Shown here: piece by piece, positions 1-64,000 of the stretch
Layout: each line of letters opens with the position of its first letter
Numbering within the stretch: the first letter of the stretch is position 1
DNA from: Mycobacterium sp. HUMS_12744610
Lineage (GTDB): Bacteria; Actinomycetota; Actinomycetes; Mycobacteriales; Mycobacteriaceae
Reading direction: 5' to 3'
Assembly: GCF_041206865.1 (NCBI RefSeq)
Contig: NZ_JBGEDP010000001.1
Span: 558,001 to 622,000, forward strand
DNA length: 64,000 nucleotides
Notes under the pieces: generated by a model
Databases searched by the model: none
Told to the model about the DNA's origin: nothing
What the model saw: only the letters and a program-made list of their open reading frames with translations
Translations under genes and position numbers: made by a program

Positions 1-614
1 GCGTAGTCGACGGTGAGTTCCAGGCAGCGCTCGGCCGCGCCGACCTGCTCGGCCGCCAGCAGCACGGCCGCGCTGTCAGCGAGGCCGGGGTCGGGGCCGA
101 TGCCCTCGGTCTGGTCGGGCCGGATCCGGGCCAGCCGGCGGGTGGGGTCCATGGTGGCGACGGGCTGGGCGGTGAATCGCGTCCACCGGCTCAGCTGCCC
201 GTCGGCCGCGGCCACCACGACGTCGGCGATGTCGCCGTTGACCACGTAGTCGGCGTCGAATGCCACCGCTCCGATCGAGTCGCCCGCGGCGAGGCGTTCG
301 AGGGTGTCGGTGTCCGGTTCGGGCGCGGCCAGCAGCGCCAGCTCGGCCAGGGTGGTGCCCACTAGCGGCGAGGGCACCAGCGCCCGCCCCAGCTCCTGTA
401 ACACCGCTGCCGCATCGGCCAATTCACCGCCGGCACCGCCCAACTCCTCGGGTATCACCAAGGCGGCGGCACCCACCTGCTCGCACAGCAGCCGCCACAG
501 CGACTCGTCGTACCCGCGCTCGGACTCCATCGCCGCGCGCACCGCGGCCGGGCCGGCATGCTTGGCCACCAGGGCGGCGACGCTCTGGCGCAGCATTTCG
601 CGTTCTTCACTCAC
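1..614 (-). CDS. fadE33: Acyl-CoA dehydrogenase FadE33, N-terminal part (runs off window)
   Basis: The GTG start at 614 opens a protein beginning VSEEREMLRQSVAALVAKHA, which I recognise as the FadE33 (Rv3564) N-terminus; the last ~40% lies beyond base 1. The visible part is the helical N-terminal domain and the start of the beta domain of an acyl-CoA dehydrogenase. FadE33 belongs to the KstR2 regulon, and heteromeric FadE pairs in this regulon remove hydrogen from CoA thioesters made from the last steroid rings; its exact substrate is not visible here. The start overlaps the fadE32 stop by 8 nt, so the two are translationally coupled at the end of the fadD3-fadE31-fadE32-fadE33 operon. Confidence 0.85.
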   Translation of the reverse strand, partial: MSEEREMLRQSVAALVAKHAGPAAVRAAMESERGYDESLWRLLCEQVGAAALVIPEELGGAGGELADAAAVLQELGRALVPSPLVGTTLAELALLAAPEPDTDTLERLAAGDSIGAVAFDADYVVNGDIADVVVAAADGQLSRWTRFTAQPVATMDPTRRLARIRPDQTEGIGPDPGLADSAAVLLAAEQVGAAERCLELTVDY

Positions 615-1548
615 TGAGGGCCTCCAGCACTCGCCGTCGGTGCGCCTGGGGGTCCCCCCATGCCGATCGCAGCGCCTGCACGCGCAGCAGCCACAACGAC
701 AGGTCGTGCTCCTGCGTGAACCCGATGGCGCCGTGGGTCTGCAGCGCCGAGCGCGCCGCCAGCAGGCCCGCCTCGGCGGCGGCGGCTTTGGCCGCGCTGA
801 CGTCGCGGGGCTCCAGCGACAAGGCCGCGCCGTACACCAGCGGGCGGGCCAGTTCGACCGCGATGTGCACGTCGGCGAGCTTGTGCTTGATCGCCTGATA
901 GGACCCGATCACCCTGCCGAACTGGGCCCGCTGCTTGGCGTAGTCGACGGCGGCCTGCAGCAGCGCCTCGGCGGCACCGACCAGCTGTGCGGCGGTGGCC
1001 AGCGCCCCGAACTCGCAGGCCCGCGCGACGTCTGCCTGCCAGACCGCGCCTGTCGCCGTCACCTCGTGAAGGTGCCGGCTGGGATCGACGGACTCGTGGC
1101 GCTCGCCCGCCTCGGCTTCGCTGACGCCGTTGGCGCTGGCCAGCAGCACCAGCCCGGCCGCGTCGGCATCGACTGCCCGCGGGGCGTGCGGCGGCAGCGC
1201 CACGGTGGCGATCAGCTCACCCGATGCGAGGGCGGCACAGCGTTCGTCGTTTGCGAGTAAAACCGGTGCGACGGCGATGGATTCGGCCACCGGCCCGGGA
1301 ACGCACCAGCGTCCGAGGCGTTCGAGCGCGACCACCAGGTCCACCGGGTGGGCGCCCACGCCGTCGAACCGTTCCGGCACGGCCAGCGCGGTGACGCCGA
1401 GGTCGGCCAGCCGCTGCCACACCTTGCGCCCGGGCGCGAAGTCACCGGCGGACCACGCCCGCACCGCGCCGGGCAGGTCCGCCGCGCCGAGCGCCGCGTC
1501 GATGCTGGCCGCGAAGTCCCGCTGTTGATCGTCGAGCGCGAATTTCAC
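607..1548 (-). CDS. fadE32: Acyl-CoA dehydrogenase FadE32
   Basis: 313 residues, starting GTG (VKFALDDQQRDF). It overlaps the fadE31 stop in a GTGA tetranucleotide, which fixes the start; a longer open frame upstream is a shadow of fadE31. The short length and the C-terminal helices (RAQFGRVIGSYQAIKHKLAD, QTHGAIGFTQEHDL) are typical of the smaller subunit of the actinobacterial alpha2beta2 steroid acyl-CoA dehydrogenases, where two adjacent fadE genes make one enzyme. FadE31 is the likely partner. Known role of the family: dehydrogenation of an open-chain keto-acyl-CoA formed after ring C/D opening. The substrate is inferred from the operon and from work on the M. tuberculosis homologue. Confidence 0.88.
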   Translation of the reverse strand: MKFALDDQQRDFAASIDAALGAADLPGAVRAWSAGDFAPGRKVWQRLADLGVTALAVPERFDGVGAHPVDLVVALERLGRWCVPGPVAESIAVAPVLLANDERCAALASGELIATVALPPHAPRAVDADAAGLVLLASANGVSEAEAGERHESVDPSRHLHEVTATGAVWQADVARACEFGALATAAQLVGAAEALLQAAVDYAKQRAQFGRVIGSYQAIKHKLADVHIAVELARPLVYGAALSLEPRDVSAAKAAAAEAGLLAARSALQTHGAIGFTQEHDLSLWLLRVQALRSAWGDPQAHRRRVLEALSE

Positions 1549-2690
1549 TTCCTGCCCCCAGACTTCTCCCGGGGCAGGCCCAGCAGCCGCTCGGAGATGA
1601 TGTTGCGCTGGATCTCGTTGGTGCCGGCGTAGATCGGGCCGCCCAGCGCGAACAGCAGCCCGTCGGTCCAGGGGCCGGCGAGCTCGCCGTCGGCCGCCAG
1701 CAGGTCGAGCGCGGTCTGGTGTAGGGCCACGTCGAGGTCGGACCAGAACACCTTGGTCACCGAGGATTCCGCGCCGAGCTCGCCGCCGGCGGCCAGCCGC
1801 GTCACCGTGCCGAACGTCTGTAGCCGGTAGGCCTGCGCGTCGATCCACGCGTCGGCGACCCGGTCGGCGAACGCGGGCGGGGACCCGCGATCCCGCCAGA
1901 GCCGCACCAACCGCTCGGCCGCCGCCACGAAGCGCGCCGGGCTGCGCAGCGACATCCCGCGTTCGTTGCTGGTGGTGCTCATCGCCGCGCGCCAGCCGTC
2001 GTTCGGGGTGCCGATCACGTCGGCGTCGGGCACGAAGACGTCGTCGAGGAAGATCTCGCCGAAGCCGGTGTCGCCTCCGAGCTGGGCGATCGGGCGCACG
2101 GTGACGCCGTTGGCCTTGAGGTCGAACATGAAGTACGTCAGTCCGTGGTGCCGCTCGGCTGCGGGGTCGGACCGGAACAGCCCGAATCCCATCTCGGCGA
2201 ATGGTGCCCGCGAGCTCCAGATCTTCTGCCCGTTCAGCAGCCAGCCGCCGTCGGTGCGGGTCGCGGTTGAGCGCAACGACGCCAGATCGCTCCCGGATTC
2301 GGGTTCCGACCAGGCCTGCGCCCAGATCTGTTCGCCGCTGGCCATTTTCGGCAGTATGCGGTCGAGCTGCTCGGAGGTTCCGTGCGCGAACAGCGTCGGG
2401 GCCAGCATCGAGGTGCCGTTGGCGCTGGCCCGGCCGGGCGCCCCGGCGCGGAAGTACTCCTCCTCGAACACCACCCAGTGCAGCAGTGGCGCGTCGCGGC
2501 CCCCGTACTGCTGCGGCCAGGTGATCACCGACAGGCCGGCATCGAAAAGCACCCGGTCCCAACGCCGGTGCTGGGCGAAGCCTTCGGCGTTGTCGTAGGA
2601 CTTCGTCGGGATGGAATCGGCGTTGTCCGACAGGAATTCCCGCACCTCGGCCTGGAAGGCCAGTGTCTGTTCGTCCAGGTCCAGATCCAT
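1545..2690 (-). CDS. fadE31: Acyl-CoA dehydrogenase FadE31
   Basis: 381 residues, ATG start (MDLDLDEQTLAFQAEVREFL). Full-length acyl-CoA dehydrogenase fold: the FAD/substrate motif WSEPESGSDLASL near residues 130-142, NGQKIWSSRAPFAEMGFGLF in the beta domain, and a C-terminal GTNEIQRNIISERLLGLPRE segment that binds the adenine part of FAD. The ATG shares its A with the fadD3 stop (TGATG) and the gene ends GTGA into fadE32, so fadD3-31-32-33 is one operon. It should form a heteromer with FadE32 and act on CoA thioesters from HIP breakdown. It is KstR2-controlled through the operator upstream of fadD3. Confidence 0.9.
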   Translation of the reverse strand: MDLDLDEQTLAFQAEVREFLSDNADSIPTKSYDNAEGFAQHRRWDRVLFDAGLSVITWPQQYGGRDAPLLHWVVFEEEYFRAGAPGRASANGTSMLAPTLFAHGTSEQLDRILPKMASGEQIWAQAWSEPESGSDLASLRSTATRTDGGWLLNGQKIWSSRAPFAEMGFGLFRSDPAAERHHGLTYFMFDLKANGVTVRPIAQLGGDTGFGEIFLDDVFVPDADVIGTPNDGWRAAMSTTSNERGMSLRSPARFVAAAERLVRLWRDRGSPPAFADRVADAWIDAQAYRLQTFGTVTRLAAGGELGAESSVTKVFWSDLDVALHQTALDLLAADGELAGPWTDGLLFALGGPIYAGTNEIQRNIISERLLGLPREKSGGRK

Positions 2691-4225
2691 CAGGCCAGCT
2701 CCCGCAGTTGTGATTTGACCACCTTGCCCCCCGCGTTGCGCGGCAGCGCGTCGACGAACCGCACCGATCGTGGGGCCTTGAAGTTCGCCAGATGTGCGCG
2801 GCTGTAGGCGATCACCGATTCCTCGTCGAGCCCGGCGCCGGGCCGGGTCACCAGGAATGCGCGCCCGACCTCGCCGAGGCGCTCGTCGGGAACCCCGATC
2901 ACCGCGGCGTCGGCCACCCCGTCCAGCCGGGCGAGCACCTGCTCGACCTCGGCGGGGTAGACGTTGAAACCGCCGCAGATGTACATGTCCTTGAGCCGGT
3001 CGGTGATGCGCAGGTTGCCGGCTTCGTCGAGGGCGCCGATGTCACCGGTGTGCAGCCAGCCGTCGGCGTCGACGGCGGCGGCGGTGGCCGCCGGGTCGTC
3101 GAGGTAGCCCAGCATCACGTTCGGCCCACGCAGCAGCACCTCGCCGGAGTCCGATCCCGCGTCGGAGTCGATGCGCAGCTCGAAGCCGGCGAACGGGCGA
3201 CCGCAGGTGGTCGCGACGGTGACCGCGTCGTCGTCGGGGCGGCACATGGTACCCATGCCGTTGGCCTCGGTCAGGCCGTAGGCGGTGAGCACGATGTCGA
3301 TGTCGAGTTCGGTTTGCATGCGCTCCACCAGCACCACCGGCACCGTCGCCGCGCCGGTCACGGCGAAGCGCAGCGAGCTCAGGTCGTAGTCGTGGCGCGC
3401 CGGGTGGTCCAGCAGCATCTGGTAGATGGTGGGCGGGCCGGGGAGCACGGTGATGCGCCTGCGTTCGATGGCCTGCAGCGCGGCCAGCGGGTCGAAGGTC
3501 AGGTGCGGGATCAGCGTGGCCCCGGTCTGCAGGCAGGCCAGGATGCCGGCCTTGTAGCCGAAGTTGTGGAAGAACGGGTTGATGCACAGGTAGCGGTCGT
3601 CGCTGGTGATCTTGCCGTTGGCCGCCCACGCCGCCGACGCCGACAGCGACTGGCGGTGCGCGCACAGCACGCCCTTGCTGCGGCCGGTGGTGCCGGAGGT
3701 GAACAGGATGTCGCTGACGTCGTCGGGGGTGACGGCGGCGGCGCGCGCGGCCACCGCGTCGACGTCGGTCCCGCGGGCCATGAATTCGTCCCAGGTCCCG
3801 CCCGGTGCCTCGACCGGCACCCGCACGATGTGCCGTAGCGCGGGCAGCGCGGCGCGGTCCAGGCCGGCGACCCGGTCGGTGCCCAGGAACTCGCCCATCG
3901 CGAACAGGACCGGCGCCTCGGTACGGGCCAGGATGTCGGCGGCCTCCTCGGCGGTGTAGCGGGTGTTCAGCGGCACCATCGCGGCACCGGCGTGGTGGAT
4001 CGCCAGGCAGGCCACCACCCAGTGCCAGGTGTTGGGGGACCAGATAGCCACCCGGTCGCCGGGCCGGACCCCCAGCGCGATCAGGGCGGCGGCCGCATGG
4101 TGCACCTCGGCGCGCAGCTCGGCGGCCGAGAAGCTTCGCTCGTCGGTGATCAGGGCCGGATGGTCGGGGAGTTGCAGCGCGAAACGATCGAGCGCCGCGG
4201 GCACGGTGCGCGAATCGTTGATCAT
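2690..4225 (-). CDS. fadD3: HIP-CoA ligase FadD3
   Basis: 511-residue ANL-superfamily acyl-CoA ligase. The P-loop TSGTTGRSKG is at residues 176-185, followed by YGLTEANG, the GWLHTGD hinge region, and a C-terminal PRNAGGKVVK carrying the catalytic lysine (Lys501). In M. tuberculosis FadD3 (Rv3561) makes the CoA thioester of HIP, the two-ring propionate left from cholesterol rings C and D, and so begins their breakdown. HIP-CoA is also the ligand that releases KstR2. It is the first gene of the operon with fadE31-32-33 and divergent from fadE30; the KstR2 operator lies 53 nt upstream of its start. It is cytoplasmic. Confidence 0.93.
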   Translation of the reverse strand: MINDSRTVPAALDRFALQLPDHPALITDERSFSAAELRAEVHHAAAALIALGVRPGDRVAIWSPNTWHWVVACLAIHHAGAAMVPLNTRYTAEEAADILARTEAPVLFAMGEFLGTDRVAGLDRAALPALRHIVRVPVEAPGGTWDEFMARGTDVDAVAARAAAVTPDDVSDILFTSGTTGRSKGVLCAHRQSLSASAAWAANGKITSDDRYLCINPFFHNFGYKAGILACLQTGATLIPHLTFDPLAALQAIERRRITVLPGPPTIYQMLLDHPARHDYDLSSLRFAVTGAATVPVVLVERMQTELDIDIVLTAYGLTEANGMGTMCRPDDDAVTVATTCGRPFAGFELRIDSDAGSDSGEVLLRGPNVMLGYLDDPAATAAAVDADGWLHTGDIGALDEAGNLRITDRLKDMYICGGFNVYPAEVEQVLARLDGVADAAVIGVPDERLGEVGRAFLVTRPGAGLDEESVIAYSRAHLANFKAPRSVRFVDALPRNAGGKVVKSQLRELA

Positions 4226-4277
4226 CGGATGCTCCTCGGTGTCCGGTCCGCGGCGCGCAGCACCGGCGGCCTAACAA

Positions 4278-4291
4278 AGCAAGTGCTTGGT
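4278..4291. promoter_or_regulatory. KstR2 operator, fadD3/fadE30 divergent promoter
   Basis: The bases match the published KstR2 palindrome A-n-CAAG-n2-CTTG-n-T at every fixed position. The site lies between divergent fadD3 and fadE30. On the fadE30 side a TANNNT box (TAGCCT, 4296-4301) is followed by 7 nt and the GTG start, suggesting a leaderless transcript whose promoter overlaps the operator. Confidence 0.92.
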
Positions 4292-4308
4292 AGGTTAGCC
4301 TACAGGGC

Positions 4309-5453
<1,145 letters not shown>

Positions 5454-5457
<4 letters not shown>

Positions 5458-6242
5458 CCCTGTCCGAAGCGCCGGAAGAGATTGCCGGACACGGGCTTCT
5501 GACTGGCAAGGTGGTCGTCGTCACGGCGGCCGCGGGCACCGGCATCGGGTCGGCGACGGCGCGACGGGCCCTGGCCGAGGGTGCCGACGTCGTGATCTCC
5601 GATCACCACGAACGCCGGCTGGGGAAGACCGCCGACGAACTGGCGGCGCTGGGGTTGGGCCGCGTGGAGAAGGTGCTGTGCGACGTGACGTCCACCGCCC
5701 AGGTCGACGCGCTGTTCGCGTCGGTGACCGCCCGGATGGGGCGCATGGACGTGCTGGTCAACAACGCCGGGCTGGGCGGGCAGACCCCGGTGGTCGACAT
5801 GACCGACGAGGAATGGGACCGCGTCCTGGACGTGACGTGTACGTCGGTGTTCCGCGCCACCCGCGCGGCGCTGCGGTACTTCCGCGAGGCCGGGCACGGC
5901 GGCGTGATCGTCAACAACGCCAGCGTCTTGGGCTGGCGGGCCCAGCACTCGCAGGCGCACTACGCCGCGGCCAAGGCCGGGGTGATGGCGTTGACCCGTT
6001 GCAGCGCAATCGAAGCCGTCGAATACGGGGTGCGGATCAACGCCGTGTCGCCCAGCATCGCTCGGCACAAGTTCCTGGACAAGACGACCTCAGCCGACCT
6101 GCTCGACCGGTTGTCGGCCGGCGAGGCGTTCGGACGCGCCGCCGAACCGTGGGAGGTCGCGGCCACCATCGCCTTTTTGGCCAGCGACTACTCGAGCTAT
6201 CTGACCGGCGAGGTCATCTCAGTGTCCAGCCAGCATCCATGA
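5454..6242 (+). CDS. ipdF: Short-chain dehydrogenase IpdF
   Basis: 262-residue classical SDR. A nucleotide-binding glycine motif TAAAGTGIGSA (residues 24-34), NNAG (103-106), a catalytic serine near 157 and Y170-x3-K174 (HYAAAKAG) are all present. IpdF (Rv3559c) oxidises the 5-hydroxyl of the shortened HIP-CoA derivative to a ketone before ring opening by EchA20. It is translationally coupled to fadE30 by a 4-nt overlap. The last residues (SVSSQHP) are the usual SDR C-terminus. The intergenic space after it holds the kstR2 operator. Confidence 0.9.
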
Positions 6243-6254
6243 GGTCGCTAGCCG

Positions 6255-6268
6255 AGCAAGCGCTTGGT
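6255..6268. promoter_or_regulatory. KstR2 operator upstream of kstR2
   Basis: Perfect A-n-CAAG-n2-CTTG-n-T palindrome in the 41-nt gap between ipdF and kstR2. A TAGGCT box at 6272-6277 is followed by exactly 6 nt and the kstR2 GTG, so the repressor probably controls its own leaderless promoter and that of fadA6. Confidence 0.92.
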
Positions 6269-6283
6269 TGATAGGCTGGCCCG

Positions 6284-6886
6284 GTGGAGCGGGAGACCAG
6301 TCAGCCGAACAGCCGCCGCGGGGAGCTGCTCGAGCTCGCCGCGGCCATGTTCGCCGAGCGTGGCCTGCGCGCGACCACGGTGCGCGACATCGCCGACGGT
6401 GCCGGCATCCTCTCCGGCAGCCTGTACCACCATTTCTCCTCCAAGGAGGAGATGGTCGACGAGTTGCTGCGCGGCTTCCTGGACTGGCTGTTCGCCCGCT
6501 ACCGCGAGATCATGCACACCGAGGCCAATGCCCTGGCGCGGCTCAAGGGCCTGTTCCTGGCGTCGTTCGAGGCGATCGAGCACCGGCATTCCCAGGTCGT
6601 CATCTACCAGGACGAGGCCAAGCGGTTGTCGTCGCAGCCGCGGTTCTCCTATATCGAGGACATGAACCGCCAGCAACGCAAGATGTGGGTCGAGGTGCTC
6701 AACCAGGGCATCGACGAGGGCTACTTCCAGCCCGACCTGGACGTGGACCTGGTCTACCGTTTCATCCGTGACACCACCTGGGTGTCGGTGCGCTGGTACC
6801 AACCCGGCGGGCCGCTCACCGCGCAACAGGTGGGCCGGCAATACCTCGCCATCGTTCTCGGCGGAATCACCAAAGAAGGAGTCTGA
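6284..6886 (+). CDS. kstR2: TetR-family repressor KstR2
   Basis: 200 residues. The N-terminal helix-turn-helix spans about residues 31-50 (TTVRDIADGAGILSGSLYHH, then FSSKEEMVDEL), typical of TetR repressors; the rest is the helical ligand and dimer domain. KstR2 (Rv3557c) represses the HIP regulon and is released by HIP-CoA. The GTG start was chosen because it matches the known N-terminus and sits 6 nt after the predicted -10 box. The gene ends 5 nt before fadA6, which carries its ribosome site in AAAGAAGGAG, so the two are co-transcribed. Three operators matching its motif occur in this window. Confidence 0.93.
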   Translation: MERETSQPNSRRGELLELAAAMFAERGLRATTVRDIADGAGILSGSLYHHFSSKEEMVDELLRGFLDWLFARYREIMHTEANALARLKGLFLASFEAIEHRHSQVVIYQDEAKRLSSQPRFSYIEDMNRQQRKMWVEVLNQGIDEGYFQPDLDVDLVYRFIRDTTWVSVRWYQPGGPLTAQQVGRQYLAIVLGGITKEGV

Positions 6887-6891
6887 CGCAA

Positions 6892-8052
6892 ATGGCAGAG
6901 GCGTACGTCATCGACGCTGTACGTACCGCGGTAGGCAAGCGCAACGGATCGCTGGCCGGCGTGCACCCCGTCGACCTGGGGGCGCTGGGTTGGCGCGGTC
7001 TGCTCGACCGCGTCGACGTCGACCCCGCCGCCGTCGACGACGTGATCGCCGGCTGTGTCGACGCGATCGGCGGCCAGGCGGGCAACATCGCCCGGCTGTC
7101 GTGGCTGGCGGCCGGCTACCCCGAAGAGGTTCCCGGTGTCACCGTGGACCGGCAGTGCGGCTCCAGCCAGCAGGCGATTTCGTTTGGCGCACAGGCGATC
7201 ATGTCCGGGACAGCCGACCTCATCGTGGCCGGTGGCGTGCAGAACATGAGCCAGATCCCGATCTCGTCGGCGATGAGCGTGGGCGAGCAGTTCGGGTTCA
7301 CCTCGCCGACCAACGAGTCCAAGCAGTGGCTGCACCGTTACGGCGATCAGGAGATCTCGCAGTTCCGAGGCTCGGAGATGATCGCCGAGAAGTGGAACCT
7401 GTCGCGCGAGGAGATGGAACGGTACGCGCTGGCCAGTCACGAGCGTGCGTTCGCGGCGATCCGCGGCGGTCACTTCGACAACGAAATCATCACGGTGGAA
7501 ACCGAATCCGGGCCGTTCCGGGTCGACGAAGGCCCGCGCGAGTCGTCCCTGGAGAAGCTGGCCGGCCTGAAGACCCTGGTCGAGGGCGGCCGGCTGACCG
7601 CGGCGATGGCCAGTCAGATCTGCGATGGTGCCAGCGCGGTACTGCTGGCGTCCGAGCAGGCCGTCAAGGACCACAAGCTGACCCCGCGGGCCCGCATCCA
7701 CCACATCAGCGCGCGCGCCGCCGACCCGGTGTTCATGCTCACCGGGCCGATCCCGGCGACCCGCCACGCCCTGGACAGGACCGGCCTGAGCATCGACGAC
7801 ATCGACACCGTCGAGATCAACGAGGCGTTCGCGCCGGTGGTCATGGCCTGGCTCAAGGAGATGAAAGCCGACCCGGAGAAGGTCAACCCCAACGGCGGCG
7901 CGATCGCGCTTGGCCATCCGTTGGGGGCGACCGGCGCCAAGCTGTTCACCACCATGCTCAACGAACTCGAGCGCATCGGCGGCCGCTACGGGCTGCAGAC
8001 GATGTGCGAGGGCGGCGGCACGGCCAACGTCACGATCATCGAGCGGCTCTAG
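6892..8052 (+). CDS. fadA6: Thiolase FadA6
   Basis: 386-residue degradative thiolase. The nucleophile Cys89 is in [11 protein letters not shown], the acid/base residues are His342 (GHPLGATGAK) and Cys372 (MCEGGGTANV), and INEAFAPV is the conserved loop. FadA6 (Rv3556c) cleaves a beta-ketoacyl-CoA during degradation of the opened C/D rings. It follows kstR2 directly and is under the same promoter. It is convergent with the fdxB remnant, with a 60-bp hairpin element between them that could end transcription from both sides. All catalytic residues are intact, in contrast to the frameshifted fadA5 in this window. Confidence 0.92.
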   Translation: MAEAYVIDAVRTAVGKRNGSLAGVHPVDLGALGWRGLLDRVDVDPAAVDDVIAGCVDAIGGQAGNIARLSWLAAGYPEEVPGVTVDRQCGSSQQAISFGAQAIMSGTADLIVAGGVQNMSQIPISSAMSVGEQFGFTSPTNESKQWLHRYGDQEISQFRGSEMIAEKWNLSREEMERYALASHERAFAAIRGGHFDNEIITVETESGPFRVDEGPRESSLEKLAGLKTLVEGGRLTAAMASQICDGASAVLLASEQAVKDHKLTPRARIHHISARAADPVFMLTGPIPATRHALDRTGLSIDDIDTVEINEAFAPVVMAWLKEMKADPEKVNPNGGAIALGHPLGATGAKLFTTMLNELERIGGRYGLQTMCEGGGTANVTIIERL

Positions 8053-8067
8053 CTTTTTCCTCTCGCC

Positions 8068-8127
8068 GCCGAACGTGAACTGGCTGCGAGTTTTTCGCGG
8101 TTTTCTCGCAGTGGTTGCACACTCGGC
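8068..8127. repeat. 60-bp inverted-repeat element, copy A
   Basis: 60 bp starting GCCGAACGTGAACTGG and ending CACACTCGGC. The ends are imperfect inverted repeats with an AT-richer centre. It resembles copies B (48719-48778) and C (49641-49700) in length and end sequence. It sits between the convergent fadA6 and fdxB remnant and may act as a bidirectional terminator. This is the most diverged copy. Confidence 0.6.
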
Positions 8128-8133
8128 GCGGGG

Positions 8134-8325
8134 CTAGGGGTCGTAGTCGACGGCGACGAACGGCGTCGTCGGATGTGACTGGCAGGTCAGGATGTAGCCG
8201 GCGTCCAATTCGGCGCGCCCGAGGGCGAAGTTGTGGTCCATGTCGACCTCGCCCTCGACCAGCTTCGCGCGGCAGGTGCCACACGCGCCGCCCATGCAGG
8301 CATACGGCGCGCGAATCGCCGTCAA
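8134..8325 (-). pseudogene. fdxB: fdxB remnant: C-terminal 2Fe-2S domain only
   Basis: About 63 codons remain, with the plant-type 2Fe-2S cysteine pattern CMGGACGTC followed by a later cysteine (ILTCQSHP) and an end in VAVDYDP. This is the C-terminus of the PaaE/FdxB-type reductase-ferredoxin. In M. tuberculosis FdxB (Rv3554) is several hundred residues long and lies right after ipdC; here the N-terminal reductase/desaturase-like part is missing. No normal start or ribosome site is present (only a TTG), and the frame overlaps the end of the upstream membrane-protein gene, so the break point is near 8325. It is unlikely to be functional, although an isolated ferredoxin fold cannot be fully excluded. 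Confidence 0.8.
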
Positions 8326-8534
8326 AAACCTTCCCGGCGGAACTCCCAGGCGGTTACGGCGCAGGCCGCCGGCACGAGCAACGCGACGTCACCGCCGTGC
8401 CACAGCGCGCCCAACGCCGCGCACCCGACCACCAGGACCGGTCCGATCGCCAGGGTCGGCCACGCCGCACGCATCGTCCGCCGGCACAGGTCGGCGATGC
8501 CCACCGCGATCAGGAAGACAGCGATGGCGCTCAC
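8322..8534 (-). CDS. Small membrane protein, SatD partner, probably truncated
   Basis: 70 residues with two hydrophobic segments (about 3-13 and 28-60: ALIVGCAAL-like stretches around LAIGPVLVVGCAALGALW and VALLVPAACAVTAW). It starts in a 4-nt ATGA overlap with satD, so the two are an operon. The last residues (RREGF) come from sequence at the junction with the fdxB remnant, and the hydrophobic segment ends abruptly, so the natural C-terminus is probably lost. Small membrane proteins commonly accompany satD in actinobacteria; the function is unknown. Confidence 0.55.
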   Translation of the reverse strand: MSAIAVFLIAVGIADLCRRTMRAAWPTLAIGPVLVVGCAALGALWHGGDVALLVPAACAVTAWEFRREGF

Positions 8535-9169
8535 GGCAGGCTCCGAAGATATCGCGACGCGACGACGAGGAGATCCAGGCCGTCACGGCTCGCCCGCTGC
8601 GACACCGCCGAGGCGCTGATGGCCTCGGCGGCGGCGAGTTCCTTCTTGGTTCGGCCTGTCATCAAGCCCTTCACGATTCGCAGCGATCTTTCATCGAGCG
8701 ATCCAAGCAGATGGTCCCGACAGATCAGGGCCGCGTTGACGGCCGCGACGTCTGCGCGGGCGTCCTCGTCCGCCCGGAAGGTGGTGCGCACCAGCGTGAA
8801 GCCGGGCTGCCGTTGCGTCTGTGCGGTCGCCTGGATCGCCTCGCGCGCGGCCCACCACGCCGGCCCGTCCTGGATGCCGGCCTCGGGGTCCAGGACGGTG
8901 ATCGGGCCCCAGCTGATGCCGAAGCGCACGTCGACGGCGGGGGCGAGGAGCAGTCGCACGCGCAGCGCGGCGTCGATGGCGGCGCCGACCGTGGGGTAGC
9001 TGCCCTGGAACTCGTCGCCGACGGTGAAGGCGGGGGCGTCGATCGCGCCGTCGGCGACCTCGCGCAGGGCGGTACTTACGCGTCGGTGCAGGGCGGACCG
9101 GTCCACGGCGCGCCGGGATGCCACGACGTCACCAATCACGGCCGCCCTTGGTGAAGAATTGCGCTTCAC
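8531..9169 (-). CDS. SatD-family protein
   Basis: 212 residues, GTG start (VKRNSSPRAAVIGDVVASRR). The N-terminal GDVVASRR and the central FTVGDEFQG and FGISWGPI segments resemble a nucleotide-cyclase-like fold, which is the SatD family signature. The C-terminus (about 165-205: GRTKKELAAAEAISASAVSQ) looks like a helix-turn-helix. The biochemical role of SatD is not established. Upstream lies a short AT-rich stretch (9170-9228) with a small inverted repeat at 9201-9214 that could hold its promoter. Its neighbours suggest it arrived with the accessory block that interrupts the ipdC-fdxB region. Confidence 0.65.
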   Translation of the reverse strand: MKRNSSPRAAVIGDVVASRRAVDRSALHRRVSTALREVADGAIDAPAFTVGDEFQGSYPTVGAAIDAALRVRLLLAPAVDVRFGISWGPITVLDPEAGIQDGPAWWAAREAIQATAQTQRQPGFTLVRTTFRADEDARADVAAVNAALICRDHLLGSLDERSLRIVKGLMTGRTKKELAAAEAISASAVSQRASRDGLDLLVVASRYLRSLP

Positions 9170-9228
9170 TCGGGCTATATGAAGACTATAGATTAATCCG
9201 AGCTGAATGCAGCTATTTGCTTAATCGC

Positions 9229-9852
9229 CTAGCCGGCGTCGCGGTTCGCGGACGCGGTCACGCCGGCGATGATGTCGTCGACCGTGCGTTCCGCCAGCGC
9301 CTCGACCCGGCGGCGACCGGCGTGACGCAGCGGTCCGCGCAGGGCAAGCTCGGCGAATCCGTGCACCGCCGACCAGCAGGGCCATTCGGCGCCTTCGCGT
9401 CGTTCAGGGGACAGCGTTCCCACCTCCGACATCGCATCGAGCGCCTCGACCAACGCCACATACGGTGGCGCGCCCGCGGTCTCGCCGGTCGGGGAACCGG
9501 CTCCGAAAAAGGCCACGGTGAACCACCCCGGCTCGTCGAGTGCGAATTTGATGTAGCCGAGCCCGACCGCGCGGAGCCGATCGATCGTTTGCGGCCGCGT
9601 GGAGCCGCGCCGGCGCGTCAAGCTCTGCATCCGCGCCGCCATCCGGTGCTGGATCGCGATGGCGACGGCGCCGAGCAGGGCCTCCCGATCGGCGAAGTGG
9701 CGATAGGCGGCGTTGGGCGAAACCCCTACTCGCCGAGTCGCTTCCCGAATGGTGAGCGCTTCGGGTCCTCCGGTCCGGGTGAGGTACAGGCCGGCGTCGA
9801 CCAACGCGGTGCGCAGATCCCCATGGTGATAGCCGGTCTTCAAGGTGGCCAC
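9229..9852 (-). CDS. TetR-family regulator
   Basis: 207 residues, GTG start (MATLKTGYHHGDLRTALVDA). The helix-turn-helix is about residues 33-52 (LTIREATRRVGVSPNAAYRH), followed by FADREALLGAV; the C-terminus is a WHG-type TetR ligand domain. It is divergent from a broken DUF899 gene and a VOC-family gene, and a palindrome lies in the 82-nt gap, so it probably represses that pair. It is not a steroid regulator by motif; ligand unknown. Confidence 0.8.
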   Translation of the reverse strand: MATLKTGYHHGDLRTALVDAGLYLTRTGGPEALTIREATRRVGVSPNAAYRHFADREALLGAVAIAIQHRMAARMQSLTRRRGSTRPQTIDRLRAVGLGYIKFALDEPGWFTVAFFGAGSPTGETAGAPPYVALVEALDAMSEVGTLSPERREGAEWPCWSAVHGFAELALRGPLRHAGRRRVEALAERTVDDIIAGVTASANRDAG

Positions 9853-9884
9853 GCTTGACCCTTCTCGGGCTGGAAGTGTACGGT

Positions 9885-9904
9885 GTCCACATTATCATGT
9901 TGAC
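9885..9904. promoter_or_regulatory. Candidate TetR operator
   Basis: An inverted repeat GTCCACA-n6-TGTTGAC with one mismatch sits between the divergent TetR gene and the DUF899 gene, overlapping where both promoters should be. Assignment to this regulator is inference from position only. Confidence 0.45.
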
Positions 9905-9934
9905 GCTGTGAACATCGAGATCGGAGGTGGTGTC

Positions 9935-10635
9935 GTGAGCTCCGCAGCATTGCCGTCGATTGTGGAAGAGCGGTTGTGGCAGCGCGAACTGAACGCTTTG
10001 CGGGCCCGGGAGAAGGCGGCTACCCGCGAACTCGATGCGATCGCCGCGCAGCGCCGGCGGCTACCCATGGTCGCGATGCCCGATTACGTCGTGGAGGGTG
10101 AGCGGACCGGTGCGGCTCGCCGACGTGTTCGGCGGCAGATCGCAGTTGATCTTCTACAGCCACATGTGGTCTCCCGGCGAAACGTGGCAGTGCCCGGGAT
10201 GCACGTCGCAGTACACCCGTCAGGAGTTCCTGGACAACTACGACGCCCGGTTTGTCATCGTCACCCAGGGGCCCATCGACGAAGTGCTCGAATACAAGCG
10301 GCGGGTGGGCAACCAGGATGACCTGGTACTCCACCGCCAACAGTCCGTTCGGTGCGGATGTCGGTGCCCCAGCGGGAGGTGGCTTTGCGGTCAACGTCTT
10401 TCTGCGCCAGGGGGAGCGGGTCTACCGAACCTGGCACACCAACGGCCGGGGAACCGAACAGCTCAGCCCCTCGTTCGCGTCGATCGATCTTTTGCCGTAC
10501 GGCCGCCAGGAAGAATGGCAGGACTCCCCGGACGGCTGGCCCCGGCGGCCGACCTACCGTGGGTGGGCCGGCTCCCAGGACATCGCCCGAGCCTACCGCG
10601 CTGCCGCTGATGCCCAACCGGAAGGAGCAAGATGA
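9935..10635 (+). pseudogene. DUF899 thioredoxin-like protein, broken by two frameshifts
   Basis: Three frames must be joined to read one DUF899-type protein. Frame one begins VSSAALPSIVEERLWQRELN and runs to MPDYVVEG. Frame two continues PVRLADVFGGRSQLIFYSHM with CPGCTSQY, the redox-type CxxC. Frame three continues WYSTANSPFGADVG to the end. The breaks lie near 10100 and near 10320, and each is net +1 or -2. The GTG at 9935 follows a good ribosome site (GGAGGTGG). The 3' end overlaps the VOC start as ATGA. DUF899 proteins are thioredoxin-fold proteins of uncertain role. Either a decayed gene or sequence errors. Confidence 0.75.
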
Positions 10636-11021
10636 CCTCCATGACGACCGGCCTGACCACGATCAGCCTGGTGTGCGTACCGACACCCGAACAGGACAAA
10701 GCGGTCGAGTTCTACGAGTCGCTCGGGTTCGAGAAGCGAACCGATCAGCCATTCGGTGGCGGCTACCGGTGGATCGAGGTCTATCCGCCCGAGGGCTCGA
10801 CCGGCATCGCGCTGGCTCCGCCGCCGTCGGACGCCGGAACGGTGCAACCGACCAACACCGGTATCACGTTGTCCACGAGCGACATCGACGCCACCCACGC
10901 GGCGATGGCCGCACTCGGCGTCGACGTCGACGCGCAGGTGTCGCGAATGGGCGAGCCGGTCCCGCCGATGTTCTGGTTCCGCGACCCTAGCGGGCACACG
11001 CTGCTGGTCGTCGAATCCTGA
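10632..11021 (+). CDS. Glyoxalase/VOC superfamily protein
   Basis: 129 residues with the paired beta-alpha-beta-beta-beta modules of the vicinal-oxygen-chelate fold: CVPTPEQDKAVEFYESLGFE at the start and MFWFRDPSGHTLLVVES at the end. Such proteins are isomerases, dioxygenases or resistance proteins, and the substrate cannot be told from sequence. The ATG overlaps the end of the DUF899 gene by 4 nt, with AAGGAGCAAG as ribosome site, so it belongs to the same TetR-divergent operon. It is convergent with ipdC, whose stop lies 16 nt beyond. Confidence 0.8.
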   Translation: MTSMTTGLTTISLVCVPTPEQDKAVEFYESLGFEKRTDQPFGGGYRWIEVYPPEGSTGIALAPPPSDAGTVQPTNTGITLSTSDIDATHAAMAALGVDVDAQVSRMGEPVPPMFWFRDPSGHTLLVVES

Positions 11022-11036
11022 ATCGCGGCTGAGCGC

Positions 11037-12107
11037 TCACTGCACCAAAGCGGCCGCCGACTGCAGGTGTTCGATCGCCTCGCGAACGACCTGCTCGATC
11101 AGCTCGGCGCACGAGGGCAGGTCGTCCAGGATGCCGGCGACCTGGCCGGAGGCCAGCACCCCGGCCTCGGTATTGCCCTCGACCAGACCGGCTTTGAGCA
11201 GCATGGGCGTGTTCGCGGCCATCACCACCTGCGACCAGCTCAGCTCCTTGCCGTGCCGCATGGCCATGCCGTCGGTGATCATCGACCGCCACGTCATCTG
11301 CGACATCTGTTTGAACTTGGCGGCGTTACGCACCGCGGCGACCAAACCACGTGCTTGGGAACCGCTCTCGAGCTTCTCGACCAGGGCGGTCCGCAGCACG
11401 CGGTGCGGCATGCCGTCGACCCGCGTGGTGACCACCGTGCCGTCCAGCGCGGCCTCGAGGTAACGCCGCTTGACCGCGTCGGGCACGGTCGAGTCCGAGG
11501 TGAGCAGGAACCGCGTGCCCATCGCCACCCCGGCGGCGCCGTAGCTCAACGCGGCGGCCAGCCCGCGCCCGTCGAAGAAGCCGCCCGCCGCGATCACCGG
11601 GATCCCCGTGCCGGCCACCGCGTCCAGCACCGAGGGCAGCAGCAGCGTCGTCGCGACCGGCCCGGTGTGACCGCCGCCCTCGCCGCCCTGCACGATCATC
11701 GCGTCGGCGCCCCACGCCGCGACCTTGCGCGCGTGTTTGGCCGCGCCGATCGACGGGATGACCACCGCCCCGGCTTCTTTCAGCCGGGCGATCAGCTCCT
11801 GTTTGGGGGCCAGGGCGAACGACGCCACCTTGACGCCCTCGCGGATCATCAGCTCGATGCGGTCGGAGGCGTCGGCCGCGTCGGCGCGGATGTTCACCCC
11901 GAACGGCTTGTCGGTGGCGGCCTTCACTTTGCCGATGGCCGTCGCCAGCTCGTCGAGCGTCATGGTGGCCGAGGCCAGGATGCCCAGCCCGCCGGCATTG
12001 GCCGTGGCCGATACCAGCCGGGCGCCGGCCACCCAGCCCATGCCGGTTTGGACGACCGGGTGCTCGACGCCGACCAACTCGGTCAGCGGCGTGCGCAGCC
12101 TGCTCAC
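11037..12107 (-). CDS. ipdC: IpdC, nitronate-monooxygenase-like flavoprotein
   Basis: 356 residues, GTG start (MSRLRTPLTELVGVEHPVVQ) in a GTGA overlap with the ipdB stop. TIM-barrel flavoprotein of the nitronate monooxygenase/enoyl-reductase group, with GGEGGGHTG (about 139-147) and AAGGFFDGRGLAAALSYGA for FMN phosphate binding. In M. tuberculosis IpdC (Rv3553) is needed for HIP catabolism and is proposed to introduce the ring double bond before EchA20 acts. It is last gene of the echA20-ipdA-ipdB-ipdC operon. In M. tuberculosis fdxB follows; here it is replaced by the accessory block. Confidence 0.9.
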   Translation of the reverse strand: MSRLRTPLTELVGVEHPVVQTGMGWVAGARLVSATANAGGLGILASATMTLDELATAIGKVKAATDKPFGVNIRADAADASDRIELMIREGVKVASFALAPKQELIARLKEAGAVVIPSIGAAKHARKVAAWGADAMIVQGGEGGGHTGPVATTLLLPSVLDAVAGTGIPVIAAGGFFDGRGLAAALSYGAAGVAMGTRFLLTSDSTVPDAVKRRYLEAALDGTVVTTRVDGMPHRVLRTALVEKLESGSQARGLVAAVRNAAKFKQMSQMTWRSMITDGMAMRHGKELSWSQVVMAANTPMLLKAGLVEGNTEAGVLASGQVAGILDDLPSCAELIEQVVREAIEHLQSAAALVQ

Positions 12108-12856
12108 CGAATCTCCCTGTCCCGCAGTGACTTCGGATCGACGACCTCCCGGATGAGCCGCAACTCCTCGTCGGTCGGCAGCCGGGTTTCGTCGGCGCCG
12201 TCAAGGCCGTGCACCTCGAACGAGGTGGCCTCCCGGACGTCGCCGGGCGTCACGCCCGGGTGCAGGGACACTGCGCGCATGGTGTGTTCCGGCCCGCCGA
12301 AGTCGAACACCCCGAGGTTGGACACCACGCGATAGGTGTTGGCGAAACGGAACGCCGGATTGGCCGGGTCGACCTTGTCCCAGCCGATGCCGCAGACGAT
12401 GTCGACGGCGTCGCAGAACACCCGCTTCGAATGGTTGCCGACCCAGTAGCTGGTCGCATGGTTGATCGCGTTGCCGGGTGCACCGCGCACGCCGAACATC
12501 TGCCGGGTCGGACGCTGCAGGGGGCCGAACGCCGAAATGTTCTGGTTGCCGAAGCGATCCACCTGGTTGGCGCCCATCACCACATGCCGGCGCCCCCAGG
12601 CCAGGGTCTCGAAAACCCGGCCGAAGGGCATCCAGCCCTCAATGTTGTTTGGGGGGCCGGTCTTGCCCAGCGGCGGGGTGTCGGCGAGGAGCTGCGCCTC
12701 GCCGTCAGTCAGCAGGATGTCGGGGGAGAAGGTCAACCGCGCCAGACGCGCGCCCACCGAGGCCATGTTCGTCATCGGGCTGACCATGATCTCGCCTGCG
12801 TTCCTGAACAACTCGGCGCAGGCGACCGCGCAGATCTCGGCTCTGGTGCTGCTCAC
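12104..12856 (-). CDS. ipdB: IpdB, beta subunit of COCHEA-CoA hydrolase
   Basis: 250 residues, GTG start (MSSTRAEICAVACAELFRNA) overlapping ipdA by 4 nt. It has the CoA-transferase family I beta-subunit fold (GARLARLTFSPDILLTDGEA; GIGWDKVDP). IpdAB (Rv3551-Rv3552) is an unusual member that hydrolyses a carbon-carbon bond, opening the last steroid ring of COCHEA-CoA. The coupled gene pair with strictly matching overlap supports a heteromeric enzyme. Confidence 0.92.
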   Translation of the reverse strand: MSSTRAEICAVACAELFRNAGEIMVSPMTNMASVGARLARLTFSPDILLTDGEAQLLADTPPLGKTGPPNNIEGWMPFGRVFETLAWGRRHVVMGANQVDRFGNQNISAFGPLQRPTRQMFGVRGAPGNAINHATSYWVGNHSKRVFCDAVDIVCGIGWDKVDPANPAFRFANTYRVVSNLGVFDFGGPEHTMRAVSLHPGVTPGDVREATSFEVHGLDGADETRLPTDEELRLIREVVDPKSLRDREIR

Positions 12857-13737
12857 TTCGCCGCCTCCTCTGCGAACTTGCGCACGGCTGCCTGGTAGTC
12901 GTCTTCGCTGCCCGAGAGGTAGATCTGCTCGAACTGCTGCCAGCCCTCCTCCGTGGCGGCCGCCTCGGCGTAGTGCCGCTGGAATTTCTCGTCGCGCCCG
13001 TAATCCGTTGCAGCCGTGGTGAAGTGGGCACCACCGGGGGCTTCCACGACAGCGTCGACCATCATCCGGTTCACCAGCAGTGACTGTGGGGGAACCGATT
13101 TCACCAGCTCTTGGGTCGACACGACCCGCTCCACCGACAGGTAGCGCCGCTCGGCGGCCATCAAGAAGAGGTCGTCGAAGTAGGGGTCGATGCCGGTGTA
13201 GGCGGCGTTGCCCCGCTCGTCACCGAGGTTGAGATGCACGAATGCGGCGTCGAGGCGCAACGCCGGCATGGCGATCAGCGTCTCCTGCCCACCGCCAGGT
13301 GCCGGATACGGGCTCGCCACGGTCTTCAGTTCGCCCTCCCAGAAGTCGAGGACCGAACTGCCCAGCCCGGCGCGGATCGGCAGGAACGGCAGGCGTTGCG
13401 CCGCGGCCTGCAGGCCGCACCGCAGCATGCCCTCGTCCATCTCGCGGGATTCGATCGACCCGGCGGTGCGCGCCTTGGCGAACCACGGGTCGTAGAAGGG
13501 TGGCGTGTCCAGCGAGACGAAGCCGTAGTAGACGCGCTTCACCTTGCCCGCCGAGCACAGCAGGCCCAGGTCGGGCCCGCCGTAGGTCACCACGGTGAGG
13601 TCCTTGACGTCGGTGCGCAGCATGGCCCGCACGAACGCCATGGGTTTGCGCCGCGAACCCCAGCCGCCGATGCCGATGGTCATGCCGCTGCGCAATTGCG
13701 CGACGGCCTCGTCGAGCGTGGTCCTCTTGTCGGTCAC
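12853..13737 (-). CDS. ipdA: IpdA, alpha subunit of COCHEA-CoA hydrolase
   Basis: 294 residues. The GTG start (MTDKRTTLDEAVAQLRSGM) overlaps the echA20 stop as GTGA; a longer upstream frame is only a shadow of echA20. CoA-transferase alpha fold with GGWGSRRKPMAFVRA at about 22-36, TYGGPDLGLLCSAGKV, and an HLNLGDERGNA loop. Partner of IpdB in hydrolytic opening of the last carbocycle from steroid ring C. KstR2-regulated through the site upstream of echA20. Confidence 0.92.
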   Translation of the reverse strand: MTDKRTTLDEAVAQLRSGMTIGIGGWGSRRKPMAFVRAMLRTDVKDLTVVTYGGPDLGLLCSAGKVKRVYYGFVSLDTPPFYDPWFAKARTAGSIESREMDEGMLRCGLQAAAQRLPFLPIRAGLGSSVLDFWEGELKTVASPYPAPGGGQETLIAMPALRLDAAFVHLNLGDERGNAAYTGIDPYFDDLFLMAAERRYLSVERVVSTQELVKSVPPQSLLVNRMMVDAVVEAPGGAHFTTAATDYGRDEKFQRHYAEAAATEEGWQQFEQIYLSGSEDDYQAAVRKFAEEAAK

Positions 13738-14492
13738 TCCGTTTTGCCCTTCGTCGTTCCGGCAAACGCGTCGCGGTGCTCGTCGGACACCCCCGCGAGG
13801 TTCAGCTCGAACGTAAAGCCTTGCTCCATACGGTAACTCGAGTTGACCCGCTGCACGTCGATGAGGTTGAGCGCCTCTTTGGCCGCGCGGATGACGCGGG
13901 TGTCCTTGGCGGCGATGTCGCGCGCCACCCGCAGCGCGGCCTCGTCGAGTTGCTCGCGCGGCACCACCTCGTGCACCGAGCCGAAGTGGTGCAAGGTGGC
14001 GGCATCCACGGTGGCCGCGGTGAAGAACAGCCGCCGCATCATGTGCTGGGGCACCAGCCGCGACAGGTGGGTCGCCGCTCCCAGCGCGCCCCGTTCCACC
14101 TCCGGCAGCCCGAAGGTGGCGTCGTCGGAGGCCACGATCACATCGGAGTTGCCGACCAGTCCGATGCCCCCGCCGACGCAGAAGCCGTTCACCGCCGCGA
14201 CCACCGGCACTGCGCATTCGTAGACCGCGCGGAATGCCGCGAAGCAGCCGCGATTGGCGTCGATGAGGGCGGTGAACCCTTCCGTACGTTGCATTTCCTT
14301 GATGTCCACGCCGGCGTTGAAGCCGCGGCCCTCCGCCCGCAGGATCACCACGTGGGTGTCGGAGTCGTTGCCGGCGGCCGTGATCGCCTCGGCGAGGTCG
14401 AACCAGCCGCGCGAGGGGATGGCGTTGACGGGCGGGAAGTCGACGGTGACCGCGACGATGCCCGGTTCGGCGGTGGTGGTTGTGATCGGCAT
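13734..14492 (-). CDS. echA20: Enoyl-CoA hydratase-fold ring hydrolase EchA20
   Basis: 252 residues, ATG start (MPITTTTAEPGIVAVTVDFP) with CAGGAGTG as ribosome site. Crotonase fold: FNAGVDIKEM and NGFCVGGGIGLVGNSDVIVA supply the oxyanion hole, followed by GLPEVERGALG. In M. tuberculosis EchA20 (Rv3550) opens a ring of HIEC-CoA by retro-Claisen hydrolysis, giving the IpdAB substrate. First gene of the leftward echA20-ipdA-ipdB-ipdC operon. A start 161 codons further upstream is possible in this frame but would run through the divergent gene and the operator, so it was rejected. Confidence 0.92.
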   Translation of the reverse strand: MPITTTTAEPGIVAVTVDFPPVNAIPSRGWFDLAEAITAAGNDSDTHVVILRAEGRGFNAGVDIKEMQRTEGFTALIDANRGCFAAFRAVYECAVPVVAAVNGFCVGGGIGLVGNSDVIVASDDATFGLPEVERGALGAATHLSRLVPQHMMRRLFFTAATVDAATLHHFGSVHEVVPREQLDEAALRVARDIAAKDTRVIRAAKEALNLIDVQRVNSSYRMEQGFTFELNLAGVSDEHRDAFAGTTKGKTE

Positions 14493-14518
14493 TGCACTCC
14501 TGGGGGCGTCGCTACCTA

Positions 14519-14532
14519 AGCAAGCACTTGCT
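14519..14532. promoter_or_regulatory. KstR2 operator, echA20/Rv3549c-type SDR divergent promoter
   Basis: Perfect A-n-CAAG-n2-CTTG-n-T palindrome (core CAAGCACTTG) between divergent genes. On the right, TACGCT (14536-14541) plus 6 nt leads exactly to the GTG of the next gene. Confidence 0.92.
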
Positions 14533-14547
14533 TGGTACGCTAGCACA

Positions 14548-15339
14548 GTGACCCGCGCCGAAGGATGCCTCCCTTCCGGAGAAGCCGTCAGTTTGGCATT
14601 GGCCGGACGGGTCGTCCTCGTCACCGGCGGCGTTCGAGGGGTGGGCGCCGGTATCAGCGCCGTTTTCGCTCGGCAGGGGGCGACCGTCGTCACCTGCGCG
14701 CGCCGCGCCGTCGAGGGGTCGCCGTACGAATTCCATGCGTGCGACGTCCGCGACGAGGACTCGGTGGCGCGGCTCGTCGGCGCGATCGGCGAACGCCATG
14801 GCCGCCTCGACGTGTTGGTCAACAACGCCGGAGGTTCGCCGTACGCGCTGGCCGCCGAGGCCACACACAACTTCCACCGCAAGATCGTCGAGCTCAACAT
14901 GCTTGCGCCGCTGCTGGTTTCGCAGCACGCGAATACCCTGATGCAACAGCAGCCCGGAGGCGGTTCGATCGTCAACGTGTGCAGCGTCAGCGGCCGCCGG
15001 CCGACACCGGGTACGGCTGCCTACGGGGCGGCCAAGGCGGGTCTGGAGAGTCTCACGTCGACCTTGGCGGTGGAGTGGGCTCCCAAGGTGCGGGTGAACG
15101 CCGTGGTGGTCGGCATGGTGGAGACCGAACAGTCCGAGCTGTTCTACGGCGACGCCGAGTCGGTCGCCCGCGTGGCCGCCAACGTGCCGCTCGGCCGGCT
15201 GGCCAAGCCGGACGACGTCGGCTGGGCCGCAGCTTTTTTGACTTCCGATGTGGCCTCCTACATCAGCGGTGCCACGCTGGAGGTGCACGGCGGCGGCGAG
15301 CCGCCGCCGTATCTGGCCGCCTCGAGCGCCAACAAGTAA
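14548..15339 (+). CDS. Short-chain dehydrogenase (Rv3549c homologue)
   Basis: 263 residues. The GTG start fits the leaderless promoter prediction. Classical SDR motifs: TGGVRGVGAGIS for NAD(P), VNNAGGSPY, SVSGRRPTPGTAAYGAAKAG holding the Ser-Tyr-Lys catalytic set, and a long tail LEVHGGGEPPPYLAASSANK that I recognise from Rv3549c. It is KstR2-controlled, so a dehydrogenase step on a C/D-ring CoA intermediate is likely, but its substrate is unknown. It is co-oriented with the next SDR, 19 nt downstream. Confidence 0.88.
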   Translation: MTRAEGCLPSGEAVSLALAGRVVLVTGGVRGVGAGISAVFARQGATVVTCARRAVEGSPYEFHACDVRDEDSVARLVGAIGERHGRLDVLVNNAGGSPYALAAEATHNFHRKIVELNMLAPLLVSQHANTLMQQQPGGGSIVNVCSVSGRRPTPGTAAYGAAKAGLESLTSTLAVEWAPKVRVNAVVVGMVETEQSELFYGDAESVARVAANVPLGRLAKPDDVGWAAAFLTSDVASYISGATLEVHGGGEPPPYLAASSANK

Positions 15340-15358
15340 CGAGTTAAGGAGCAACGGT

Positions 15359-16273
15359 ATGGGCTTGGTGGACGGCCGCGTCGTCATCGTCACCGGAGCC
15401 GGCGGCGGCATCGGGCGCGCGCACGCGCTGGCCTTCGCCGCCGAGGGCGCGCGGGTGGTGGTCAACGACATCGGGGTGGGTCTGGACGGTTCGCCCGCGG
15501 GCGGTGGCAGCGCCGCGCAGGGCGTCGTCGATGAAATCATCTCGGCCGGTGGGGAAGCCGTGGCCAACGGGTCGAACATCGCCGACTGGAGCCAGGCCGA
15601 GAGCCTCGTCCGGGCCGCCGTCGAGACCTTCGGTGGCCTGGACGTCGTGGTCAACAACGCCGGCATCGTGCGCGACCGAATGATGGCCAACACCAGCGAA
15701 GAGGAGTTCGACGCCGTCGTCGCCGTGCACCTCAAGGGTCACTTCGCGATGATGCGCCACGCCGCGTCGTACTGGCGCGGGCTGTCCAAAGCGGGCAAGG
15801 CCCCGGGAGACATTGACGCGCGGATCGTCAACACCAGTTCCGGTGCGGGCCTGCAGGGCAGCGTCGGGCAGGGCAACTACAGCGCCGCCAAGGCCGGCAT
15901 CGCGGCGATGACGCTCGTCGGCGCCGCCGAGATGGGCCGCTACGGCGTGACGGTCAACGCGATCGCGCCCTCGGCGCGCACCCGCATGACCGAGACCGTG
16001 TTCGCCGAGATGATGGCAACGCAGGACCAGGATTTCGACGCGATGGCACCGGAGAACGTCTCGCCGCTGGTCGTCTGGCTGGGCAGCACCGAGTCCCGCG
16101 ACGTCACCGGCAGGGTCTTCGAGGTCGAGGGCGGCAAGATCCGCGTCGCCGAGGGCTGGGCGCACGGCCCGCAGATCGACAAGGGCGCGAAGTGGGACCC
16201 CGCCGAACTGGGGACCGTGGTCACCGACTTGCTGGCCAAGGCGCGCCCGCCGGTTCCGGTTTACGGGGCCTAG
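15359..16273 (+). CDS. Short-chain dehydrogenase, MFE-2 type (Rv3548c homologue)
   Basis: 304 residues, ATG start with AAGGAGCAAC as ribosome site. It resembles the hydroxyacyl-CoA dehydrogenase domain of peroxisomal multifunctional enzyme 2: TGAGGGIGRAHALAFAAEGA, VNNAGIVRDRMM, then SSGAGLQGSVGQGNYSAAKA with the Tyr-x3-Lys pair. A likely role is oxidation of a 3-hydroxyacyl-CoA in C/D-ring beta-oxidation. Second gene of the SDR pair under the KstR2 site at 14519. A strong hairpin follows the stop. Confidence 0.88.
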   Translation: MGLVDGRVVIVTGAGGGIGRAHALAFAAEGARVVVNDIGVGLDGSPAGGGSAAQGVVDEIISAGGEAVANGSNIADWSQAESLVRAAVETFGGLDVVVNNAGIVRDRMMANTSEEEFDAVVAVHLKGHFAMMRHAASYWRGLSKAGKAPGDIDARIVNTSSGAGLQGSVGQGNYSAAKAGIAAMTLVGAAEMGRYGVTVNAIAPSARTRMTETVFAEMMATQDQDFDAMAPENVSPLVVWLGSTESRDVTGRVFEVEGGKIRVAEGWAHGPQIDKGAKWDPAELGTVVTDLLAKARPPVPVYGA

Positions 16274-16280
16274 CGGCGGC

Positions 16281-16314
16281 TGATCACACGCCCGGCGCGG
16301 GCTGTGTGATCAGG
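16281..16314. terminator. Hairpin after the Rv3548c-type gene
   Basis: CTGATCACAC and GTGTGATCAG form a 10-bp perfect stem, extended by GCCC/GGGC around a short loop, 7 nt after the stop codon. There is no U-run, as is usual for mycobacterial terminators. It probably ends the rightward SDR operon. Confidence 0.6.
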
Positions 16315-16401
16315 CGGGGGTCTGCTGCGCTCGAACGCGTTCCGAGCCGCCGCGGCCGCTCGGGCGCGAGCAGGGCTGGTATGGACCACGGGCGCTACCA
16401 C

Positions 16402-16545
16402 ATGTCCTACGTCGTCGCAGCACCGGAGTTTTCCAACGGCGGTCTCTTCGAACGGCTGGCCGGTCTGAGCATTCCGTCGCTCGGCATCACATTCAACGGC
16501 GCCACTTGCGGGACGTCGGCGAAGCCGTCGTATTCCTGCGTGTAG
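16402..16545 (+). pseudogene. PE-family N-terminal remnant
   Basis: The frame starts MSYVVAAPEF, the hallmark first residues of PE proteins, but loses PE similarity after about ten residues and stops after 47. The rest of the 334-nt gap between the SDR gene and ddn shows nothing else recognisable apart from the hairpin. M. tuberculosis has PE/PPE genes nearby, so a decayed PE gene is plausible, but ten residues are weak evidence. Confidence 0.4.
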
Positions 16546-16607
16546 ATGGTCGTCTGGTAGAGGTCGGAGCGATCGGTCGAGAGTCGTGCTGTCCAGGGTG
16601 GGCGGCG

Positions 16608-18949
<2,342 letters not shown>

Positions 18950-19336
18950 CTAGCGCTGGACGAATGGATGAAAACGGACCTTGATGTGCTGGATTTCGGC
19001 CGTGCCACCGGGGCTTTCGGCGGGAATCACGAAGGTCTCGTCGACCCGCGCGCCCACCCGCCGCCCGCCGAAGGCCACCTTGGTCAGCACGTCGTACACC
19101 GCGCGCACCTCGTCGCCGCTGATGCGGTAGTCCGGCGGTGTCGTGTCGGCGATGATCCGAAACTGGGGGCCGCGGTTGAGGCCGCGCCGCATGTGGCGCC
19201 CGGAGAACCCGTTCTTGATGCCCTGCTCGGTGCGGGTGCAGCCCGTTGCGAACGGAACCGCGTCGGCGTTGTGGCTGACCAGCGCATCGATGTAGGCCTG
19301 CGCCGCGGCGATGCGGCTCTCTTCGGGAACGAGCAC
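18950..19336 (-). CDS. NTF2/SnoaL-like small protein downstream of fadA5
   Basis: 128 residues from GTG (MLVPEESRIAAAQAYIDALV), starting 8 nt after the fadA5 stop, so co-transcribed. The N-terminal helix pair (AAAQAYIDALVSHNADAVPF) and later beta strands (ISGDEVRAVYDVLTKVAFGG; IQHIKVRFHPFVQR) suggest the cone-shaped NTF2-like fold found in ketosteroid isomerases, dehydratases and many non-enzymes. I do not recall a homologue at this place in M. tuberculosis. The 3' end borders the IS element exactly. Function not assigned. Confidence 0.65.
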   Translation of the reverse strand: MLVPEESRIAAAQAYIDALVSHNADAVPFATGCTRTEQGIKNGFSGRHMRRGLNRGPQFRIIADTTPPDYRISGDEVRAVYDVLTKVAFGGRRVGARVDETFVIPAESPGGTAEIQHIKVRFHPFVQR

Positions 19337-19344
19337 CGCTCGGG

Positions 19345-20515
<1,171 letters not shown>

Positions 20516-20516
20516 C

Positions 20517-20530
20517 TAGAACACGTTTCA
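20517..20530. promoter_or_regulatory. KstR operator, fadA5/cyp125 divergent promoter
   Basis: TAGAACACGTTTCA fits the KstR palindrome T-n2-AAC-n2-GTT-n2-A at all fixed positions. It lies 11 nt upstream of fadA5 and 146 nt upstream of cyp125. KstR is released by cholesterol-derived acyl-CoAs. Confidence 0.9.
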
Positions 20531-20675
20531 TTACTATGACAAGCGAGGATACTGCCGCGCCTTTTTTCTACGGTGGAGGCGTGTTTTACTGGCAGCAGAG
20601 CTCCACTAGGAGAGCTAGTGCCCTGGATCGCCAGTCGCAGGAACAGCATATGCACGAGCAGTGAGGAGAAACAGC

Positions 20676-21926
20676 GTGCCTAGCCCCAACCTTCCGCCCG
20701 GATTCGACTTTCTCGATCCGGACAGAAATGTCAAAGGCCTGCCGGTCGCGGAGCTGGCGGAGCTGCGTAAATCCCAGCCGGTCTACTGGCTGGACGTTCC
20801 GGGCGGGACCGGGGGCTTCGGCGACAAGGGTTACTGGGTGATCACCAAGCACCGGGACGTCAAGGAGATCTCGCTGCGCAGCGACATCTTCTCCAGCCAG
20901 CAGGACTGCGCCATCCCGGTCTGGCCCCAGGAGATGACCCGCGAGCAGATCGACCTGCAGCGACTCGTCATGCTCAACATGGACGCCCCGCACCACACCC
21001 GGTTGCGCAAGATCATCTCCCGTGGCTTTACCCCGCGCGCCATCGGACGGCTTCGCGACGAGTTGGACAGCCGGGCGCAGAACATCGCCAAGACCGCCGC
21101 GGCGGCGGGCTCGGGAGACTTCGTCGAGCAGGTCTCCTGCGAGTTGCCGCTGCAGGCGATCGCCGGTCTGCTGGGTGTGCCGCAGGAGGACCGCGACAAG
21201 ATCTTCCGCTGGTCCAACGAGATGACCGGCAACCAGGATCCCGAGTTCGCCCACGTTGACCCGGCGACGTCGTCGGCCGAGATCATCGCGTACGCCATGA
21301 AGATGGCCGAGGAGCGCGGCAAGAACCCCGGCGACGACATCGTCACCAAGCTGATCCAGGCGGACATCGAGGGCGAGAAGCTCTCCGACGACGAGTTCGG
21401 GTTCTTCGTGATGATGCTCGCCGTCGCCGGCAACGAGACCACGCGGAACTCCATCACCCACGGCATGGTCGCGTTCTCGCAGAACCCGGAGCAGTGGGAG
21501 CTGTTCAAGAGGGAACGACCCGAGACCGCGCCCGACGAGATCGTGCGCTGGGCCACCCCGGTCACCGCGTTCCAGCGCACCGCCCTGGAGGACTACGAGC
21601 TCTCCGGGGTGCAGATCAAGCAGGGCCAGCGGGTGGTGATGTTCTACCGTTCGGCCAACTTCGACGAAGAGGTTTTCCAGGATCCGTTCAGCTTCAACAT
21701 CCTTCGGAACCCCAACCCGCACGTCGGTTTCGGTGGCACGGGCGCGCACTACTGCATCGGCGCCAACCTGGCCAAGATGACGATCAGCCTGATCTTCAAC
21801 GCGGTCGCCGACCACATGCCGGACCTGAAGCCGATCTCGGAGCCCGAGCGGCTGCGGTCGGGCTGGCTCAACGGCATCAAGCACTGGCAGGTCGACTACA
21901 CCGGTAAGTGCCCGGTGGCGCACTGA
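20676..21926 (+). CDS. cyp125: Cytochrome P450 CYP125, cholesterol C26 oxidase
   Basis: 416 residues from GTG (MPSPNLPPGFDFLDPDRNVK) with GAGGAGAA as ribosome site; M. tuberculosis CYP125A1 is slightly longer. I-helix AVAGNETTRNS supplies the acid-alcohol pair, ETAPDEIVRW is the ExxR region, and the haem ligand is Cys360 in FGGTGAHYCIGANLA. It oxidises the terminal methyl of cholesterol or cholestenone to the acid, starting side-chain removal. First gene of the operon with fadE28-fadE29-chsH2-chsH1-ltp2. Confidence 0.94.
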   Translation: MPSPNLPPGFDFLDPDRNVKGLPVAELAELRKSQPVYWLDVPGGTGGFGDKGYWVITKHRDVKEISLRSDIFSSQQDCAIPVWPQEMTREQIDLQRLVMLNMDAPHHTRLRKIISRGFTPRAIGRLRDELDSRAQNIAKTAAAAGSGDFVEQVSCELPLQAIAGLLGVPQEDRDKIFRWSNEMTGNQDPEFAHVDPATSSAEIIAYAMKMAEERGKNPGDDIVTKLIQADIEGEKLSDDEFGFFVMMLAVAGNETTRNSITHGMVAFSQNPEQWELFKRERPETAPDEIVRWATPVTAFQRTALEDYELSGVQIKQGQRVVMFYRSANFDEEVFQDPFSFNILRNPNPHVGFGGTGAHYCIGANLAKMTISLIFNAVADHMPDLKPISEPERLRSGWLNGIKHWQVDYTGKCPVAH

Positions 21927-21943
21927 GGGATGTAAAGCCGATC

Positions 21944-22961
21944 ATGGACTTCAATCTCACCGCGACGCAGCAGGCCGTCGCCGACGTGGTCACGTCCGCG
22001 CTGGGCCGCGAACTTTCGTGGACGGCCCTGGTCGACGGGGGGGTGACGGCGCTGCCGGTGCCCGAACGCCTCGGCGGCGACGGCGTGGGTCTGCCCGAGG
22101 TCGACGGTGCTCACCGAAGTGGGCCGCCACGGCGCCATCACGCCGGCGTTGGCCACACTGGGCCTGGGTGTGGTGCCCCTGCTCGACCTCGCCTCCGAGG
22201 AACAGCAGGACCGCTTTCTGGGCGGTGTGGCCAAGGGTGGTTTGCTGACCGCCGCGCTCGACGAACCCGGTGCCGCGCTGCCCGACCGGCCCGCCACCAT
22301 GTTGGCCGGCGGGCGGCTGGCGGGCACCAAAGTCGGTGTGGCGTATGCCGAGCAGGCCGACTGGATGATCGTGACGGCGGACAACGGGGTCGCGGTGGTT
22401 TCGCCGAAGGCTGACGGCGTCCGGTTGGTGCGCACCCCGACCTCGAACGGTTCCGAGGAGTACGCGGTCACGTTCGACGACGTCGCGGTCGAGGAATCCG
22501 GTGTGCTGGCGAATGCGGGCGCGCCCCGGGTCAACCAGCTCGCGCTGGCGATGATCGGGGCGTACACCGACGGGCTGGTGGCCGGGGCGCTGCGCCTCAC
22601 CGCGGACTACGTGGCCAGCCGCAAGCAGTTCGGTAAACCGCTGTCCACCTTCCAGACCGTGGCGGCACAGCTCGCGGAGGTCTACATCGCCTCGCGCACC
22701 ATCGATCTGGTGGCCAAGTCCGTCGTGTGGCGGCTCTCGGAGGGCCGGGATGCCGGCGAGGACCTCGACGTCCTGGGCTACTGGATCACCTCGCAGGCGC
22801 CGCCGATGATGCAGACCTGCCACCACCTGCACGGCGGCATGGGCATGGACATCACCTATCCGATGCACCGGTACTACTCCACGATCAAGGACCTGACCCG
22901 CCTGCTGGGCGGGCCATCTCATCGCCTCGGACTGGTGGGAGCGCAATGTTCATCGATCTGA
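21944..22961 (+). pseudogene. fadE28: Acyl-CoA dehydrogenase fadE28 with a frameshift
   Basis: FadE28 is one subunit of the FadE28-FadE29 (ChsE1-ChsE2) heterotetramer that dehydrogenates the 3-carbon steroid side chain. It reads MDFNLTATQQAVADVVTSAL to GLPEV (residue 53), then the frame breaks near 22103; from LTEVGRHGAITPALATLGLG to the stop the protein continues in the next frame. Adding two bases gives exactly 340 codons including stop, the family length (339 residues), so a 2-nt deletion is the best explanation. Without this subunit the dehydrogenase would not form. It overlaps fadE29 by 16 nt. Confidence 0.86.
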
Positions 22962-24109
22962 CCCCGGAGCAGCGCCAGCTGCAAGCCGAGCTGCGGCAAT
23001 ACTTCTCGAACCTCATCTCGTCCGACGAGATGAAGGCGATGGAGCAGGACCGGCACAACGAGGCGTATCGTGCGGTGATCCGGCGGATGGGCCGCGACGG
23101 CAAGCTCGGGGTCGGGTGGCCGAAGGAGTACGGCGGCTTGGGCTTCGGCCCGATCGAGCAGTCGATCTTCGTCAACGAGGCGCATCGCGCCGACGTGCCG
23201 CTGCCCGCGGTGACGTTGCAGACGGTCGGCCCGACGCTGCAACAGTTCGGCACCGAGGCGCAGAAGAAGAAGTTCCTCCCGGCGATCCTCGCCGGTGAGG
23301 TGCATTTCGCGATCGGCTACAGCGAACCCGAGGCGGGGACCGACCTGGCATCGCTGCGGACCACCGCCGTGCGCCAGGGCGACGAGTACATCGTCAACGG
23401 CCAAAAGATGTGGACCACCGGCGGTCACGACGCCGACTACATCTGGCTAGCCTGCCGCACGGATCCGGAAGCGGTCAAACACAAGGGCATTTCGATCCTG
23501 ATCGTCGATACGAAGGATCCCGGCTTCTCGTGGACGCCGGTCATCCTGTCCGACGGCGCCCACCACACCAACGCCACGTACTACAACGACGTTCGGGTGC
23601 CCGCCGACATGCTGGTCGGCGAGGAGAACGGCGGGTGGCAGCTGATCACCACCCAGCTCAACAACGAGCGGGTGATGCTGGGCCCGGCGGGACGTACCGC
23701 CGGCATCTACGACCGGGTGCACGCGTGGGCGTCCAAACCCGGTAGCGACGGGGTCACCCCGATCGACCACGCCGACGTCAAACGAGCGCTCGGTGAGATC
23801 TACTCGATGTGGCGGGTCAACGAACTGCTCAACTGGCAGGTGGCCGCCGCGGGCGAGGACATCAACGTCGCCGACGCCGCGTCGACGAAAGTCTTCGGCA
23901 CCGAACGCATTCAGTACGTCGGTCGACTCGCCGAGGAGATCGTCGGCAAATACGGCAACCCCGCCGATCCGGGCACCGCCGAACTGCTCGGCTGGCTCGA
24001 CTCCCAGACCAAGCGCAATCTGGTGATCACCTTCGGTGGCGGAGTGAACGAAGTCATGCGAGAGATGATCGCGGCCGCGGGACTCAAGGTGCCGAGGGTG
24101 CCCAGATGA
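22946..24109 (+). CDS. fadE29: Acyl-CoA dehydrogenase FadE29
   Basis: 387 residues, ATG start (MFIDLTPEQRQLQAELRQYF), equal to the M. tuberculosis length. Intact acyl-CoA dehydrogenase: GYSEPEAGTDLASLRTT, VNGQKMWTTGGHDADYIWLA, GGGVNEVMREMIAAAGLKVP. It pairs with FadE28 to oxidise 3-oxo-4-pregnene-20-carboxyl-CoA. The start lies inside the end of fadE28, and its stop overlaps chsH2 as ATGA. It is intact while its partner is frameshifted. Confidence 0.93.
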   Translation: MFIDLTPEQRQLQAELRQYFSNLISSDEMKAMEQDRHNEAYRAVIRRMGRDGKLGVGWPKEYGGLGFGPIEQSIFVNEAHRADVPLPAVTLQTVGPTLQQFGTEAQKKKFLPAILAGEVHFAIGYSEPEAGTDLASLRTTAVRQGDEYIVNGQKMWTTGGHDADYIWLACRTDPEAVKHKGISILIVDTKDPGFSWTPVILSDGAHHTNATYYNDVRVPADMLVGEENGGWQLITTQLNNERVMLGPAGRTAGIYDRVHAWASKPGSDGVTPIDHADVKRALGEIYSMWRVNELLNWQVAAAGEDINVADAASTKVFGTERIQYVGRLAEEIVGKYGNPADPGTAELLGWLDSQTKRNLVITFGGGVNEVMREMIAAAGLKVPRVPR

Positions 24110-25059
24110 CAGATATCCAGGAGGCCGTCGCCGAGATCAAGGCGGCGGGCGCCCCCAAGCCGCGCGTCGGGCGCGACCCGGTGAACCAGCCGATGGTGAA
24201 CAACTGGGTGGAGGCGATCGGCGACCGCAACCCCATCTACGTCGACGAGGCCGCGGCCAGGGCGGTCGGCCACCCCGGAATCGTGGCCCCGCCAGCCATG
24301 ATTCAGGTGTGGACGATGTTCGGGCTGGGCGGTGCGCGTCCCAAGGACGACCCGCTGGGGCCCATCATGCAGCTCTTCGACGACGCGGGGTACATCGGCG
24401 TGGTGGCCACGAACTGCGAGCAGACCTATCACCGTTATCTTCGCCCCGGCGAGCGGGTCGCCATCACCTCCGAGATGGGTGACGTGGTCGGGCCGAAGCA
24501 GACCGCGCTGGGCGAGGGCTTCTTCGTCAACCAGCACATCACGTGGCGGGTGGGTGACGAGGACGTCGCCGAGATGAATTGGCGCATAATGAAATTCAGG
24601 CCGCGCGAGGAATCCACGGTGGCTGCCACGGTTCCGGCGGACCTGGACCCCGACGCCATGATGCGCCCGTCTTCGTCGCGGGACACCGCCTTCTTCTGGG
24701 AGGGTGTCAAGGCGCACGAGCTGCGGATCCAGCGGCGCCCGGACGGGAGCCTGCAGCACCCGCCCGTGCCCGCGGTGTGGCAGGACAAAGCAGCGCCGAT
24801 CGACTACGTGGTGGCCGGCGGCAACGGCACCGTGTTCAGCTTCGTGGTGCACCACGCGCCGAAGGTGCCCGGCCGCACGCTGCCGTTCGTGATCGCTTTG
24901 GTCGAACTCGAGGAGGGCGTGCGCATGCTGGGTGAGCTGCGTGGCGTGGACCCCGGCGAGGTGAGGATCGGAATGCCGGTGCGCGCAACGTATATCGACT
25001 TTCCGGCCGGTGCCACCGGCCCGGAATGGACCCTCTACGCCTGGGAGCCTTCGGCATGA
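24106..25059 (+). CDS. chsH2: ChsH2, large subunit of steroid enoyl-CoA hydratase
   Basis: 317 residues. The N-terminal half (to about 165) is a MaoC-like hot-dog fold (NQPMVNNWVEAIGDRNPIYV, HPGIVAPPAMIQVWTM). The C-terminal part (about 190-317) is a DUF35 OB-fold (AFFWEGVKAHELRIQRRPDG). In M. tuberculosis Rv3542c with Rv3541c hydrates the C17-C20 double bond of the 3-carbon side chain, and the DUF35 domain binds and activates the aldolase Ltp2. Gene order chsH2-chsH1-ltp2 with 4-nt overlaps supports that complex. Confidence 0.92.
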   Translation: MTDIQEAVAEIKAAGAPKPRVGRDPVNQPMVNNWVEAIGDRNPIYVDEAAARAVGHPGIVAPPAMIQVWTMFGLGGARPKDDPLGPIMQLFDDAGYIGVVATNCEQTYHRYLRPGERVAITSEMGDVVGPKQTALGEGFFVNQHITWRVGDEDVAEMNWRIMKFRPREESTVAATVPADLDPDAMMRPSSSRDTAFFWEGVKAHELRIQRRPDGSLQHPPVPAVWQDKAAPIDYVVAGGNGTVFSFVVHHAPKVPGRTLPFVIALVELEEGVRMLGELRGVDPGEVRIGMPVRATYIDFPAGATGPEWTLYAWEPSA

Positions 25060-25457
25060 GCGCACCCGTTGTCGAGGTGGGCACGACGCTGCCCGAGCTC
25101 AAACTCTACGGCGACCCGACGTTCATCATCTCGACGGCCCTGGCCACCCGGGACTTCCAGGACGTGCACCACGACCGCGACAAGGCGCAGGCCAAGGGGT
25201 CCAAGGACATCTTCGTCAACATCTTGACCGACACCGGTCTGGTGCAGCGCTACGTCACCGACTGGGCCGGTCCGTCGGCCCTGATCAAGTCGATCGGGCT
25301 GCGGCTGGGCGTGCCGTGGTACGCCTACGACACGGTGACTTTCTCCGGTGAGGTGACTTCGATCGAGGACGGTCTGATCACAGTCAAGGTGTTGGGCCGC
25401 AACAGCCTTGGCGATCATGTCATCGCCACGGTGACGTTGACGATTGGGGATGCGTGA
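25056..25457 (+). CDS. chsH1: ChsH1, small subunit of steroid enoyl-CoA hydratase
   Basis: 133-residue single MaoC-like hot-dog domain. The hydratase motif is in TRDFQDVHHDRDKAQAKGSK (about 31-50), which carries the Asp and His of R-specific hydratases; this is the catalytic subunit of the ChsH1-ChsH2 pair. The ATG overlaps the chsH2 stop by 4 nt and the stop overlaps the ltp2 start region. KstR-regulated from the cyp125 promoter. Confidence 0.92.
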   Translation: MSAPVVEVGTTLPELKLYGDPTFIISTALATRDFQDVHHDRDKAQAKGSKDIFVNILTDTGLVQRYVTDWAGPSALIKSIGLRLGVPWYAYDTVTFSGEVTSIEDGLITVKVLGRNSLGDHVIATVTLTIGDA

Positions 25458-26626
25458 TGCTGTCCGGTAAAGCGGCGATTGTCGGCATCGGCGCCACCGA
25501 CTTCTCGAAGAACTCGGGGCGCAGCGAGCTGAGGCTGGCGGCCGAGGCGGTGCTGGACGCGCTGGGCGATGCCGGTCTCTCACCGTCGGACGTAGACGGG
25601 CTGACCACCTTCACGATGGACACAAACAACGAGACCGCGGTCGCGCGTGCCGTGGGAATCGGCGATCTGAAGTTCTTCTCCCAGATCGGTTACGGCGGCG
25701 GCGCCGCGTGCGCGACTGTCCAGCAGGCCGCGATCGCCGTCGCCACCGGGGTGGCCGACGTCGTCGTCGCCTACCGGGCCTTCAACGAGCGCTCGGGCAT
25801 GCGCTTCGGCCAGGTGCAGACCCGCCTGGTGGGAGACGGCGGCGCACAGGCGGATTCGACAGCAGCGGACAATTCGTTCTCGTATCCACACGGGCTCTCC
25901 ACCCCGGCAGCGCAGGTGGCCATGATCGCCCAGCGCTACATGCATCTGTCCGGCGCGACCAGCCGCGACTTCGGCGCCATCTCGGTGGCCGACCGCAAGC
26001 ACGCCGCCAAGAACCCGAAGGCCTATTTCTACGAGAAGCCGATAACGATCGAGGACCACCAGAATTCGCGGTGGATCGCCGAGCCGTTGCGGCTGCTGGA
26101 CTGCTGCCAGGAAACCGACGGGGCCGTGGCGATCGTGGTGACGTCGGTGGAACGCGCGCGCGACCTCAAGCAACGCCCCGCGGTGATCGAGGCGGCAGCG
26201 CAGGGCTCCAGCCCGGACCAGTACACGATGGTCAGCTACTACCGCCCCGAGCTCGGCCTGCCCGAGATGGGCGTGGTGGGCCACCAGCTCTGGCGGCAGT
26301 CCGGGCTCAAACCGAGCGACATCCAGACCGCGGTCATCTACGACCACTTCACACCCTTTACGCTGATCCAGTTGGAGGAGTTGGGTTTCTGCGGCAAGGG
26401 CGAGGCCAAGGACTTCATCGCCGACGGCGCGATCGAGGTGGGCGGCCGGCTGCCCATCAACACCCACGGCGGCCAGCTCGGCGAGGCTTACATTCACGGC
26501 ATGAACGGCATCGCCGAGGGCGTGCGGCAGCTGCGCGGCACTTCGGTGAACCCCGTACCCGACGTCGAGCACGTGCTCGTCACCGCGGGGACGGGCGTGC
26601 CGACGTCGGGGCTGATCCTGGGCTAA
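25457..26626 (+). CDS. ltp2: Steroid side-chain aldolase Ltp2
   Basis: 389 residues from ATG (MLSGKAAIVGIGATDFSKNS); a GTG one codon earlier is equally possible. It has a thiolase fold but lacks the nucleophilic cysteine (GGGAACATVQQAAIA in its place) and keeps the C-terminal NTHGGQLGEAYIHGMNG loop, as in the SCP2-like aldolases. Ltp2 (Rv3540c) cleaves 17-hydroxy-3-oxo-4-pregnene-20-carboxyl-CoA to androstenedione and propionyl-CoA, working only with the ChsH2 DUF35 domain. Last gene of the cyp125 operon, convergent with chsH3. Confidence 0.93.
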   Translation: MLSGKAAIVGIGATDFSKNSGRSELRLAAEAVLDALGDAGLSPSDVDGLTTFTMDTNNETAVARAVGIGDLKFFSQIGYGGGAACATVQQAAIAVATGVADVVVAYRAFNERSGMRFGQVQTRLVGDGGAQADSTAADNSFSYPHGLSTPAAQVAMIAQRYMHLSGATSRDFGAISVADRKHAAKNPKAYFYEKPITIEDHQNSRWIAEPLRLLDCCQETDGAVAIVVTSVERARDLKQRPAVIEAAAQGSSPDQYTMVSYYRPELGLPEMGVVGHQLWRQSGLKPSDIQTAVIYDHFTPFTLIQLEELGFCGKGEAKDFIADGAIEVGGRLPINTHGGQLGEAYIHGMNGIAEGVRQLRGTSVNPVPDVEHVLVTAGTGVPTSGLILG

Positions 26627-26653
26627 GCCGCCGGCGGAAACCGGGCGCGAAAC

Positions 26654-27514
26654 CTAGGCCGGAATCAGCTCGACGCCGGAGAGCACCACGGCGTTGTCGC
26701 GCGACGGCGCGACCACGCTGGCCATCACACGGCCGTCTTCCTTCCAGATGGCGACGCTGAGCGTCTCACCGGGGAACGCCACCCCGGCGAAGCGGGCCCC
26801 GTAGGCGGCCACCGCGCCGGCGTCGCCGTCGAGCAGGGCGTCGGCGATTGCCTTGCAGGTCATGCCGTAGGTGCACAGGCCGTGCAGGATGGGACGCGGA
26901 AAGCCCGCTGCCGCAGCAAATTCCGGATCCGAGTGCAGCGGATTGCGGTCGCCGCAGAGCCGGTAGAGCAGAGCTTGTTGCGGCAGGATCGGCATCGCGA
27001 CTTCCAGATCGGGCGCCCGGTCAGGAGCCCCGTCCGATCCCGACGGCCCGCGTGAACCGCCGAATCCGCCCTCGCCGCGGGCGAAGATGGACCGCTTCTG
27101 CGTCCACAGCAGGGTGCCGTCCGGGGCGCTGACCGTGGTCTCGCTCCAGATCACCGCGGCCTTGCCCTTGTCCCAGATGTCTGTGAACCGGGTCACCGCG
27201 CGCGCCGAACCCGCCGGCGGCAGCGGTGCCGGCACCTCGATCCGCTCGCTGGCGTGCAGCACCTTGCTCAGCTCGATGTCGATGCCGGGGAACTGCACCG
27301 TCGGCGGTGTGGTCATGTGGAAGGTGGCGGCGACGTTGCCGAACGTCGGGAGCACCTGCGGTGTGTCGTCGACCAGGTAACGCAGTTCGTGGGGGTCCAT
27401 CGGATCTTTGCCGGCGCCCAGCCCGAGGTGGTAGAGCTGCACATCGCTGCTGGTCCAAGAGAATTCGATGGGTTCCAGCTCGGCGGCCAGGGCGACGTCC
27501 ACGTCGATGGGCAT
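26654..27514 (-). CDS. chsH3: MaoC-family enoyl-CoA hydratase (Rv3538 homologue, ChsH3)
   Basis: 286 residues, ATG start. Double hot-dog hydratase: the second half carries YRLCGDRNPLHSDPEFAAAA and ILHGLCTYGMT, the catalytic Asp/His motif of the MaoC/hydratase-2 family. Rv3538 is assigned to hydration of an early side-chain enoyl-CoA; the exact substrate is established knowledge for the homologue, not visible here. It lies 1 nt after the kstD stop, so both are expressed from the kstD promoter under KstR. Confidence 0.85.
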   Translation of the reverse strand: MPIDVDVALAAELEPIEFSWTSSDVQLYHLGLGAGKDPMDPHELRYLVDDTPQVLPTFGNVAATFHMTTPPTVQFPGIDIELSKVLHASERIEVPAPLPPAGSARAVTRFTDIWDKGKAAVIWSETTVSAPDGTLLWTQKRSIFARGEGGFGGSRGPSGSDGAPDRAPDLEVAMPILPQQALLYRLCGDRNPLHSDPEFAAAAGFPRPILHGLCTYGMTCKAIADALLDGDAGAVAAYGARFAGVAFPGETLSVAIWKEDGRVMASVVAPSRDNAVVLSGVELIPA

Positions 27515-27515
27515 C

Positions 27516-29198
27516 TCAGGCTTCCCCCGCGATGTGTAGAGCGGCCAAATACCCGAAGGTCATGGCCGGACCGATGGTGCCGCCCGGGCCGGGATAGGTG
27601 TGTCCCATCACCGGGGCGCTGACATTGCCTGCGGCGTAGAGCCCTTCGATGATGGTGCCGTCGTCGCGCAGCGCACGGCCGTGCAGGTCGGTGCGGATAC
27701 CGCCCTTGGTGCCCAGGTCCCCGGGAACCATCTTGGCGGCATAGTACGGCGCGTGGCTGATCTCGCCGAGGTTGGGATTCGGCTTGTTGGTGGGGTCACC
27801 GTAGTACTTGTCGTAGGCGCTCTCCCCCCGGTGAAAGTCGGCGTCCACGCCCGAACGCGCGAAGCCGTTGAAGCGCGCCACCGTGTCGGTGAACGCCGAC
27901 GTCGGCAGTCCCGCCTTTTCGGCCAGCTCTTCGAGCGTTTCCGCCTGGACGATCACCCCGGAGTCCAGCCATTTGCGTGGAATGCGCTGGCCGGGTTGCA
28001 GTCCGGCGAAGATGTAGCGGTCGCGGTACTGCTGGTCGAACACCAGCCACGCGGGGATGTTCTCTCCCGGCCCGGGCCCCTGCCCGTACTCGCCGCCGTA
28101 CATGTGGTGGCAGGCTTCGACGTAGGGCATCGATTCGTTCATGAACCGCTTGCCCGACATGTTGACGATGATCGAGCCCGGCGAGTTGCGCTCCGAGAGC
28201 GCGAACCACGGTGCGCCCACCAGCGGCACCGTCGGGCCCCACCACGCGTCCTCCATCAAATCCAGTGCTGCGCCCAGCTTTTCACCGGCTAGGATGCCGT
28301 CGCCGGTGTTCGCTTTGGCGCCGACGGTCCATTCGGTGGTGATCGGCGCCCGCTGATATTTCACCCGCATCTGTTCGTTGTGCTCGAATCCGCCGCAGGC
28401 CAGGATCACGCCGCGCCGGGCCCGGATCAGCCGGGGCTCGGTCGATTCGGGTGCGTCGGTGTCGCGCACATAGATTCCGCGCACCACCCCGTCCTCGACG
28501 CAGAGGTCGGTGAGTGCGGTGTTCAACTCGACCGGCACGCCGGCCTGCCGCAGCCCGATCCGCAGCGGGCCGATCAGCGCTCGGCCCATGCCGACGAGGT
28601 TCTTGCCCGTCGCCTTCGCCCACATCGTGCGCGCGCCGACCTTCAGGCTGCGCACCACGCCGCGCGGGTGTCGTTTGAGCTGGTTGAGCCGCACGTAATC
28701 CTGCTGCATCACAACGACGTTGAGCGGGACCTTGCCGTACGCCGGCTCCAGCCCGGCCATGTCGGCCCCGAGCTTGCGGGCGTCGAACGGCTTGGGCTCG
28801 ATCGAACGCCCGCCCGCGCGCCCGCCCGGCGCCTCGGGGTAGTAGTCGGAGTAACCCGGCACCCAGCACATCTTCAGCGGGGTGTGCTTGAGGACGAACG
28901 ACAGCATCTCGGGCCCGCGGTCGAGGTAGGCGTCGATCCTCTCCGGCTCCACGACGTCGCCGACGATCCCGTGCAGGTAGGTGCGGGCCGCCTCCGCGGT
29001 GTCGGGCACGCCGTAGCGCTGCAGCACCTCGTTGTTGGGAATCCACACGCCCCCACCCGAGCGTGCGGTGGAGCCGCCGAAATGAGAGGCCTTTTCGACG
29101 ACTATCGTCGAGAGGCCTCGGTGTGCGGCGGTGAGGGCAGCTACCATGCCGGCTCCGCCGCTGCCGACCACGACGACGTCGAACTCCTGCGCTGTCAT
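27516..29198 (-). CDS. kstD: 3-ketosteroid delta1-dehydrogenase KstD
   Basis: 560-residue FAD flavoprotein. The Rossmann motif VVVVGSGGAGMVAALTAAHR is at about 8-27, GGSTARSGGGVWIPNN follows, and the C-terminus carries GLYAAGNVSAPVMGHTYPGP. KstD (Rv3537) puts the 1,2 double bond into ring A; together with KshA this breaks ring B open. The ATG was chosen because it matches the family start and lies 7 nt after a TAACGT -10 box within the KstR operator, predicting a leaderless message. An upstream extension of this frame has no similarity. Confidence 0.94.
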   Translation of the reverse strand: MTAQEFDVVVVGSGGAGMVAALTAAHRGLSTIVVEKASHFGGSTARSGGGVWIPNNEVLQRYGVPDTAEAARTYLHGIVGDVVEPERIDAYLDRGPEMLSFVLKHTPLKMCWVPGYSDYYPEAPGGRAGGRSIEPKPFDARKLGADMAGLEPAYGKVPLNVVVMQQDYVRLNQLKRHPRGVVRSLKVGARTMWAKATGKNLVGMGRALIGPLRIGLRQAGVPVELNTALTDLCVEDGVVRGIYVRDTDAPESTEPRLIRARRGVILACGGFEHNEQMRVKYQRAPITTEWTVGAKANTGDGILAGEKLGAALDLMEDAWWGPTVPLVGAPWFALSERNSPGSIIVNMSGKRFMNESMPYVEACHHMYGGEYGQGPGPGENIPAWLVFDQQYRDRYIFAGLQPGQRIPRKWLDSGVIVQAETLEELAEKAGLPTSAFTDTVARFNGFARSGVDADFHRGESAYDKYYGDPTNKPNPNLGEISHAPYYAAKMVPGDLGTKGGIRTDLHGRALRDDGTIIEGLYAAGNVSAPVMGHTYPGPGGTIGPAMTFGYLAALHIAGEA

Positions 29199-29199
29199 G

Positions 29200-29213
29200 T
29201 AGAACACGTTATA
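29200..29213. promoter_or_regulatory. KstR operator, kstD/hsaE divergent promoter
   Basis: TAGAACACGTTATA matches T-n2-AAC-n2-GTT-n2-A exactly and ends 1 nt before the kstD start codon, so bound KstR would cover the transcription start. Confidence 0.92.
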
Positions 29214-29270
29214 GAATTGCTCGGGCCGGGCGCTACCGGCCCGGTCAAACGGACGAGGGGACTTCGGTAA

Positions 29271-30055
29271 ATGCTCAGTGCGCAGGTTCGCGACGAGCTG
29301 GCTGCGGGGTTGTGGCGTGCTGAGTTGAGTCGTGAGCCGGTCGCGCCGTTGACGGCTGCCCATCCTGAGATCGATGTGGTGGATGCTTATGAGATTCAGT
29401 TGATCAACATTCGTCGGCGGGTCTCGGGGGGTGCCCGGGTGGTGGGGCACAAGGTGGGGCTGTCGTCGTTGGCGATGCAGCAGATGATGGGTGTCGATGA
29501 GCCCGATTACGGGCATCTGCTCGATGAGATGCGGGTGTTGGAGGACACCCCGGTCAAGGCGGGCAAGTACCTGTACCCGCGAGTCGAGGTGGAGGTGGGT
29601 TCATTTTGGCCGCCGACCTGCCGGGGGCGGGTTGCACCGAGGATGACGTGCTGGCCGCGACCGAGGCGCTGGTTCCTTCGATCGAGTTGATCGACACCCG
29701 GATCACCGATTGGAAGATCGCGTTGTGTGACACCATCGCCGACAACGCCTCCTCGGCGGGTTTCGTGTTGGGCGCGGCGCGGGTGTCGCCGGGCGAGGTG
29801 GACGTCACGGGGATCGAGGCGGTGTTGAGCCGTAACGGCGAGGTGATCGCCGAGGGCCGCAGCGAGGCGGTGCTGGGCAATCCGGTGACCGCGGTGGCCT
29901 GGCTGGCCCGCAAGGTGGAAAGCTTTGGGGTACGGCTGCGCAAAGGTGACATCGTGTTGCCCGGGTCGTGTACGCGGGCCATCGACGCGCGCGGCGGCGA
30001 TGAGTTCGTCGCCGAGTTCACCGGCCTGGGCGCGGTCGGGTTGTCGTTCGAATAG
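29271..30055 (+). pseudogene. hsaE: 2-hydroxypentadienoate hydratase hsaE with a frameshift
   Basis: HsaE (Rv3536c) hydrates 2-hydroxy-hexa-2,4-dienoate from steroid ring A to 4-hydroxy-2-oxohexanoate. Residues 1-110 read MLSAQVRDELAAGLWRAELS to YPRVEVEVG; at 29600-29601 (a TT that should be TTT) one base is missing, and the rest (ILAADLPGAGCTEDDVLAAT to the stop) lies in another frame. Restoring one base gives 261 residues, the family length. The key acidic residues of the fumarylacetoacetase-like fold are split between the frames. It is the first gene of hsaE-G-F. Confidence 0.87.
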
Positions 30056-30066
30056 GAGCGTTCTTC

Positions 30067-31008
30067 ATGCCGTCGTCTCAAGCGGGTGTGGCCTTGAAAG
30101 TGGCCATTGTCGGGTCGGGAAACATCAGCACCGACCTGCTCTACAAGCTGCTGCGCTCGGAGTGGCTGGAACCGCGCTGGATGGTGGGCATCGACCCGGC
30201 CAGCGAGGGCCTGGCCCGGGCCCGCAAGCTGGGTTTGGAGACCACCCATGAGGGGGTGGACTGGCTTTTGGGGCGCTCGGAGAAACCCGATCTGGTGTTC
30301 GAGGCGACCAGTGCCTATGTGCACCGGCAGGCCGCACCCCGCTACGCCGAGGCCGGGATCCGGGCCATCGATTTGACCCCGGCGGCGGTGGGTCCGGCGG
30401 TGATCCCGCCGGCGAACCTGCGCGAGCACCTGGACGCCCCGAACGTCAACATGATCACCTGCGGGGGCCAGGCCACGATCCCGATCGTCTACGCGGTCTC
30501 GCGTGCGGTCGCCGAGCAGGGCGGGGTGCCCTATGCCGAGATCGTGGCGTCGGTGGCCTCGGTGTCGGCGGGGCCGGGTACGCGGGCCAACATCGACGAG
30601 TTCACCAAGACCACCAGCCGCGGCGTGCAAAGCATCGGCGGGGCGGTGCGCGGTAAGGCGATCATCATCTTGAACCCGGCCGACCCGCCGATGATCATGC
30701 GCGACACCATCTTTTGCGCCATCCCCGAGGACGCCGACCGCGACGCGATCGCCAAATCCATCCACGACGTGGTGGCTGAGGTGCAGACCTATGTGCCCGG
30801 CTACCGGCTGCTCAACGAGCCGCAGTTCGACGACCCCTCGCTTAACTCCGGCGGGCAGGCCCTGGTCACCACGTTCGTCGAGGTCGAAGGCGCCGGGGAC
30901 TACCTGCCCCCCTATGCGGGCAACCTGGACATCATGACCGCGGCGGCCACCAAGGTCGGCGAGGAGATCGCCAAAGAGATGCTGTCGGTGGCAGGAGGCA
31001 CACGATGA
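30067..31008 (+). CDS. hsaG: Acylating propanal/acetaldehyde dehydrogenase HsaG
   Basis: 313 residues from ATG. NAD-binding [19 protein letters not shown] at about 11-29; catalytic Cys132 in [19 protein letters not shown]. HsaG (Rv3535c) converts the aldehyde released by HsaF into propionyl-CoA (or acetyl-CoA) inside a channelled complex. The first ~10 residues are longer than in M. tuberculosis, and a start at codon 10 or 11 is possible, but no better ribosome site is seen there. It ends in ATGA overlap with hsaF. Confidence 0.92.
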
Positions 31009-32066
31009 GCACGCAGGACATCTTCTTCAACCCCATCTGGGACGTGCGGATGACCGACACCTCGCTGCGCGACGGCTCGCACCACAAGCGCCACCAGTTC
31101 ACCACCGACGAGGTCGCGGCGATCGTGGCGGCCCTCGACGTCGCGGGGGTGCCGGTGATCGAGGTGACCCACGGCGACGGGCTGGGCGGGTCGAGCTTCA
31201 ACTACGGCTTTTCCAAAACCCCCGAACAAGAACTGATCAAACTCGCCGCCCAAACGGCCAAAGAGGCCAAGATCGCCTTCTTGATGCTGCCCGGGGTGGG
31301 CACCAAGGAAGACATCAAACAGGCCCAGGACAACGGCGGGTCGATCTGCCGCATCGCCACCCACTGCACCGAGGCCGACGTCTCCATCCAGCACTTCGGG
31401 TTCGCCCGCGACCTGGGCCTAGAAACCGTCGGGTTTTTGATGATGGCCCACACCATCCCCCCCGAGAAACTGGCCGCCCAGGCCCGCATCATGGCCGACG
31501 CCGGCTGCCAGTGCGTCTACGTCGTCGACTCCGCCGGCGCGCTGGTCCTCGAAGGCGTCCGCGACCGGGTCGCCGCGCTGGTCGCCGAGTTGGGGTCGGA
31601 TGCTCAAGTTGGTTTTCATGGCCATGAAAACCTCGGCCTGGGCGTGGCCAACTCGGTGGAGGCCGTCCGCGCGGGCGCCAAACAGATCGACGGCTCGTGT
31701 CGCCGCTTCGGCGCCGGTGCGGGCAACGCCCCCGTGGAGGCCCTGATCGCGGTGTTCGACAAGATCGGCGTCAAGACCGGCATCGACTTCTTCGACATCG
31801 CCGACGCCGCCGAAGACGTCGTACGCCCGGCCATGCCCGCCGAATGCGTACTGGACCGCAACGCCCTGGTCATGGGCTACTCCGGGGTCTACTCCAGCTT
31901 CCTCAAACACGCCGTCCGCCAATCCGAACGCTACGGAGTGCCCGCCCACCAACTCCTGCACCGCGCCGGCCAACGCAAACTCATCGGCGGCCAAGAAGAC
32001 CAACTCATCGACATCGCCCTGGAAATCAAACGCGAACAGGACAGCGGGACAGCCGCCACACATTGA
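31005..32066 (+). CDS. hsaF: 4-hydroxy-2-oxohexanoate aldolase HsaF
   Basis: 353-residue DmpG-type class II aldolase. TIM barrel with [14 protein letters not shown] (residues 18-31; Arg22 and Asp23 catalytic/metal), [15 protein letters not shown] with the metal-binding His pair, and a C-terminal helical domain that docks on HsaG. HsaF (Rv3534c) splits 4-hydroxy-2-oxohexanoate to pyruvate and propanal. It is translationally coupled to hsaG. Confidence 0.93.
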
Positions 32067-32200
32067 CCACGTCGTCAATTTGCTGGTGTGACCCAGCCCA
32101 CTAGCTGGATTTATTCAAGTCTGGTGGAAAACGGGTGATTCTGAGCCCGGATTGTCCTACCTTCGTATTAACGACCGCCAGTCGGCATTAGGGGAGTCCG

Positions 32201-33406
32201 ATGAGTTTCATGACGTTGCCACCGGAGATCAACTCTCTGCTGATGTACTCCGGTGCGGGGTCGGCTCCGATGCTGCAGGCTGCGGCGGCCTGGAACGGGT
32301 TGGCCAGCGAGTTGGCCTCCGCCGCGCAGTCTTTTGCGTCGGTGACTTCCACATTGGCGGGGCAGGCGTGGCAGGGTGCGGCGGCGCGGGCGATGGCCGC
32401 GGCGGCGGCACCATACGCCGGGTGGTTGAATGCCGCGGCTTCCCAGGCGGCCAGTGCGGCGGCTCAGGCCCAGGCGGTGGCAAACGAGTTCGAGACCGCG
32501 CTGACGGCCATGGTCCACCCGCTGGCGGTGGAGGCCAACCGCAACAGTCTGGTGAACCTGGTGATGTCGAACCTGTTCGGGCAGAATTGGCCGGCTATCG
32601 CGCAGACCGAGTTCAATTACGCGGAAATGTGGGCGCAGGACGTGTCCGCGATGGTGGGTTATCACGGTGGGGCCTCGGCGGCGGCCGCGCAACTGACGTC
32701 GGGGCAGGCATTGATGCCGCCGATGCCGTTCTTGCCGGGCATGGGTGGTATGTCCGGTAGCGGCGGCACCGGTGCCGTGGGTACCGGCGGCGGCGCCATC
32801 GCCGGAGCCGGCGCCGCGAGCGCCGGCGGCACCGGCCAGACGGTCGGCAACGTGGGTGGCGGCATTGTGGGTGGCGGAGTCGTCGGTGCCGGGAGCGCCA
32901 ACCTCGCTGCTGCGGCGGGTGGCGGAGGTGTCGCCGCCGTGACTCCCGACAGCGGTGCCGTGGCCGATGGAGGGACCGGGGCAGCCACCAGTGCCAACGC
33001 CGGCGGGGGTGTGGCCGGTGTCTCGAGCACCGGGACTGCCGGCTTCACCGGCGGCACCGCCGGCCTCGCGGGAACCGTCGGCATGGGAGCGATGATGGCC
33101 GCGCGGGTGGCTGGCTCGGCGTCTGCGGGCTCGGCGCCACCGCCCGCGGCGGAGGCGCCGGCACCGGGAACGGCCGCACAGTCGTCGCCGGAGGTCACGG
33201 CAGCGGTGGAAGCCCTCGAAGCGGAAGCCGTGGTGAGCACGCCGGCGGTGGGCACCCCGCTCGTCGCGACGTCGGCGGCGGCGGGCCCGGCTGCGGCCAA
33301 CGCCCCGAAGGCCCCGACGAAAGCCCCCGCGGCCGAGGCCGAGGGCCAGCGCGAGCGGGTGGCGGTGGAAGCGGAACCGCCGGAACTCAAAACCGCGACC
33401 CGCTGA
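32201..33406 (+). CDS. PPE-family protein
   Basis: 401 residues. The N-terminal PPE domain (about 1-170) begins [18 protein letters not shown] and has the WxG turn (GQAWQG) and long helices. After about residue 180 it becomes low-complexity Gly/Ala/Pro ([20 protein letters not shown]). M. tuberculosis carries PPE61/PPE62 at this place, but the sequence here differs, so no number is given. PPE proteins are usually exported with a PE partner by ESX systems; no intact PE gene is in this window. The 134 nt upstream may hold its own promoter; no KstR site is there. Confidence 0.88.
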
Positions 33407-33556
33407 TCCTTCCGGTCGGTTCGGATCTCAAGAGCACCGATACTGACGATTTTCCGTTGTTGCTGCGGATGGTTTCGCGCCGTCCATTTTGCCGACGACC
33501 GCGTCGGGTAAGGCTTACAAGTCCGAGGCACAGCCGAGCGATGGAAGCGCAACCCG

Positions 33557-33948
33557 ATGACCGTGACCGCCCCCCATGTGCGCCGTGGCTTGTGCGGCAA
33601 TCCTCGCCGGCGGTCTGCTCAGCGCCGCCGCCTCGACCGCGGCAGTGGCACCCGCGGCACACGCCGCGCCCGACCCGCGCAGCTCGAGCGCCCACGCCGG
33701 CCAGCCGAGTACGAGGCCGGACAGGACCAGCCCCTACCTGGCCGACCCCCCGGCGTCAACCAGCGGCTGACTCAAATTGCGCAGCAACCGCCCGCCCAGG
33801 CCAAAACCGACCTGCCCACCTACCTGTACAGCTTCTCGGCGTGGTACGGGACCTGCAGAGCATCCGCGCCCCACTGTCCGCCCAGCGCAACCAATGCGGC
33901 ATGCAGGTGCCGCCATCGAACATCGTGATGGGGTTGGATCGTTCATGA
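33557..33948 (+). pseudogene. Secreted haemophore-like protein, broken
   Basis: Pieces of one small exported protein are spread over three frames: a signal-peptide-like MCAVACAAILAGGLLSAAAS ending in AHAAP, then GVNQRLTQIAQQPPAQAKTD, then VVRDLQSIRAPLSAQRNQCG. The breaks are near 33750 (a C6 run) and near 33845, each net -1. The pattern of a signal peptide, a short helical core and a late cysteine matches mycobacterial haem-binding (MHB) small secreted proteins. The next gene is an intact member of the same type. Confidence 0.6.
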
Positions 33949-34056
33949 ACGGCTTCATGGCGTTCGGCGGTGGGCTGCCGTACGGCGGGTAGCGGCCGGC
34001 GGCGGCGCAGTTCGCGCCAGGATTGGTGCCGCGCGGACGCGGGTAACCTGGGCTGC

Positions 34057-34359
34057 ATGACCGTGATTACGACTGCCGGTGGGCGCAGGGGCGGGGCTAC
34101 CCGCGTCGTCGGGGCCGGCTTATTGGGCGCCATCGCGTCGATGGTGATCGCGCTGCCGGCGGCCACCGCGGCTCCCGAGTGCGATCAGACAGTGGGTAAC
34201 TCCATCAACTCCTACCTGGAGCGCCATCCCGACCTGCACCAGCAGCTGATCGCCAAGTCGGAGGCGGAGGGCGACGGCGGCAACGTCATCACCTACCTGG
34301 AGCGGCATCCGGATGTGCGGCAGCATCTGATCGACCTGTCGCAGCAGTGCGTACCCTAG
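34057..34359 (+). CDS. Small secreted protein, haemophore-like (MHB) type
   Basis: 100 residues from ATG with a signal peptide (VVGAGLLGAIASMVIALPAA, cleavage near TAAPE). The mature part has two cysteines (PECDQT and QQCVP) and an internal repeat: NSYLERHPDLHQQL and ITYLERHPDVRQHL. This fits the mycobacterial haemophore-like family of small helical secreted proteins, although haem binding cannot be read from the sequence. It lies alone between the broken paralogue and the KstR-controlled Rv3531c operon. Confidence 0.75.
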   Translation: MTVITTAGGRRGGATRVVGAGLLGAIASMVIALPAATAAPECDQTVGNSINSYLERHPDLHQQLIAKSEAEGDGGNVITYLERHPDVRQHLIDLSQQCVP

Positions 34360-34423
34360 TGAGTCGGCCTCGTCGCTGAATGCCGCGCACGACGCGCGGG
34401 AACGTTCGCCATTGACGAAAAAG

Positions 34424-34437
34424 TAGAACACGTTCTA
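34424..34437. promoter_or_regulatory. KstR operator upstream of Rv3531c homologue
   Basis: TAGAACACGTTCTA, a perfect KstR palindrome. TTGACG (34412-34417) and TAGCGT (34436-34441) make a -35/-10 pair with 18-nt spacing enclosing the operator; 6 nt later is the GTG start, so the message should be leaderless. Confidence 0.93.
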
Positions 34438-34447
34438 GCGTCTAGGC

Positions 34448-35587
34448 GTGTCCACAGACTCCTTTTCAGGCCCGCTCACCGCTGCCATCGCCGAAGCCGA
34501 GCAACTGGTCGCCGCCGCACCGCACATCGAGACCGAAGCGGATCTGCTCGAAGGACTGCAGTATCTGGCCGGCTGCATCGCCGGCTGCATGCATCTGGCC
34601 TTCGACTACGAGCGCGACCACCCGTTCCTGCAATCGGGGACCGGACCGTTCACCAAGATGGGCCTGGACAACCCCGACACCCTCTACTTCGGCACCCGGG
34701 TGCACGCCGGCCACGACTACGTCGTGATGGGCAGGCGCGGCACCACGACCGACCTCAGCTTTCAGCTGCTCGGCGGTGAGTACACCGACGACAACGTGCC
34801 GGCCAGCCAGGCCGCGTTCGACGACCGTGAGATCGAGATCGCCGTGGACGGCAGCTTCGAGTGGCGGGTGCGGCCGACCAGCCCCGGGCAACTGGTGATC
34901 CGCGAGGTGTACGCCGACTGGTCGGCGCAGCGTGGCACCTTGGCCATCTCCCGGTTGGACACCGCGGGCACCGCGCCACCGCCACTGACCCGCGAGACCA
35001 TCGAAAAGCGTTATGCCACAGCCGCCAAGCAACTCGTCAACCGGGTCAAGACCTGGCTGCAGTTCCCGCAGTGGTTCTACCTCGACATCCCGGTGAACAC
35101 CATGGTCGCGCCCCGGCTGACACCGGGCGGCCTGGCGACCCAGTACTCCTCGGTCGGCCATTTCGACCTGCGGCCCGACCAGGCGCTGGTGATCACTATC
35201 CCGGTGTCGGACGCACCCTACCTGGGCTTCCAGCTGGGCAGCATGTGGTACATCTCGCTGGACTACATCAACCACCAGACCTCGCTGAACAACACTCAGG
35301 CTCAAGCGGACCCGGACGGCAAGGTGCGCATCGTGGTCGCCGACCAGAATCCGGGCGTGACCAACTGGGTCGAAACCCTCGGTCACCGGCGTGGCATCCT
35401 GCAGTTCCGCTGGCAACGGGTCTCGCGCCCGGTCGCCGAGGCCGACGGGCCAACCGTCGAGCTGGTCGACTTCGACGCGGTACCGGACGCGTTGCCGCAC
35501 TTCGAGCACAACAAGATCTCCGAGGACGAGTGGCGTGCGCGGATCACGCTGCGACAACAGCAAATTGCGGCCAGGATGCTGGGGTGA
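34448..35587 (+). CDS. Conserved steroid-regulon protein (Rv3531c homologue)
   Basis: 379 residues, GTG start placed by the promoter prediction. The C-terminal half (about 190-340) contains a DUF1214-like domain (WFYLDIPVNTMVAP, GQLVIREVYADWSAQRG before it); no catalytic motif is recognised. The family lies in the KstR regulon, and its function is unknown. First gene of the rightward operon with the SDR and sulfotransferase homologues (Rv3530c, Rv3529c). No signal peptide, so probably cytoplasmic. Confidence 0.85.
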   Translation: MSTDSFSGPLTAAIAEAEQLVAAAPHIETEADLLEGLQYLAGCIAGCMHLAFDYERDHPFLQSGTGPFTKMGLDNPDTLYFGTRVHAGHDYVVMGRRGTTTDLSFQLLGGEYTDDNVPASQAAFDDREIEIAVDGSFEWRVRPTSPGQLVIREVYADWSAQRGTLAISRLDTAGTAPPPLTRETIEKRYATAAKQLVNRVKTWLQFPQWFYLDIPVNTMVAPRLTPGGLATQYSSVGHFDLRPDQALVITIPVSDAPYLGFQLGSMWYISLDYINHQTSLNNTQAQADPDGKVRIVVADQNPGVTNWVETLGHRRGILQFRWQRVSRPVAEADGPTVELVDFDAVPDALPHFEHNKISEDEWRARITLRQQQIAARMLG

Positions 35588-35589
35588 AG

Positions 35590-36372
35590 ATGGCAGAGAT
35601 GCTCAAGGACAAGGTAGTCGTCATCAGCGGCGTGGGGCCGGGGCTCGGTACCACGCTGGCGCACCGGTGCGCGAACGAAGGGGCCGACCTGGTGCTGGCG
35701 GCCCGTACCCCGGAACGGCTGGATGCCGTCGCCAAACAGGTCGGTGACACCGGGCACAAAGCGCTGTCGGTGCGCGCGGACATCACCGTCGACGACGAGG
35801 TGAACAACCTCGTCGAGACCACCATGGCGACCTACGGGAAGGTCGACGTGCTGATCAACAACGCTTTCCGGGTGCCGTCGATGAAACCCTTGGCCGGCAC
35901 CAGTTTCCAGCACATCCGGGACGCGATCGAGCTGAGTGCGCTCGGGGCGTTGCGTCTCATCCAGGCGTTCACGCCCGCGCTGGAGAAGGCGAACGGATCG
36001 GTCGTCAACGTCAACTCCATGGTGCTGCGGCATTCGCAGGCCAAGTACGGCGCCTACAAGATGGCCAAGTCCACTCTGCTGGCCATGTCGCACTCGCTGG
36101 CCACCGAGCTCGGCGAGAAGGGAATCCGGGTCAACTCCGTTGCGCCCGGATATATCTGGGGTGACACGCTGCAGGCCTACTTCGAGCACCAGGCCGGCAA
36201 GTACGGCACCACGGTGGATCAGATCTACCAGGGGACCGCAGCCAATTCCGACCTGAAGCGGCTGCCCACCGAGGACGAGGTGGCCTCGGCGATCCTCTTC
36301 CTGGCAAGCGACCTGTCCAGCGGCATCACCGGGCAGACCCTGGACGTCAACTGCGGGGAGTACCACAGCTGA
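35590..36372 (+). CDS. Short-chain dehydrogenase (Rv3530c homologue)
   Basis: 260 residues from ATG (MAEMLKDKVVVISGVGPGLG). SDR fold with SGVGPGLGTTLAHR for the cofactor, but NNAF in place of NNAG at about 87-90 and Y-x3-K in YGAYKMAKS. It lies 2 nt after the Rv3531c-type gene and 1 nt overlapping the next, so all three are one operon under KstR. Substrate unknown; a steroid or acyl-CoA alcohol is likely from context. Confidence 0.88.
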   Translation: MAEMLKDKVVVISGVGPGLGTTLAHRCANEGADLVLAARTPERLDAVAKQVGDTGHKALSVRADITVDDEVNNLVETTMATYGKVDVLINNAFRVPSMKPLAGTSFQHIRDAIELSALGALRLIQAFTPALEKANGSVVNVNSMVLRHSQAKYGAYKMAKSTLLAMSHSLATELGEKGIRVNSVAPGYIWGDTLQAYFEHQAGKYGTTVDQIYQGTAANSDLKRLPTEDEVASAILFLASDLSSGITGQTLDVNCGEYHS

Positions 36373-37526
36373 TGACCGATCGGACCGGCCGGACCGACAT
36401 CGGCACCGTCGAGGACCTGCACGCGTCGGCCACCAAGATGGTCGGGCTCGACGATTTCGGCGCCGACGACGACAACTACCGCGAAGCCCTGAGCGTGCTG
36501 CTGGACTCCTACCAGCGCGAGGCCGGCCTTACGGAGTTGGGCAGCAAGATGAATCGGTTCTTCCTGCGCGGCGCGCTGGTGGCCAGGCTGCTGTCGGAAT
36601 CGGCGTGGAAGCAATACCCGCAGCACGCTGACGTCGTCATCGAACGGCCGATCTTTGTCACCGGGCTGGTGCGCACCGGAACGACGGCCCTGCACCGGCT
36701 GCTGGGTGCCGACCCGGCCCACCAGGGCCTGCACATGTGGCTCGCCGAGTTCCCCCAGCCGCGCCCGCCGCGCGACACCTGGGAGTCGAACCCGTTCTAC
36801 AGCCAGCTCGACGCGCAATTCACCCGGCACCACCAGGAGAACCCCGGGTATACCGGGCTGCATTTCATGGCCGCCTACGAACTCGAGGAGTGCTGGCAGC
36901 TGCTGCGCCAGTCGCTGCACTCGGTGTCCTACGAGAGCCTGGCGCACCTGCCGAGCTACGCGAAATGGCTTTCCCAGCAGGACTGGACGCCGTCGTATCA
37001 GCGGCACCGCAGGAACCTCCAGCTGATCGGGCTCAACGACGCCGACAAGCGGTGGGTGCTCAAGAACCCCAGCCACCTGTTCGCGGTGGAGGCGTTGATG
37101 GCCACCTATCCCGATGCGCTCGTCATTCAGACCCACCGGCCCGTCGAGACGATCATGGCCTCGATGTGTTCACTGGCCCAGCACACCACCGAGGGTTGGT
37201 CGACGACGTTCGTGGGCGCCCAGATCGGCGCGGATTCGATGGAAACCTGGTCGCGCGGGCTCGAGCGGTTCAACACCGCGCGCGCCAAATACGACCCGGC
37301 CCAGTTCTACGACGTCGACTACCGCGACCTGATCGCCGACCCGTTGGGCACCGTTGCCGACATCTACCGGCACTTCGGTATCACGCTGACCGACGATGCG
37401 CGGGCGGCCATGGAGTCCAGCCACGCCGAGAGCCGGTCGGGCGAACGGGCGCCCAAACACACGTACTCGCTCGCCGACTACGGGCTGACCACGGAGATGG
37501 TCAGGGAGCGGTTCGCGGGGCTCTGA
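36372..37526 (+). CDS. Sulfotransferase-like protein (Rv3529c homologue)
   Basis: 384 residues. The 5'-phosphosulfate loop is in FVTGLVRTGTTALHRLLGAD (about 95-114), and LIQTHRPVETIMAS with a later arginine gives the 3'-phosphate site, as in PAPS sulfotransferases (LVIQTHRP here). The ATG shares one base with the SDR stop. The acceptor is unknown; sulfation of a steroid alcohol is an attractive but unproven idea. After it, 191 nt to the convergent gene show nothing recognisable. Confidence 0.85.
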   Translation: MTDRTGRTDIGTVEDLHASATKMVGLDDFGADDDNYREALSVLLDSYQREAGLTELGSKMNRFFLRGALVARLLSESAWKQYPQHADVVIERPIFVTGLVRTGTTALHRLLGADPAHQGLHMWLAEFPQPRPPRDTWESNPFYSQLDAQFTRHHQENPGYTGLHFMAAYELEECWQLLRQSLHSVSYESLAHLPSYAKWLSQQDWTPSYQRHRRNLQLIGLNDADKRWVLKNPSHLFAVEALMATYPDALVIQTHRPVETIMASMCSLAQHTTEGWSTTFVGAQIGADSMETWSRGLERFNTARAKYDPAQFYDVDYRDLIADPLGTVADIYRHFGITLTDDARAAMESSHAESRSGERAPKHTYSLADYGLTTEMVRERFAGL

Positions 37527-37717
37527 CCTCAGCCGCCGGGGCCAGCGCTACGGGTTGTCGACTCGCCGTGTTTTCGGCGGTGACCACGGATATAACTCCG
37601 GATTCTTCAACCCGATCTCCTTCGCGTCCGGCCTGGGCGCGCTCGGGAGCATGACGGGGGGTTGGTCGCGGGAACGCCGTCGCGCGCGGTGGCACCGCTG
37701 GCCGGTGTGCCGCCGGC

Positions 37718-38168
37718 TCAGTCCTCGTCGGGGGCCGCGTCGAGGTAGCCTTCGGCAACGGCGTGTTCGATGCTGTCGCCGAGCTTGGGACACGAGCGCA
37801 TGCGTGCGGAATCCCCGCCGGAGCCGCGGATTTCGGCGAAATACGCACAACGCTGCGACGCCTCGGTGGTCCACTGGACGGCGGTGTGGCCCGGTCCCGG
37901 CCGTCTCACATTCACCGTCACATGGCAGAAGCGGCAGTCGACCGGGCGCAATCCCGAGCTCAGGTAGCGCTCCCGGTCGGCGCGGCTGGCCTCGGCAACC
38001 GCGGCGGCGCGCCGCGGATCTTCACTGAAATCCCTTGATTTCGACCATGAGTCGAGCCCACCGCCCGGGCTGGCGGTCCCGTGGGCGTGGTCGTGGGCGT
38101 CACCGCAGCGAGAGCATCGATCGGGCGAGCCGATCGACGTCGGGTACCGTGGGGTGGTCCTCCGGCAT
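37718..38168 (-). pseudogene. Rv3527-type small protein, frameshifted
   Basis: The ATG at 38168, 7 nt after the kshA stop, opens MPEDHPTVPDVDRLARSMLS and hits a stop after one more codon in frame. The remainder (GDAHDHAHGTASPGGG, then SGLRPVDCRFCHVTVNVRRP with a CxxC pair and CAYFAEIRG) lies in the next frame to TAG at 37718. Adding two bases near 38104 gives 150 residues, close to Rv3527 (149). The protein has several cysteines and may bind a metal; its function is unknown. It is co-transcribed with kshA. If the start were internal instead, only a shortened protein would be made. Confidence 0.6.
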
Positions 38169-38175
38169 GTTCGGT

Positions 38176-39351
38176 TCAGTGCTGCTCGGCGGGCACGTCG
38201 CCCGAAACGGGCTCGGCGCCGGCCACTTTGGCCTTGAGATTCTCCTGCACCTCGGCGTTCCAGTACTCGTTGGCGCGGGTGGTGTCCACCTCGATCTCGA
38301 AGCGCTCCACCATCTCCGGCTTGATGTCGGCGACGTCGACGTAGAACTGCTCGTACCAGCGGCGCAACTGGTAGACCGCGCCGTCTTCCTCGACCAGCAG
38401 CGGGTTGTCGATCCGGGTCTTGTGCCGCCAGATCTCGACATCCTGCAGGAAGCCCTTGCTGACACCCTCGGTGAACGTCTTGGACAGCTTGTCGGTCATG
38501 GCGTCGTCCATGCCCTTGGGCTTCTCCACGATGACGCCCCACTGCAGGACGAAGGAGTTCTGCGTCACCGGGTAGTGGCAGTTGATCAGGATCGACTCGG
38601 CCTTGTAGCCGCCGTAGCTGTTGTGCAGCCAGTTGATCATGAACGACGGCCCGAAGTAGGACGCCTCCGAGTCCAGGTGCGCCTCGCCGTAGGAGGTGCC
38701 CAGGTCGTTGACGTCCGGCCGGCCCACGTTGTGCAGGTACTGCGAGGCGATGTGGCCCTCGAAGACGTTCTTGAAGTACGTCGGCAGGCCGAAATGGATG
38801 TAGAAGAAGTGCGCCATGTCGGTGACGTTGTCGATGATGTCGCGGCAGTTCGATCCCTCGATGTGGATGCTGTTCCACCGCCAGTCCGTCCACTCGTCGC
38901 TGGCGGCCTCGGGGATGTCGGGAATCCGGACCGCGGGGTCGGGGGGATTGCCCTCGTGGTCGTGCCAGACGAACAGCAGGCCGCCGCGCACGTCGGTCGT
39001 CCAGGCCCGGGTGCGCGCCGTCTTGGGCGTGCGCTTGGCGTACGGCACCAGCTTGCAGCGCCCGTCGCCGCCCCAGCGCCAGTCGTGGAAGGGGCAGGCG
39101 ACCTCGTCGCCCTTGATCGTGCCCTCAGACAGGTCCCCGCCCATGTGCCGGCAGTAAGCGTCGAGGACCTTCACCTGACCTTGGGAGTCGGCGAAGACCA
39201 CCAGCTTGGTGCCGAACGCCCGCACAGCGTGCGGCTTCCCGTCCAGGTAGTCCTTCGCGACGCCCAGGCAGTGCCAGCCGCGGGCGTACCTGGTCGGCAG
39301 TGCGCCGGAGTCGATCTCCCGGATGCCGACCGCATTGGTGTCGGTAGTCAC
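38176..39351 (-). CDS. kshA: 3-ketosteroid 9alpha-hydroxylase oxygenase KshA
   Basis: 391 residues, GTG start with GGAGGTGACA as ribosome site. Rieske 2Fe-2S ligands C67, H69, C86, H89 (YCRHMGGDL and ACPFHDWRW). The mononuclear iron site is in NVTDMAHFFYIHF (His181, His186). KshA (Rv3526) hydroxylates C9 of the ring-A-dehydrogenated steroid, which with KstD action opens ring B. Its reductase KshB is not in this window. Promoter: KstR site 30 nt upstream, shared with the divergent Rv3525c-type gene. Confidence 0.95.
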   Translation of the reverse strand: MTTDTNAVGIREIDSGALPTRYARGWHCLGVAKDYLDGKPHAVRAFGTKLVVFADSQGQVKVLDAYCRHMGGDLSEGTIKGDEVACPFHDWRWGGDGRCKLVPYAKRTPKTARTRAWTTDVRGGLLFVWHDHEGNPPDPAVRIPDIPEAASDEWTDWRWNSIHIEGSNCRDIIDNVTDMAHFFYIHFGLPTYFKNVFEGHIASQYLHNVGRPDVNDLGTSYGEAHLDSEASYFGPSFMINWLHNSYGGYKAESILINCHYPVTQNSFVLQWGVIVEKPKGMDDAMTDKLSKTFTEGVSKGFLQDVEIWRHKTRIDNPLLVEEDGAVYQLRRWYEQFYVDVADIKPEMVERFEIEVDTTRANEYWNAEVQENLKAKVAGAEPVSGDVPAEQH

Positions 39352-39380
39352 CTGTCACCTCCAACTCGCGGGCCTCTAAC

Positions 39381-39394
39381 TAGAACACGTTACA
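39381..39394. promoter_or_regulatory. KstR operator, kshA/Rv3525c-type divergent promoter
   Basis: TAGAACACGTTACA fits the KstR palindrome exactly. Confidence 0.92.
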
Positions 39395-39467
39395 GTTTTA
39401 CGCCGGGCGTGCGCAATGACGGCGGTTCTGAGCACCGAATATTCATCCGGGGCGTATGTCTGAGCGG

Positions 39468-39990
39468 ATGCCGCTGTTTTCTTTCGAGGGCCGCGCGCCC
39501 CGGGTCGACCCCACCGCGTTCGTGGCCCCGACAGCCACCCTGATCGGGGACGTCACGGTCGAGGGGGGTGTCGGTATGGTTCAACGCCGTGCTGCGCGGC
39601 GACTACGGCCCGATCGTCGTGCGGGAGGGCGCCAACGTGCAGGACGGGTCGGTGTTGCACGCGCCGCCCGGCATCCCCGTGGACATCGGCCCGGGGGCGA
39701 CGGTGGCGCACCTGTGTGTCATCCACGGCGTCCACGTCGGGCCCGAGGCGCTGATCGCCAACCACGCCACCGTCCTCGACGGCGCGGTCATCGGCGCGCG
39801 CAGCCTGATCGCGGCCCACTCGCTGGTGACGGCCGGCACCCAGATCCCGGCCGGCATGCTGGCCGTCGGGGCGCCGGCCCAGGTCAAGGGGCCGGTCGCC
39901 GGCACGGGCGCCGAGATGTGGGTCAACCTGAACCCGCAGGCCTATCGGGAGCTGGCTCAGCGGCACCCGGCCGGCCTGAAGCCGATCTAA
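39468..39990 (+). pseudogene. Gamma-carbonic-anhydrase-like protein (Rv3525c), frameshifted
   Basis: Left-handed beta-helix protein of the gamma carbonic anhydrase/transferase-hexapeptide type. It starts MPLFSFEGRAPRVDPTAFVA. After Glu32 a G6 run (39563-39568) breaks the frame, and VSVWFNAVLRGDYGPIVVRE to the stop lies in the next one. Homologues have two more bases here (EAGxSVWFN). His residues of the metal site (TVAHLCVIHGVHV, ANHATV) are all in the second part. An internal GTG at 39568 could make a helix lacking its first coil. The stop overlaps the convergent NTF2-like gene by 3-4 nt. Its role in steroid use is unknown. Confidence 0.78.
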
Positions 39991-40412
39991 ACCTTGCGGG
40001 TGCTGACGGCCGCGCGGTCCATCTCCCAGTAGGCGCGCAAGGCCACCATCTCGCCCTCGTCGTTCGCCTTGTAGGTGAACACGCCCTCGGCGGTGGTCTG
40101 GTATTCGCCGGTCGTGATGAGGATGTGCCCGACGTTGGCCTCCTCGTTCCCGCACTGGTAGGTGTCGCGGAAGACGAACTCGATCCTGGTGGTCGGCGCG
40201 ATGGCCTTGTCCCAGAACGCCGAGATCGCGTCGCGCCCGCGGTGTCCCTTGCCCTCCGGGTCGAAGGCGGACGGGCCGATGGGATCCTCGACGATGGCAT
40301 CCTCGGCGAACACCGCCAGCCACGCGTCCTTGTCGCGGGCCATGACCGCCTCCCGGGACCGGCGGCCGGCCTCGTGCGCGGGGTGCGCGACCGTCGCCGG
40401 GGTCTCGGTCAT
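39987..40412 (-). CDS. SnoaL/ketosteroid-isomerase-like protein in the ltp operon
   Basis: 141 residues, ATG start in ATGA overlap with ltp3. N-terminal helices (AGRRSREAVMARDKDAWLAV, then FAEDAIVEDPIGPS) and curved sheet strands (RIEFVFRDTYQCG, ISAFWDKAI) match the NTF2/SnoaL fold, including the F-x-x-D-A-x-V-E-D-P motif common in SnoaL-like enzymes. M. tuberculosis has a different gene (Rv3524) between ltp3 and Rv3525c as far as I recall, so this is a lineage-specific addition. Possible roles: isomerase, dehydratase, or accessory protein for the thiolase-like Ltp proteins. KstR control from the Rv3521 promoter is inferred. Confidence 0.75.
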   Translation of the reverse strand: MTETPATVAHPAHEAGRRSREAVMARDKDAWLAVFAEDAIVEDPIGPSAFDPEGKGHRGRDAISAFWDKAIAPTTRIEFVFRDTYQCGNEEANVGHILITTGEYQTTAEGVFTYKANDEGEMVALRAYWEMDRAAVSTRKV

Positions 40413-41593
40413 GCGTCCACCCGCTCCGGCTTGTCCGCGCCGACCACCCACATGGAGTAGTACTGCGAGCCGCCACCGTAGGCGTGCCCCAACGCCTTTC
40501 GGGCGCCGGGCACCTGGTGGTCGCCGCCCTTGCCCATCACCTGGATCGCCGCTTCGGCGAAGCGGATCAGCCCCGAGGCGCCGATCGGGTTCGACGACAG
40601 CACCCCGCCCGAGGGGTTCACCGGCAGCCGGCCGCCGATCGCGGTCTCGCCTGCCTCGGTGAGTTTCCAGCCCTCGCCCTCGGCGGCGAACCCGAGGTTC
40701 TCCAGCCACATCGGCTCGAACCAGGAGAACGGCACGTAGATCTCGGCGGCGTCGATCTCGTCGATGGGACTCTTGATCCCCGCAGCCTTCCACAGCGCGG
40801 CGGCCGCGTCGCGGCCCGCCTGGGGGCTTACCTGATCGCGCCCGGAGAACTGCAGCGGCTCGGTCCGCAGCGCCGTGGCGTGGATCCACGCCACCGGATG
40901 TCCCTGCGCCACAAGGGCATCGGCGATCTCCTCGTTGCCGATGACGACTGCGGCGGCACCGTCGGAGGACGGGCAGGTCTCGTCGTAGCGGATCGGGTCC
41001 CACAGCATGGGGGATTCCATCACCTTTTCCAGGGTGATGTCGGGCTGGTGCAGATGGGCCAACGGGTTGCGGGCCCCATTGAGGCGATCCTTGACCGCGA
41101 CCATGGCGCCGATGTTCAACGGAGCGCCGGAGCGCCGGATGTACGACCGCACGTGCGGGGCGAAGTAGCCACCGGCGCCGGCGCCCACCGGCTTGATGAA
41201 GGGGACCGGAATCGACAACGCCCACATGGCGTTCGACTCCGACTGCTTCTCCCAGGCCATCGCCAGTACGCGCTTGTACTTGCCGGACTGGACCAGGCTG
41301 GCCGCCACCACCCCGGTGGATCCACCGACCGAGCCGGCCGTGTGCACGCGGATCATCGGCTTACCGGTGGCGCCCATGGCGTCGGCCATGAACAGCTCCG
41401 GCATCATGACGCCCTCGAAGAAGTCGGGGGCCTTGCCGACGACGACCGCGTCGATGTCGTCGAACGTGCAGCCGGAGTCCTCCAGCGCCCGGTCGATCGC
41501 CTCGCGCACCAGTCCGTTCATCGAAACGTCTTGGCGCTTGGCGACATACTTGGTCTGTCCGGTGCCCAGGACCGCCGCGAGCTTTCCGGCCAT
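40409..41593 (-). CDS. ltp3: Thiolase-like lipid-transfer protein Ltp3
   Basis: 394 residues, ATG start sharing a base with the ltp4 stop. SCP2-type thiolase fold (MAGKLAAVLGTGQTKYVAKR; PSSDGAAAVVIGNEE; NPIGASGLIRFAEAAIQVMG) with VHTAGSVGGSTGV replacing the classical nucleophile loop. As with Ltp2 and Ltp4, an aldolase acting on a branched (C24) steroid side chain is likely; the DUF35 protein encoded by the first gene of this operon is the probable activator. Confidence 0.88.
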   Translation of the reverse strand: MAGKLAAVLGTGQTKYVAKRQDVSMNGLVREAIDRALEDSGCTFDDIDAVVVGKAPDFFEGVMMPELFMADAMGATGKPMIRVHTAGSVGGSTGVVAASLVQSGKYKRVLAMAWEKQSESNAMWALSIPVPFIKPVGAGAGGYFAPHVRSYIRRSGAPLNIGAMVAVKDRLNGARNPLAHLHQPDITLEKVMESPMLWDPIRYDETCPSSDGAAAVVIGNEEIADALVAQGHPVAWIHATALRTEPLQFSGRDQVSPQAGRDAAAALWKAAGIKSPIDEIDAAEIYVPFSWFEPMWLENLGFAAEGEGWKLTEAGETAIGGRLPVNPSGGVLSSNPIGASGLIRFAEAAIQVMGKGGDHQVPGARKALGHAYGGGSQYYSMWVVGADKPERVDA

Positions 41594-42657
41594 CAGTTCT
41601 TCCCTTCCATGACCGCAACCAGGTTCTGCTGCAGGGCGGGCCCGCTGGTGGCGTGCGCCAGCACCCGCCCGGCCGAACCGTTCCAGATGTGTTGTGCCGC
41701 GAACCCGATGCGCTCCAGGCCGGCGACGAACATCGGGTTGGCCACCAGCGCGCCCCCGGACGGATTGACTTTCGTCTGCCCCGGCAGCCGGATCGCCTCG
41801 GCGAGGATCAGGTGCTGGTGGGTGAAGGGCGCACAGATCTCGGCCACCTCGATGTTGTGGACGACGCCGCTGGTGGCCGCCTTGGCCGCCGCCATGGTCG
41901 ACGGCGACGCGGTGAGGTCGCGCGCGCCGAGTACCGGGGTCTCGATGCGGTGCTCGATGCCGGTGATCCAGGCCGGGTTCTCGCGCAGCTCGCGCGCCCG
42001 GTCGTCGGCCGCCAGCACGATCGCGGCGGCCCCGTCGGTGATCGGTGCGATGTCGTGGCGCCGCAGCGGTTCGGCGAAGAACGGCCGTTCGAGCAGTTCG
42101 TCCAGGCTCCCGGCCGGCTCGACCGAATCCACCCGGGGGGCGGTCGCGAAGGTGTCGAAGGCCACGCGCGCCATCTGCAGCTCGTTCCACTTGCCGGAGT
42201 CGAGTCCCATGCGGGCCTGCAGTCCGGCGATCGACACCGAGTCGGGCCACAGCGGAGCGACGGTGTAGGGGTCGGTCTGGCGCGACAGGATGCGGCGCAG
42301 CACCCCCGCCGAGGACTTCCCGAAGCCGTACACCAGCGCGGTGTCGACCTCGCCGGTCAGGATCTTGATGTAGGCCTCATAGAGGGCCCACGCCGCGTCC
42401 ATCTCTACGTGCGACTCGTTGATCGGCGGCACGGCACCGATCGAGTCGATCGCAGAGATGAACGAGAATGCCCGCCCGGCAAGGTAATCCGAAGAGCCCG
42501 AACACCAGAAGCCGATGTCGGCCTTGGTGATCCCGAGGTCTTCGTAGAGCTCGGCGAAGCACGGCATCAGCATCTCGACGCCGTTGGTGGTGCCGTCGGT
42601 GCGGCGGACATGCGGGGCATGGGCAAAGCCGACCACCGCAACGTTGCGTTCGCTCAT
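41593..42657 (-). CDS. ltp4: Thiolase-like lipid-transfer protein Ltp4
   Basis: 354 residues from ATG (MSERNVAVVGFAHAPHVRRT); a 40-codon longer frame upstream is a shadow of the previous gene. Thiolase-fold halves with WCSGSSDYLAGRAFSF at the usual nucleophile region and NPSGGALVANPMFVAGLERI near the end. Same length as Rv3522. It lies 14 nt downstream of the DUF35 gene and is coupled to ltp3. Probably works with Ltp3 and the DUF35 partner in cleaving C24-branched (phytosterol-type) chains or related intermediates. Confidence 0.88.
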   Translation of the reverse strand: MSERNVAVVGFAHAPHVRRTDGTTNGVEMLMPCFAELYEDLGITKADIGFWCSGSSDYLAGRAFSFISAIDSIGAVPPINESHVEMDAAWALYEAYIKILTGEVDTALVYGFGKSSAGVLRRILSRQTDPYTVAPLWPDSVSIAGLQARMGLDSGKWNELQMARVAFDTFATAPRVDSVEPAGSLDELLERPFFAEPLRRHDIAPITDGAAAIVLAADDRARELRENPAWITGIEHRIETPVLGARDLTASPSTMAAAKAATSGVVHNIEVAEICAPFTHQHLILAEAIRLPGQTKVNPSGGALVANPMFVAGLERIGFAAQHIWNGSAGRVLAHATSGPALQQNLVAVMEGKN

Positions 42658-42671
42658 GAAAAGTAAGCCCT

Positions 42672-43598
42672 TTACAGGTGGTGCTTGTAGGTGTCGTAGT
42701 CGGCGTCGGGTTCGCCGGTGGGGCGGAAGTACGCGATGTTGTCGATGCCGTAACCCCACTCCTCGCGCGGCCGCCACACGGCCTCGACCCGCATGCCCAT
42801 GCGCACCTCGTGCGCGTCGACATCGGCGACCAGGTGCAGGAACGGGATGTCGGCCCCGTCGAGCAGCACGTAGGCCGCCACGTAGGGCGGCTTGATGCGC
42901 TGGCCCTGGAACGGGATGTTGATGATCGCGAACGTCGTCACCGTGCCCTTGTCGGGCAGTTCGACGAACTCGGTGGTGGGCTGGCCGGTGGCCGGGTCGG
43001 CGCCGTGGGGCGGGAAGTAGACCTTCCCGTGTTCGCCCGTGCGTGCGCCCAGCAGTTTGCCCTGGGCGATGGCCCGCAGGTAGGCGCTCTCCTCATGGGA
43101 GGCGGTGTGCTGGATCGTCAGCGAGATCGGTGTGACGATCATCGTGACCGGATCCTGGTCGCCCCCAGGCTTTTCCGTCACGGGTTCGGCCTCACCGCCC
43201 AGCGCGAAGTAGGCGATGTCGGTGATGGCGCCCACCGTCTCGTCGGCCCAGTGCACGTGCACCCGGGTGCCGGCGCGGATCGCACTCGGTTCCCCTGCGT
43301 CGACGGCATGCATCAGCGGGGTGTCGGCGCCGTCGAGCTTGATCAGCGCCCAGGCGAACGGCCGGTCCAGCGGCTGGCCTTCCAGCGGTTCGGGCTGCCA
43401 CGTCCAGGACACGACGGTGCCCACGGCCGACGCCGGTACCATCTCGCCCAGCGGCTCATAGGTGACCGGGTCATATTCCGGCGGCGGTACGTGCACCCGG
43501 CCATCGGATCCGCGCACTCCCAGGAGGTGGCGTTCACGTAGTGCGGTGAAGAACTTGCTCAGCGTGGGACCGACCGAACGGGTGTAGTCGAAAGACAA
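42672..43598 (-). CDS. DUF35 OB-fold protein (Rv3521 homologue)
   Basis: 308 residues from TTG (MSFDYTRSVGPTLSKFFTAL). Two tandem DUF35-type OB-fold modules: the first around VVSWTWQPEPLEG to ITDIAYFAL, the second around VTTFAIINIPFQGQRI to RPREEWGYGIDNIAYF. DUF35 domains bind CoA and dock on thiolase-like aldolases (as ChsH2 does on Ltp2), so this protein is the likely partner of Ltp3/Ltp4 encoded just downstream. First gene of the operon, under the KstR site at 43675. Confidence 0.85.
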   Translation of the reverse strand: MSFDYTRSVGPTLSKFFTALRERHLLGVRGSDGRVHVPPPEYDPVTYEPLGEMVPASAVGTVVSWTWQPEPLEGQPLDRPFAWALIKLDGADTPLMHAVDAGEPSAIRAGTRVHVHWADETVGAITDIAYFALGGEAEPVTEKPGGDQDPVTMIVTPISLTIQHTASHEESAYLRAIAQGKLLGARTGEHGKVYFPPHGADPATGQPTTEFVELPDKGTVTTFAIINIPFQGQRIKPPYVAAYVLLDGADIPFLHLVADVDAHEVRMGMRVEAVWRPREEWGYGIDNIAYFRPTGEPDADYDTYKHHL

Positions 43599-43674
43599 CG
43601 TCAGTGGCGGAGAGCGGTGGTTCAGGGTGATCCATCAAGGTCGGGCTACTCGAACTGGTTGTCACGTCATCGAG

Positions 43675-43688
43675 TAGAACAGGTTCTA
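43675..43688. promoter_or_regulatory. KstR operator, Rv3521/Rv3520c divergent promoter
   Basis: TAGAACAGGTTCTA, a perfect KstR palindrome. A second, one-mismatch site (TCGAACTGGTTGTC, 43650-43663) lies 25 bp to the left, on the Rv3521 side, so two KstR dimers may bind here. Confidence 0.92.
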
Positions 43689-43741
43689 AGAACGGATTCA
43701 AATTTTTCTTTTGTCGGGTCTTCCGCGGGAAAGGCAAACGC

Positions 43742-44773
43742 ATGAAACTGGGGTTGCAGCTGGGGTATTGGGGCGCTCAGCCGCCGGAAAATCACGCCGA
43801 GCTCGTCGCCGCGGCCGAGGGGGCCGGATTCGACGCCGTGTTCACCGCCGAGGCGTGGGGCTCCGACGCCTACACACCGTTGGCGTGGCTGGGCTCGTCG
43901 ACGCAGCGGGTGCGGCTGGGCACCTCGGTGGTGCAGCTGTCCGCGCGGACCCCGACTGCCTGCGCGATGGCCGCGCTGACGCTCGACCACCTGTCCTGTG
44001 GCCGGCACATCCTGGGCCTCGGCGTTTCCGGCCCGCAGGTCGTCGAGGGCTGGTACGGCCAGAAGTTTCCCAAGCCGCTGGCCCGCACCCGCGAGTACAT
44101 CGACATCCTGCGGCAGGTGTGGGCCCGCGAGAAACCGGTGACCAGCGCCGGGCCTCACTACCCGTTGCCGTTGAAGGGGGAGGGCACGACCGGCCTGGGC
44201 AAGGCCCTCAAACCCATCACCCATCCGCGGCGCGCCGACATCCCGATCATGCTGGGTGCCGAGGGCCCCAAGAACGTCGCGCTGGCCGCCGAGATCTGCG
44301 ACGGCTGGCTGCCGATCTTCTACACCCCGCGAATGGCCGACACCTACAACGAGTGGCTCGACGAGGGGTTCGCCCGGCCCGGCGCGCGCCGCAGCCGCGA
44401 GGACTTCGAGATCTGCGCGACCGCGACCATCGTCATCACGGATGACCGCAGCGCCGCCTTCGCGGCGATGAAGCCCTATCTGGCCCTCTACATGGGCGGC
44501 ATGGGTGCCGAGGACACCAACTTCCACGCCGACGTCTATCGCCGGATGGGGTACGCCGAGGTCGTCGACGAGGTGACCGCGCTGTTCCGTTCCGACCAGA
44601 AGGACAAGGCCGCCGAGATCATCCCCGACGAGGTCGTCGACGACGCCGCGATCGTCGGCGACCTGGACTACGTGCGTAAGCAGATCAAGGTGTGGGAGGC
44701 CGCCGGAGTCACCATGATGGTAGTGTCCGGACGCAACACCGAGCAGGTCCGCGAGCTCGCGACGCTGATCTAG
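43742..44773 (+). CDS. F420-dependent LLM-class oxidoreductase (Rv3520c homologue)
   Basis: 343 residues from ATG. Luciferase-like TIM barrel: MKLGLQLGYWGAQPPENHAE, GLGVSGPQVVEGWYGQKF and MLGAEGPKNVALAAEICDGW are typical of F420-dependent members. Expressed divergently from Rv3521 under KstR, so a reductive or oxidative step on a steroid or its side chain is likely; the substrate is unknown. It stops 19 nt before the next KstR operator. Confidence 0.88.
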   Translation: MKLGLQLGYWGAQPPENHAELVAAAEGAGFDAVFTAEAWGSDAYTPLAWLGSSTQRVRLGTSVVQLSARTPTACAMAALTLDHLSCGRHILGLGVSGPQVVEGWYGQKFPKPLARTREYIDILRQVWAREKPVTSAGPHYPLPLKGEGTTGLGKALKPITHPRRADIPIMLGAEGPKNVALAAEICDGWLPIFYTPRMADTYNEWLDEGFARPGARRSREDFEICATATIVITDDRSAAFAAMKPYLALYMGGMGAEDTNFHADVYRRMGYAEVVDEVTALFRSDQKDKAAEIIPDEVVDDAAIVGDLDYVRKQIKVWEAAGVTMMVVSGRNTEQVRELATLI

Positions 44774-44792
44774 CCGGCCCTTGCCCAAGGAA

Positions 44793-44806
44793 TAGAACAC
44801 GTTCTA
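44793..44806. promoter_or_regulatory. KstR operator of the Rv3519-cyp142 operon
   Basis: TAGAACACGTTCTA, a perfect KstR palindrome. TAGATT (44805-44810) plus 6 nt leads to an ATG at 44817-44819, the pattern of the leaderless KstR promoters in this window. The group II intron begins at 44820. Confidence 0.93.
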
Positions 44807-45187
44807 GATTGGCCCGATGGTGCGTCCTGAAAGTTGGATTGGACTAGCGGGTGGAAGTCCCGTCCCGGTAGGTACCGGAGCGCCGGGTAGCAGGCCCCGG
44901 TTCGTTGGAGAGATCTGGCGGGCTGAGCGGGGTGTCGAGAGCCTCTTTGGAGGGAGCAAGTGTGCGGGCCGTAGCGTTAAGCGAACTCTGCAGCCTCGTC
45001 ACAACCACAATGGGAGAGCCGAGCCGCTCATTTCACGGCGAAGGCCATGTCCGGCGAGCCCTGGTCCGGGGTCAGCTTGTCGGGTCTTCCCGGGGTATGG
45101 GTGGCGGCACGTGCACATAGTCTGGTTCGGAACAGGAGAGACCCGTCTGCCTGGCCTTCGTCGGGCAAAGACCAGGGGTATAAGCCG

Positions 45188-46693
45188 ATGGTGAAATCCT
45201 TTGGAGGGCAGCGGGAGTCCGATGGGGTCGTAGTACCGCGGATCGGCGTGCAACATAACGCGCCGGGAGGGAAGGGCCCCGACTTTGATCATGCGCGTGA
45301 AGTGGGTAAGCGTGAGGGCATGGCCGGGTCTGCCCGGTCCAACTACCCCGGTGGGCTATCGCCTGTCGTAGCCGACGAGGAGCCGTTGAGTTGCTCGCCG
45401 GTGAAAGTGCGACAACTGCAACGCACGCTATGGGCTGCGGCCAAGCAGTCGAAGGGTCGGCGTTTCCACGTCCTGTATGACCGTATCTGTCGGGGTGACG
45501 TCCTGGTGGAGGCGTGGGAACGAGTGCGCAAGAACAGGGGTGCGGCCGGGATGGATCGTGTCACTCTGGTCGCGGTGGAGGATTACGGCGTGGACCGCAT
45601 GTTGCGTGAGTTGCGCCATGACCTTTGCGAGGGTGTGTATCGTCCCGCGCCAGCCAGGCGTGTGGAGATTCCGAAACCACGAGGTGGTGTGCGGCCGTTG
45701 GGGATTCCCACGGTGCGAGACCGGGTGGCTCAGGCGGCGGCCAAGCTGGTGTTGGAACCGATTTTCGAGGCGGACTTTCTGTCGTGCTCGTATGGGTTTC
45801 GGCCGAAGCGGTCGGCGACGATGGCGATGGAGCGGTTGCGTACCGGGTTCATCGAGGGTCATCGGTTCGTGGTCGAGTTCGACATCGCCAATTTCTTCGG
45901 CGAGATCGACCACGAACGCCTGCTTGAGTTGGTGGGCAGGCGGGTCTCGGATCGCAGAATACTCAAACTGCTGCGTTTGTGGCTGCAAGCAGGGGTGTTG
46001 GTCGACGGGGTGGTGACGCGGACGGTCGCGGGCACCCCGCAGGGCGGGGTCATCTCCCCGCTGCTGGCTAACGTCTTCCTGCACGTGCTCGACACTGAAC
46101 TGTCCGCCCGCGGGGTGGGTGAGTTGGTGCGCTACGCCGATGACGGTGTGGTGCTGTGCCGATCGCAGGCACAGGCGAATGTGGCTCTGGAAGCGGTGGG
46201 AGAGATCCTGGCGTCGTTGGGGTTGCGGCTGCATCCGGAGAAGACGAAGGTGGTCGATCTGCGTGAGGGTCGTGAGGGCCTGGATTTTCTGGGTTGTCAT
46301 TTCCGGGCGCGCATGTCGGGGCGGTTGTGGGAGCAGCAGCGCATTGTGCGCTACTACCTGCACCGTTGGCCCAGCCAAACGGCGATGGTGCGGCTGCGGA
46401 CGAAAGTTCGTGAGCGTACCGGTCGTCACCGGGTCGGAGCCGATATTCGCGATGTGATCGCGGATCTCAATCCGATCTTGCACGGCTGGGGCAACTACTT
46501 TCGGACCGGTAACGCCGCCGAGAAGTTCCGTCAGATCGACTGGTATGTGAATAGTCGGCTGTTCCGCTTGATGGTTAAGAAGCGGGGCCGCAACCTACGC
46601 GCAGGCCAGGCCGATCAGTGGACCGAAGCGTGGTTCAACGGGCACGGCCTGCACCGGCTTCGTGGCACTATCCGCTACCCGAAGGCTGCGTAA
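45188..46693 (+). CDS. ltrA: Group II intron reverse transcriptase/maturase
   Basis: 501 residues from ATG (MVKSFGGQRESDGVVVPRIG), the usual start of this subclass; longer frames run into the intron RNA structure. Reverse transcriptase domain from about 75 to 365 with GIPTVRDRVAQAAAKLVLEP, QGGVISPLLANVFLHVLD and the catalytic YADD (Tyr316 to Asp319). A group II maturase (X/GIIM) domain follows (ILHGWGNYFRTGNAAEKFRQ). No HNH endonuclease domain is seen at the C-terminus (RGTIRYPKAA). Function: splicing of the intron RNA and retromobility. Intact, so probably active. Confidence 0.92.
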   Translation: MVKSFGGQRESDGVVVPRIGVQHNAPGGKGPDFDHAREVGKREGMAGSARSNYPGGLSPVVADEEPLSCSPVKVRQLQRTLWAAAKQSKGRRFHVLYDRICRGDVLVEAWERVRKNRGAAGMDRVTLVAVEDYGVDRMLRELRHDLCEGVYRPAPARRVEIPKPRGGVRPLGIPTVRDRVAQAAAKLVLEPIFEADFLSCSYGFRPKRSATMAMERLRTGFIEGHRFVVEFDIANFFGEIDHERLLELVGRRVSDRRILKLLRLWLQAGVLVDGVVTRTVAGTPQGGVISPLLANVFLHVLDTELSARGVGELVRYADDGVVLCRSQAQANVALEAVGEILASLGLRLHPEKTKVVDLREGREGLDFLGCHFRARMSGRLWEQQRIVRYYLHRWPSQTAMVRLRTKVRERTGRHRVGADIRDVIADLNPILHGWGNYFRTGNAAEKFRQIDWYVNSRLFRLMVKKRGRNLRAGQADQWTEAWFNGHGLHRLRGTIRYPKAA

Positions 46694-46715
46694 CCATGTC
46701 AAGAAGATCATCGGT

Positions 46716-46749
46716 AAGCCGTGTGCGGGAAAACCGCATGCACGGATTG
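46716..46749 (+). ncRNA. Group II intron domain V
   Basis: AAGCCGTGTGCGGGAAAACC followed by GCATGCACGGATT folds into the conserved domain V hairpin: GAAA-type loop, AGC catalytic triad at 46717-46719. It lies 22 nt after the maturase stop, where it belongs. Confidence 0.8.
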
Positions 46750-46803
46750 AAAGGGGGATGGGGAAACGGGTCTGCTCTGCGGACACCGCGCCCCTGACTA
46801 CCA

Positions 46804-47520
46804 ATGACAGCCTCCCAGCACACCATCGCGGGCACGGTACTCACCATGCCGGTGCGGATCCGTCAGGCGACGCAGCACATGGCGATGTTCTCGGTGGACG
46901 CCGACGCGGCCCAGCGCCTGATCGACTACAGCGGGCTGCGGGTGTGCCGCTACCTGCCCGGGCGCGCGATCGTGGTGCTGATGCTGATGCATTACATCGA
47001 CGGCGACCTCGGCCGGTACCACGAATTCGGCACCAGCGTCATGGTGAACCCGCCGGGGTCGCGCGCGACCGGGCCGCGTGCCCTACAGGACGCCGGCGCC
47101 TTCATCCACCACCTGCCCGTCGACCAGGCGTTCACGCTGGAAGCGGGAACCAAGATCTGGGGTTACCCGAAGGTCATGGCGGACTTCACCGTTCGCGAGG
47201 GTCGGACGTTCGGGTTCGACTGCAGTGTGGACGGGCAGTTGGTGATCGGCATGGAGTTCGGGCGCGGCCTGCCGATCCGGCTGACCCCGCGCCACCAGGC
47301 GCAGCGCACCTACTCCCACCGCGACGGCGTCACGCGCGAGACCTCCTTCGAGCACACGCTGAGCGGCGTGCACACCCGCCCCGGTGGCGTGCACGTCCGG
47401 CTCGGCGATCACCCCTACGCCAAAGAGTTGGCGTCGCTGGGCCTTCCGAAGCGTGCGCTGGTGTCGACCTCCGTGGACAACGTACAGATGACCTTCGGTG
47501 ACGCTCAGGAGATCTCATGA
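46804..47520 (+). CDS. Acetoacetate-decarboxylase-like protein (Rv3519 homologue)
   Basis: 238 residues from ATG (MTASQHTIAGTVLTMPVRIR). Acetoacetate decarboxylase fold: HYIDGDLGRYHEFGTSVMVN, LPVDQAFTLEAGTKIWGYPK with the Lys of the active-site region, and MADFTVREG. It is in the KstR regulon just before cyp142, and its function is unknown. The stop overlaps cyp142 as ATGA. The natural promoter lies upstream of the group II intron, so normal expression should require splicing or a promoter inside the intron. Confidence 0.85.
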   Translation: MTASQHTIAGTVLTMPVRIRQATQHMAMFSVDADAAQRLIDYSGLRVCRYLPGRAIVVLMLMHYIDGDLGRYHEFGTSVMVNPPGSRATGPRALQDAGAFIHHLPVDQAFTLEAGTKIWGYPKVMADFTVREGRTFGFDCSVDGQLVIGMEFGRGLPIRLTPRHQAQRTYSHRDGVTRETSFEHTLSGVHTRPGGVHVRLGDHPYAKELASLGLPKRALVSTSVDNVQMTFGDAQEIS

Positions 47521-48710
47521 CCATGACTCGACCCGACGTCGACCTGACCGACGGGACCTTTTACGCCGGTGACTCCCGGCCCGTCTACAAGTGGATGCGG
47601 GAGAACGAGCCGGTGTTCCGCGACCGCAACGGGCTGGCCGCCGCGTCGACGTATCAGGCCGTGATCGACGCCGAGCGCAACCCCGAGCTGTTCTCGAATG
47701 CCGGCGGCATCCGTCCCGACCAGCCGGGGGTCGAGATGATGATCGAGATGGACGACCCGCAACATCTGTTGCGCCGCAAGCTCGTCAACTCCGGCTTCAC
47801 CCGCAAGCGCGTCAAGGACCAGGAGTCCAAGATCGTCGAGCTGTGCGACACGCTGATCGACGCGGTCTGCGAGCGCGGCGAATGCGACTTCGTCTGGGAT
47901 CTGGCCGCGCCGCTGCCGATGGCGGTCATCGGCGACATGCTCGGCGTGCGCCCGGAGGAACGCGAGATGTTCCTCAAGTGGTCCGACGACCTGGTCGGCG
48001 CGTTGAGCAGCACCGCCGCCGAAGCCGACGTCCAGGTCACCATGGACGCGTTCGCCGCCTACAGCGAATACATGATGGGCATGATCGGGGCCCGCAAGGA
48101 AAGCCCGACCGACGACCTGGTCAGCGTCCTGGTGCACGCGGAGGTCGAAGGCGCGCACCTCGAGGACCACCAGATCGTCACCGAGGTGCTGCTGTTGCTG
48201 ATCGGCGGCGACGAGACGACACGGCACACGCTCTCCGGTGGCACACGCCAGCTGCTGGTGCACCCCGACCAGCACCAGCGTCTGGCGGCCGACCTGAGCA
48301 TGCTGCCCAACGCGATCGAGGAGATGCTGCGCTGGACCGCGCCGGTGAAGAACATGGCCCGCACCATCACCGCGGACACGGAATTCCACGGCACCGCGTT
48401 GCGCCAGGGCGAGAAGATCATCCTGCTGTTCGAGTCGGCGAACTTCGACGAGAAGGTCTTCGAGAACCCGGAGAATTTCGACATCGAGCGCTACCCGAAC
48501 AACCACCTGGCGTTCGGCTTCGGGACGCACTTCTGCCTGGGCAACCAGCTCGCCCGGCTCGAGCTGTCGATCATGCAGAGCCGGCTGTTGCAGCGTCTTC
48601 CCGACATGCGGCTGGCGTCGGACGCGGCGCTGCCGCTGCGCCCGGCGAACTTCGTGTCCGGCCTCGAGAAGATGCCGGTCGTCTTCAGCCCCGCCGCGCC
48701 GCTGGGCTGA
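47517..48710 (+). CDS. cyp142: Cytochrome P450 CYP142
   Basis: 397 residues from ATG (MTMTRPDVDLTDGTFYAGDS). I-helix LIGGDETTRHTLSGG, ExxR in AIEEMLRWTAP, and haem ligand Cys340 in FGFGTHFCLGNQLARLE. CYP142 is a second cholesterol/cholestenone C26 oxidase of opposite stereochemistry to CYP125 and can replace it. The 4-nt overlap with the Rv3519 homologue shows a shared transcript. A 60-bp hairpin element starts 8 nt after the stop. Confidence 0.93.
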   Translation: MTMTRPDVDLTDGTFYAGDSRPVYKWMRENEPVFRDRNGLAAASTYQAVIDAERNPELFSNAGGIRPDQPGVEMMIEMDDPQHLLRRKLVNSGFTRKRVKDQESKIVELCDTLIDAVCERGECDFVWDLAAPLPMAVIGDMLGVRPEEREMFLKWSDDLVGALSSTAAEADVQVTMDAFAAYSEYMMGMIGARKESPTDDLVSVLVHAEVEGAHLEDHQIVTEVLLLLIGGDETTRHTLSGGTRQLLVHPDQHQRLAADLSMLPNAIEEMLRWTAPVKNMARTITADTEFHGTALRQGEKIILLFESANFDEKVFENPENFDIERYPNNHLAFGFGTHFCLGNQLARLELSIMQSRLLQRLPDMRLASDAALPLRPANFVSGLEKMPVVFSPAAPLG

Positions 48711-48718
48711 CCCCGCGC

Positions 48719-48778
48719 GCCGAGAGTGAAACTGTTGCGAAAAAACGGCTTAAAACTCGCCACAGTTTCACTCTCGGC
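48719..48778. repeat. 60-bp inverted-repeat element, copy B
   Basis: GCCGAGAGTGAAACTGT at the left pairs perfectly over 17 bp with ACAGTTTCACTCTCGGC at the right; the centre is AT-rich. It includes the last bases and stop codon of the leftward DUF559 gene and ends cyp142. Same length as copies A and C. Confidence 0.8.
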
Positions 48779-49607
48779 GATCCCATGCCGCTGATACCCG
48801 TCCGATTGCCCCACCCGGGGTGTCTTCGGCTGTAATCCGGACGTCGATCCAGCCCAATTCCGCGAGGGCTTCGGCGCGCCGGATGTCATGGTTGAACCGC
48901 CGTCGATCGGTGCGGTGGTGATCGCCCTCGTAGTCTGCGGCGATCTTCACCTCCTCCCAGCCCATGTCGCAGACCGCGACCAGCTGGCCGTATCGGTCGC
49001 GCACGGGAATCTGCGTGCGCGGACGGGGAAAGCCGGCCCGGATGAGCAAGAGGCGCAGCCAGGTTTCGCGCGGTGACTCGGCGCCGGCATCGACGAGATC
49101 CAGCGCGCAGAGCGCCCGCCGGATGCCTCGGCGTCCCTTATAACGCTCGGCGAGTAGCTCGACGTCTGCCATCTTCAGGCGGGTCGCCCGGGCGAGGCCA
49201 TCGATCAGCGCGACCGCCTTGTCTACCGGATAGCGCGACGCCAGGTCGAGGGCGGTGCGCGCCGGCGTCGTCACTGGCATTCCCTTGAGCGTCGCGACCT
49301 CGTCGTCCTCGATGCGATCGGCCCAGGTGCGGATTTGCGCGGGGGCATGCCGATTCTGGTAGATGAGTTCGGCGGGTGCATTCCCGTCGATCCACTTGGC
49401 GCCGTGCAGCGCCGAGGCCGAGCGGCCCGCGACGATGCCGCGCCGCCGGGACCACAACCAGGCGGCCTCGGCGCGCACCACGGCGGTGATCTCGGTATCC
49501 CGCGGCACGTAAACGTCGCGGTGGATCGCCGTGAAGCTGCTGCGCAGCGCGTACGGCGTAACGCGACCCGAGGCGACGGCCTCGCTACCTAGGAATGGCC
49601 CCACCAT
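48768..49607 (-). CDS. AbiEi-like/DUF559 protein
   Basis: 279 residues from ATG (MVGPFLGSEAVASGRVTPYA); a GTG 10 codons upstream is possible. The N-terminal half resembles the AbiEi antitoxin-type helix-turn-helix region (VARSASALHGAKW: GIVAGRSASALHGAKWIDG). The C-terminal part (about 195-275) has a DUF559/Vsr-like nuclease core: CDMGWEEVKIAADYEGDHHR and RRFNHDIRRAEALAELGWID. No AbiEii toxin gene is adjacent, so it is not a complete toxin-antitoxin pair. Mycobacteria carry many solo copies of this family with unknown function. Flanked on both sides by the 60-bp repeat, suggesting a unit gained as a block within the echA19-cyp142 gap. Confidence 0.75.
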   Translation of the reverse strand: MVGPFLGSEAVASGRVTPYALRSSFTAIHRDVYVPRDTEITAVVRAEAAWLWSRRRGIVAGRSASALHGAKWIDGNAPAELIYQNRHAPAQIRTWADRIEDDEVATLKGMPVTTPARTALDLASRYPVDKAVALIDGLARATRLKMADVELLAERYKGRRGIRRALCALDLVDAGAESPRETWLRLLLIRAGFPRPRTQIPVRDRYGQLVAVCDMGWEEVKIAADYEGDHHRTDRRRFNHDIRRAEALAELGWIDVRITAEDTPGGAIGRVSAAWDRRE

Positions 49608-49640
49608 GCGCGCGAGTGTGCCGTGTGGGGCCGACACCCC

Positions 49641-49700
49641 GCCGAGCGTGAAACTGCCGCGAGAAAAATCCGAAAAATCGGCAACAGCTTCACGTTCGGC
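49641..49700. repeat. 60-bp inverted-repeat element, copy C
   Basis: Starts GCCGAGCGTGAAACTG and ends CAGCTTCACGTTCGGC, inverted repeats with two mismatches; same length as copies A and B. It lies 12 nt after the echA19 stop and before the DUF559 start. Confidence 0.75.
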
Positions 49701-49712
49701 GCAGCGAGGGGG

Positions 49713-50525
49713 CTACTTGTTCTGGAAGTTGGGCTTGCGCTTCTCGGCGAACGCCCGCGGGCCTTCCTTGGCGTCGTCGGACAGAAACACCTTGATCCCG
49801 ATCTGAGTGTCGATCTTGAACGCCTCGTTCTCGTGCATGCCCTCGGTCTCGCGGATCGCGCGCAGGATCGCCTGCACGGCCAAGGGGCCGTTGTTCTCGA
49901 TCATCGCCGCGATCTCGAGCGCCTTGGTCAGCGCCTGCCCATCGGGGACGACGTAGCCGACCAGTCCAATCTCCTTGGCCTCGGCGGCGGTGATGTGGCG
50001 GCCGGTCAGCAGCAGGTCGCACGCGACGGTGTAGGGGATCTGCCGCACCAGGCGCACCGCCGAGCCGCCCATCGGGTACAGGCTCCACTTGGCCTCCGAA
50101 ATGCCGAACTTGGCGCTCTCGGCCGCGACCCGGATGTCGGTGCCCTGCAGGATCTCGGTGCCGCCGGCGATCGCGGGCCCCTCGACCGCCGCGATCAGCG
50201 GTTTGGTCAGCCGGCGCCCCTTCAGTAATGCGTCGATGCGCGACGGGTCGTAGCTGCCGTCCTTGAACGACTCACCCGGCGGCTTCTTGGTTGCTGCCTT
50301 GAGGTCCATGCCGGCGCAGAAGTAGCCGCCGGCGCCGGTCAGGATGCAGCACCGGATGTCCGGGTCGTGGTCGACGCGGTCCCAGGCTTCGACCATGATC
50401 TGCATCATCTCGGTGCTCAGGGCGTTGCGGGCATGGGGCCGGTTCAACGTGACGATCAGGGTGTGACCGTGCTGTTCGACCAGCGCGTCCGGGCCGGTCT
50501 GTTCGTTTGCTGGAGCCTCCGTCAC
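49713..50525 (-). CDS. echA19: Enoyl-CoA hydratase EchA19
   Basis: 270 residues from GTG ([20 protein letters not shown]); an ATG about 9 codons upstream is also possible. Crotonase fold: [20 protein letters not shown] and [20 protein letters not shown] form the oxyanion hole; [20 protein letters not shown] holds the catalytic Glu region. EchA19 (Rv3516) hydrates steroid enoyl-CoA thioesters in side-chain beta-oxidation. Divergent from fadD19 with a shared KstR site. Confidence 0.92.
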
Positions 50526-50570
50526 CGCTACCGCCTTCCGGTCCACAATGGGCATGAGCTTGTCAAGAAA

Positions 50571-50584
50571 TGTAACACGTTCTA
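50571..50584. promoter_or_regulatory. KstR operator, echA19/fadD19 divergent promoter
   Basis: TGTAACACGTTCTA fits T-n2-AAC-n2-GTT-n2-A. TAATTT (50583-50588) plus 7 nt points to GTG 50596, the second of two in-frame GTGs at the fadD19 start. Confidence 0.92.
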
Positions 50585-50589
50585 ATTTG

Positions 50590-52242
50590 GTGGCCGTGGC
50601 CCTGAATATTGCCGATCTTGCCGAGCACGCCATCGACGCTGTGCCTGACCGTGTCGCCCTGATCTGCGGCGACGAGAAGCTGACCTACGCCGAACTGGAG
50701 GAGAAGGCCAACCGCCTGGCGCACTACCTGATCGATCAGGGCGTGCAGAAGGACGACAAGGTAGGCCTGTACTGCCGCAACCGCATCGAGATCGTCATTG
50801 CGATGCTCGGCATTGTCAAGGCCGGCGCGATCCTGGTCAACGTCAACTTCCGCTACGTCGAGGGCGAGCTGCGGTACCTGTTCGACAACTCCGACATGGT
50901 CGCGCTGGTCCACGAACGCCAGTACTCCGACCGGGTGGCCAACGTGCTGCCCGACACGCCGAACGTCAAGACCGTCCTCGTCATCGAGGACGGCAGCAAT
51001 AACGATTACCACCGTTACGGCGGCGTCGAGTTCTACTCGGCGATCGCGCAGGGCTCACCCGAGCGCGACTTCGCCGAGCTGGTGGGCGAGCGCAGCGCCG
51101 ACGACATCTACCTCCTGTACACCGGCGGCACCACCGGCTTTCCCAAGGGCGTGATGTGGCGTCACGAGGACATCTACCGGGTGCTGCTCGGCGGAACCGA
51201 CTTCGCCACCGGCGAATTCGTCAAGGACGAGTACGACCTGGCCAAGAGCGCCACCGCCGGTCCGCCGATGATCCGCTACCCCATTCCGCCGATGATCCAC
51301 GGCGCCACGCAGTCGGCCACCTGGATGTCGATCTTCTCGGGGCAGACCACCGTGCTGGCACCGGAATTCAACGCCGACGAGGTGTGGCGCACGATCCACG
51401 AACACAAGGTGAACCTGCTGTTCTTCACCGGCGACGCGATGGCGCGGCCGCTGCTGGACGCGCTGAACAAGGACCACGGCTACGACCTGTCGTCGCTGTT
51501 CCTGCTGGCCAGCACCGCGGCGCTGTTCTCGCCGAGCATCAAGGAGCGCCTGCTGGAATTGCTGCCCAACCGGATCATCACCGACTCGATCGGTTCCTCG
51601 GAGACCGGCTTCGGCGGCACCAGCATCGTCGCCAAGGACGCGCCGCATGCCGGGGGCCCGCGGGTGACGATCGACCACCGCACCGTCGTCCTGGACGAGC
51701 AGGGCAACGAGGTCAAGCCCGGCTCGGGGGTGCGCGGCCTGATCGCCAAGAAGGGCAACATCCCGGTCGGCTACTACAAGGACGAGAAGAAAACCGCCGA
51801 GACGTTCAAGACGTTCAACGGCGTGCGCTACGCCATTCCCGGCGACTACGCGCTGGTCGAGGAGGACGGCAGCGTCACAATGCTGGGCCGCGGGTCGGTG
51901 TCGATCAACAGCGGCGGCGAGAAGATCTACCCCGAGGAGGTCGAGGGCGCGCTCAAGGGTCACCCCGACGTCTTCGACGCCCTGGTGGTCGGGGTGCCGG
52001 ACCCGCGGTACGGCCAGCACGTGGCCGCCGTCGTGCAGCCCCGGCCGGGCGCCCGGCCGTCGCTGGCCGAGCTGGACCGGTTCGTGCGTTCCGAGATCGC
52101 CGGATACAAGGTGCCGCGCAGCCTGTGGCTGGTCGACGAGGTGAAGCGGTCGCCGGCCGGCAAGCCCGACTACCGCTGGGCCAAGGAACAGACCGAGGCG
52201 CGGCCCGCCGACGAGGTGCACGCCGCCCACGCCAACGCTTGA
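50590..52242 (+). CDS. fadD19: Steroid-CoA ligase FadD19
   Basis: 550 residues from GTG ([20 protein letters not shown]), as annotated in M. tuberculosis; the promoter pattern would also allow GTG two codons later. ANL ligase: P-loop [11 protein letters not shown] (177-187), [28 protein letters not shown] hinge and [10 protein letters not shown] with the C-terminal catalytic Lys. FadD19 (Rv3515c) activates the C26/C24-branched side-chain acids of sterols to CoA thioesters. First gene of fadD19-kinase-like-amidohydrolase-ilvX, all tightly coupled. Confidence 0.93.
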
Positions 52243-53012
52243 GCGACTTCATCAAACGCAACCCGGACGCCCCCGCGGGCTTCTTCGCGTGGGAAGCCGC
52301 CGGTCTGCACTGGCTTTCCGGGGTGGACAGCGGGGTGCCGTGCGCGCGGGTGGTCGCCGTCGACGAGTCGAGCCTGACCCTGCGCCGGCTCGAGTCGGTG
52401 CCGCCCGGCCGCGAGGCGGCCCACGCGTTCGGCGCCCGGCTTGCCCGCACCCACGACGCCGGCGCCGCCGCGTTCGGCGCGGGACCCGACGGATGGGACG
52501 GGCCCGGGTTCTTCGGGCCGTTGTCGCAGCCGTTGCCGATGTCGCTGCGGCGCCACCAACGCTGGGGGCAGTTCTACGCCGACGAGCGGCTGACGCCGAT
52601 GGCCGAGCTCGCGGCTTCGCGGCTCGAGGACTCGACCCGGGCCGCGATCGACTCCGTCATCGCGCGTTGCCGGGCCGGTGACTTCGACGACGACGCCCCC
52701 CCGGCGCGCCTGCACGGCGACTTGTGGAGCGGCAACGTGATGTGGACACCCGACGGGGTGGTGCTGATCGACCCGGCCGCGCATGCCGGTCACCGGGAAA
52801 CCGACCTGGCGATGCTCGCGCTGTTCGGTTGCCCGCACCACGACGCCGTCCTCACCGGCTACCAGGACGTGCGGGGGCTGCGGCCCGGCTGGCGCGGCCG
52901 CGTGGGGCTACACCAGCTCTACCCGCTGCTGGCCCATGTCGTGCTGTTCGGCGGCGGGTACGCGCAGCAGACGGACGCCGCCGCCCGGGCCGCGCTGGCC
53001 GCTGAGGGCTAG
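52239..53012 (+). CDS. Fructosamine-kinase/aminoglycoside-phosphotransferase-like protein
   Basis: 257 residues from TTG in a TTGA overlap with fadD19. Kinase fold without a clear glycine loop; the catalytic loop is in RLHGDLWSGNVMW (His-Gly-Asp) and the metal aspartate in LIDPAAHAGHRETDLAM, as in fructosamine kinases. It belongs to the fadD19 operon by position. A deglycating kinase or a small-molecule kinase is possible; a link to steroid breakdown is not evident. I do not recall an intact homologue at this site in M. tuberculosis. Confidence 0.8.
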   Translation: MSDFIKRNPDAPAGFFAWEAAGLHWLSGVDSGVPCARVVAVDESSLTLRRLESVPPGREAAHAFGARLARTHDAGAAAFGAGPDGWDGPGFFGPLSQPLPMSLRRHQRWGQFYADERLTPMAELAASRLEDSTRAAIDSVIARCRAGDFDDDAPPARLHGDLWSGNVMWTPDGVVLIDPAAHAGHRETDLAMLALFGCPHHDAVLTGYQDVRGLRPGWRGRVGLHQLYPLLAHVVLFGGGYAQQTDAAARAALAAEG

Positions 53013-53023
53013 AGTCGATCGCG

Positions 53024-53848
53024 ATGACCATCGACGTGTGGATGCAGCATCCGACCCTGCGGTTGCTGCGCAGCGACATGCTGGCGTCCCTGCGGCGCTG
53101 GACGGGTGGCGCCATCCCCGACACCGAGATTCCCATCGCGGCGACGGTAGAAGCCATGGACGCCGCGAGCGTGGACCTCGGTCTGCTCAGCGCCTGGCGT
53201 GGGCCGGGCGGCCAGGACCTCGTCTCCAACGACGAGGTCGCCGACTGGATCGCCATGTATGCCAAGCGATTCGGCGGACTGGCGACGGTCGACCTGGGCC
53301 GTCCGATGGAGGCGGTGCGCGAATTGCGGCGGCGCGTCGGCGAGGGCTTCGTCGCCCTGCGCGTGGTGCCCTGGTTGTGGGACGCTCCCCCGACCGACCG
53401 GCGCTACTACCCGCTGTTCGCCGCCTGCGTGGACCTCGGTGTCCCGTTCTGCACCCAGGTCGGGCACACCGGCCCGCTGCGGCCGTCGGAGACCGGACGT
53501 CCGATCCCCTACATCGACCAGGTCGCACTCGACTTCCCGGAGCTGGTGATCGTCTGCGGACACGTCGGCTATCCGTGGACCGAGGAGATGGTCGCCGTCG
53601 CCCGCAAGCACGAGAACGTCTACATCGACACCTCGGCCTACACCATCAGACGGTTGCCCGACGAGCTGATCAGGTTCATGAAAACCGGTACCGGACAACG
53701 TAAGGTCTCGTTCGGCACCAACTACCCGATGATCACCCCCGCGCACGCGCTGGCCGGGCCCGACGACCTCGGGCTCACCGACGAGGGGCGCCGCGACTTT
53801 CTGCACGACAACGCCGAGCGCGTATTCAGACTGGAGGCGAACAGGTGA
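53024..53848 (+). CDS. Amidohydrolase-related protein (Rv3510c homologue)
   Basis: 274 residues from ATG. ACMSD-type amidohydrolase fold (VPFCTQVGHTGPLRPSE; IVCGHVGYPWTEEMVAVARK). Two usual metal ligands are altered: the N-terminal His-x-His is replaced by VWMQHP and the late Asp by Asn (FGTNYP). The same changes occur in M. tuberculosis Rv3510c as I recall it, so the family may work differently or with other ligands. The stop overlaps ilvX as GTGA; part of the fadD19 operon. Confidence 0.85.
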   Translation: MTIDVWMQHPTLRLLRSDMLASLRRWTGGAIPDTEIPIAATVEAMDAASVDLGLLSAWRGPGGQDLVSNDEVADWIAMYAKRFGGLATVDLGRPMEAVRELRRRVGEGFVALRVVPWLWDAPPTDRRYYPLFAACVDLGVPFCTQVGHTGPLRPSETGRPIPYIDQVALDFPELVIVCGHVGYPWTEEMVAVARKHENVYIDTSAYTIRRLPDELIRFMKTGTGQRKVSFGTNYPMITPAHALAGPDDLGLTDEGRRDFLHDNAERVFRLEANR

Positions 53849-55392
53849 ACGGTGCGCAGGCCCTGATCAACACCCTCGTCGACGGGGACGTCGACGTGTG
53901 CTTCGCCAACCCGGGCACCTCGGAGATGCACTTCGTGGCCGCACTGGACACCGTTCCCCGAATGCGCGGCGTGCTAGCGCTTTTCGAGGGTGTCGCCACC
54001 GGTGCGGCCGACGGCTACGCCCGCATCGCCGACCGGCCCGCGGCGGTGCTGCTGCATCTGGGACCCGGACTGGGCAACGGACTGGCCAACCTGCACAACG
54101 CGCGCCGGGCCCACGTGCCGATGGTGGTGGTGGTCGGCGACCACGCCACCTACCACAAGAAGTACGACGCCCCACTGGAATCCGACATCGACGCGGTCGC
54201 GGGCACCGTCTCGGGCTGGATGCGCCGCACGGGTGACGTCGCCGGCGTCGGCGCCGATGCCGCCGAGGCGATCGCGGCCAGCCGGTCGGGCGCCCAGATC
54301 TCGACCCTGATCCTGCCCGCCGACGTGTCGTGGTCCGACGGCGCGCAACCCGTCGCGCCGGAGCCCGCGCGCGCTCCGGCCACCCCCGCGTTGCCGTCGG
54401 AGGTGCTCGACGTGCTGCGCTGCGGGGAGCCGGCGGTGCTGATGATCGGGGGAGACGCCACCCGTGCAAGGGGTTTGTCCGCGGCCGCGCGGATCGCCCA
54501 GGCGACCGGTGCCCGGCTGCTGTGCGAGACGTTCCCGACGCGGCTGGAGCGCGGCGCGGGCGTGCCCGCCGTCGACCGGCTGGCCTACTTCGCCGAGGCC
54601 GCCACGGCTCAACTCGACGGCGCGAAGCACCTCGTGCTCGCCGGTGCCAAGTCGCCGGTGTCGTTCTTCGCGTATCCGGGCATGCCCAGCGACCTGGTGC
54701 CGGCCGGCTGCCGGGTGCACACGCTCGCCGGGCACATCGGCGCGGCCGACGCGCTGGAGGCGCTGGCCGAGGAGGTGGCGCCGGGGACGGTCGCGCCGGT
54801 CGCGGCGGCGTCGCGCCCGGAGTTGCCGACCGGCGCGCTGACGTCGGCGTCGGCGGCCGGCGTGATCGGGGCGCTACTGCCCGAACGGGCGATCGTCGTC
54901 GACGAGTCGAACACGTCGGGCCTGCTGCTCGCCCAGACCACCGCCGGGGCGCCTGCCCACGACTGGCTGACTCTGACCGGCGGCGCGATCGGCTACGGCA
55001 TCCCGGCCGCGGTGGGCGCCGCGGTCGCCGCGCCTGACCGCCCGGTGCTGTGCCTGGAGTCCGACGGCTCGGCGATGTACACGATCGCCGGACTGTGGAC
55101 CCAGGCGCGGGAGCACCTCGACGTGACGACCGTGCTCTACGACAACAGCGCCTACGACATCTTGCGGGTCGAGCTGCAACGCGTCGGCGTTGGGAACGCA
55201 CCCGGGCCCAAGGCCCTGGATCTGCTCGACTTGTCGCGCCCGGCAATCGATTTCGTGAAGATCTCCGAGGGCATGGGAGTGCCGGCCCGCCGCGTCACCA
55301 CCTGCGAAGAGCTCGCCGACGCCCTGCATGCGGCGTTCGCCGAGCCCGGGCCGCACCTGATCGACGCGGTGGTGCCGTCACTGTTCGGTTAG
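53845..55392 (+). CDS. ilvX: Acetolactate-synthase-like ThDP enzyme IlvX
   Basis: 515 residues from GTG (MNGAQALINTLVDGDVDVCF), the length of Rv3509c. Thiamin-diphosphate enzyme fold: FANPGTSEMHF, Glu48 (LALFEGVATGAADGYAR) for cofactor activation, and a C-terminal ThDP motif where the usual GDG reads SDG (residues 406-408, LESDGSAMYTIAGLWTQ), ending in a YDNSAYDIL loop. It is not a standard acetolactate synthase; benzoylformate-decarboxylase-like relatives are closer in feel. Role in steroid use unknown. Its 3' end overlaps the convergent hydrolase gene by 15 nt. Confidence 0.85.
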   Translation: MNGAQALINTLVDGDVDVCFANPGTSEMHFVAALDTVPRMRGVLALFEGVATGAADGYARIADRPAAVLLHLGPGLGNGLANLHNARRAHVPMVVVVGDHATYHKKYDAPLESDIDAVAGTVSGWMRRTGDVAGVGADAAEAIAASRSGAQISTLILPADVSWSDGAQPVAPEPARAPATPALPSEVLDVLRCGEPAVLMIGGDATRARGLSAAARIAQATGARLLCETFPTRLERGAGVPAVDRLAYFAEAATAQLDGAKHLVLAGAKSPVSFFAYPGMPSDLVPAGCRVHTLAGHIGAADALEALAEEVAPGTVAPVAAASRPELPTGALTSASAAGVIGALLPERAIVVDESNTSGLLLAQTTAGAPAHDWLTLTGGAIGYGIPAAVGAAVAAPDRPVLCLESDGSAMYTIAGLWTQAREHLDVTTVLYDNSAYDILRVELQRVGVGNAPGPKALDLLDLSRPAIDFVKISEGMGVPARRVTTCEELADALHAAFAEPGPHLIDAVVPSLFG

Positions 55393-56082
55393 CGCGTGGC
55401 CGACGAGCCAGTCCGTCGTCGCGTCGAGCGCTTCGACCGCGGCGTCGAAGTCGCGGGCTTCGGCCGCCAACGCCACCCCCACCGGCCCCGTCTCCGTCGG
55501 GACGATCCCGAACTGGCGGGCCAGATAGTTCTCCTCCTCGACGCCCGGCCCCCAACCACCCTTGGCGGCAAAGCCTTTCGCGGCCAGGCCCCACCGCTGG
55601 TGGGCGGCGAGGCGGTGCATCAGGTCCACGACCGGGCCCGCTTCATCCAGTTGCGACAGCCGCGCGGCGAACCGCGCCTGTCGGCCCAGCGGCCACCGTG
55701 TCTGGCCGAACGCGGTGTAGCCGTGCCGAAGCCGTCGTGACTCGACCACCGTGGCCGTATCGCCGGCCGCGGCGATGACCGCCCGCACCTGCCGGGCGGC
55801 GTCCGCCGGCTCGCCCAGCCGGGACCACAACTGCTCGGCCGCGGGATTGTCGGATTCGGTGATCGCCTTGACGACCAGGTCATAGGCGCCCGACGGATCG
55901 CTGCGCAGGGCCGCGACCGCCAGCGGCACCTTGATCGTCGACCACGCGACACCGGCCGACCAACGGCCCAGCGACAGGGTCCGGCCCGGCCGGGCGATCG
56001 CGACGCCGACTTCGGCCGACACGGTCACGGCAAGCCGCTCGAAGCTCGCCTCGAGCTCACGTTCGGTAGACCGGGAAGTCAT
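55378..56082 (-). CDS. Class A beta-lactamase-like serine hydrolase
   Basis: 234 residues from ATG. Penicillin-binding-type motifs: Ser48-T-I-Lys51 (WSTIKVPLAV), SDN (77-79, ITESDNPAAEQLW), and KGG (AAKGGWGPG) in place of KTG. It lacks an evident signal peptide, so a true periplasmic beta-lactamase is unlikely; an intracellular esterase or peptidase is possible. It lies 3 nt after fadD17 and is co-transcribed with it, and with fadE27/fadE26 upstream, so it is probably KstR-controlled. Confidence 0.78.
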   Translation of the reverse strand: MTSRSTERELEASFERLAVTVSAEVGVAIARPGRTLSLGRWSAGVAWSTIKVPLAVAALRSDPSGAYDLVVKAITESDNPAAEQLWSRLGEPADAARQVRAVIAAAGDTATVVESRRLRHGYTAFGQTRWPLGRQARFAARLSQLDEAGPVVDLMHRLAAHQRWGLAAKGFAAKGGWGPGVEEENYLARQFGIVPTETGPVGVALAAEARDFDAAVEALDATTDWLVGHALTEQ

Positions 56083-56085
56083 GGG

Positions 56086-57600
56086 CTACCGGCGAATCCG
56101 CCACACCGGGTCGCCGCAGTCGACCCCCTCGGCCGTCAATTGACGCTTGAGCACCTTGAATGTCACCGTCCTCGGGAGCTCGGCGCTGACCCGGACATAC
56201 GACGGCCACTGCTTGGGCCCCAGATCGGGCTGCCCGGCGAGGAATGCGCGGAACTCCTCGGGGTCGAACGCCTCCCCCGGCCTCATCACCAGGGCGGCCA
56301 TCACCTGGTCTCCGACTATCGCGTCGGGCACCCCGTACACCGCCACCTCGGCCGCGCCCGGGTAACGCAGCAGCACCCGCTCGATGGGGGCCGCGCCCAG
56401 GTTCTCGCCGTCGACCCGCATCCAATCGCCGAGCCGCCCGGCGAAATAGGCGTATCCGGCGTCGTCGCGGTAGGCGAGGTCGCCGCTGTGGTAGACCCCG
56501 CCGGCCATCCGCGCGGCCTCGGCGTCGTCGTCGTTGTAGTAGCCCTCGAAACGGCCCGGCCCGGCGGTGTTCACCAGCTCGCCGACCACTCCCACCGGGC
56601 ACGGTTCGCCGGTGTCGGGGTCGATGATCTGGAGCCCTTCGGTGAGCGGGCCCAGCGCGCCGGCGGGCGTGTCGGGGGTTCGGGCGATGGCCACCCCGCC
56701 TTCGGTGGAACCGAACCCGTCCTGCACGGCACAGCCGAACCTGCGCGCGAAGCGCTCGATGTCGGCGGGCACGCCCTCGTTGCCGTAGACCGCGCGCAGC
56801 GGGTTGTCCGCATCGTCGGGGTGTTCGGGAGTGGCGAGCACATACGACAGCGGCTTGCCCACGTAATTGGCGTAGGTCGCGCCGTAGCCGCGGACGTCGG
56901 GCAGGAAGTTCGACGCGGAGAACTTGCGCCGCAACGCCATCGAACCCCGGCACGCCGCCGCCACCGACCACCCCACCAGCAGCGCGTTGGAGTGGAACAG
57001 CGGCATCGAGACATAGCAGACGTCGTCGCGGCCGAGATCGAAGCGCTGCGTCATGGTCGCGCCGGCGATGGCGACCTTGCCGTGGCTGCACTTGACCGCC
57101 TTCGGCTCGCCGCTGGTGCCGGAGGTGAAGATCAGCATGAACAGGTCCGTGGCCGAGGCGGACCGGAAGCCTGGCTCGGCGTCCGCGTGGGCGGCGACCT
57201 CGTCGGTCCACTCGCTCGAATCGACGTCGACGTGCTCGATATCTTCTAGTACCGCAGCCGAATTCGCGTCGGCCAGCACCAGCTGGCAGTCCGCCCGGCC
57301 GATGTCGCGGGCCAGCGCCTCGCCGCGGCGCACCGGATTGAGCCCCACCGGCACGATCCCCGACATCCCGGCGGCGACCAGCATGGCCGAGAAGAACGGG
57401 GTGTTCTCCAGCAGCACGCCGACGTGCGGGGGACGCGCCGGGTCGAGGCGCTCCCTCAGCGCCGCGGCGACCGCCGCGCCGTGCCGCAGGTGATCGCGCC
57501 AGCTGGTGAACGACTCCTCGAAGTAGACGCCGCGGTCGTCGATCTCGGCCAGCGGTCTGAGCAGGTCGGTGACGGTCAGGTCAGTCGGAACCTGGAGCAC
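56086..57600 (-). CDS. fadD17: Acyl-CoA ligase FadD17
   Basis: 504 residues from GTG (MLQVPTDLTVTDLLRPLAEI). ANL ligase with IFTSGTSGEPKAVKC (157-171), FGSTEGGVAI, YHSGDLAYRD and PRTVTFKVLKRQL with a terminal Lys. FadD17 (Rv3506) activates short or medium steroid side-chain acids; it follows fadE27 by 8 nt. Third gene of the leftward fadE26-fadE27-fadD17-hydrolase operon. Confidence 0.9.
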   Translation of the reverse strand: MLQVPTDLTVTDLLRPLAEIDDRGVYFEESFTSWRDHLRHGAAVAAALRERLDPARPPHVGVLLENTPFFSAMLVAAGMSGIVPVGLNPVRRGEALARDIGRADCQLVLADANSAAVLEDIEHVDVDSSEWTDEVAAHADAEPGFRSASATDLFMLIFTSGTSGEPKAVKCSHGKVAIAGATMTQRFDLGRDDVCYVSMPLFHSNALLVGWSVAAACRGSMALRRKFSASNFLPDVRGYGATYANYVGKPLSYVLATPEHPDDADNPLRAVYGNEGVPADIERFARRFGCAVQDGFGSTEGGVAIARTPDTPAGALGPLTEGLQIIDPDTGEPCPVGVVGELVNTAGPGRFEGYYNDDDAEAARMAGGVYHSGDLAYRDDAGYAYFAGRLGDWMRVDGENLGAAPIERVLLRYPGAAEVAVYGVPDAIVGDQVMAALVMRPGEAFDPEEFRAFLAGQPDLGPKQWPSYVRVSAELPRTVTFKVLKRQLTAEGVDCGDPVWRIRR

Positions 57601-57608
57601 CGTCGCAC

Positions 57609-58706
57609 CTAGGCCGGGGTTTCCGCCAGCTCGCGGCCTATGCGGCGCAGCTGGCCGGTGGCCCCGCCCAGGGCGAACTCGGTCTCCTTGGCGGCCAGGA
57701 AGTAGCGGTGCACCGGGTGGTCGGTGTCGACACCCACCCCGCCGTGCACGTGCACGATCGTGTGCGCCACGCGGTGCCCGGCGTCGGCGGCCCAGAACGC
57801 CGCGCTGGCGACGTCGATGTCGGCGGGGATGTCCTCCGACACCCGCCAGGCCGCCTGCGTCAGCGTCAGCCGCAACCCCTTGACGTCGATGTAGCCGTCG
57901 GCCAGGCGTTGCGCCACCGCCTGGAAGCTACCGATCGGGCGGTCGAACTGTTCGCGGGTGCGCGCGTACTCGGCGGTCATCTGCAGGCCCCGCTCCAGCA
58001 CGCCAAGCTGGAAGGCGCTGGCGCCCAGAGCCGCCAGCGTCTCGAGCCAGGTCACCGCTTCCGGTCCGCCGACCATCCGGGTGCCGTCGATCTGGCTTCC
58101 ATCGAGCGCCAGGTGCCCGACGCAGCCGCGGCCGGTGGTCTGGATCGCGGTCACCGAAACGCCCGGGTCATCGGCGGCGACCAGGAAAACCGCCGTGCCG
58201 GAATCGGTTTCGGCCGGAACGAGGAACGCGTCGGCCACGGGGCCGAAGCCGACCTGGGTGCGGGTACCGGTGAGCCGGTAGCCGTCGCCGGCGCGGGCCG
58301 CCCGGACCGGCCCCTCGCCCATTTCGCCGTGCAGGGCGACGGTGAGGACCTTCTCGCCGTTGACCGCCGCGACGCCCCACTGCTGCTGCAGTTCCTCGGT
58401 CCCGAAGCGTGCGAGCGCACCCGCGGCCAGCACGATCGAGTCGAGATAGGGAACGGCGGCCAGTTGATGGCCCAGCGCGACGAGTACCGCGACCTGTTCG
58501 AGCACGCCGAAGCCGTCACCGCCCAGCTGCGTCGGCGCCGCGCTGGTCAAGATGTCGGCGTCGACGAGCTTGCCCCACAGCTGCCGGTCGAACCGGTGAT
58601 CCAGCCCGTCGAGCTCACGGTGATGCTCGGGCGTGCACACCGAGTTCACGATCGTGTCGACCAGGCCCCCGAGGTCGTTCGCCGCTTCGGTTGTCGTGAA
58701 ATCCAT
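57609..58706 (-). CDS. fadE27: Acyl-CoA dehydrogenase FadE27
   Basis: 365 residues from ATG (MDFTTTEAANDLGGLVDTIV). Small-subunit type acyl-CoA dehydrogenase (YARTREQFDRPIGSFQAVAQ; VHVHGGVGVDTDHPVHRYFL). FadE26-FadE27 (ChsE4-ChsE5 type) form a heterotetramer that dehydrogenates the 5-carbon or longer sterol side chain. The gap to fadE26 is 32 nt with GAAGGACGAAA as ribosome site. Confidence 0.9.
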   Translation of the reverse strand: MDFTTTEAANDLGGLVDTIVNSVCTPEHHRELDGLDHRFDRQLWGKLVDADILTSAAPTQLGGDGFGVLEQVAVLVALGHQLAAVPYLDSIVLAAGALARFGTEELQQQWGVAAVNGEKVLTVALHGEMGEGPVRAARAGDGYRLTGTRTQVGFGPVADAFLVPAETDSGTAVFLVAADDPGVSVTAIQTTGRGCVGHLALDGSQIDGTRMVGGPEAVTWLETLAALGASAFQLGVLERGLQMTAEYARTREQFDRPIGSFQAVAQRLADGYIDVKGLRLTLTQAAWRVSEDIPADIDVASAAFWAADAGHRVAHTIVHVHGGVGVDTDHPVHRYFLAAKETEFALGGATGQLRRIGRELAETPA

Positions 58707-58738
58707 GGATTTTCGTCCTTCTCGATGCTCGGCGGTGC

Positions 58739-59917
58739 TTAGCGGCTTCGGGGCAGGCCGAGGGCGACCATGCCGATGATGTCGCGCTGGACTTCGTTCG
58801 TGCCGCCGCCGAAGGTCAGGATCAGGCATGCCCGGTGCATCCGCTCGACCCGCCCGCGCAGCAGCGCGCCGGGGGAGTCCTGGCGCAGCGTCGCCGCGGT
58901 GCCCAGCACCTCCATGAGCAGCCGGTAGGCCTCGGTGGCCAGTTCGGTGCCGAACACCTTGGCCGCCGACGCGTCGGCCGGATTGAGCGAGTCGCCGGCC
59001 GCCGAGGCGAGTTCCCAGTTGATCAGCTTGAGCACCTCGGCCTTGGCGTGCACCCGGGCCAGGTTCAGCTGCACCCACTCGGAGTCGATGAGGCGGCCAC
59101 CGCCGGCGTCCTTGGTGTTCTGCGCCCACTCGCGAACCTCGCGCAGGGCCAAAAAGATCGGCTGCGCCGACACCAGGGCGACCCGCTCGTGGTTGAGCTG
59201 GTTGGTCACCAGCTTCCAGCCGCCGTTCTCCTCACCGATCAGGTTCGTGACCGGCACCCGCACGTCGGTGTAATAGGTGGCGCTGGTGTCCACGCCGGCC
59301 ATGGTGTGCACGGGCGTCCAGGAAAAGCCCTCCGCGGTCGTCGGCACCACCAGCATCGAGATGCCGCGGTGCTTTTTGGCCTCGGGATTGGTGCGCACGG
59401 CCAGCCAGACCCAGTCGGCGTAGGCGATCAGGCTGGTCCACATCTTCTGGCCGTTGATCACGTAGTCGTCGCCATCGCGCACGGCGCTGGTGCGCAGGTT
59501 GGCCAGGTCGGTGCCGGCTCCGGGCTCGGAGTAGCCGATCGAGAAGTGCAGCTCCCCGGCCGCGATCTTGGGTAGGAAGAACTTCTTCTGCTCGTCGGTG
59601 CCGAACGCCATGATGGTCGGCGCCACGCTGTTGATCGTCAGGAACGGCACGGGCACGCCGGCGATGGCGGCCTCGTCGGTGAAGATCAGCGAGTCCATCG
59701 GCGAGCGGTCCTGGCCGCCGTACTCCTTGGGCCAGTTCAGGGTGAGCCACCCGTCCTTGCCCATCTGCGCAACGGTGTCGCGATACGCGGTTCCCGTCCC
59801 GACCTCGCCCTGTGTGGAGGTCAGCGCCTCGCGGCGCTCCGGCGTCATGAGCGCGGTGAAATATGACCGCAGCTCGCGACGCAGCTCCTCCTGTTCGGGG
59901 GTGTAACTGATGCGCAT
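58739..59917 (-). CDS. fadE26: Acyl-CoA dehydrogenase FadE26
   Basis: 392 residues from ATG (MRISYTPEQEELRRELRSYF); a 14-codon extension upstream has no family similarity. Large-subunit type with GYSEPGAGTDLANLRTS, INGQKMWTSLIAYADWVWLA and GGGTNEVQRDIIGMVALGLP. With FadE27 it makes the flavin enzyme for early side-chain beta-oxidation. First gene of its operon; KstR site 60 nt upstream. Confidence 0.92.
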   Translation of the reverse strand: MRISYTPEQEELRRELRSYFTALMTPERREALTSTQGEVGTGTAYRDTVAQMGKDGWLTLNWPKEYGGQDRSPMDSLIFTDEAAIAGVPVPFLTINSVAPTIMAFGTDEQKKFFLPKIAAGELHFSIGYSEPGAGTDLANLRTSAVRDGDDYVINGQKMWTSLIAYADWVWLAVRTNPEAKKHRGISMLVVPTTAEGFSWTPVHTMAGVDTSATYYTDVRVPVTNLIGEENGGWKLVTNQLNHERVALVSAQPIFLALREVREWAQNTKDAGGGRLIDSEWVQLNLARVHAKAEVLKLINWELASAAGDSLNPADASAAKVFGTELATEAYRLLMEVLGTAATLRQDSPGALLRGRVERMHRACLILTFGGGTNEVQRDIIGMVALGLPRSR

Positions 59918-59976
59918 TCCAGCTGTCCTTTGGCTAGGCGTGAGAAGCCGGCCGGCCACCCGTTCGTCTTCCCGGT

Positions 59977-59990
59977 TGTAACACGTTCTA
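59977..59990. promoter_or_regulatory. KstR operator, fadE26/fdxD divergent promoter
   Basis: TGTAACACGTTCTA, perfect match to the KstR palindrome and identical to the echA19/fadD19 site. Confidence 0.92.
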
Positions 59991-60099
59991 GTCTGGGAAT
60001 CCAGCGACCGTTTCCCCAGACCTACCGGGGCCCCTATGGTGTAGCTACATACCGACGGGGCATGTGCTCATAGTGCAGGCCAGATTCGAGGAGGGTACC

Positions 60100-60291
60100 G
60101 TGCGGGTGATCGTTGATCGTGATCGGTGCGAAGGCAATGCAGTGTGCCTGGGAATCGCGCCGGACATCTTCGACCTTGACGACGACGACTACGCCGTCGT
60201 GAAGCTTGACCCGATTCCACCCGACCAGGAGAGTTTGGCCGAGCAGGCGATCGCCGAATGCCCGCGAGCCGCGCTCCTACGCGGCGAATGA
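60100..60291 (+). CDS. fdxD: 3Fe-4S ferredoxin FdxD
   Basis: 63 residues from GTG (MRVIVDRDRCEGNAVCLGIA) with GAGGAGGGTACC as ribosome site; a longer 75-residue frame from an upstream ATG is open but not family-like. Cluster ligands Cys10, Cys16 and Cys54 (CEGNAVC; AECPRAAL), with Asn/Ala in place of a fourth cysteine, give a 3Fe-4S cluster. It passes electrons to P450s such as CYP125 and CYP142 (known for Rv3503c). Divergent from fadE26. Confidence 0.92.
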   Translation: MRVIVDRDRCEGNAVCLGIAPDIFDLDDDDYAVVKLDPIPPDQESLAEQAIAECPRAALLRGE

Positions 60292-60336
60292 CCCGGGCGC
60301 GACGCCGGGCGACTCGAAACTAGAGGTATTCATAAA

Positions 60337-61260
60337 TTGACTAGCAGCACGAACGCGACCGATCTCTCCGGGAAGGTCGCGGTGGTCACCGGTGCGGCCG
60401 CGGGCCTGGGGCGCGCCGAGGCGCTCGGCTTAGCCCGCCAGGGCGCCACCGTCGTCGTCAACGACATGGCCGGCGCCCTGGACGCCTCCGACGTCATCGA
60501 CGAGATCGGCACCGCCGGGTCCAAGGCGGTCGCCGTTGCCGGGGACATCAGCCGACGCGCGACCGCCGACGAATTGGTTGCCTGCGCCGACAAGCTCGGC
60601 GGGCTGGACATCGTGGTCAACAACGCCGGGATCACCCGGGACCGGATGCTGTTCAACATGTCCGACGAGGAATGGGACGCCGTCATCGCGGTGCACCTGC
60701 GCGGCCACTTCCTGCTGACCCGCAACGCGGCCACCTACTGGCGCGCGAAGGCCAAGGACGCCGCCGACGGCAGCGGCAAGGTCTTCGGCCGGCTGGTCAA
60801 CACCGCGTCGGAGGCGGGCCTCGTCGGACCAGTCGGACAGGCCAACTACGGCGCCGCCAAGGCGGGCATCATCGCGCTGACCCTCTCGGCCGCGCGGGCT
60901 CTGGGCCGCTACGGGGTCTGCGCCAACGCGATCTGTCCGCGGGCCCGCACGGCGATGACGGCCGACGTCTTCGGCCCCGGCCCCGAGATGGAGGAGGGGC
61001 AGATCGACCCGCTCTCGCCCGACCACGTGGTGACCCTGGTCCAGTTCCTGTCGTCCCCGGCGGCCGCGGAGGTCAACGGCCAGGTCTTCATCGTCTACGG
61101 TCCGCAGGTGACGCTCGTGTCGGCGCCCACCGCGGAGCACAGGTTCAGCGCCGACGGGCCGGCGTGGAACCCCGCCGAACTCAGCACGACGTTGGGAGAA
61201 TACTTCGCCGGCCGCGACCCCGAGCACAATTTCGCGGCCGTCGGACTGATGGAGCAGTAG
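60337..61260 (+). CDS. hsd4A: MFE-2-type hydroxyacyl-CoA/17beta-hydroxysteroid dehydrogenase (Rv3502c)
   Basis: 307 residues from TTG (MTSSTNATDLSGKVAVVTGA). SDR with TGAAAGLGRAEALGLARQGA, VNNAGITRDRMLFNM, and TASEAGLVGPVGQANYGAAK with the Tyr-x3-Lys pair. The homologue Hsd4A acts on 22-hydroxyacyl-CoA side chains and can oxidise 17beta-hydroxysteroids. It lies 45 nt after fdxD and is followed by 236 nt with the mce4 promoter. Confidence 0.9.
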   Translation: MTSSTNATDLSGKVAVVTGAAAGLGRAEALGLARQGATVVVNDMAGALDASDVIDEIGTAGSKAVAVAGDISRRATADELVACADKLGGLDIVVNNAGITRDRMLFNMSDEEWDAVIAVHLRGHFLLTRNAATYWRAKAKDAADGSGKVFGRLVNTASEAGLVGPVGQANYGAAKAGIIALTLSAARALGRYGVCANAICPRARTAMTADVFGPGPEMEEGQIDPLSPDHVVTLVQFLSSPAAAEVNGQVFIVYGPQVTLVSAPTAEHRFSADGPAWNPAELSTTLGEYFAGRDPEHNFAAVGLMEQ

Positions 61261-61295
61261 CCGGCGAGCGCGCCGAAAACACGGATTCCGACGAT

Positions 61296-61309
61296 TAGAA
61301 CTTGTGTCA
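61296..61309. promoter_or_regulatory. Degenerate KstR half-match upstream of mce4
   Basis: TAGAACTTGTGTCA matches the KstR palindrome except GTG for GTT. May be a weaker second site for the mce4 promoter. Confidence 0.45.
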
Positions 61310-61375
61310 GTTTGGAACACTGCAACTTGCTCTGACCTGGCGAAATTAACGATTCAGACAGAGAAATAGCGTTCA

Positions 61376-61406
61376 TTGACAGGGTCAACTTGTTCTGGGT
61401 TAATAT
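61376..61406 (+). promoter_or_regulatory. mce4 promoter with KstR-like site in the spacer
   Basis: TTGACA (61376-61381) and TAATAT (61401-61406) form a near-consensus sigma-A promoter with a 19-nt spacer. Within it, GTCAACTTGTTCTG (61384-61397) keeps the KstR core AAC-n2-GTT but not the outer T and A. Placement between -35 and -10 would block polymerase. The leader to yrbE4A is about 85 nt. Confidence 0.7.
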
Positions 61407-61496
61407 GATCCGGCTCACACCCGAGCCGCAAGTGATCGAAGGGCGCGCACAGGCGACACGCAGGCTTCGCCGCGAGCAGCGAAGGGGGGTACCACG

Positions 61497-62261
61497 TTGA
61501 TCCAGCAGCTTGCGGTGCCCGCCCGCGCTGTCGGTGGATTCTTCGAGATGTCGATCGACACCGCGCGCGCGGCGTTCCGGCGGCCCTTCCAATTCGGTGA
61601 GTTCCTGGATCAGACGTGGATGATCGCGCGGGTGTCGCTGGTCCCGACCCTGCTGGTGTCCATCCCGTTCACGGTGCTGGTGGCGTTCACGCTGAACATC
61701 CTGCTGCGTGAGATCGGTGCGGCCGACTTGTCGGGCGCCGGAACGGCTTTCGGCACGATCACCCAGCTCGGTCCGGTGGTCACCGTGCTCGTCGTGGCCG
61801 GTGCCGGCGCCACCGCGATCTGCGCCGACCTGGGCGCCCGCACCATCCGCGAGGAGATCGACGCGATGCGGGTGCTGGGCATCGACCCGATCCAACGGCT
61901 GGTCGTACCGCGGGTTTTGGCATCCACGCTGGTCGCGCTGCTGCTCAACGGCCTGGTCGCAGCCATCGGTCTGTCCGGCGGTTACGTGTTCTCGGTCTTC
62001 TTGCAGGGCGTCAACCCGGGTGCCTTCATCAACGGGCTGACGGTGCTGACCGGGTTGCGCGAATTGGTTCTCTCCGAAGTCAAAGCGCTGTTGTTCGGAG
62101 TGATGGCGGGGCTGGTCGGGTGTTACCGCGGCCTGACGGTCAAGGGCGGGCCCAAGGGCGTCGGCAACGCCGTCAACGAGACCGTCGTTTACGCGTTCAT
62201 CTGTCTGTTCGTCATCAACGTGGTGACTACCGCGATCGGCGTGCGGATCTCGGCCAAGTGA
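61497..62261 (+). CDS. yrbE4A: Mce4 permease YrbE4A
   Basis: 254 residues from TTG (MIQQLAVPARAVGGFFEMSI). MlaE-type integral membrane permease with about five hydrophobic segments and the EEIDAMRVLGIDP motif that couples to the Mla/Mce ATPase. One half of the YrbE4A/B pair of the Mce4 cholesterol importer. A GGGGGG stretch 8-13 nt upstream serves as ribosome site. Confidence 0.93.
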   Translation: MIQQLAVPARAVGGFFEMSIDTARAAFRRPFQFGEFLDQTWMIARVSLVPTLLVSIPFTVLVAFTLNILLREIGAADLSGAGTAFGTITQLGPVVTVLVVAGAGATAICADLGARTIREEIDAMRVLGIDPIQRLVVPRVLASTLVALLLNGLVAAIGLSGGYVFSVFLQGVNPGAFINGLTVLTGLRELVLSEVKALLFGVMAGLVGCYRGLTVKGGPKGVGNAVNETVVYAFICLFVINVVTTAIGVRISAK

Positions 62262-62280
62262 TGACGCGAGTGATCAGCCG

Positions 62281-63123
62281 ATGAGCTACGACGCCACTCT
62301 TCGGTTCCGCCGCTTGATGTCGCGGTTCTCCGAACCGATCGACGACTTCGGCGAGCAGGCCCTGTTCTACGGCCAGACGATGCGTCACGTCCCCAGCGCG
62401 CTCACCAAGTACCGCACCGAGACGATCCGCCTGATCGCCGAGATGACGATGGGCACCGGGGCGCTCGTCATGATCGGCGGCACCGTCGGCGTCGCGGCCT
62501 TCCTGACGCTGGCCTCCGGCGGCGTCATCGCCGTGCAGGGCTACTCGTCGCTGGGCAACATCGGCATCGAGGCGCTGACCGGGTTCCTGTCGGCGTTCCT
62601 GAACGTGCGCGTCGTCGCGCCCGTGATCGCCGGTATCGCGCTGGCGGCCACCATCGGCGCCGGTGCCACCGCGCAACTGGGCGCCATGCGGGTGTCGGAG
62701 GAAATCGACGCCGTCGAGTGCATGGCGGTCGAATCGGTGTCCTACCTGGTGTCCACCCGGCTGATCGCCGGCCTGATCGCGATCATCCCGCTGTATTCGC
62801 TCTCGGTGCTCGCCGCGTTCTTCGCCGCCCGCTTCACCACCGTGTACATCAACGGGCAGTCCAAGGGCCTCTACGACCACTACTTCAACACCTTCCTCAT
62901 CCCGTCCGACCTGCTGTGGTCGTTTCTGCAGGCCATCGTGATGTCGATCGCGGTGATGCTGATCCACACCTATTACGGCTACAACGCCAAAGGCGGGCCG
63001 GTGGGTGTGGGTATCGCGGTCGGCCAGGCGGTGCGGACCTCGCTGATCGTGGTCGTCGTCATCACTTTGTTCATCTCGCTCGCCGTATATGGCGCGTCCG
63101 GTAACTTCAACCTCTCCGGGTAA
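62281..63123 (+). CDS. yrbE4B: Mce4 permease YrbE4B
   Basis: 280 residues from ATG (MSYDATLRFRRLMSRFSEPI). MlaE family, membrane-spanning, with the EEIDAVECMAVES coupling motif. Lies 19 nt after yrbE4A. Forms the inner-membrane channel of the Mce4 sterol importer with YrbE4A. Confidence 0.93.
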   Translation: MSYDATLRFRRLMSRFSEPIDDFGEQALFYGQTMRHVPSALTKYRTETIRLIAEMTMGTGALVMIGGTVGVAAFLTLASGGVIAVQGYSSLGNIGIEALTGFLSAFLNVRVVAPVIAGIALAATIGAGATAQLGAMRVSEEIDAVECMAVESVSYLVSTRLIAGLIAIIPLYSLSVLAAFFAARFTTVYINGQSKGLYDHYFNTFLIPSDLLWSFLQAIVMSIAVMLIHTYYGYNAKGGPVGVGIAVGQAVRTSLIVVVVITLFISLAVYGASGNFNLSG

Positions 63124-63134
63124 GGGGAGTCCCA

Positions 63135-64000
63135 ATGGCAGAAGGCGAATCTCGGCGATCGACGGTCCGGCTGGCGGCGGCGCTGCTGGCCAGCCTGATC
63201 GTGGGATTCGTCGCGCTGACCTACCTTTCCTACACTGCGGCTTTCGCGTCGACCGACACCGTCACCGTGTCCGCGCCGCGGGCCGGGCTGGTGATGGACA
63301 AGGGCGCCAAGGTGAAGTACCGCGGCATCCAGATCGGCAAGGTCACGGCCATCGATTACGCCGCCGATCGCGCCCGTCTGACGCTGGCCATCGACAGCAA
63401 CGACATGCGCTTCATCCCCTCCAACGCGACGGTGCGGATCGGCAGCAACACCGTCTTCGGCGCCAAGGCGGTGGAATTCGTTGCACCGCAGACGCCTTCG
63501 GGGACGTCGCTGCGCCCGGACGCGCACGTTGCCGCCTCGGCGGTGCAGCTGGAAGTCAACACCTTGTTCCAGTCGCTCATCGAGCTGATGCACAAGATCG
63601 ACCCGGTGGAGCTGAACGGAACGTTGAGCGCCCTGGCCGAGGGTCTGCGTGGCCACGGCGAAGACCTGGGCCGGCTGCTGTCGGGCTTGAACACACTGAC
63701 GCGCCAGACGAATCCGAAACTGCCGGCGCTGCAGCGGGACTTCCGTAAGGCGGGGACCGTCACTAATATCTACGCCGACGCCGCCCCTGACCTGAACACC
63801 GTCATCGACAACCTCCCGACGATCAACAAGACCGTGGTCGACCAGCAGAGCAACCTCGACGAGACGCTGTTGGCCGCGATCGGTCTGGCCAACAACGCCT
63901 ACGACACGGTGGCGCCGGCCGAGCAGAACTTGATCGACACCGCCAACAGGTTGCGCGCCCCGGTCAAGGTGGCCGCGGACTACTCCCCGGAATTCGGTTG
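63135..64000 (+). CDS. mce4A: Mce4A, substrate-binding protein of the Mce4 importer (partial)
   Basis: 288 codons visible of an Mce protein of about 400 residues; continues past the window. One N-terminal membrane anchor (LAAALLASLIVGFVALTYLS, about 13-32), then the MCE/MlaD domain (about 40-120: VKYRGIQIGKVTAIDYAADR, TVFGAKAVEFV) and the start of the long helical region. Six Mce subunits form the periplasmic tunnel for cholesterol. It starts 11 nt after yrbE4B with AAGGGGAG as ribosome site. Confidence 0.93.
   Translation, partial: MAEGESRRSTVRLAAALLASLIVGFVALTYLSYTAAFASTDTVTVSAPRAGLVMDKGAKVKYRGIQIGKVTAIDYAADRARLTLAIDSNDMRFIPSNATVRIGSNTVFGAKAVEFVAPQTPSGTSLRPDAHVAASAVQLEVNTLFQSLIELMHKIDPVELNGTLSALAEGLRGHGEDLGRLLSGLNTLTRQTNPKLPALQRDFRKAGTVTNIYADAAPDLNTVIDNLPTINKTVVDQQSNLDETLLAAIGLANNAYDTVAPAEQNLIDTANRLRAPVKVAADYSPEFG

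Follow-up and report, generated by a model that had tools for sequence, protein, structure and literature searches.

The branch-point adenosine of group II introns is usually bulged 7-8 nt from the 3′ end, and the usual 3′ terminus is AY, which is not strictly defining. Homing introns of the Ll.LtrB/RmInt1 type combine EBS-IBS pairing and a reverse transcriptase in domain IV with long target sequences. Bacterial group II introns show three target specificities, homing sites, terminators and attC, according to the available text of a 2015 review (PMC4424553), and they seldom interrupt housekeeping genes, as stated in excerpts of another paper (PMC6003770). In the intron C.te.I1 of Clostridium tetani, domain 5/6 motifs harbour the start codons of genes further downstream (McNeil et al., PMC3919590, partial text). 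The twintrons TeI3/TeI4 of Thermosynechococcus elongatus are inserted between two start codons of the ORF of another intron (PMC2882425, partial text). Start-codon or promoter targeting by group II introns was not described in the available text of the open-licence papers among the literature matches listed, PMC3552965 included.

The window, the whole 64-kb stretch of Mycobacterium DNA analysed here, contains a group II intron at an Rv3519-like gene. The target of this intron and of its relatives is likely an RTG at a predicted transcription start, located 6-8 nt after a −10 element and usually serving as leaderless start codon.

Borders, ribozyme and maturase of the intron at Rv3519

By comparison with intron-free relatives, the insertion point is between the start codon and codon 2 of Rv3519. 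By its ribozyme domains and protein, the element is a group II intron. Promoter, intron and host operon comprise the following features.

44793..44806, + strand: KstR-type operator TAGAACACGTTCTA, overlapping the −10 box
44805..44810, + strand: −10 box TAGATT (TAnnnT), ending 6 nt 5′ of the ATG, also in the intron-free L013
44817..44819, + strand: captured host ATG at the predicted transcription start, able to pair with EBS1, assigned from the empty sites of relatives
44820..46806, + strand: group II intron, GTGCG...CTACCAATG, 1,987 nt, delimited by empty-site comparison, own copies and the domain VI fold
46804..46806, + strand: intron-borne replacement start ATG, the last three intron bases
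46807..47520, + strand: Rv3519-like gene from codon 2 (Pfam ADC, PF06314)
47517..48710, + strand: cyp142-like cytochrome P450, the name cyp142 being taken from the initial annotation

The initial annotation had reported the KstR operator, a TANNNT box with an ATG 6 nt later and, right after this ATG, the GTGCG start of a group II intron at 44820; all of these are present. The pattern TNGAACNNGTTCNA has 4 matches in the window, the operator at 44793 included, versus 0.02 expected. Intron-free relatives of the site read ...TAGATTggcccgATG ACAGCC (e.g. L013, L016). Most of them (L013-L041) retain the KstR-type operator, which is missing in L020 and L033, and a few of the 29 relatives read (L020, L033) are without the −10 box. 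The comparison of empty sites, proposed earlier as a check, gave the order operator, TAGATT, 6 nt, ATG and ACAGCC and a net insertion of 1,987 nt. Resumption of the Rv3519 frame had been placed at 46804. The ATG is there, but it represents the last three bases of the intron, and codon 2 follows at 46807. Removal of 44820-46806 would yield exactly ATG-ACA-GCC, in line with the earlier suggestion that splicing could restore a leaderless start.

The genome carries four full 1,987-nt copies, of which three are identical and one differs from them in two places. In each of the four, an RTG immediately precedes the GTGCG of the 5′ border, and the 3′ border reads CCAATG followed by codon 2. The three copies outside the window follow the ATG or GTG of genes whose translations differ from Rv3519. 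Judged from their sequences, identical copies at several sites imply recent mobility. For each of the four sites, TAnnnT stands 6 nt 5′ of the RTG in one or more intron-free relatives. At site L001, the leaderless arrangement occurs in one of the 12 listed relatives (L176), the upstream sequence differing in the other 11. At site L002, a TATGCT box precedes the RTG closely in 12 of 12 (10 GTG, two ATG). At site L004, 10 of 12 have GTG, L164 has ATG and L175 matches poorly. Since the copies at L002 and L004 are preceded by GTG and end in ATG, and from the empty sites of relatives, the 5′ RTG is assigned to the host and the 3′ ATG to the intron. A target-site duplication of RTG was rejected on the same triplets, the relatives' empty sites being mostly GTG. 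The alternative registers R/TG and RT/G were also considered; a border behind the complete RTG is favoured by the branch-point distance and by the EBS1 pairing, which ends on G.

Within the intron, ribozyme and protein features were located as follows.

44817..45194, + strand: 125-aa frame that begins at the captured ATG and crosses the 5′ ribozyme domains; the TGA of the frame overlaps the IEP ATG (ATGGTGA)
44845..44979, + strand: group-II-D1D4-4 (RF02003), Rfam, 93 bits, E 3e-20, above the gathering score
45021..45039, + strand: hairpin with proposed EBS1; CATT at 45029-45032 can pair with GATG/GGTG
45188..46693, + strand: reverse transcriptase/maturase (IEP), 501 aa, predicted start at the overlapping ATG (TIGR04416, Pfam; YADD at 46133-46144)
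46715..46749, + strand: domain V, AGC triad at 46717-46719 (Rfam match, alignment)
46752..46806, + strand: domain VI, bulged A and probable branch point at 46800 (folded sequence)

The 5′ end agrees with GUGYG (GTGCG at 44820); several relatives start with TTGCG or TCGCG. A match to Rfam Intron_gpII (RF00029) covers domains V and VI at 46714-46798 with 36.0 bits (E 0.00026), under the gathering score of 40. Domain V was aligned in 34 of 37 loci, the 34 being those with 3′ ends that match the pattern used. The 3′ border, which had not been settled by eye, was checked by the fold of domain VI; the intron ends at 46806, 7 nt after the bulged A at 46800. In all six domain VI sequences folded singly, the distance of the bulged A to the 3′ end is 7 nt. 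The same spacing occurs in Neobacillus outgroup copies ending in TTACTCTAC, the borders of which come from copy-to-copy comparison. The 3′ end departs from AY, being ATG, or GTG in one Nannocystis lineage, and the predicted 5′ exon comprises just 3 nt, very short for splicing. Both points speak against the proposed reading.

Sense orientation and an intact maturase, both claimed initially, were borne out. The protein matches TIGR04416 with 413 bits (cut-off 300) and contains the YADD motif. Pfam identified RVT_1, GIIM and a weak RdRP_1 overlap; an endonuclease domain was absent from the Pfam matches. The closest solved structure by sequence is the GsI-IIC reverse transcriptase 6ar1, a IIC enzyme.

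The target rule across the intron family

Relatives were taken from the best 80 of 567 matches, which include Mycobacterium, other Actinomycetota, Nannocystis, other Myxococcota, Rubrivivax, Planctomycetota, Acidobacteriota and others. Nannocystis poenicansa has at least nine loci on one chromosome record. A second source was the genus of the window, in which 31 of 396 genomes had a match, the own genome included. Of 70 different junction rows, seven were left out as secondary or partial and the true junction of L104 was added by hand, giving 64. Hand addition of L098 and L111 (conforming) and of the decayed L008 (non-conforming) resulted in a working set of 67 from several phyla.

In this set, 65 of 67 junctions follow RTG. 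TAnnnT ends 6-8 nt before the RTG in 58 of the 64 junctions with at least 20 nt of flank, and xAnnnT in 61; L075, L110 and L115, with a flank of 4 nt only, stand outside the −10 count. Elsewhere in the same loci, 176 of 21,562 RTGs (0.8%) have such a box. Omission of the three conforming hand-added rows leaves 62/64 for RTG and 55/61 for TAnnnT. The exceptions to RTG are L108, which follows GCG, and L008, a decayed fragment of the own genome, which follows GTT. Further short fragments, L009 and L011, are present in this genome, and a longer decayed copy at uvrB obeys the RTG rule. L119 (TAGAAT, 6 nt, ATG) was found later and is outside the counts.

A later set, on which the rule was tried after the first, came from a phylum-wide search with matches in 14 of 396 genomes, the own included. 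Fifteen of 21 places were read, the other six being own copies or inner fragments. L223 duplicates L209, and L230 and L239 fall short of the 5′ end, leaving 12 junctions. All 12 follow RTG, nine have TAnnnT and 10 xAnnnT. Sites without TAnnnT at 6-8 nt number six of 64 and three of 12 in the two sets; xAnnnT is kept in three and one of these, respectively. The box-to-RTG spacings of 6, 7 and 8 nt occur 35, 27 and 5 times in both sets together. C stands directly before the RTG in 52 of 74 sites, which partly reflects EBS1 pairing.

In M. tuberculosis, 26% of the genes with a primary start site are leaderless, the −10 motif is TANNNT without a −35 motif, and C is the commonest base at −1 (Cortes 2013, PMC3898074, partial text). 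Against this leaderless rate, the nominal chance is 1.5e-27 for the first set and 5e-4 for the later one, the sites of one lineage not being fully independent. L077 and L196, both before ilvE, and L206 and L219, which have similar flanks, may be shared old insertions.

The pattern for EBS1 was readable in 62 of 72 rows; among the ten unread rows (L052, L102, L103, L112, L113, L195, L197, L224, L231, L233), two have loops that are possibly unable to pair (L112, L197). In 58 of the 62 introns, base −4 of NRTG can pair with the loop CAYN, wobble included. Shuffling gave a mean of 35.2, and none of 5,000 shuffles was as high as 58. At −5 to −7, no pairing signal was obtained in the 62 introns. Two Nannocystis lineages have CAT and CAC loops and mostly ATG and GTG targets, respectively. 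CAC loops are at GTG in eight of eight cases, six of them from one lineage, and the 54 CAT loops are at ATG (47), GTG (6) and GCG (1). The loop in the window reads CATT, and the base at −4 is G in each of the four own hosts.

Captured and replacement start codons

The captured RTG opens a frame into the ribozyme sequence. In the window, this frame of 125 codons is terminated by the TGA at 45192-45194, which overlaps the ATG at 45188 in the frame of the reverse transcriptase. In 42 of 51 non-redundant introns, the captured frame is without stops over its first 363 nt, and it contains a stop in the other nine, whereas each of the other two frames is open in 0 of 51 (17 stops versus 148 and 221). 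The captured frame is continuous into the reverse transcriptase in 22 of 64 rows, 11 with YADD found and 11 Nannocystis copies with a 633-codon frame and the same C-terminal residues. In 29 rows it ends after 121-131 codons. Manual reading placed 24 of these ends in RTGGTGA overlapping the next start and four at a TAA just before it; only L106 terminates elsewhere. The frame neither gets to the reverse transcriptase nor stops near its start in the remaining 13. From these frames, we infer that the captured start codon serves the synthesis of the intron's enzyme. Amino-acid selection on the frame was considered and not adopted; differences in the first 60 nt of chosen actinobacterial rows are distributed 135/193/229 over codon positions 1/2/3, a weak third-position bias, so the claim is confined to an open frame and does not extend to peptide conservation. 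A first alignment had raised the suspicion of a conserved extension at the IEP N-terminus, which was judged to be ribozyme sequence read as protein.

At the 3′ border, 50 ends comprise 44 ATG and six GTG, a count biased by a reading pattern that required TG; L106 ends in ACG. Behind these RTGs, 31 frames extend over at least 100 codons, 12 leave the locus earlier and seven (L073, L086, L094, L103, L108, L190, L191), out of 38 judgeable, close within 60 codons. The target is thus best stated, on the sequences at hand, as an RTG at a predicted transcription start that usually, not always, belongs to a long gene. Among 10 proteins submitted, the downstream genes above the NCBIfam cut-offs were nfo, ilvE, xthA, glyA, ligA, uvrB and RNase AS; the locus end truncates FtsK, porphobilinogen synthase and a FadD32-like ligase, which score under the cut-offs. 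At diverged or decayed ends (e.g. L052, L061, L063, L065, L068, L069), CTACCA drifts, the ATG is kept and a frame of at least 164 codons follows. This suggests that the gene may use the ATG, with the limit that the search may have overlooked ends lacking an ATG.

In the proposed course of events, RNA polymerase would start at the R of the RTG. On the unspliced RNA, the leaderless RTG would start the translation leading to the reverse transcriptase. Splicing would join the 3-nt exon RUG to codon 2 and regenerate the original leaderless mRNA. The intron-borne RTG would preserve a start codon for the gene in cases of poor splicing or intron decay. Since EBS1 gives only 4 bp, too few to define a site, the remaining specificity must come from the −10 box; this would occur via the bubble opened by RNA polymerase or by direct recognition by the RNP, the most speculative step. 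The full course, with transcription initiation as the address of the element and an RNP that invades the polymerase-opened bubble, inserts at +3/+4, captures the leaderless start for translation of its reverse transcriptase, leaves a replacement start and splices a 3-nt exon, is possible and proposed tentatively. Access of the RNP to the bubble is sterically doubtful, because RNA polymerase would cover the promoter. Quite possibly, the RNP itself reads TAnnnT and NRTG on the DNA without RNA polymerase, leaderless starts being the places where such sites occur. Base −4 can pair with EBS1, yet lies outside the predicted transcript, which argues for an action at the DNA level. On the other side, the conserved target bases are those of the sigma-recognised −10 element, and the spacing varies between 6, 7 and 8 nt, as does the choice of transcription start. 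A −35 signal was absent from the 67 aligned sites, in favour of recognition by the RNP, but mycobacterial promoters are also without −35 (PMC3898074, partial text).

An intron that is rarely or never spliced, with the gene expressed from the unspliced RNA or an internal promoter through the intron-borne ATG and a 2-kb leader, would account for the start codon provided at the intron 3′ end and for the persistence of ATG and open frame at decayed ends. Moreover, in L099 and L100 the end of the IEP frame, a few nt 5′ of the ATG, coincides with an AGGA-like stretch. This course is unlikely, given intact domains V and VI and an intact maturase in the own full copies, and because the mobility of such introns requires excised intron RNA; by eye, there is no Shine-Dalgarno-like stretch directly before the ATG in the window. 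Less specific insertion, followed by a selection that retains only copies at leaderless starts, would presuppose that insertions there are unusually harmless. Copies between genes should be about equally harmless, EBS1 covaries with the target, and in this genome the rule applies to the four full copies and the longer decayed copy, the decayed fragment L008, with a readable 5′ border, being an exception; such a selection is very improbable. The initial annotation had considered a control layer specific for cholesterol and cyp142. The intron does sit behind a KstR-type operator and promoter, but identical or near-identical copies lie behind the start codons of three other genes, relatives precede glyA, ilvE, nfo and others, and nothing site-specific was found in the window copy. 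KstR control of the intron-bearing site therefore looks incidental, and a cholesterol-specific splicing switch on the Rv3519-cyp142 operon is hardly to be expected.

If the target reading is true, it adds a fourth target specificity of group II introns, one linked with promoters and with leaderless translation. The presence of introns at the starts of glyA, ilvE and nfo and of remnants at uvrB, xthA and probably ligA would thereby be explained. The annotated start codon of such genes would be intron-derived. Outside mycobacteria, the introns would mark leaderless promoters at the sequence level. They would also offer a natural test case for the splicing of a 3-nt exon and might provide a principle for gene targeting.

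Relation to described group II introns

In an IEP tree of 48 sequences, which contains no named class references, a 100/98 branch separates the 32 rows labelled start-codon type from the remaining 16, Neobacillus copies among them; L078 and L083 were labelled from their 3′ ends alone. As part of the −10/RTG target reading, the introns of this type are probably a monophyletic group II family whose members lack an endonuclease.

Group IIC (class C) introns are alike in the endonuclease-less reverse transcriptase and the short EBS1, and two of four Neobacillus outgroup copies (L143, L146) follow what look by eye like terminator hairpins. The family is not filed as class C, because its insertion rule differs; the sites are −10/RTG and neither terminator hairpins nor attC. 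In contrast to class C, the 3′ terminus is RTG instead of AC, and the IEP frame either begins with the captured codon or is coupled to it. With the Ll.LtrB/RmInt1 type, the family shares EBS-IBS insertion and a domain IV reverse transcriptase, but a pairing of 4 nt plus a promoter motif leads to hits in many genes. The insertion of TeI3/TeI4 concerns one conserved site and not a general start-codon preference (PMC2882425, partial text). C.te.I1 is without IEP and undergoes alternative splicing at one surface-layer locus, where splicing removes the start codons, as far as the available text describes it (PMC3919590). In the introns described here, by comparison with that partial account, the start codon forms the 3′ terminus of a mobile family.

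Captured frames and intron ends

In four of the compared introns (L099, L100, L103 and L114), the reading frame opened by the captured RTG, the host ATG or GTG directly 5' of the intron, crosses domains V and VI and ends a few nucleotides 5' of the intron-borne ATG formed by the last three intron bases. An AGGA-like stretch lies at the stop of this frame in L099 and L100. The host gene may possibly be coupled to the captured frame on unspliced RNA at these four loci. At L004, a full copy in the own genome, the frame downstream of the intron-borne ATG comprises just 115 codons with low-complexity residues at its end.

The intron 5' end reads TTGCG or TCGCG instead of GTGCG in several relatives, e.g. 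L072, L074, L098 and L113. Two loci from two genomes of the window's genus (L061 and L069) carry an RNase AS gene starting with an ATG from diverged intron ends. The gene was identified by the gene naming of its protein in L061, and in L069 via a start matching that of L061.

Introns outside the start-codon clade

The actinobacterial introns L116, L117, L136 and L137 are placed outside the start-codon clade of the IEP tree. A -10/RTG junction (TAnnnT box followed by RTG) was sought in them with the pattern used, and none was found.

Further features of the window

A pattern search of the window yielded three KstR-type operators besides that of the intron site. Inverted-repeat stretches resembling Rfam Ms_IGR-8 scored below the gathering score.

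KstR-type operators and Ms_IGR-8-like stretches
34424, KstR-type operator
36786, KstR-type operator
43675, KstR-type operator
48707-48769, + strand, inverted repeat like Ms_IGR-8
48728-48788, - strand, inverted repeat like Ms_IGR-8
49650-49712, - strand, inverted repeat like Ms_IGR-8
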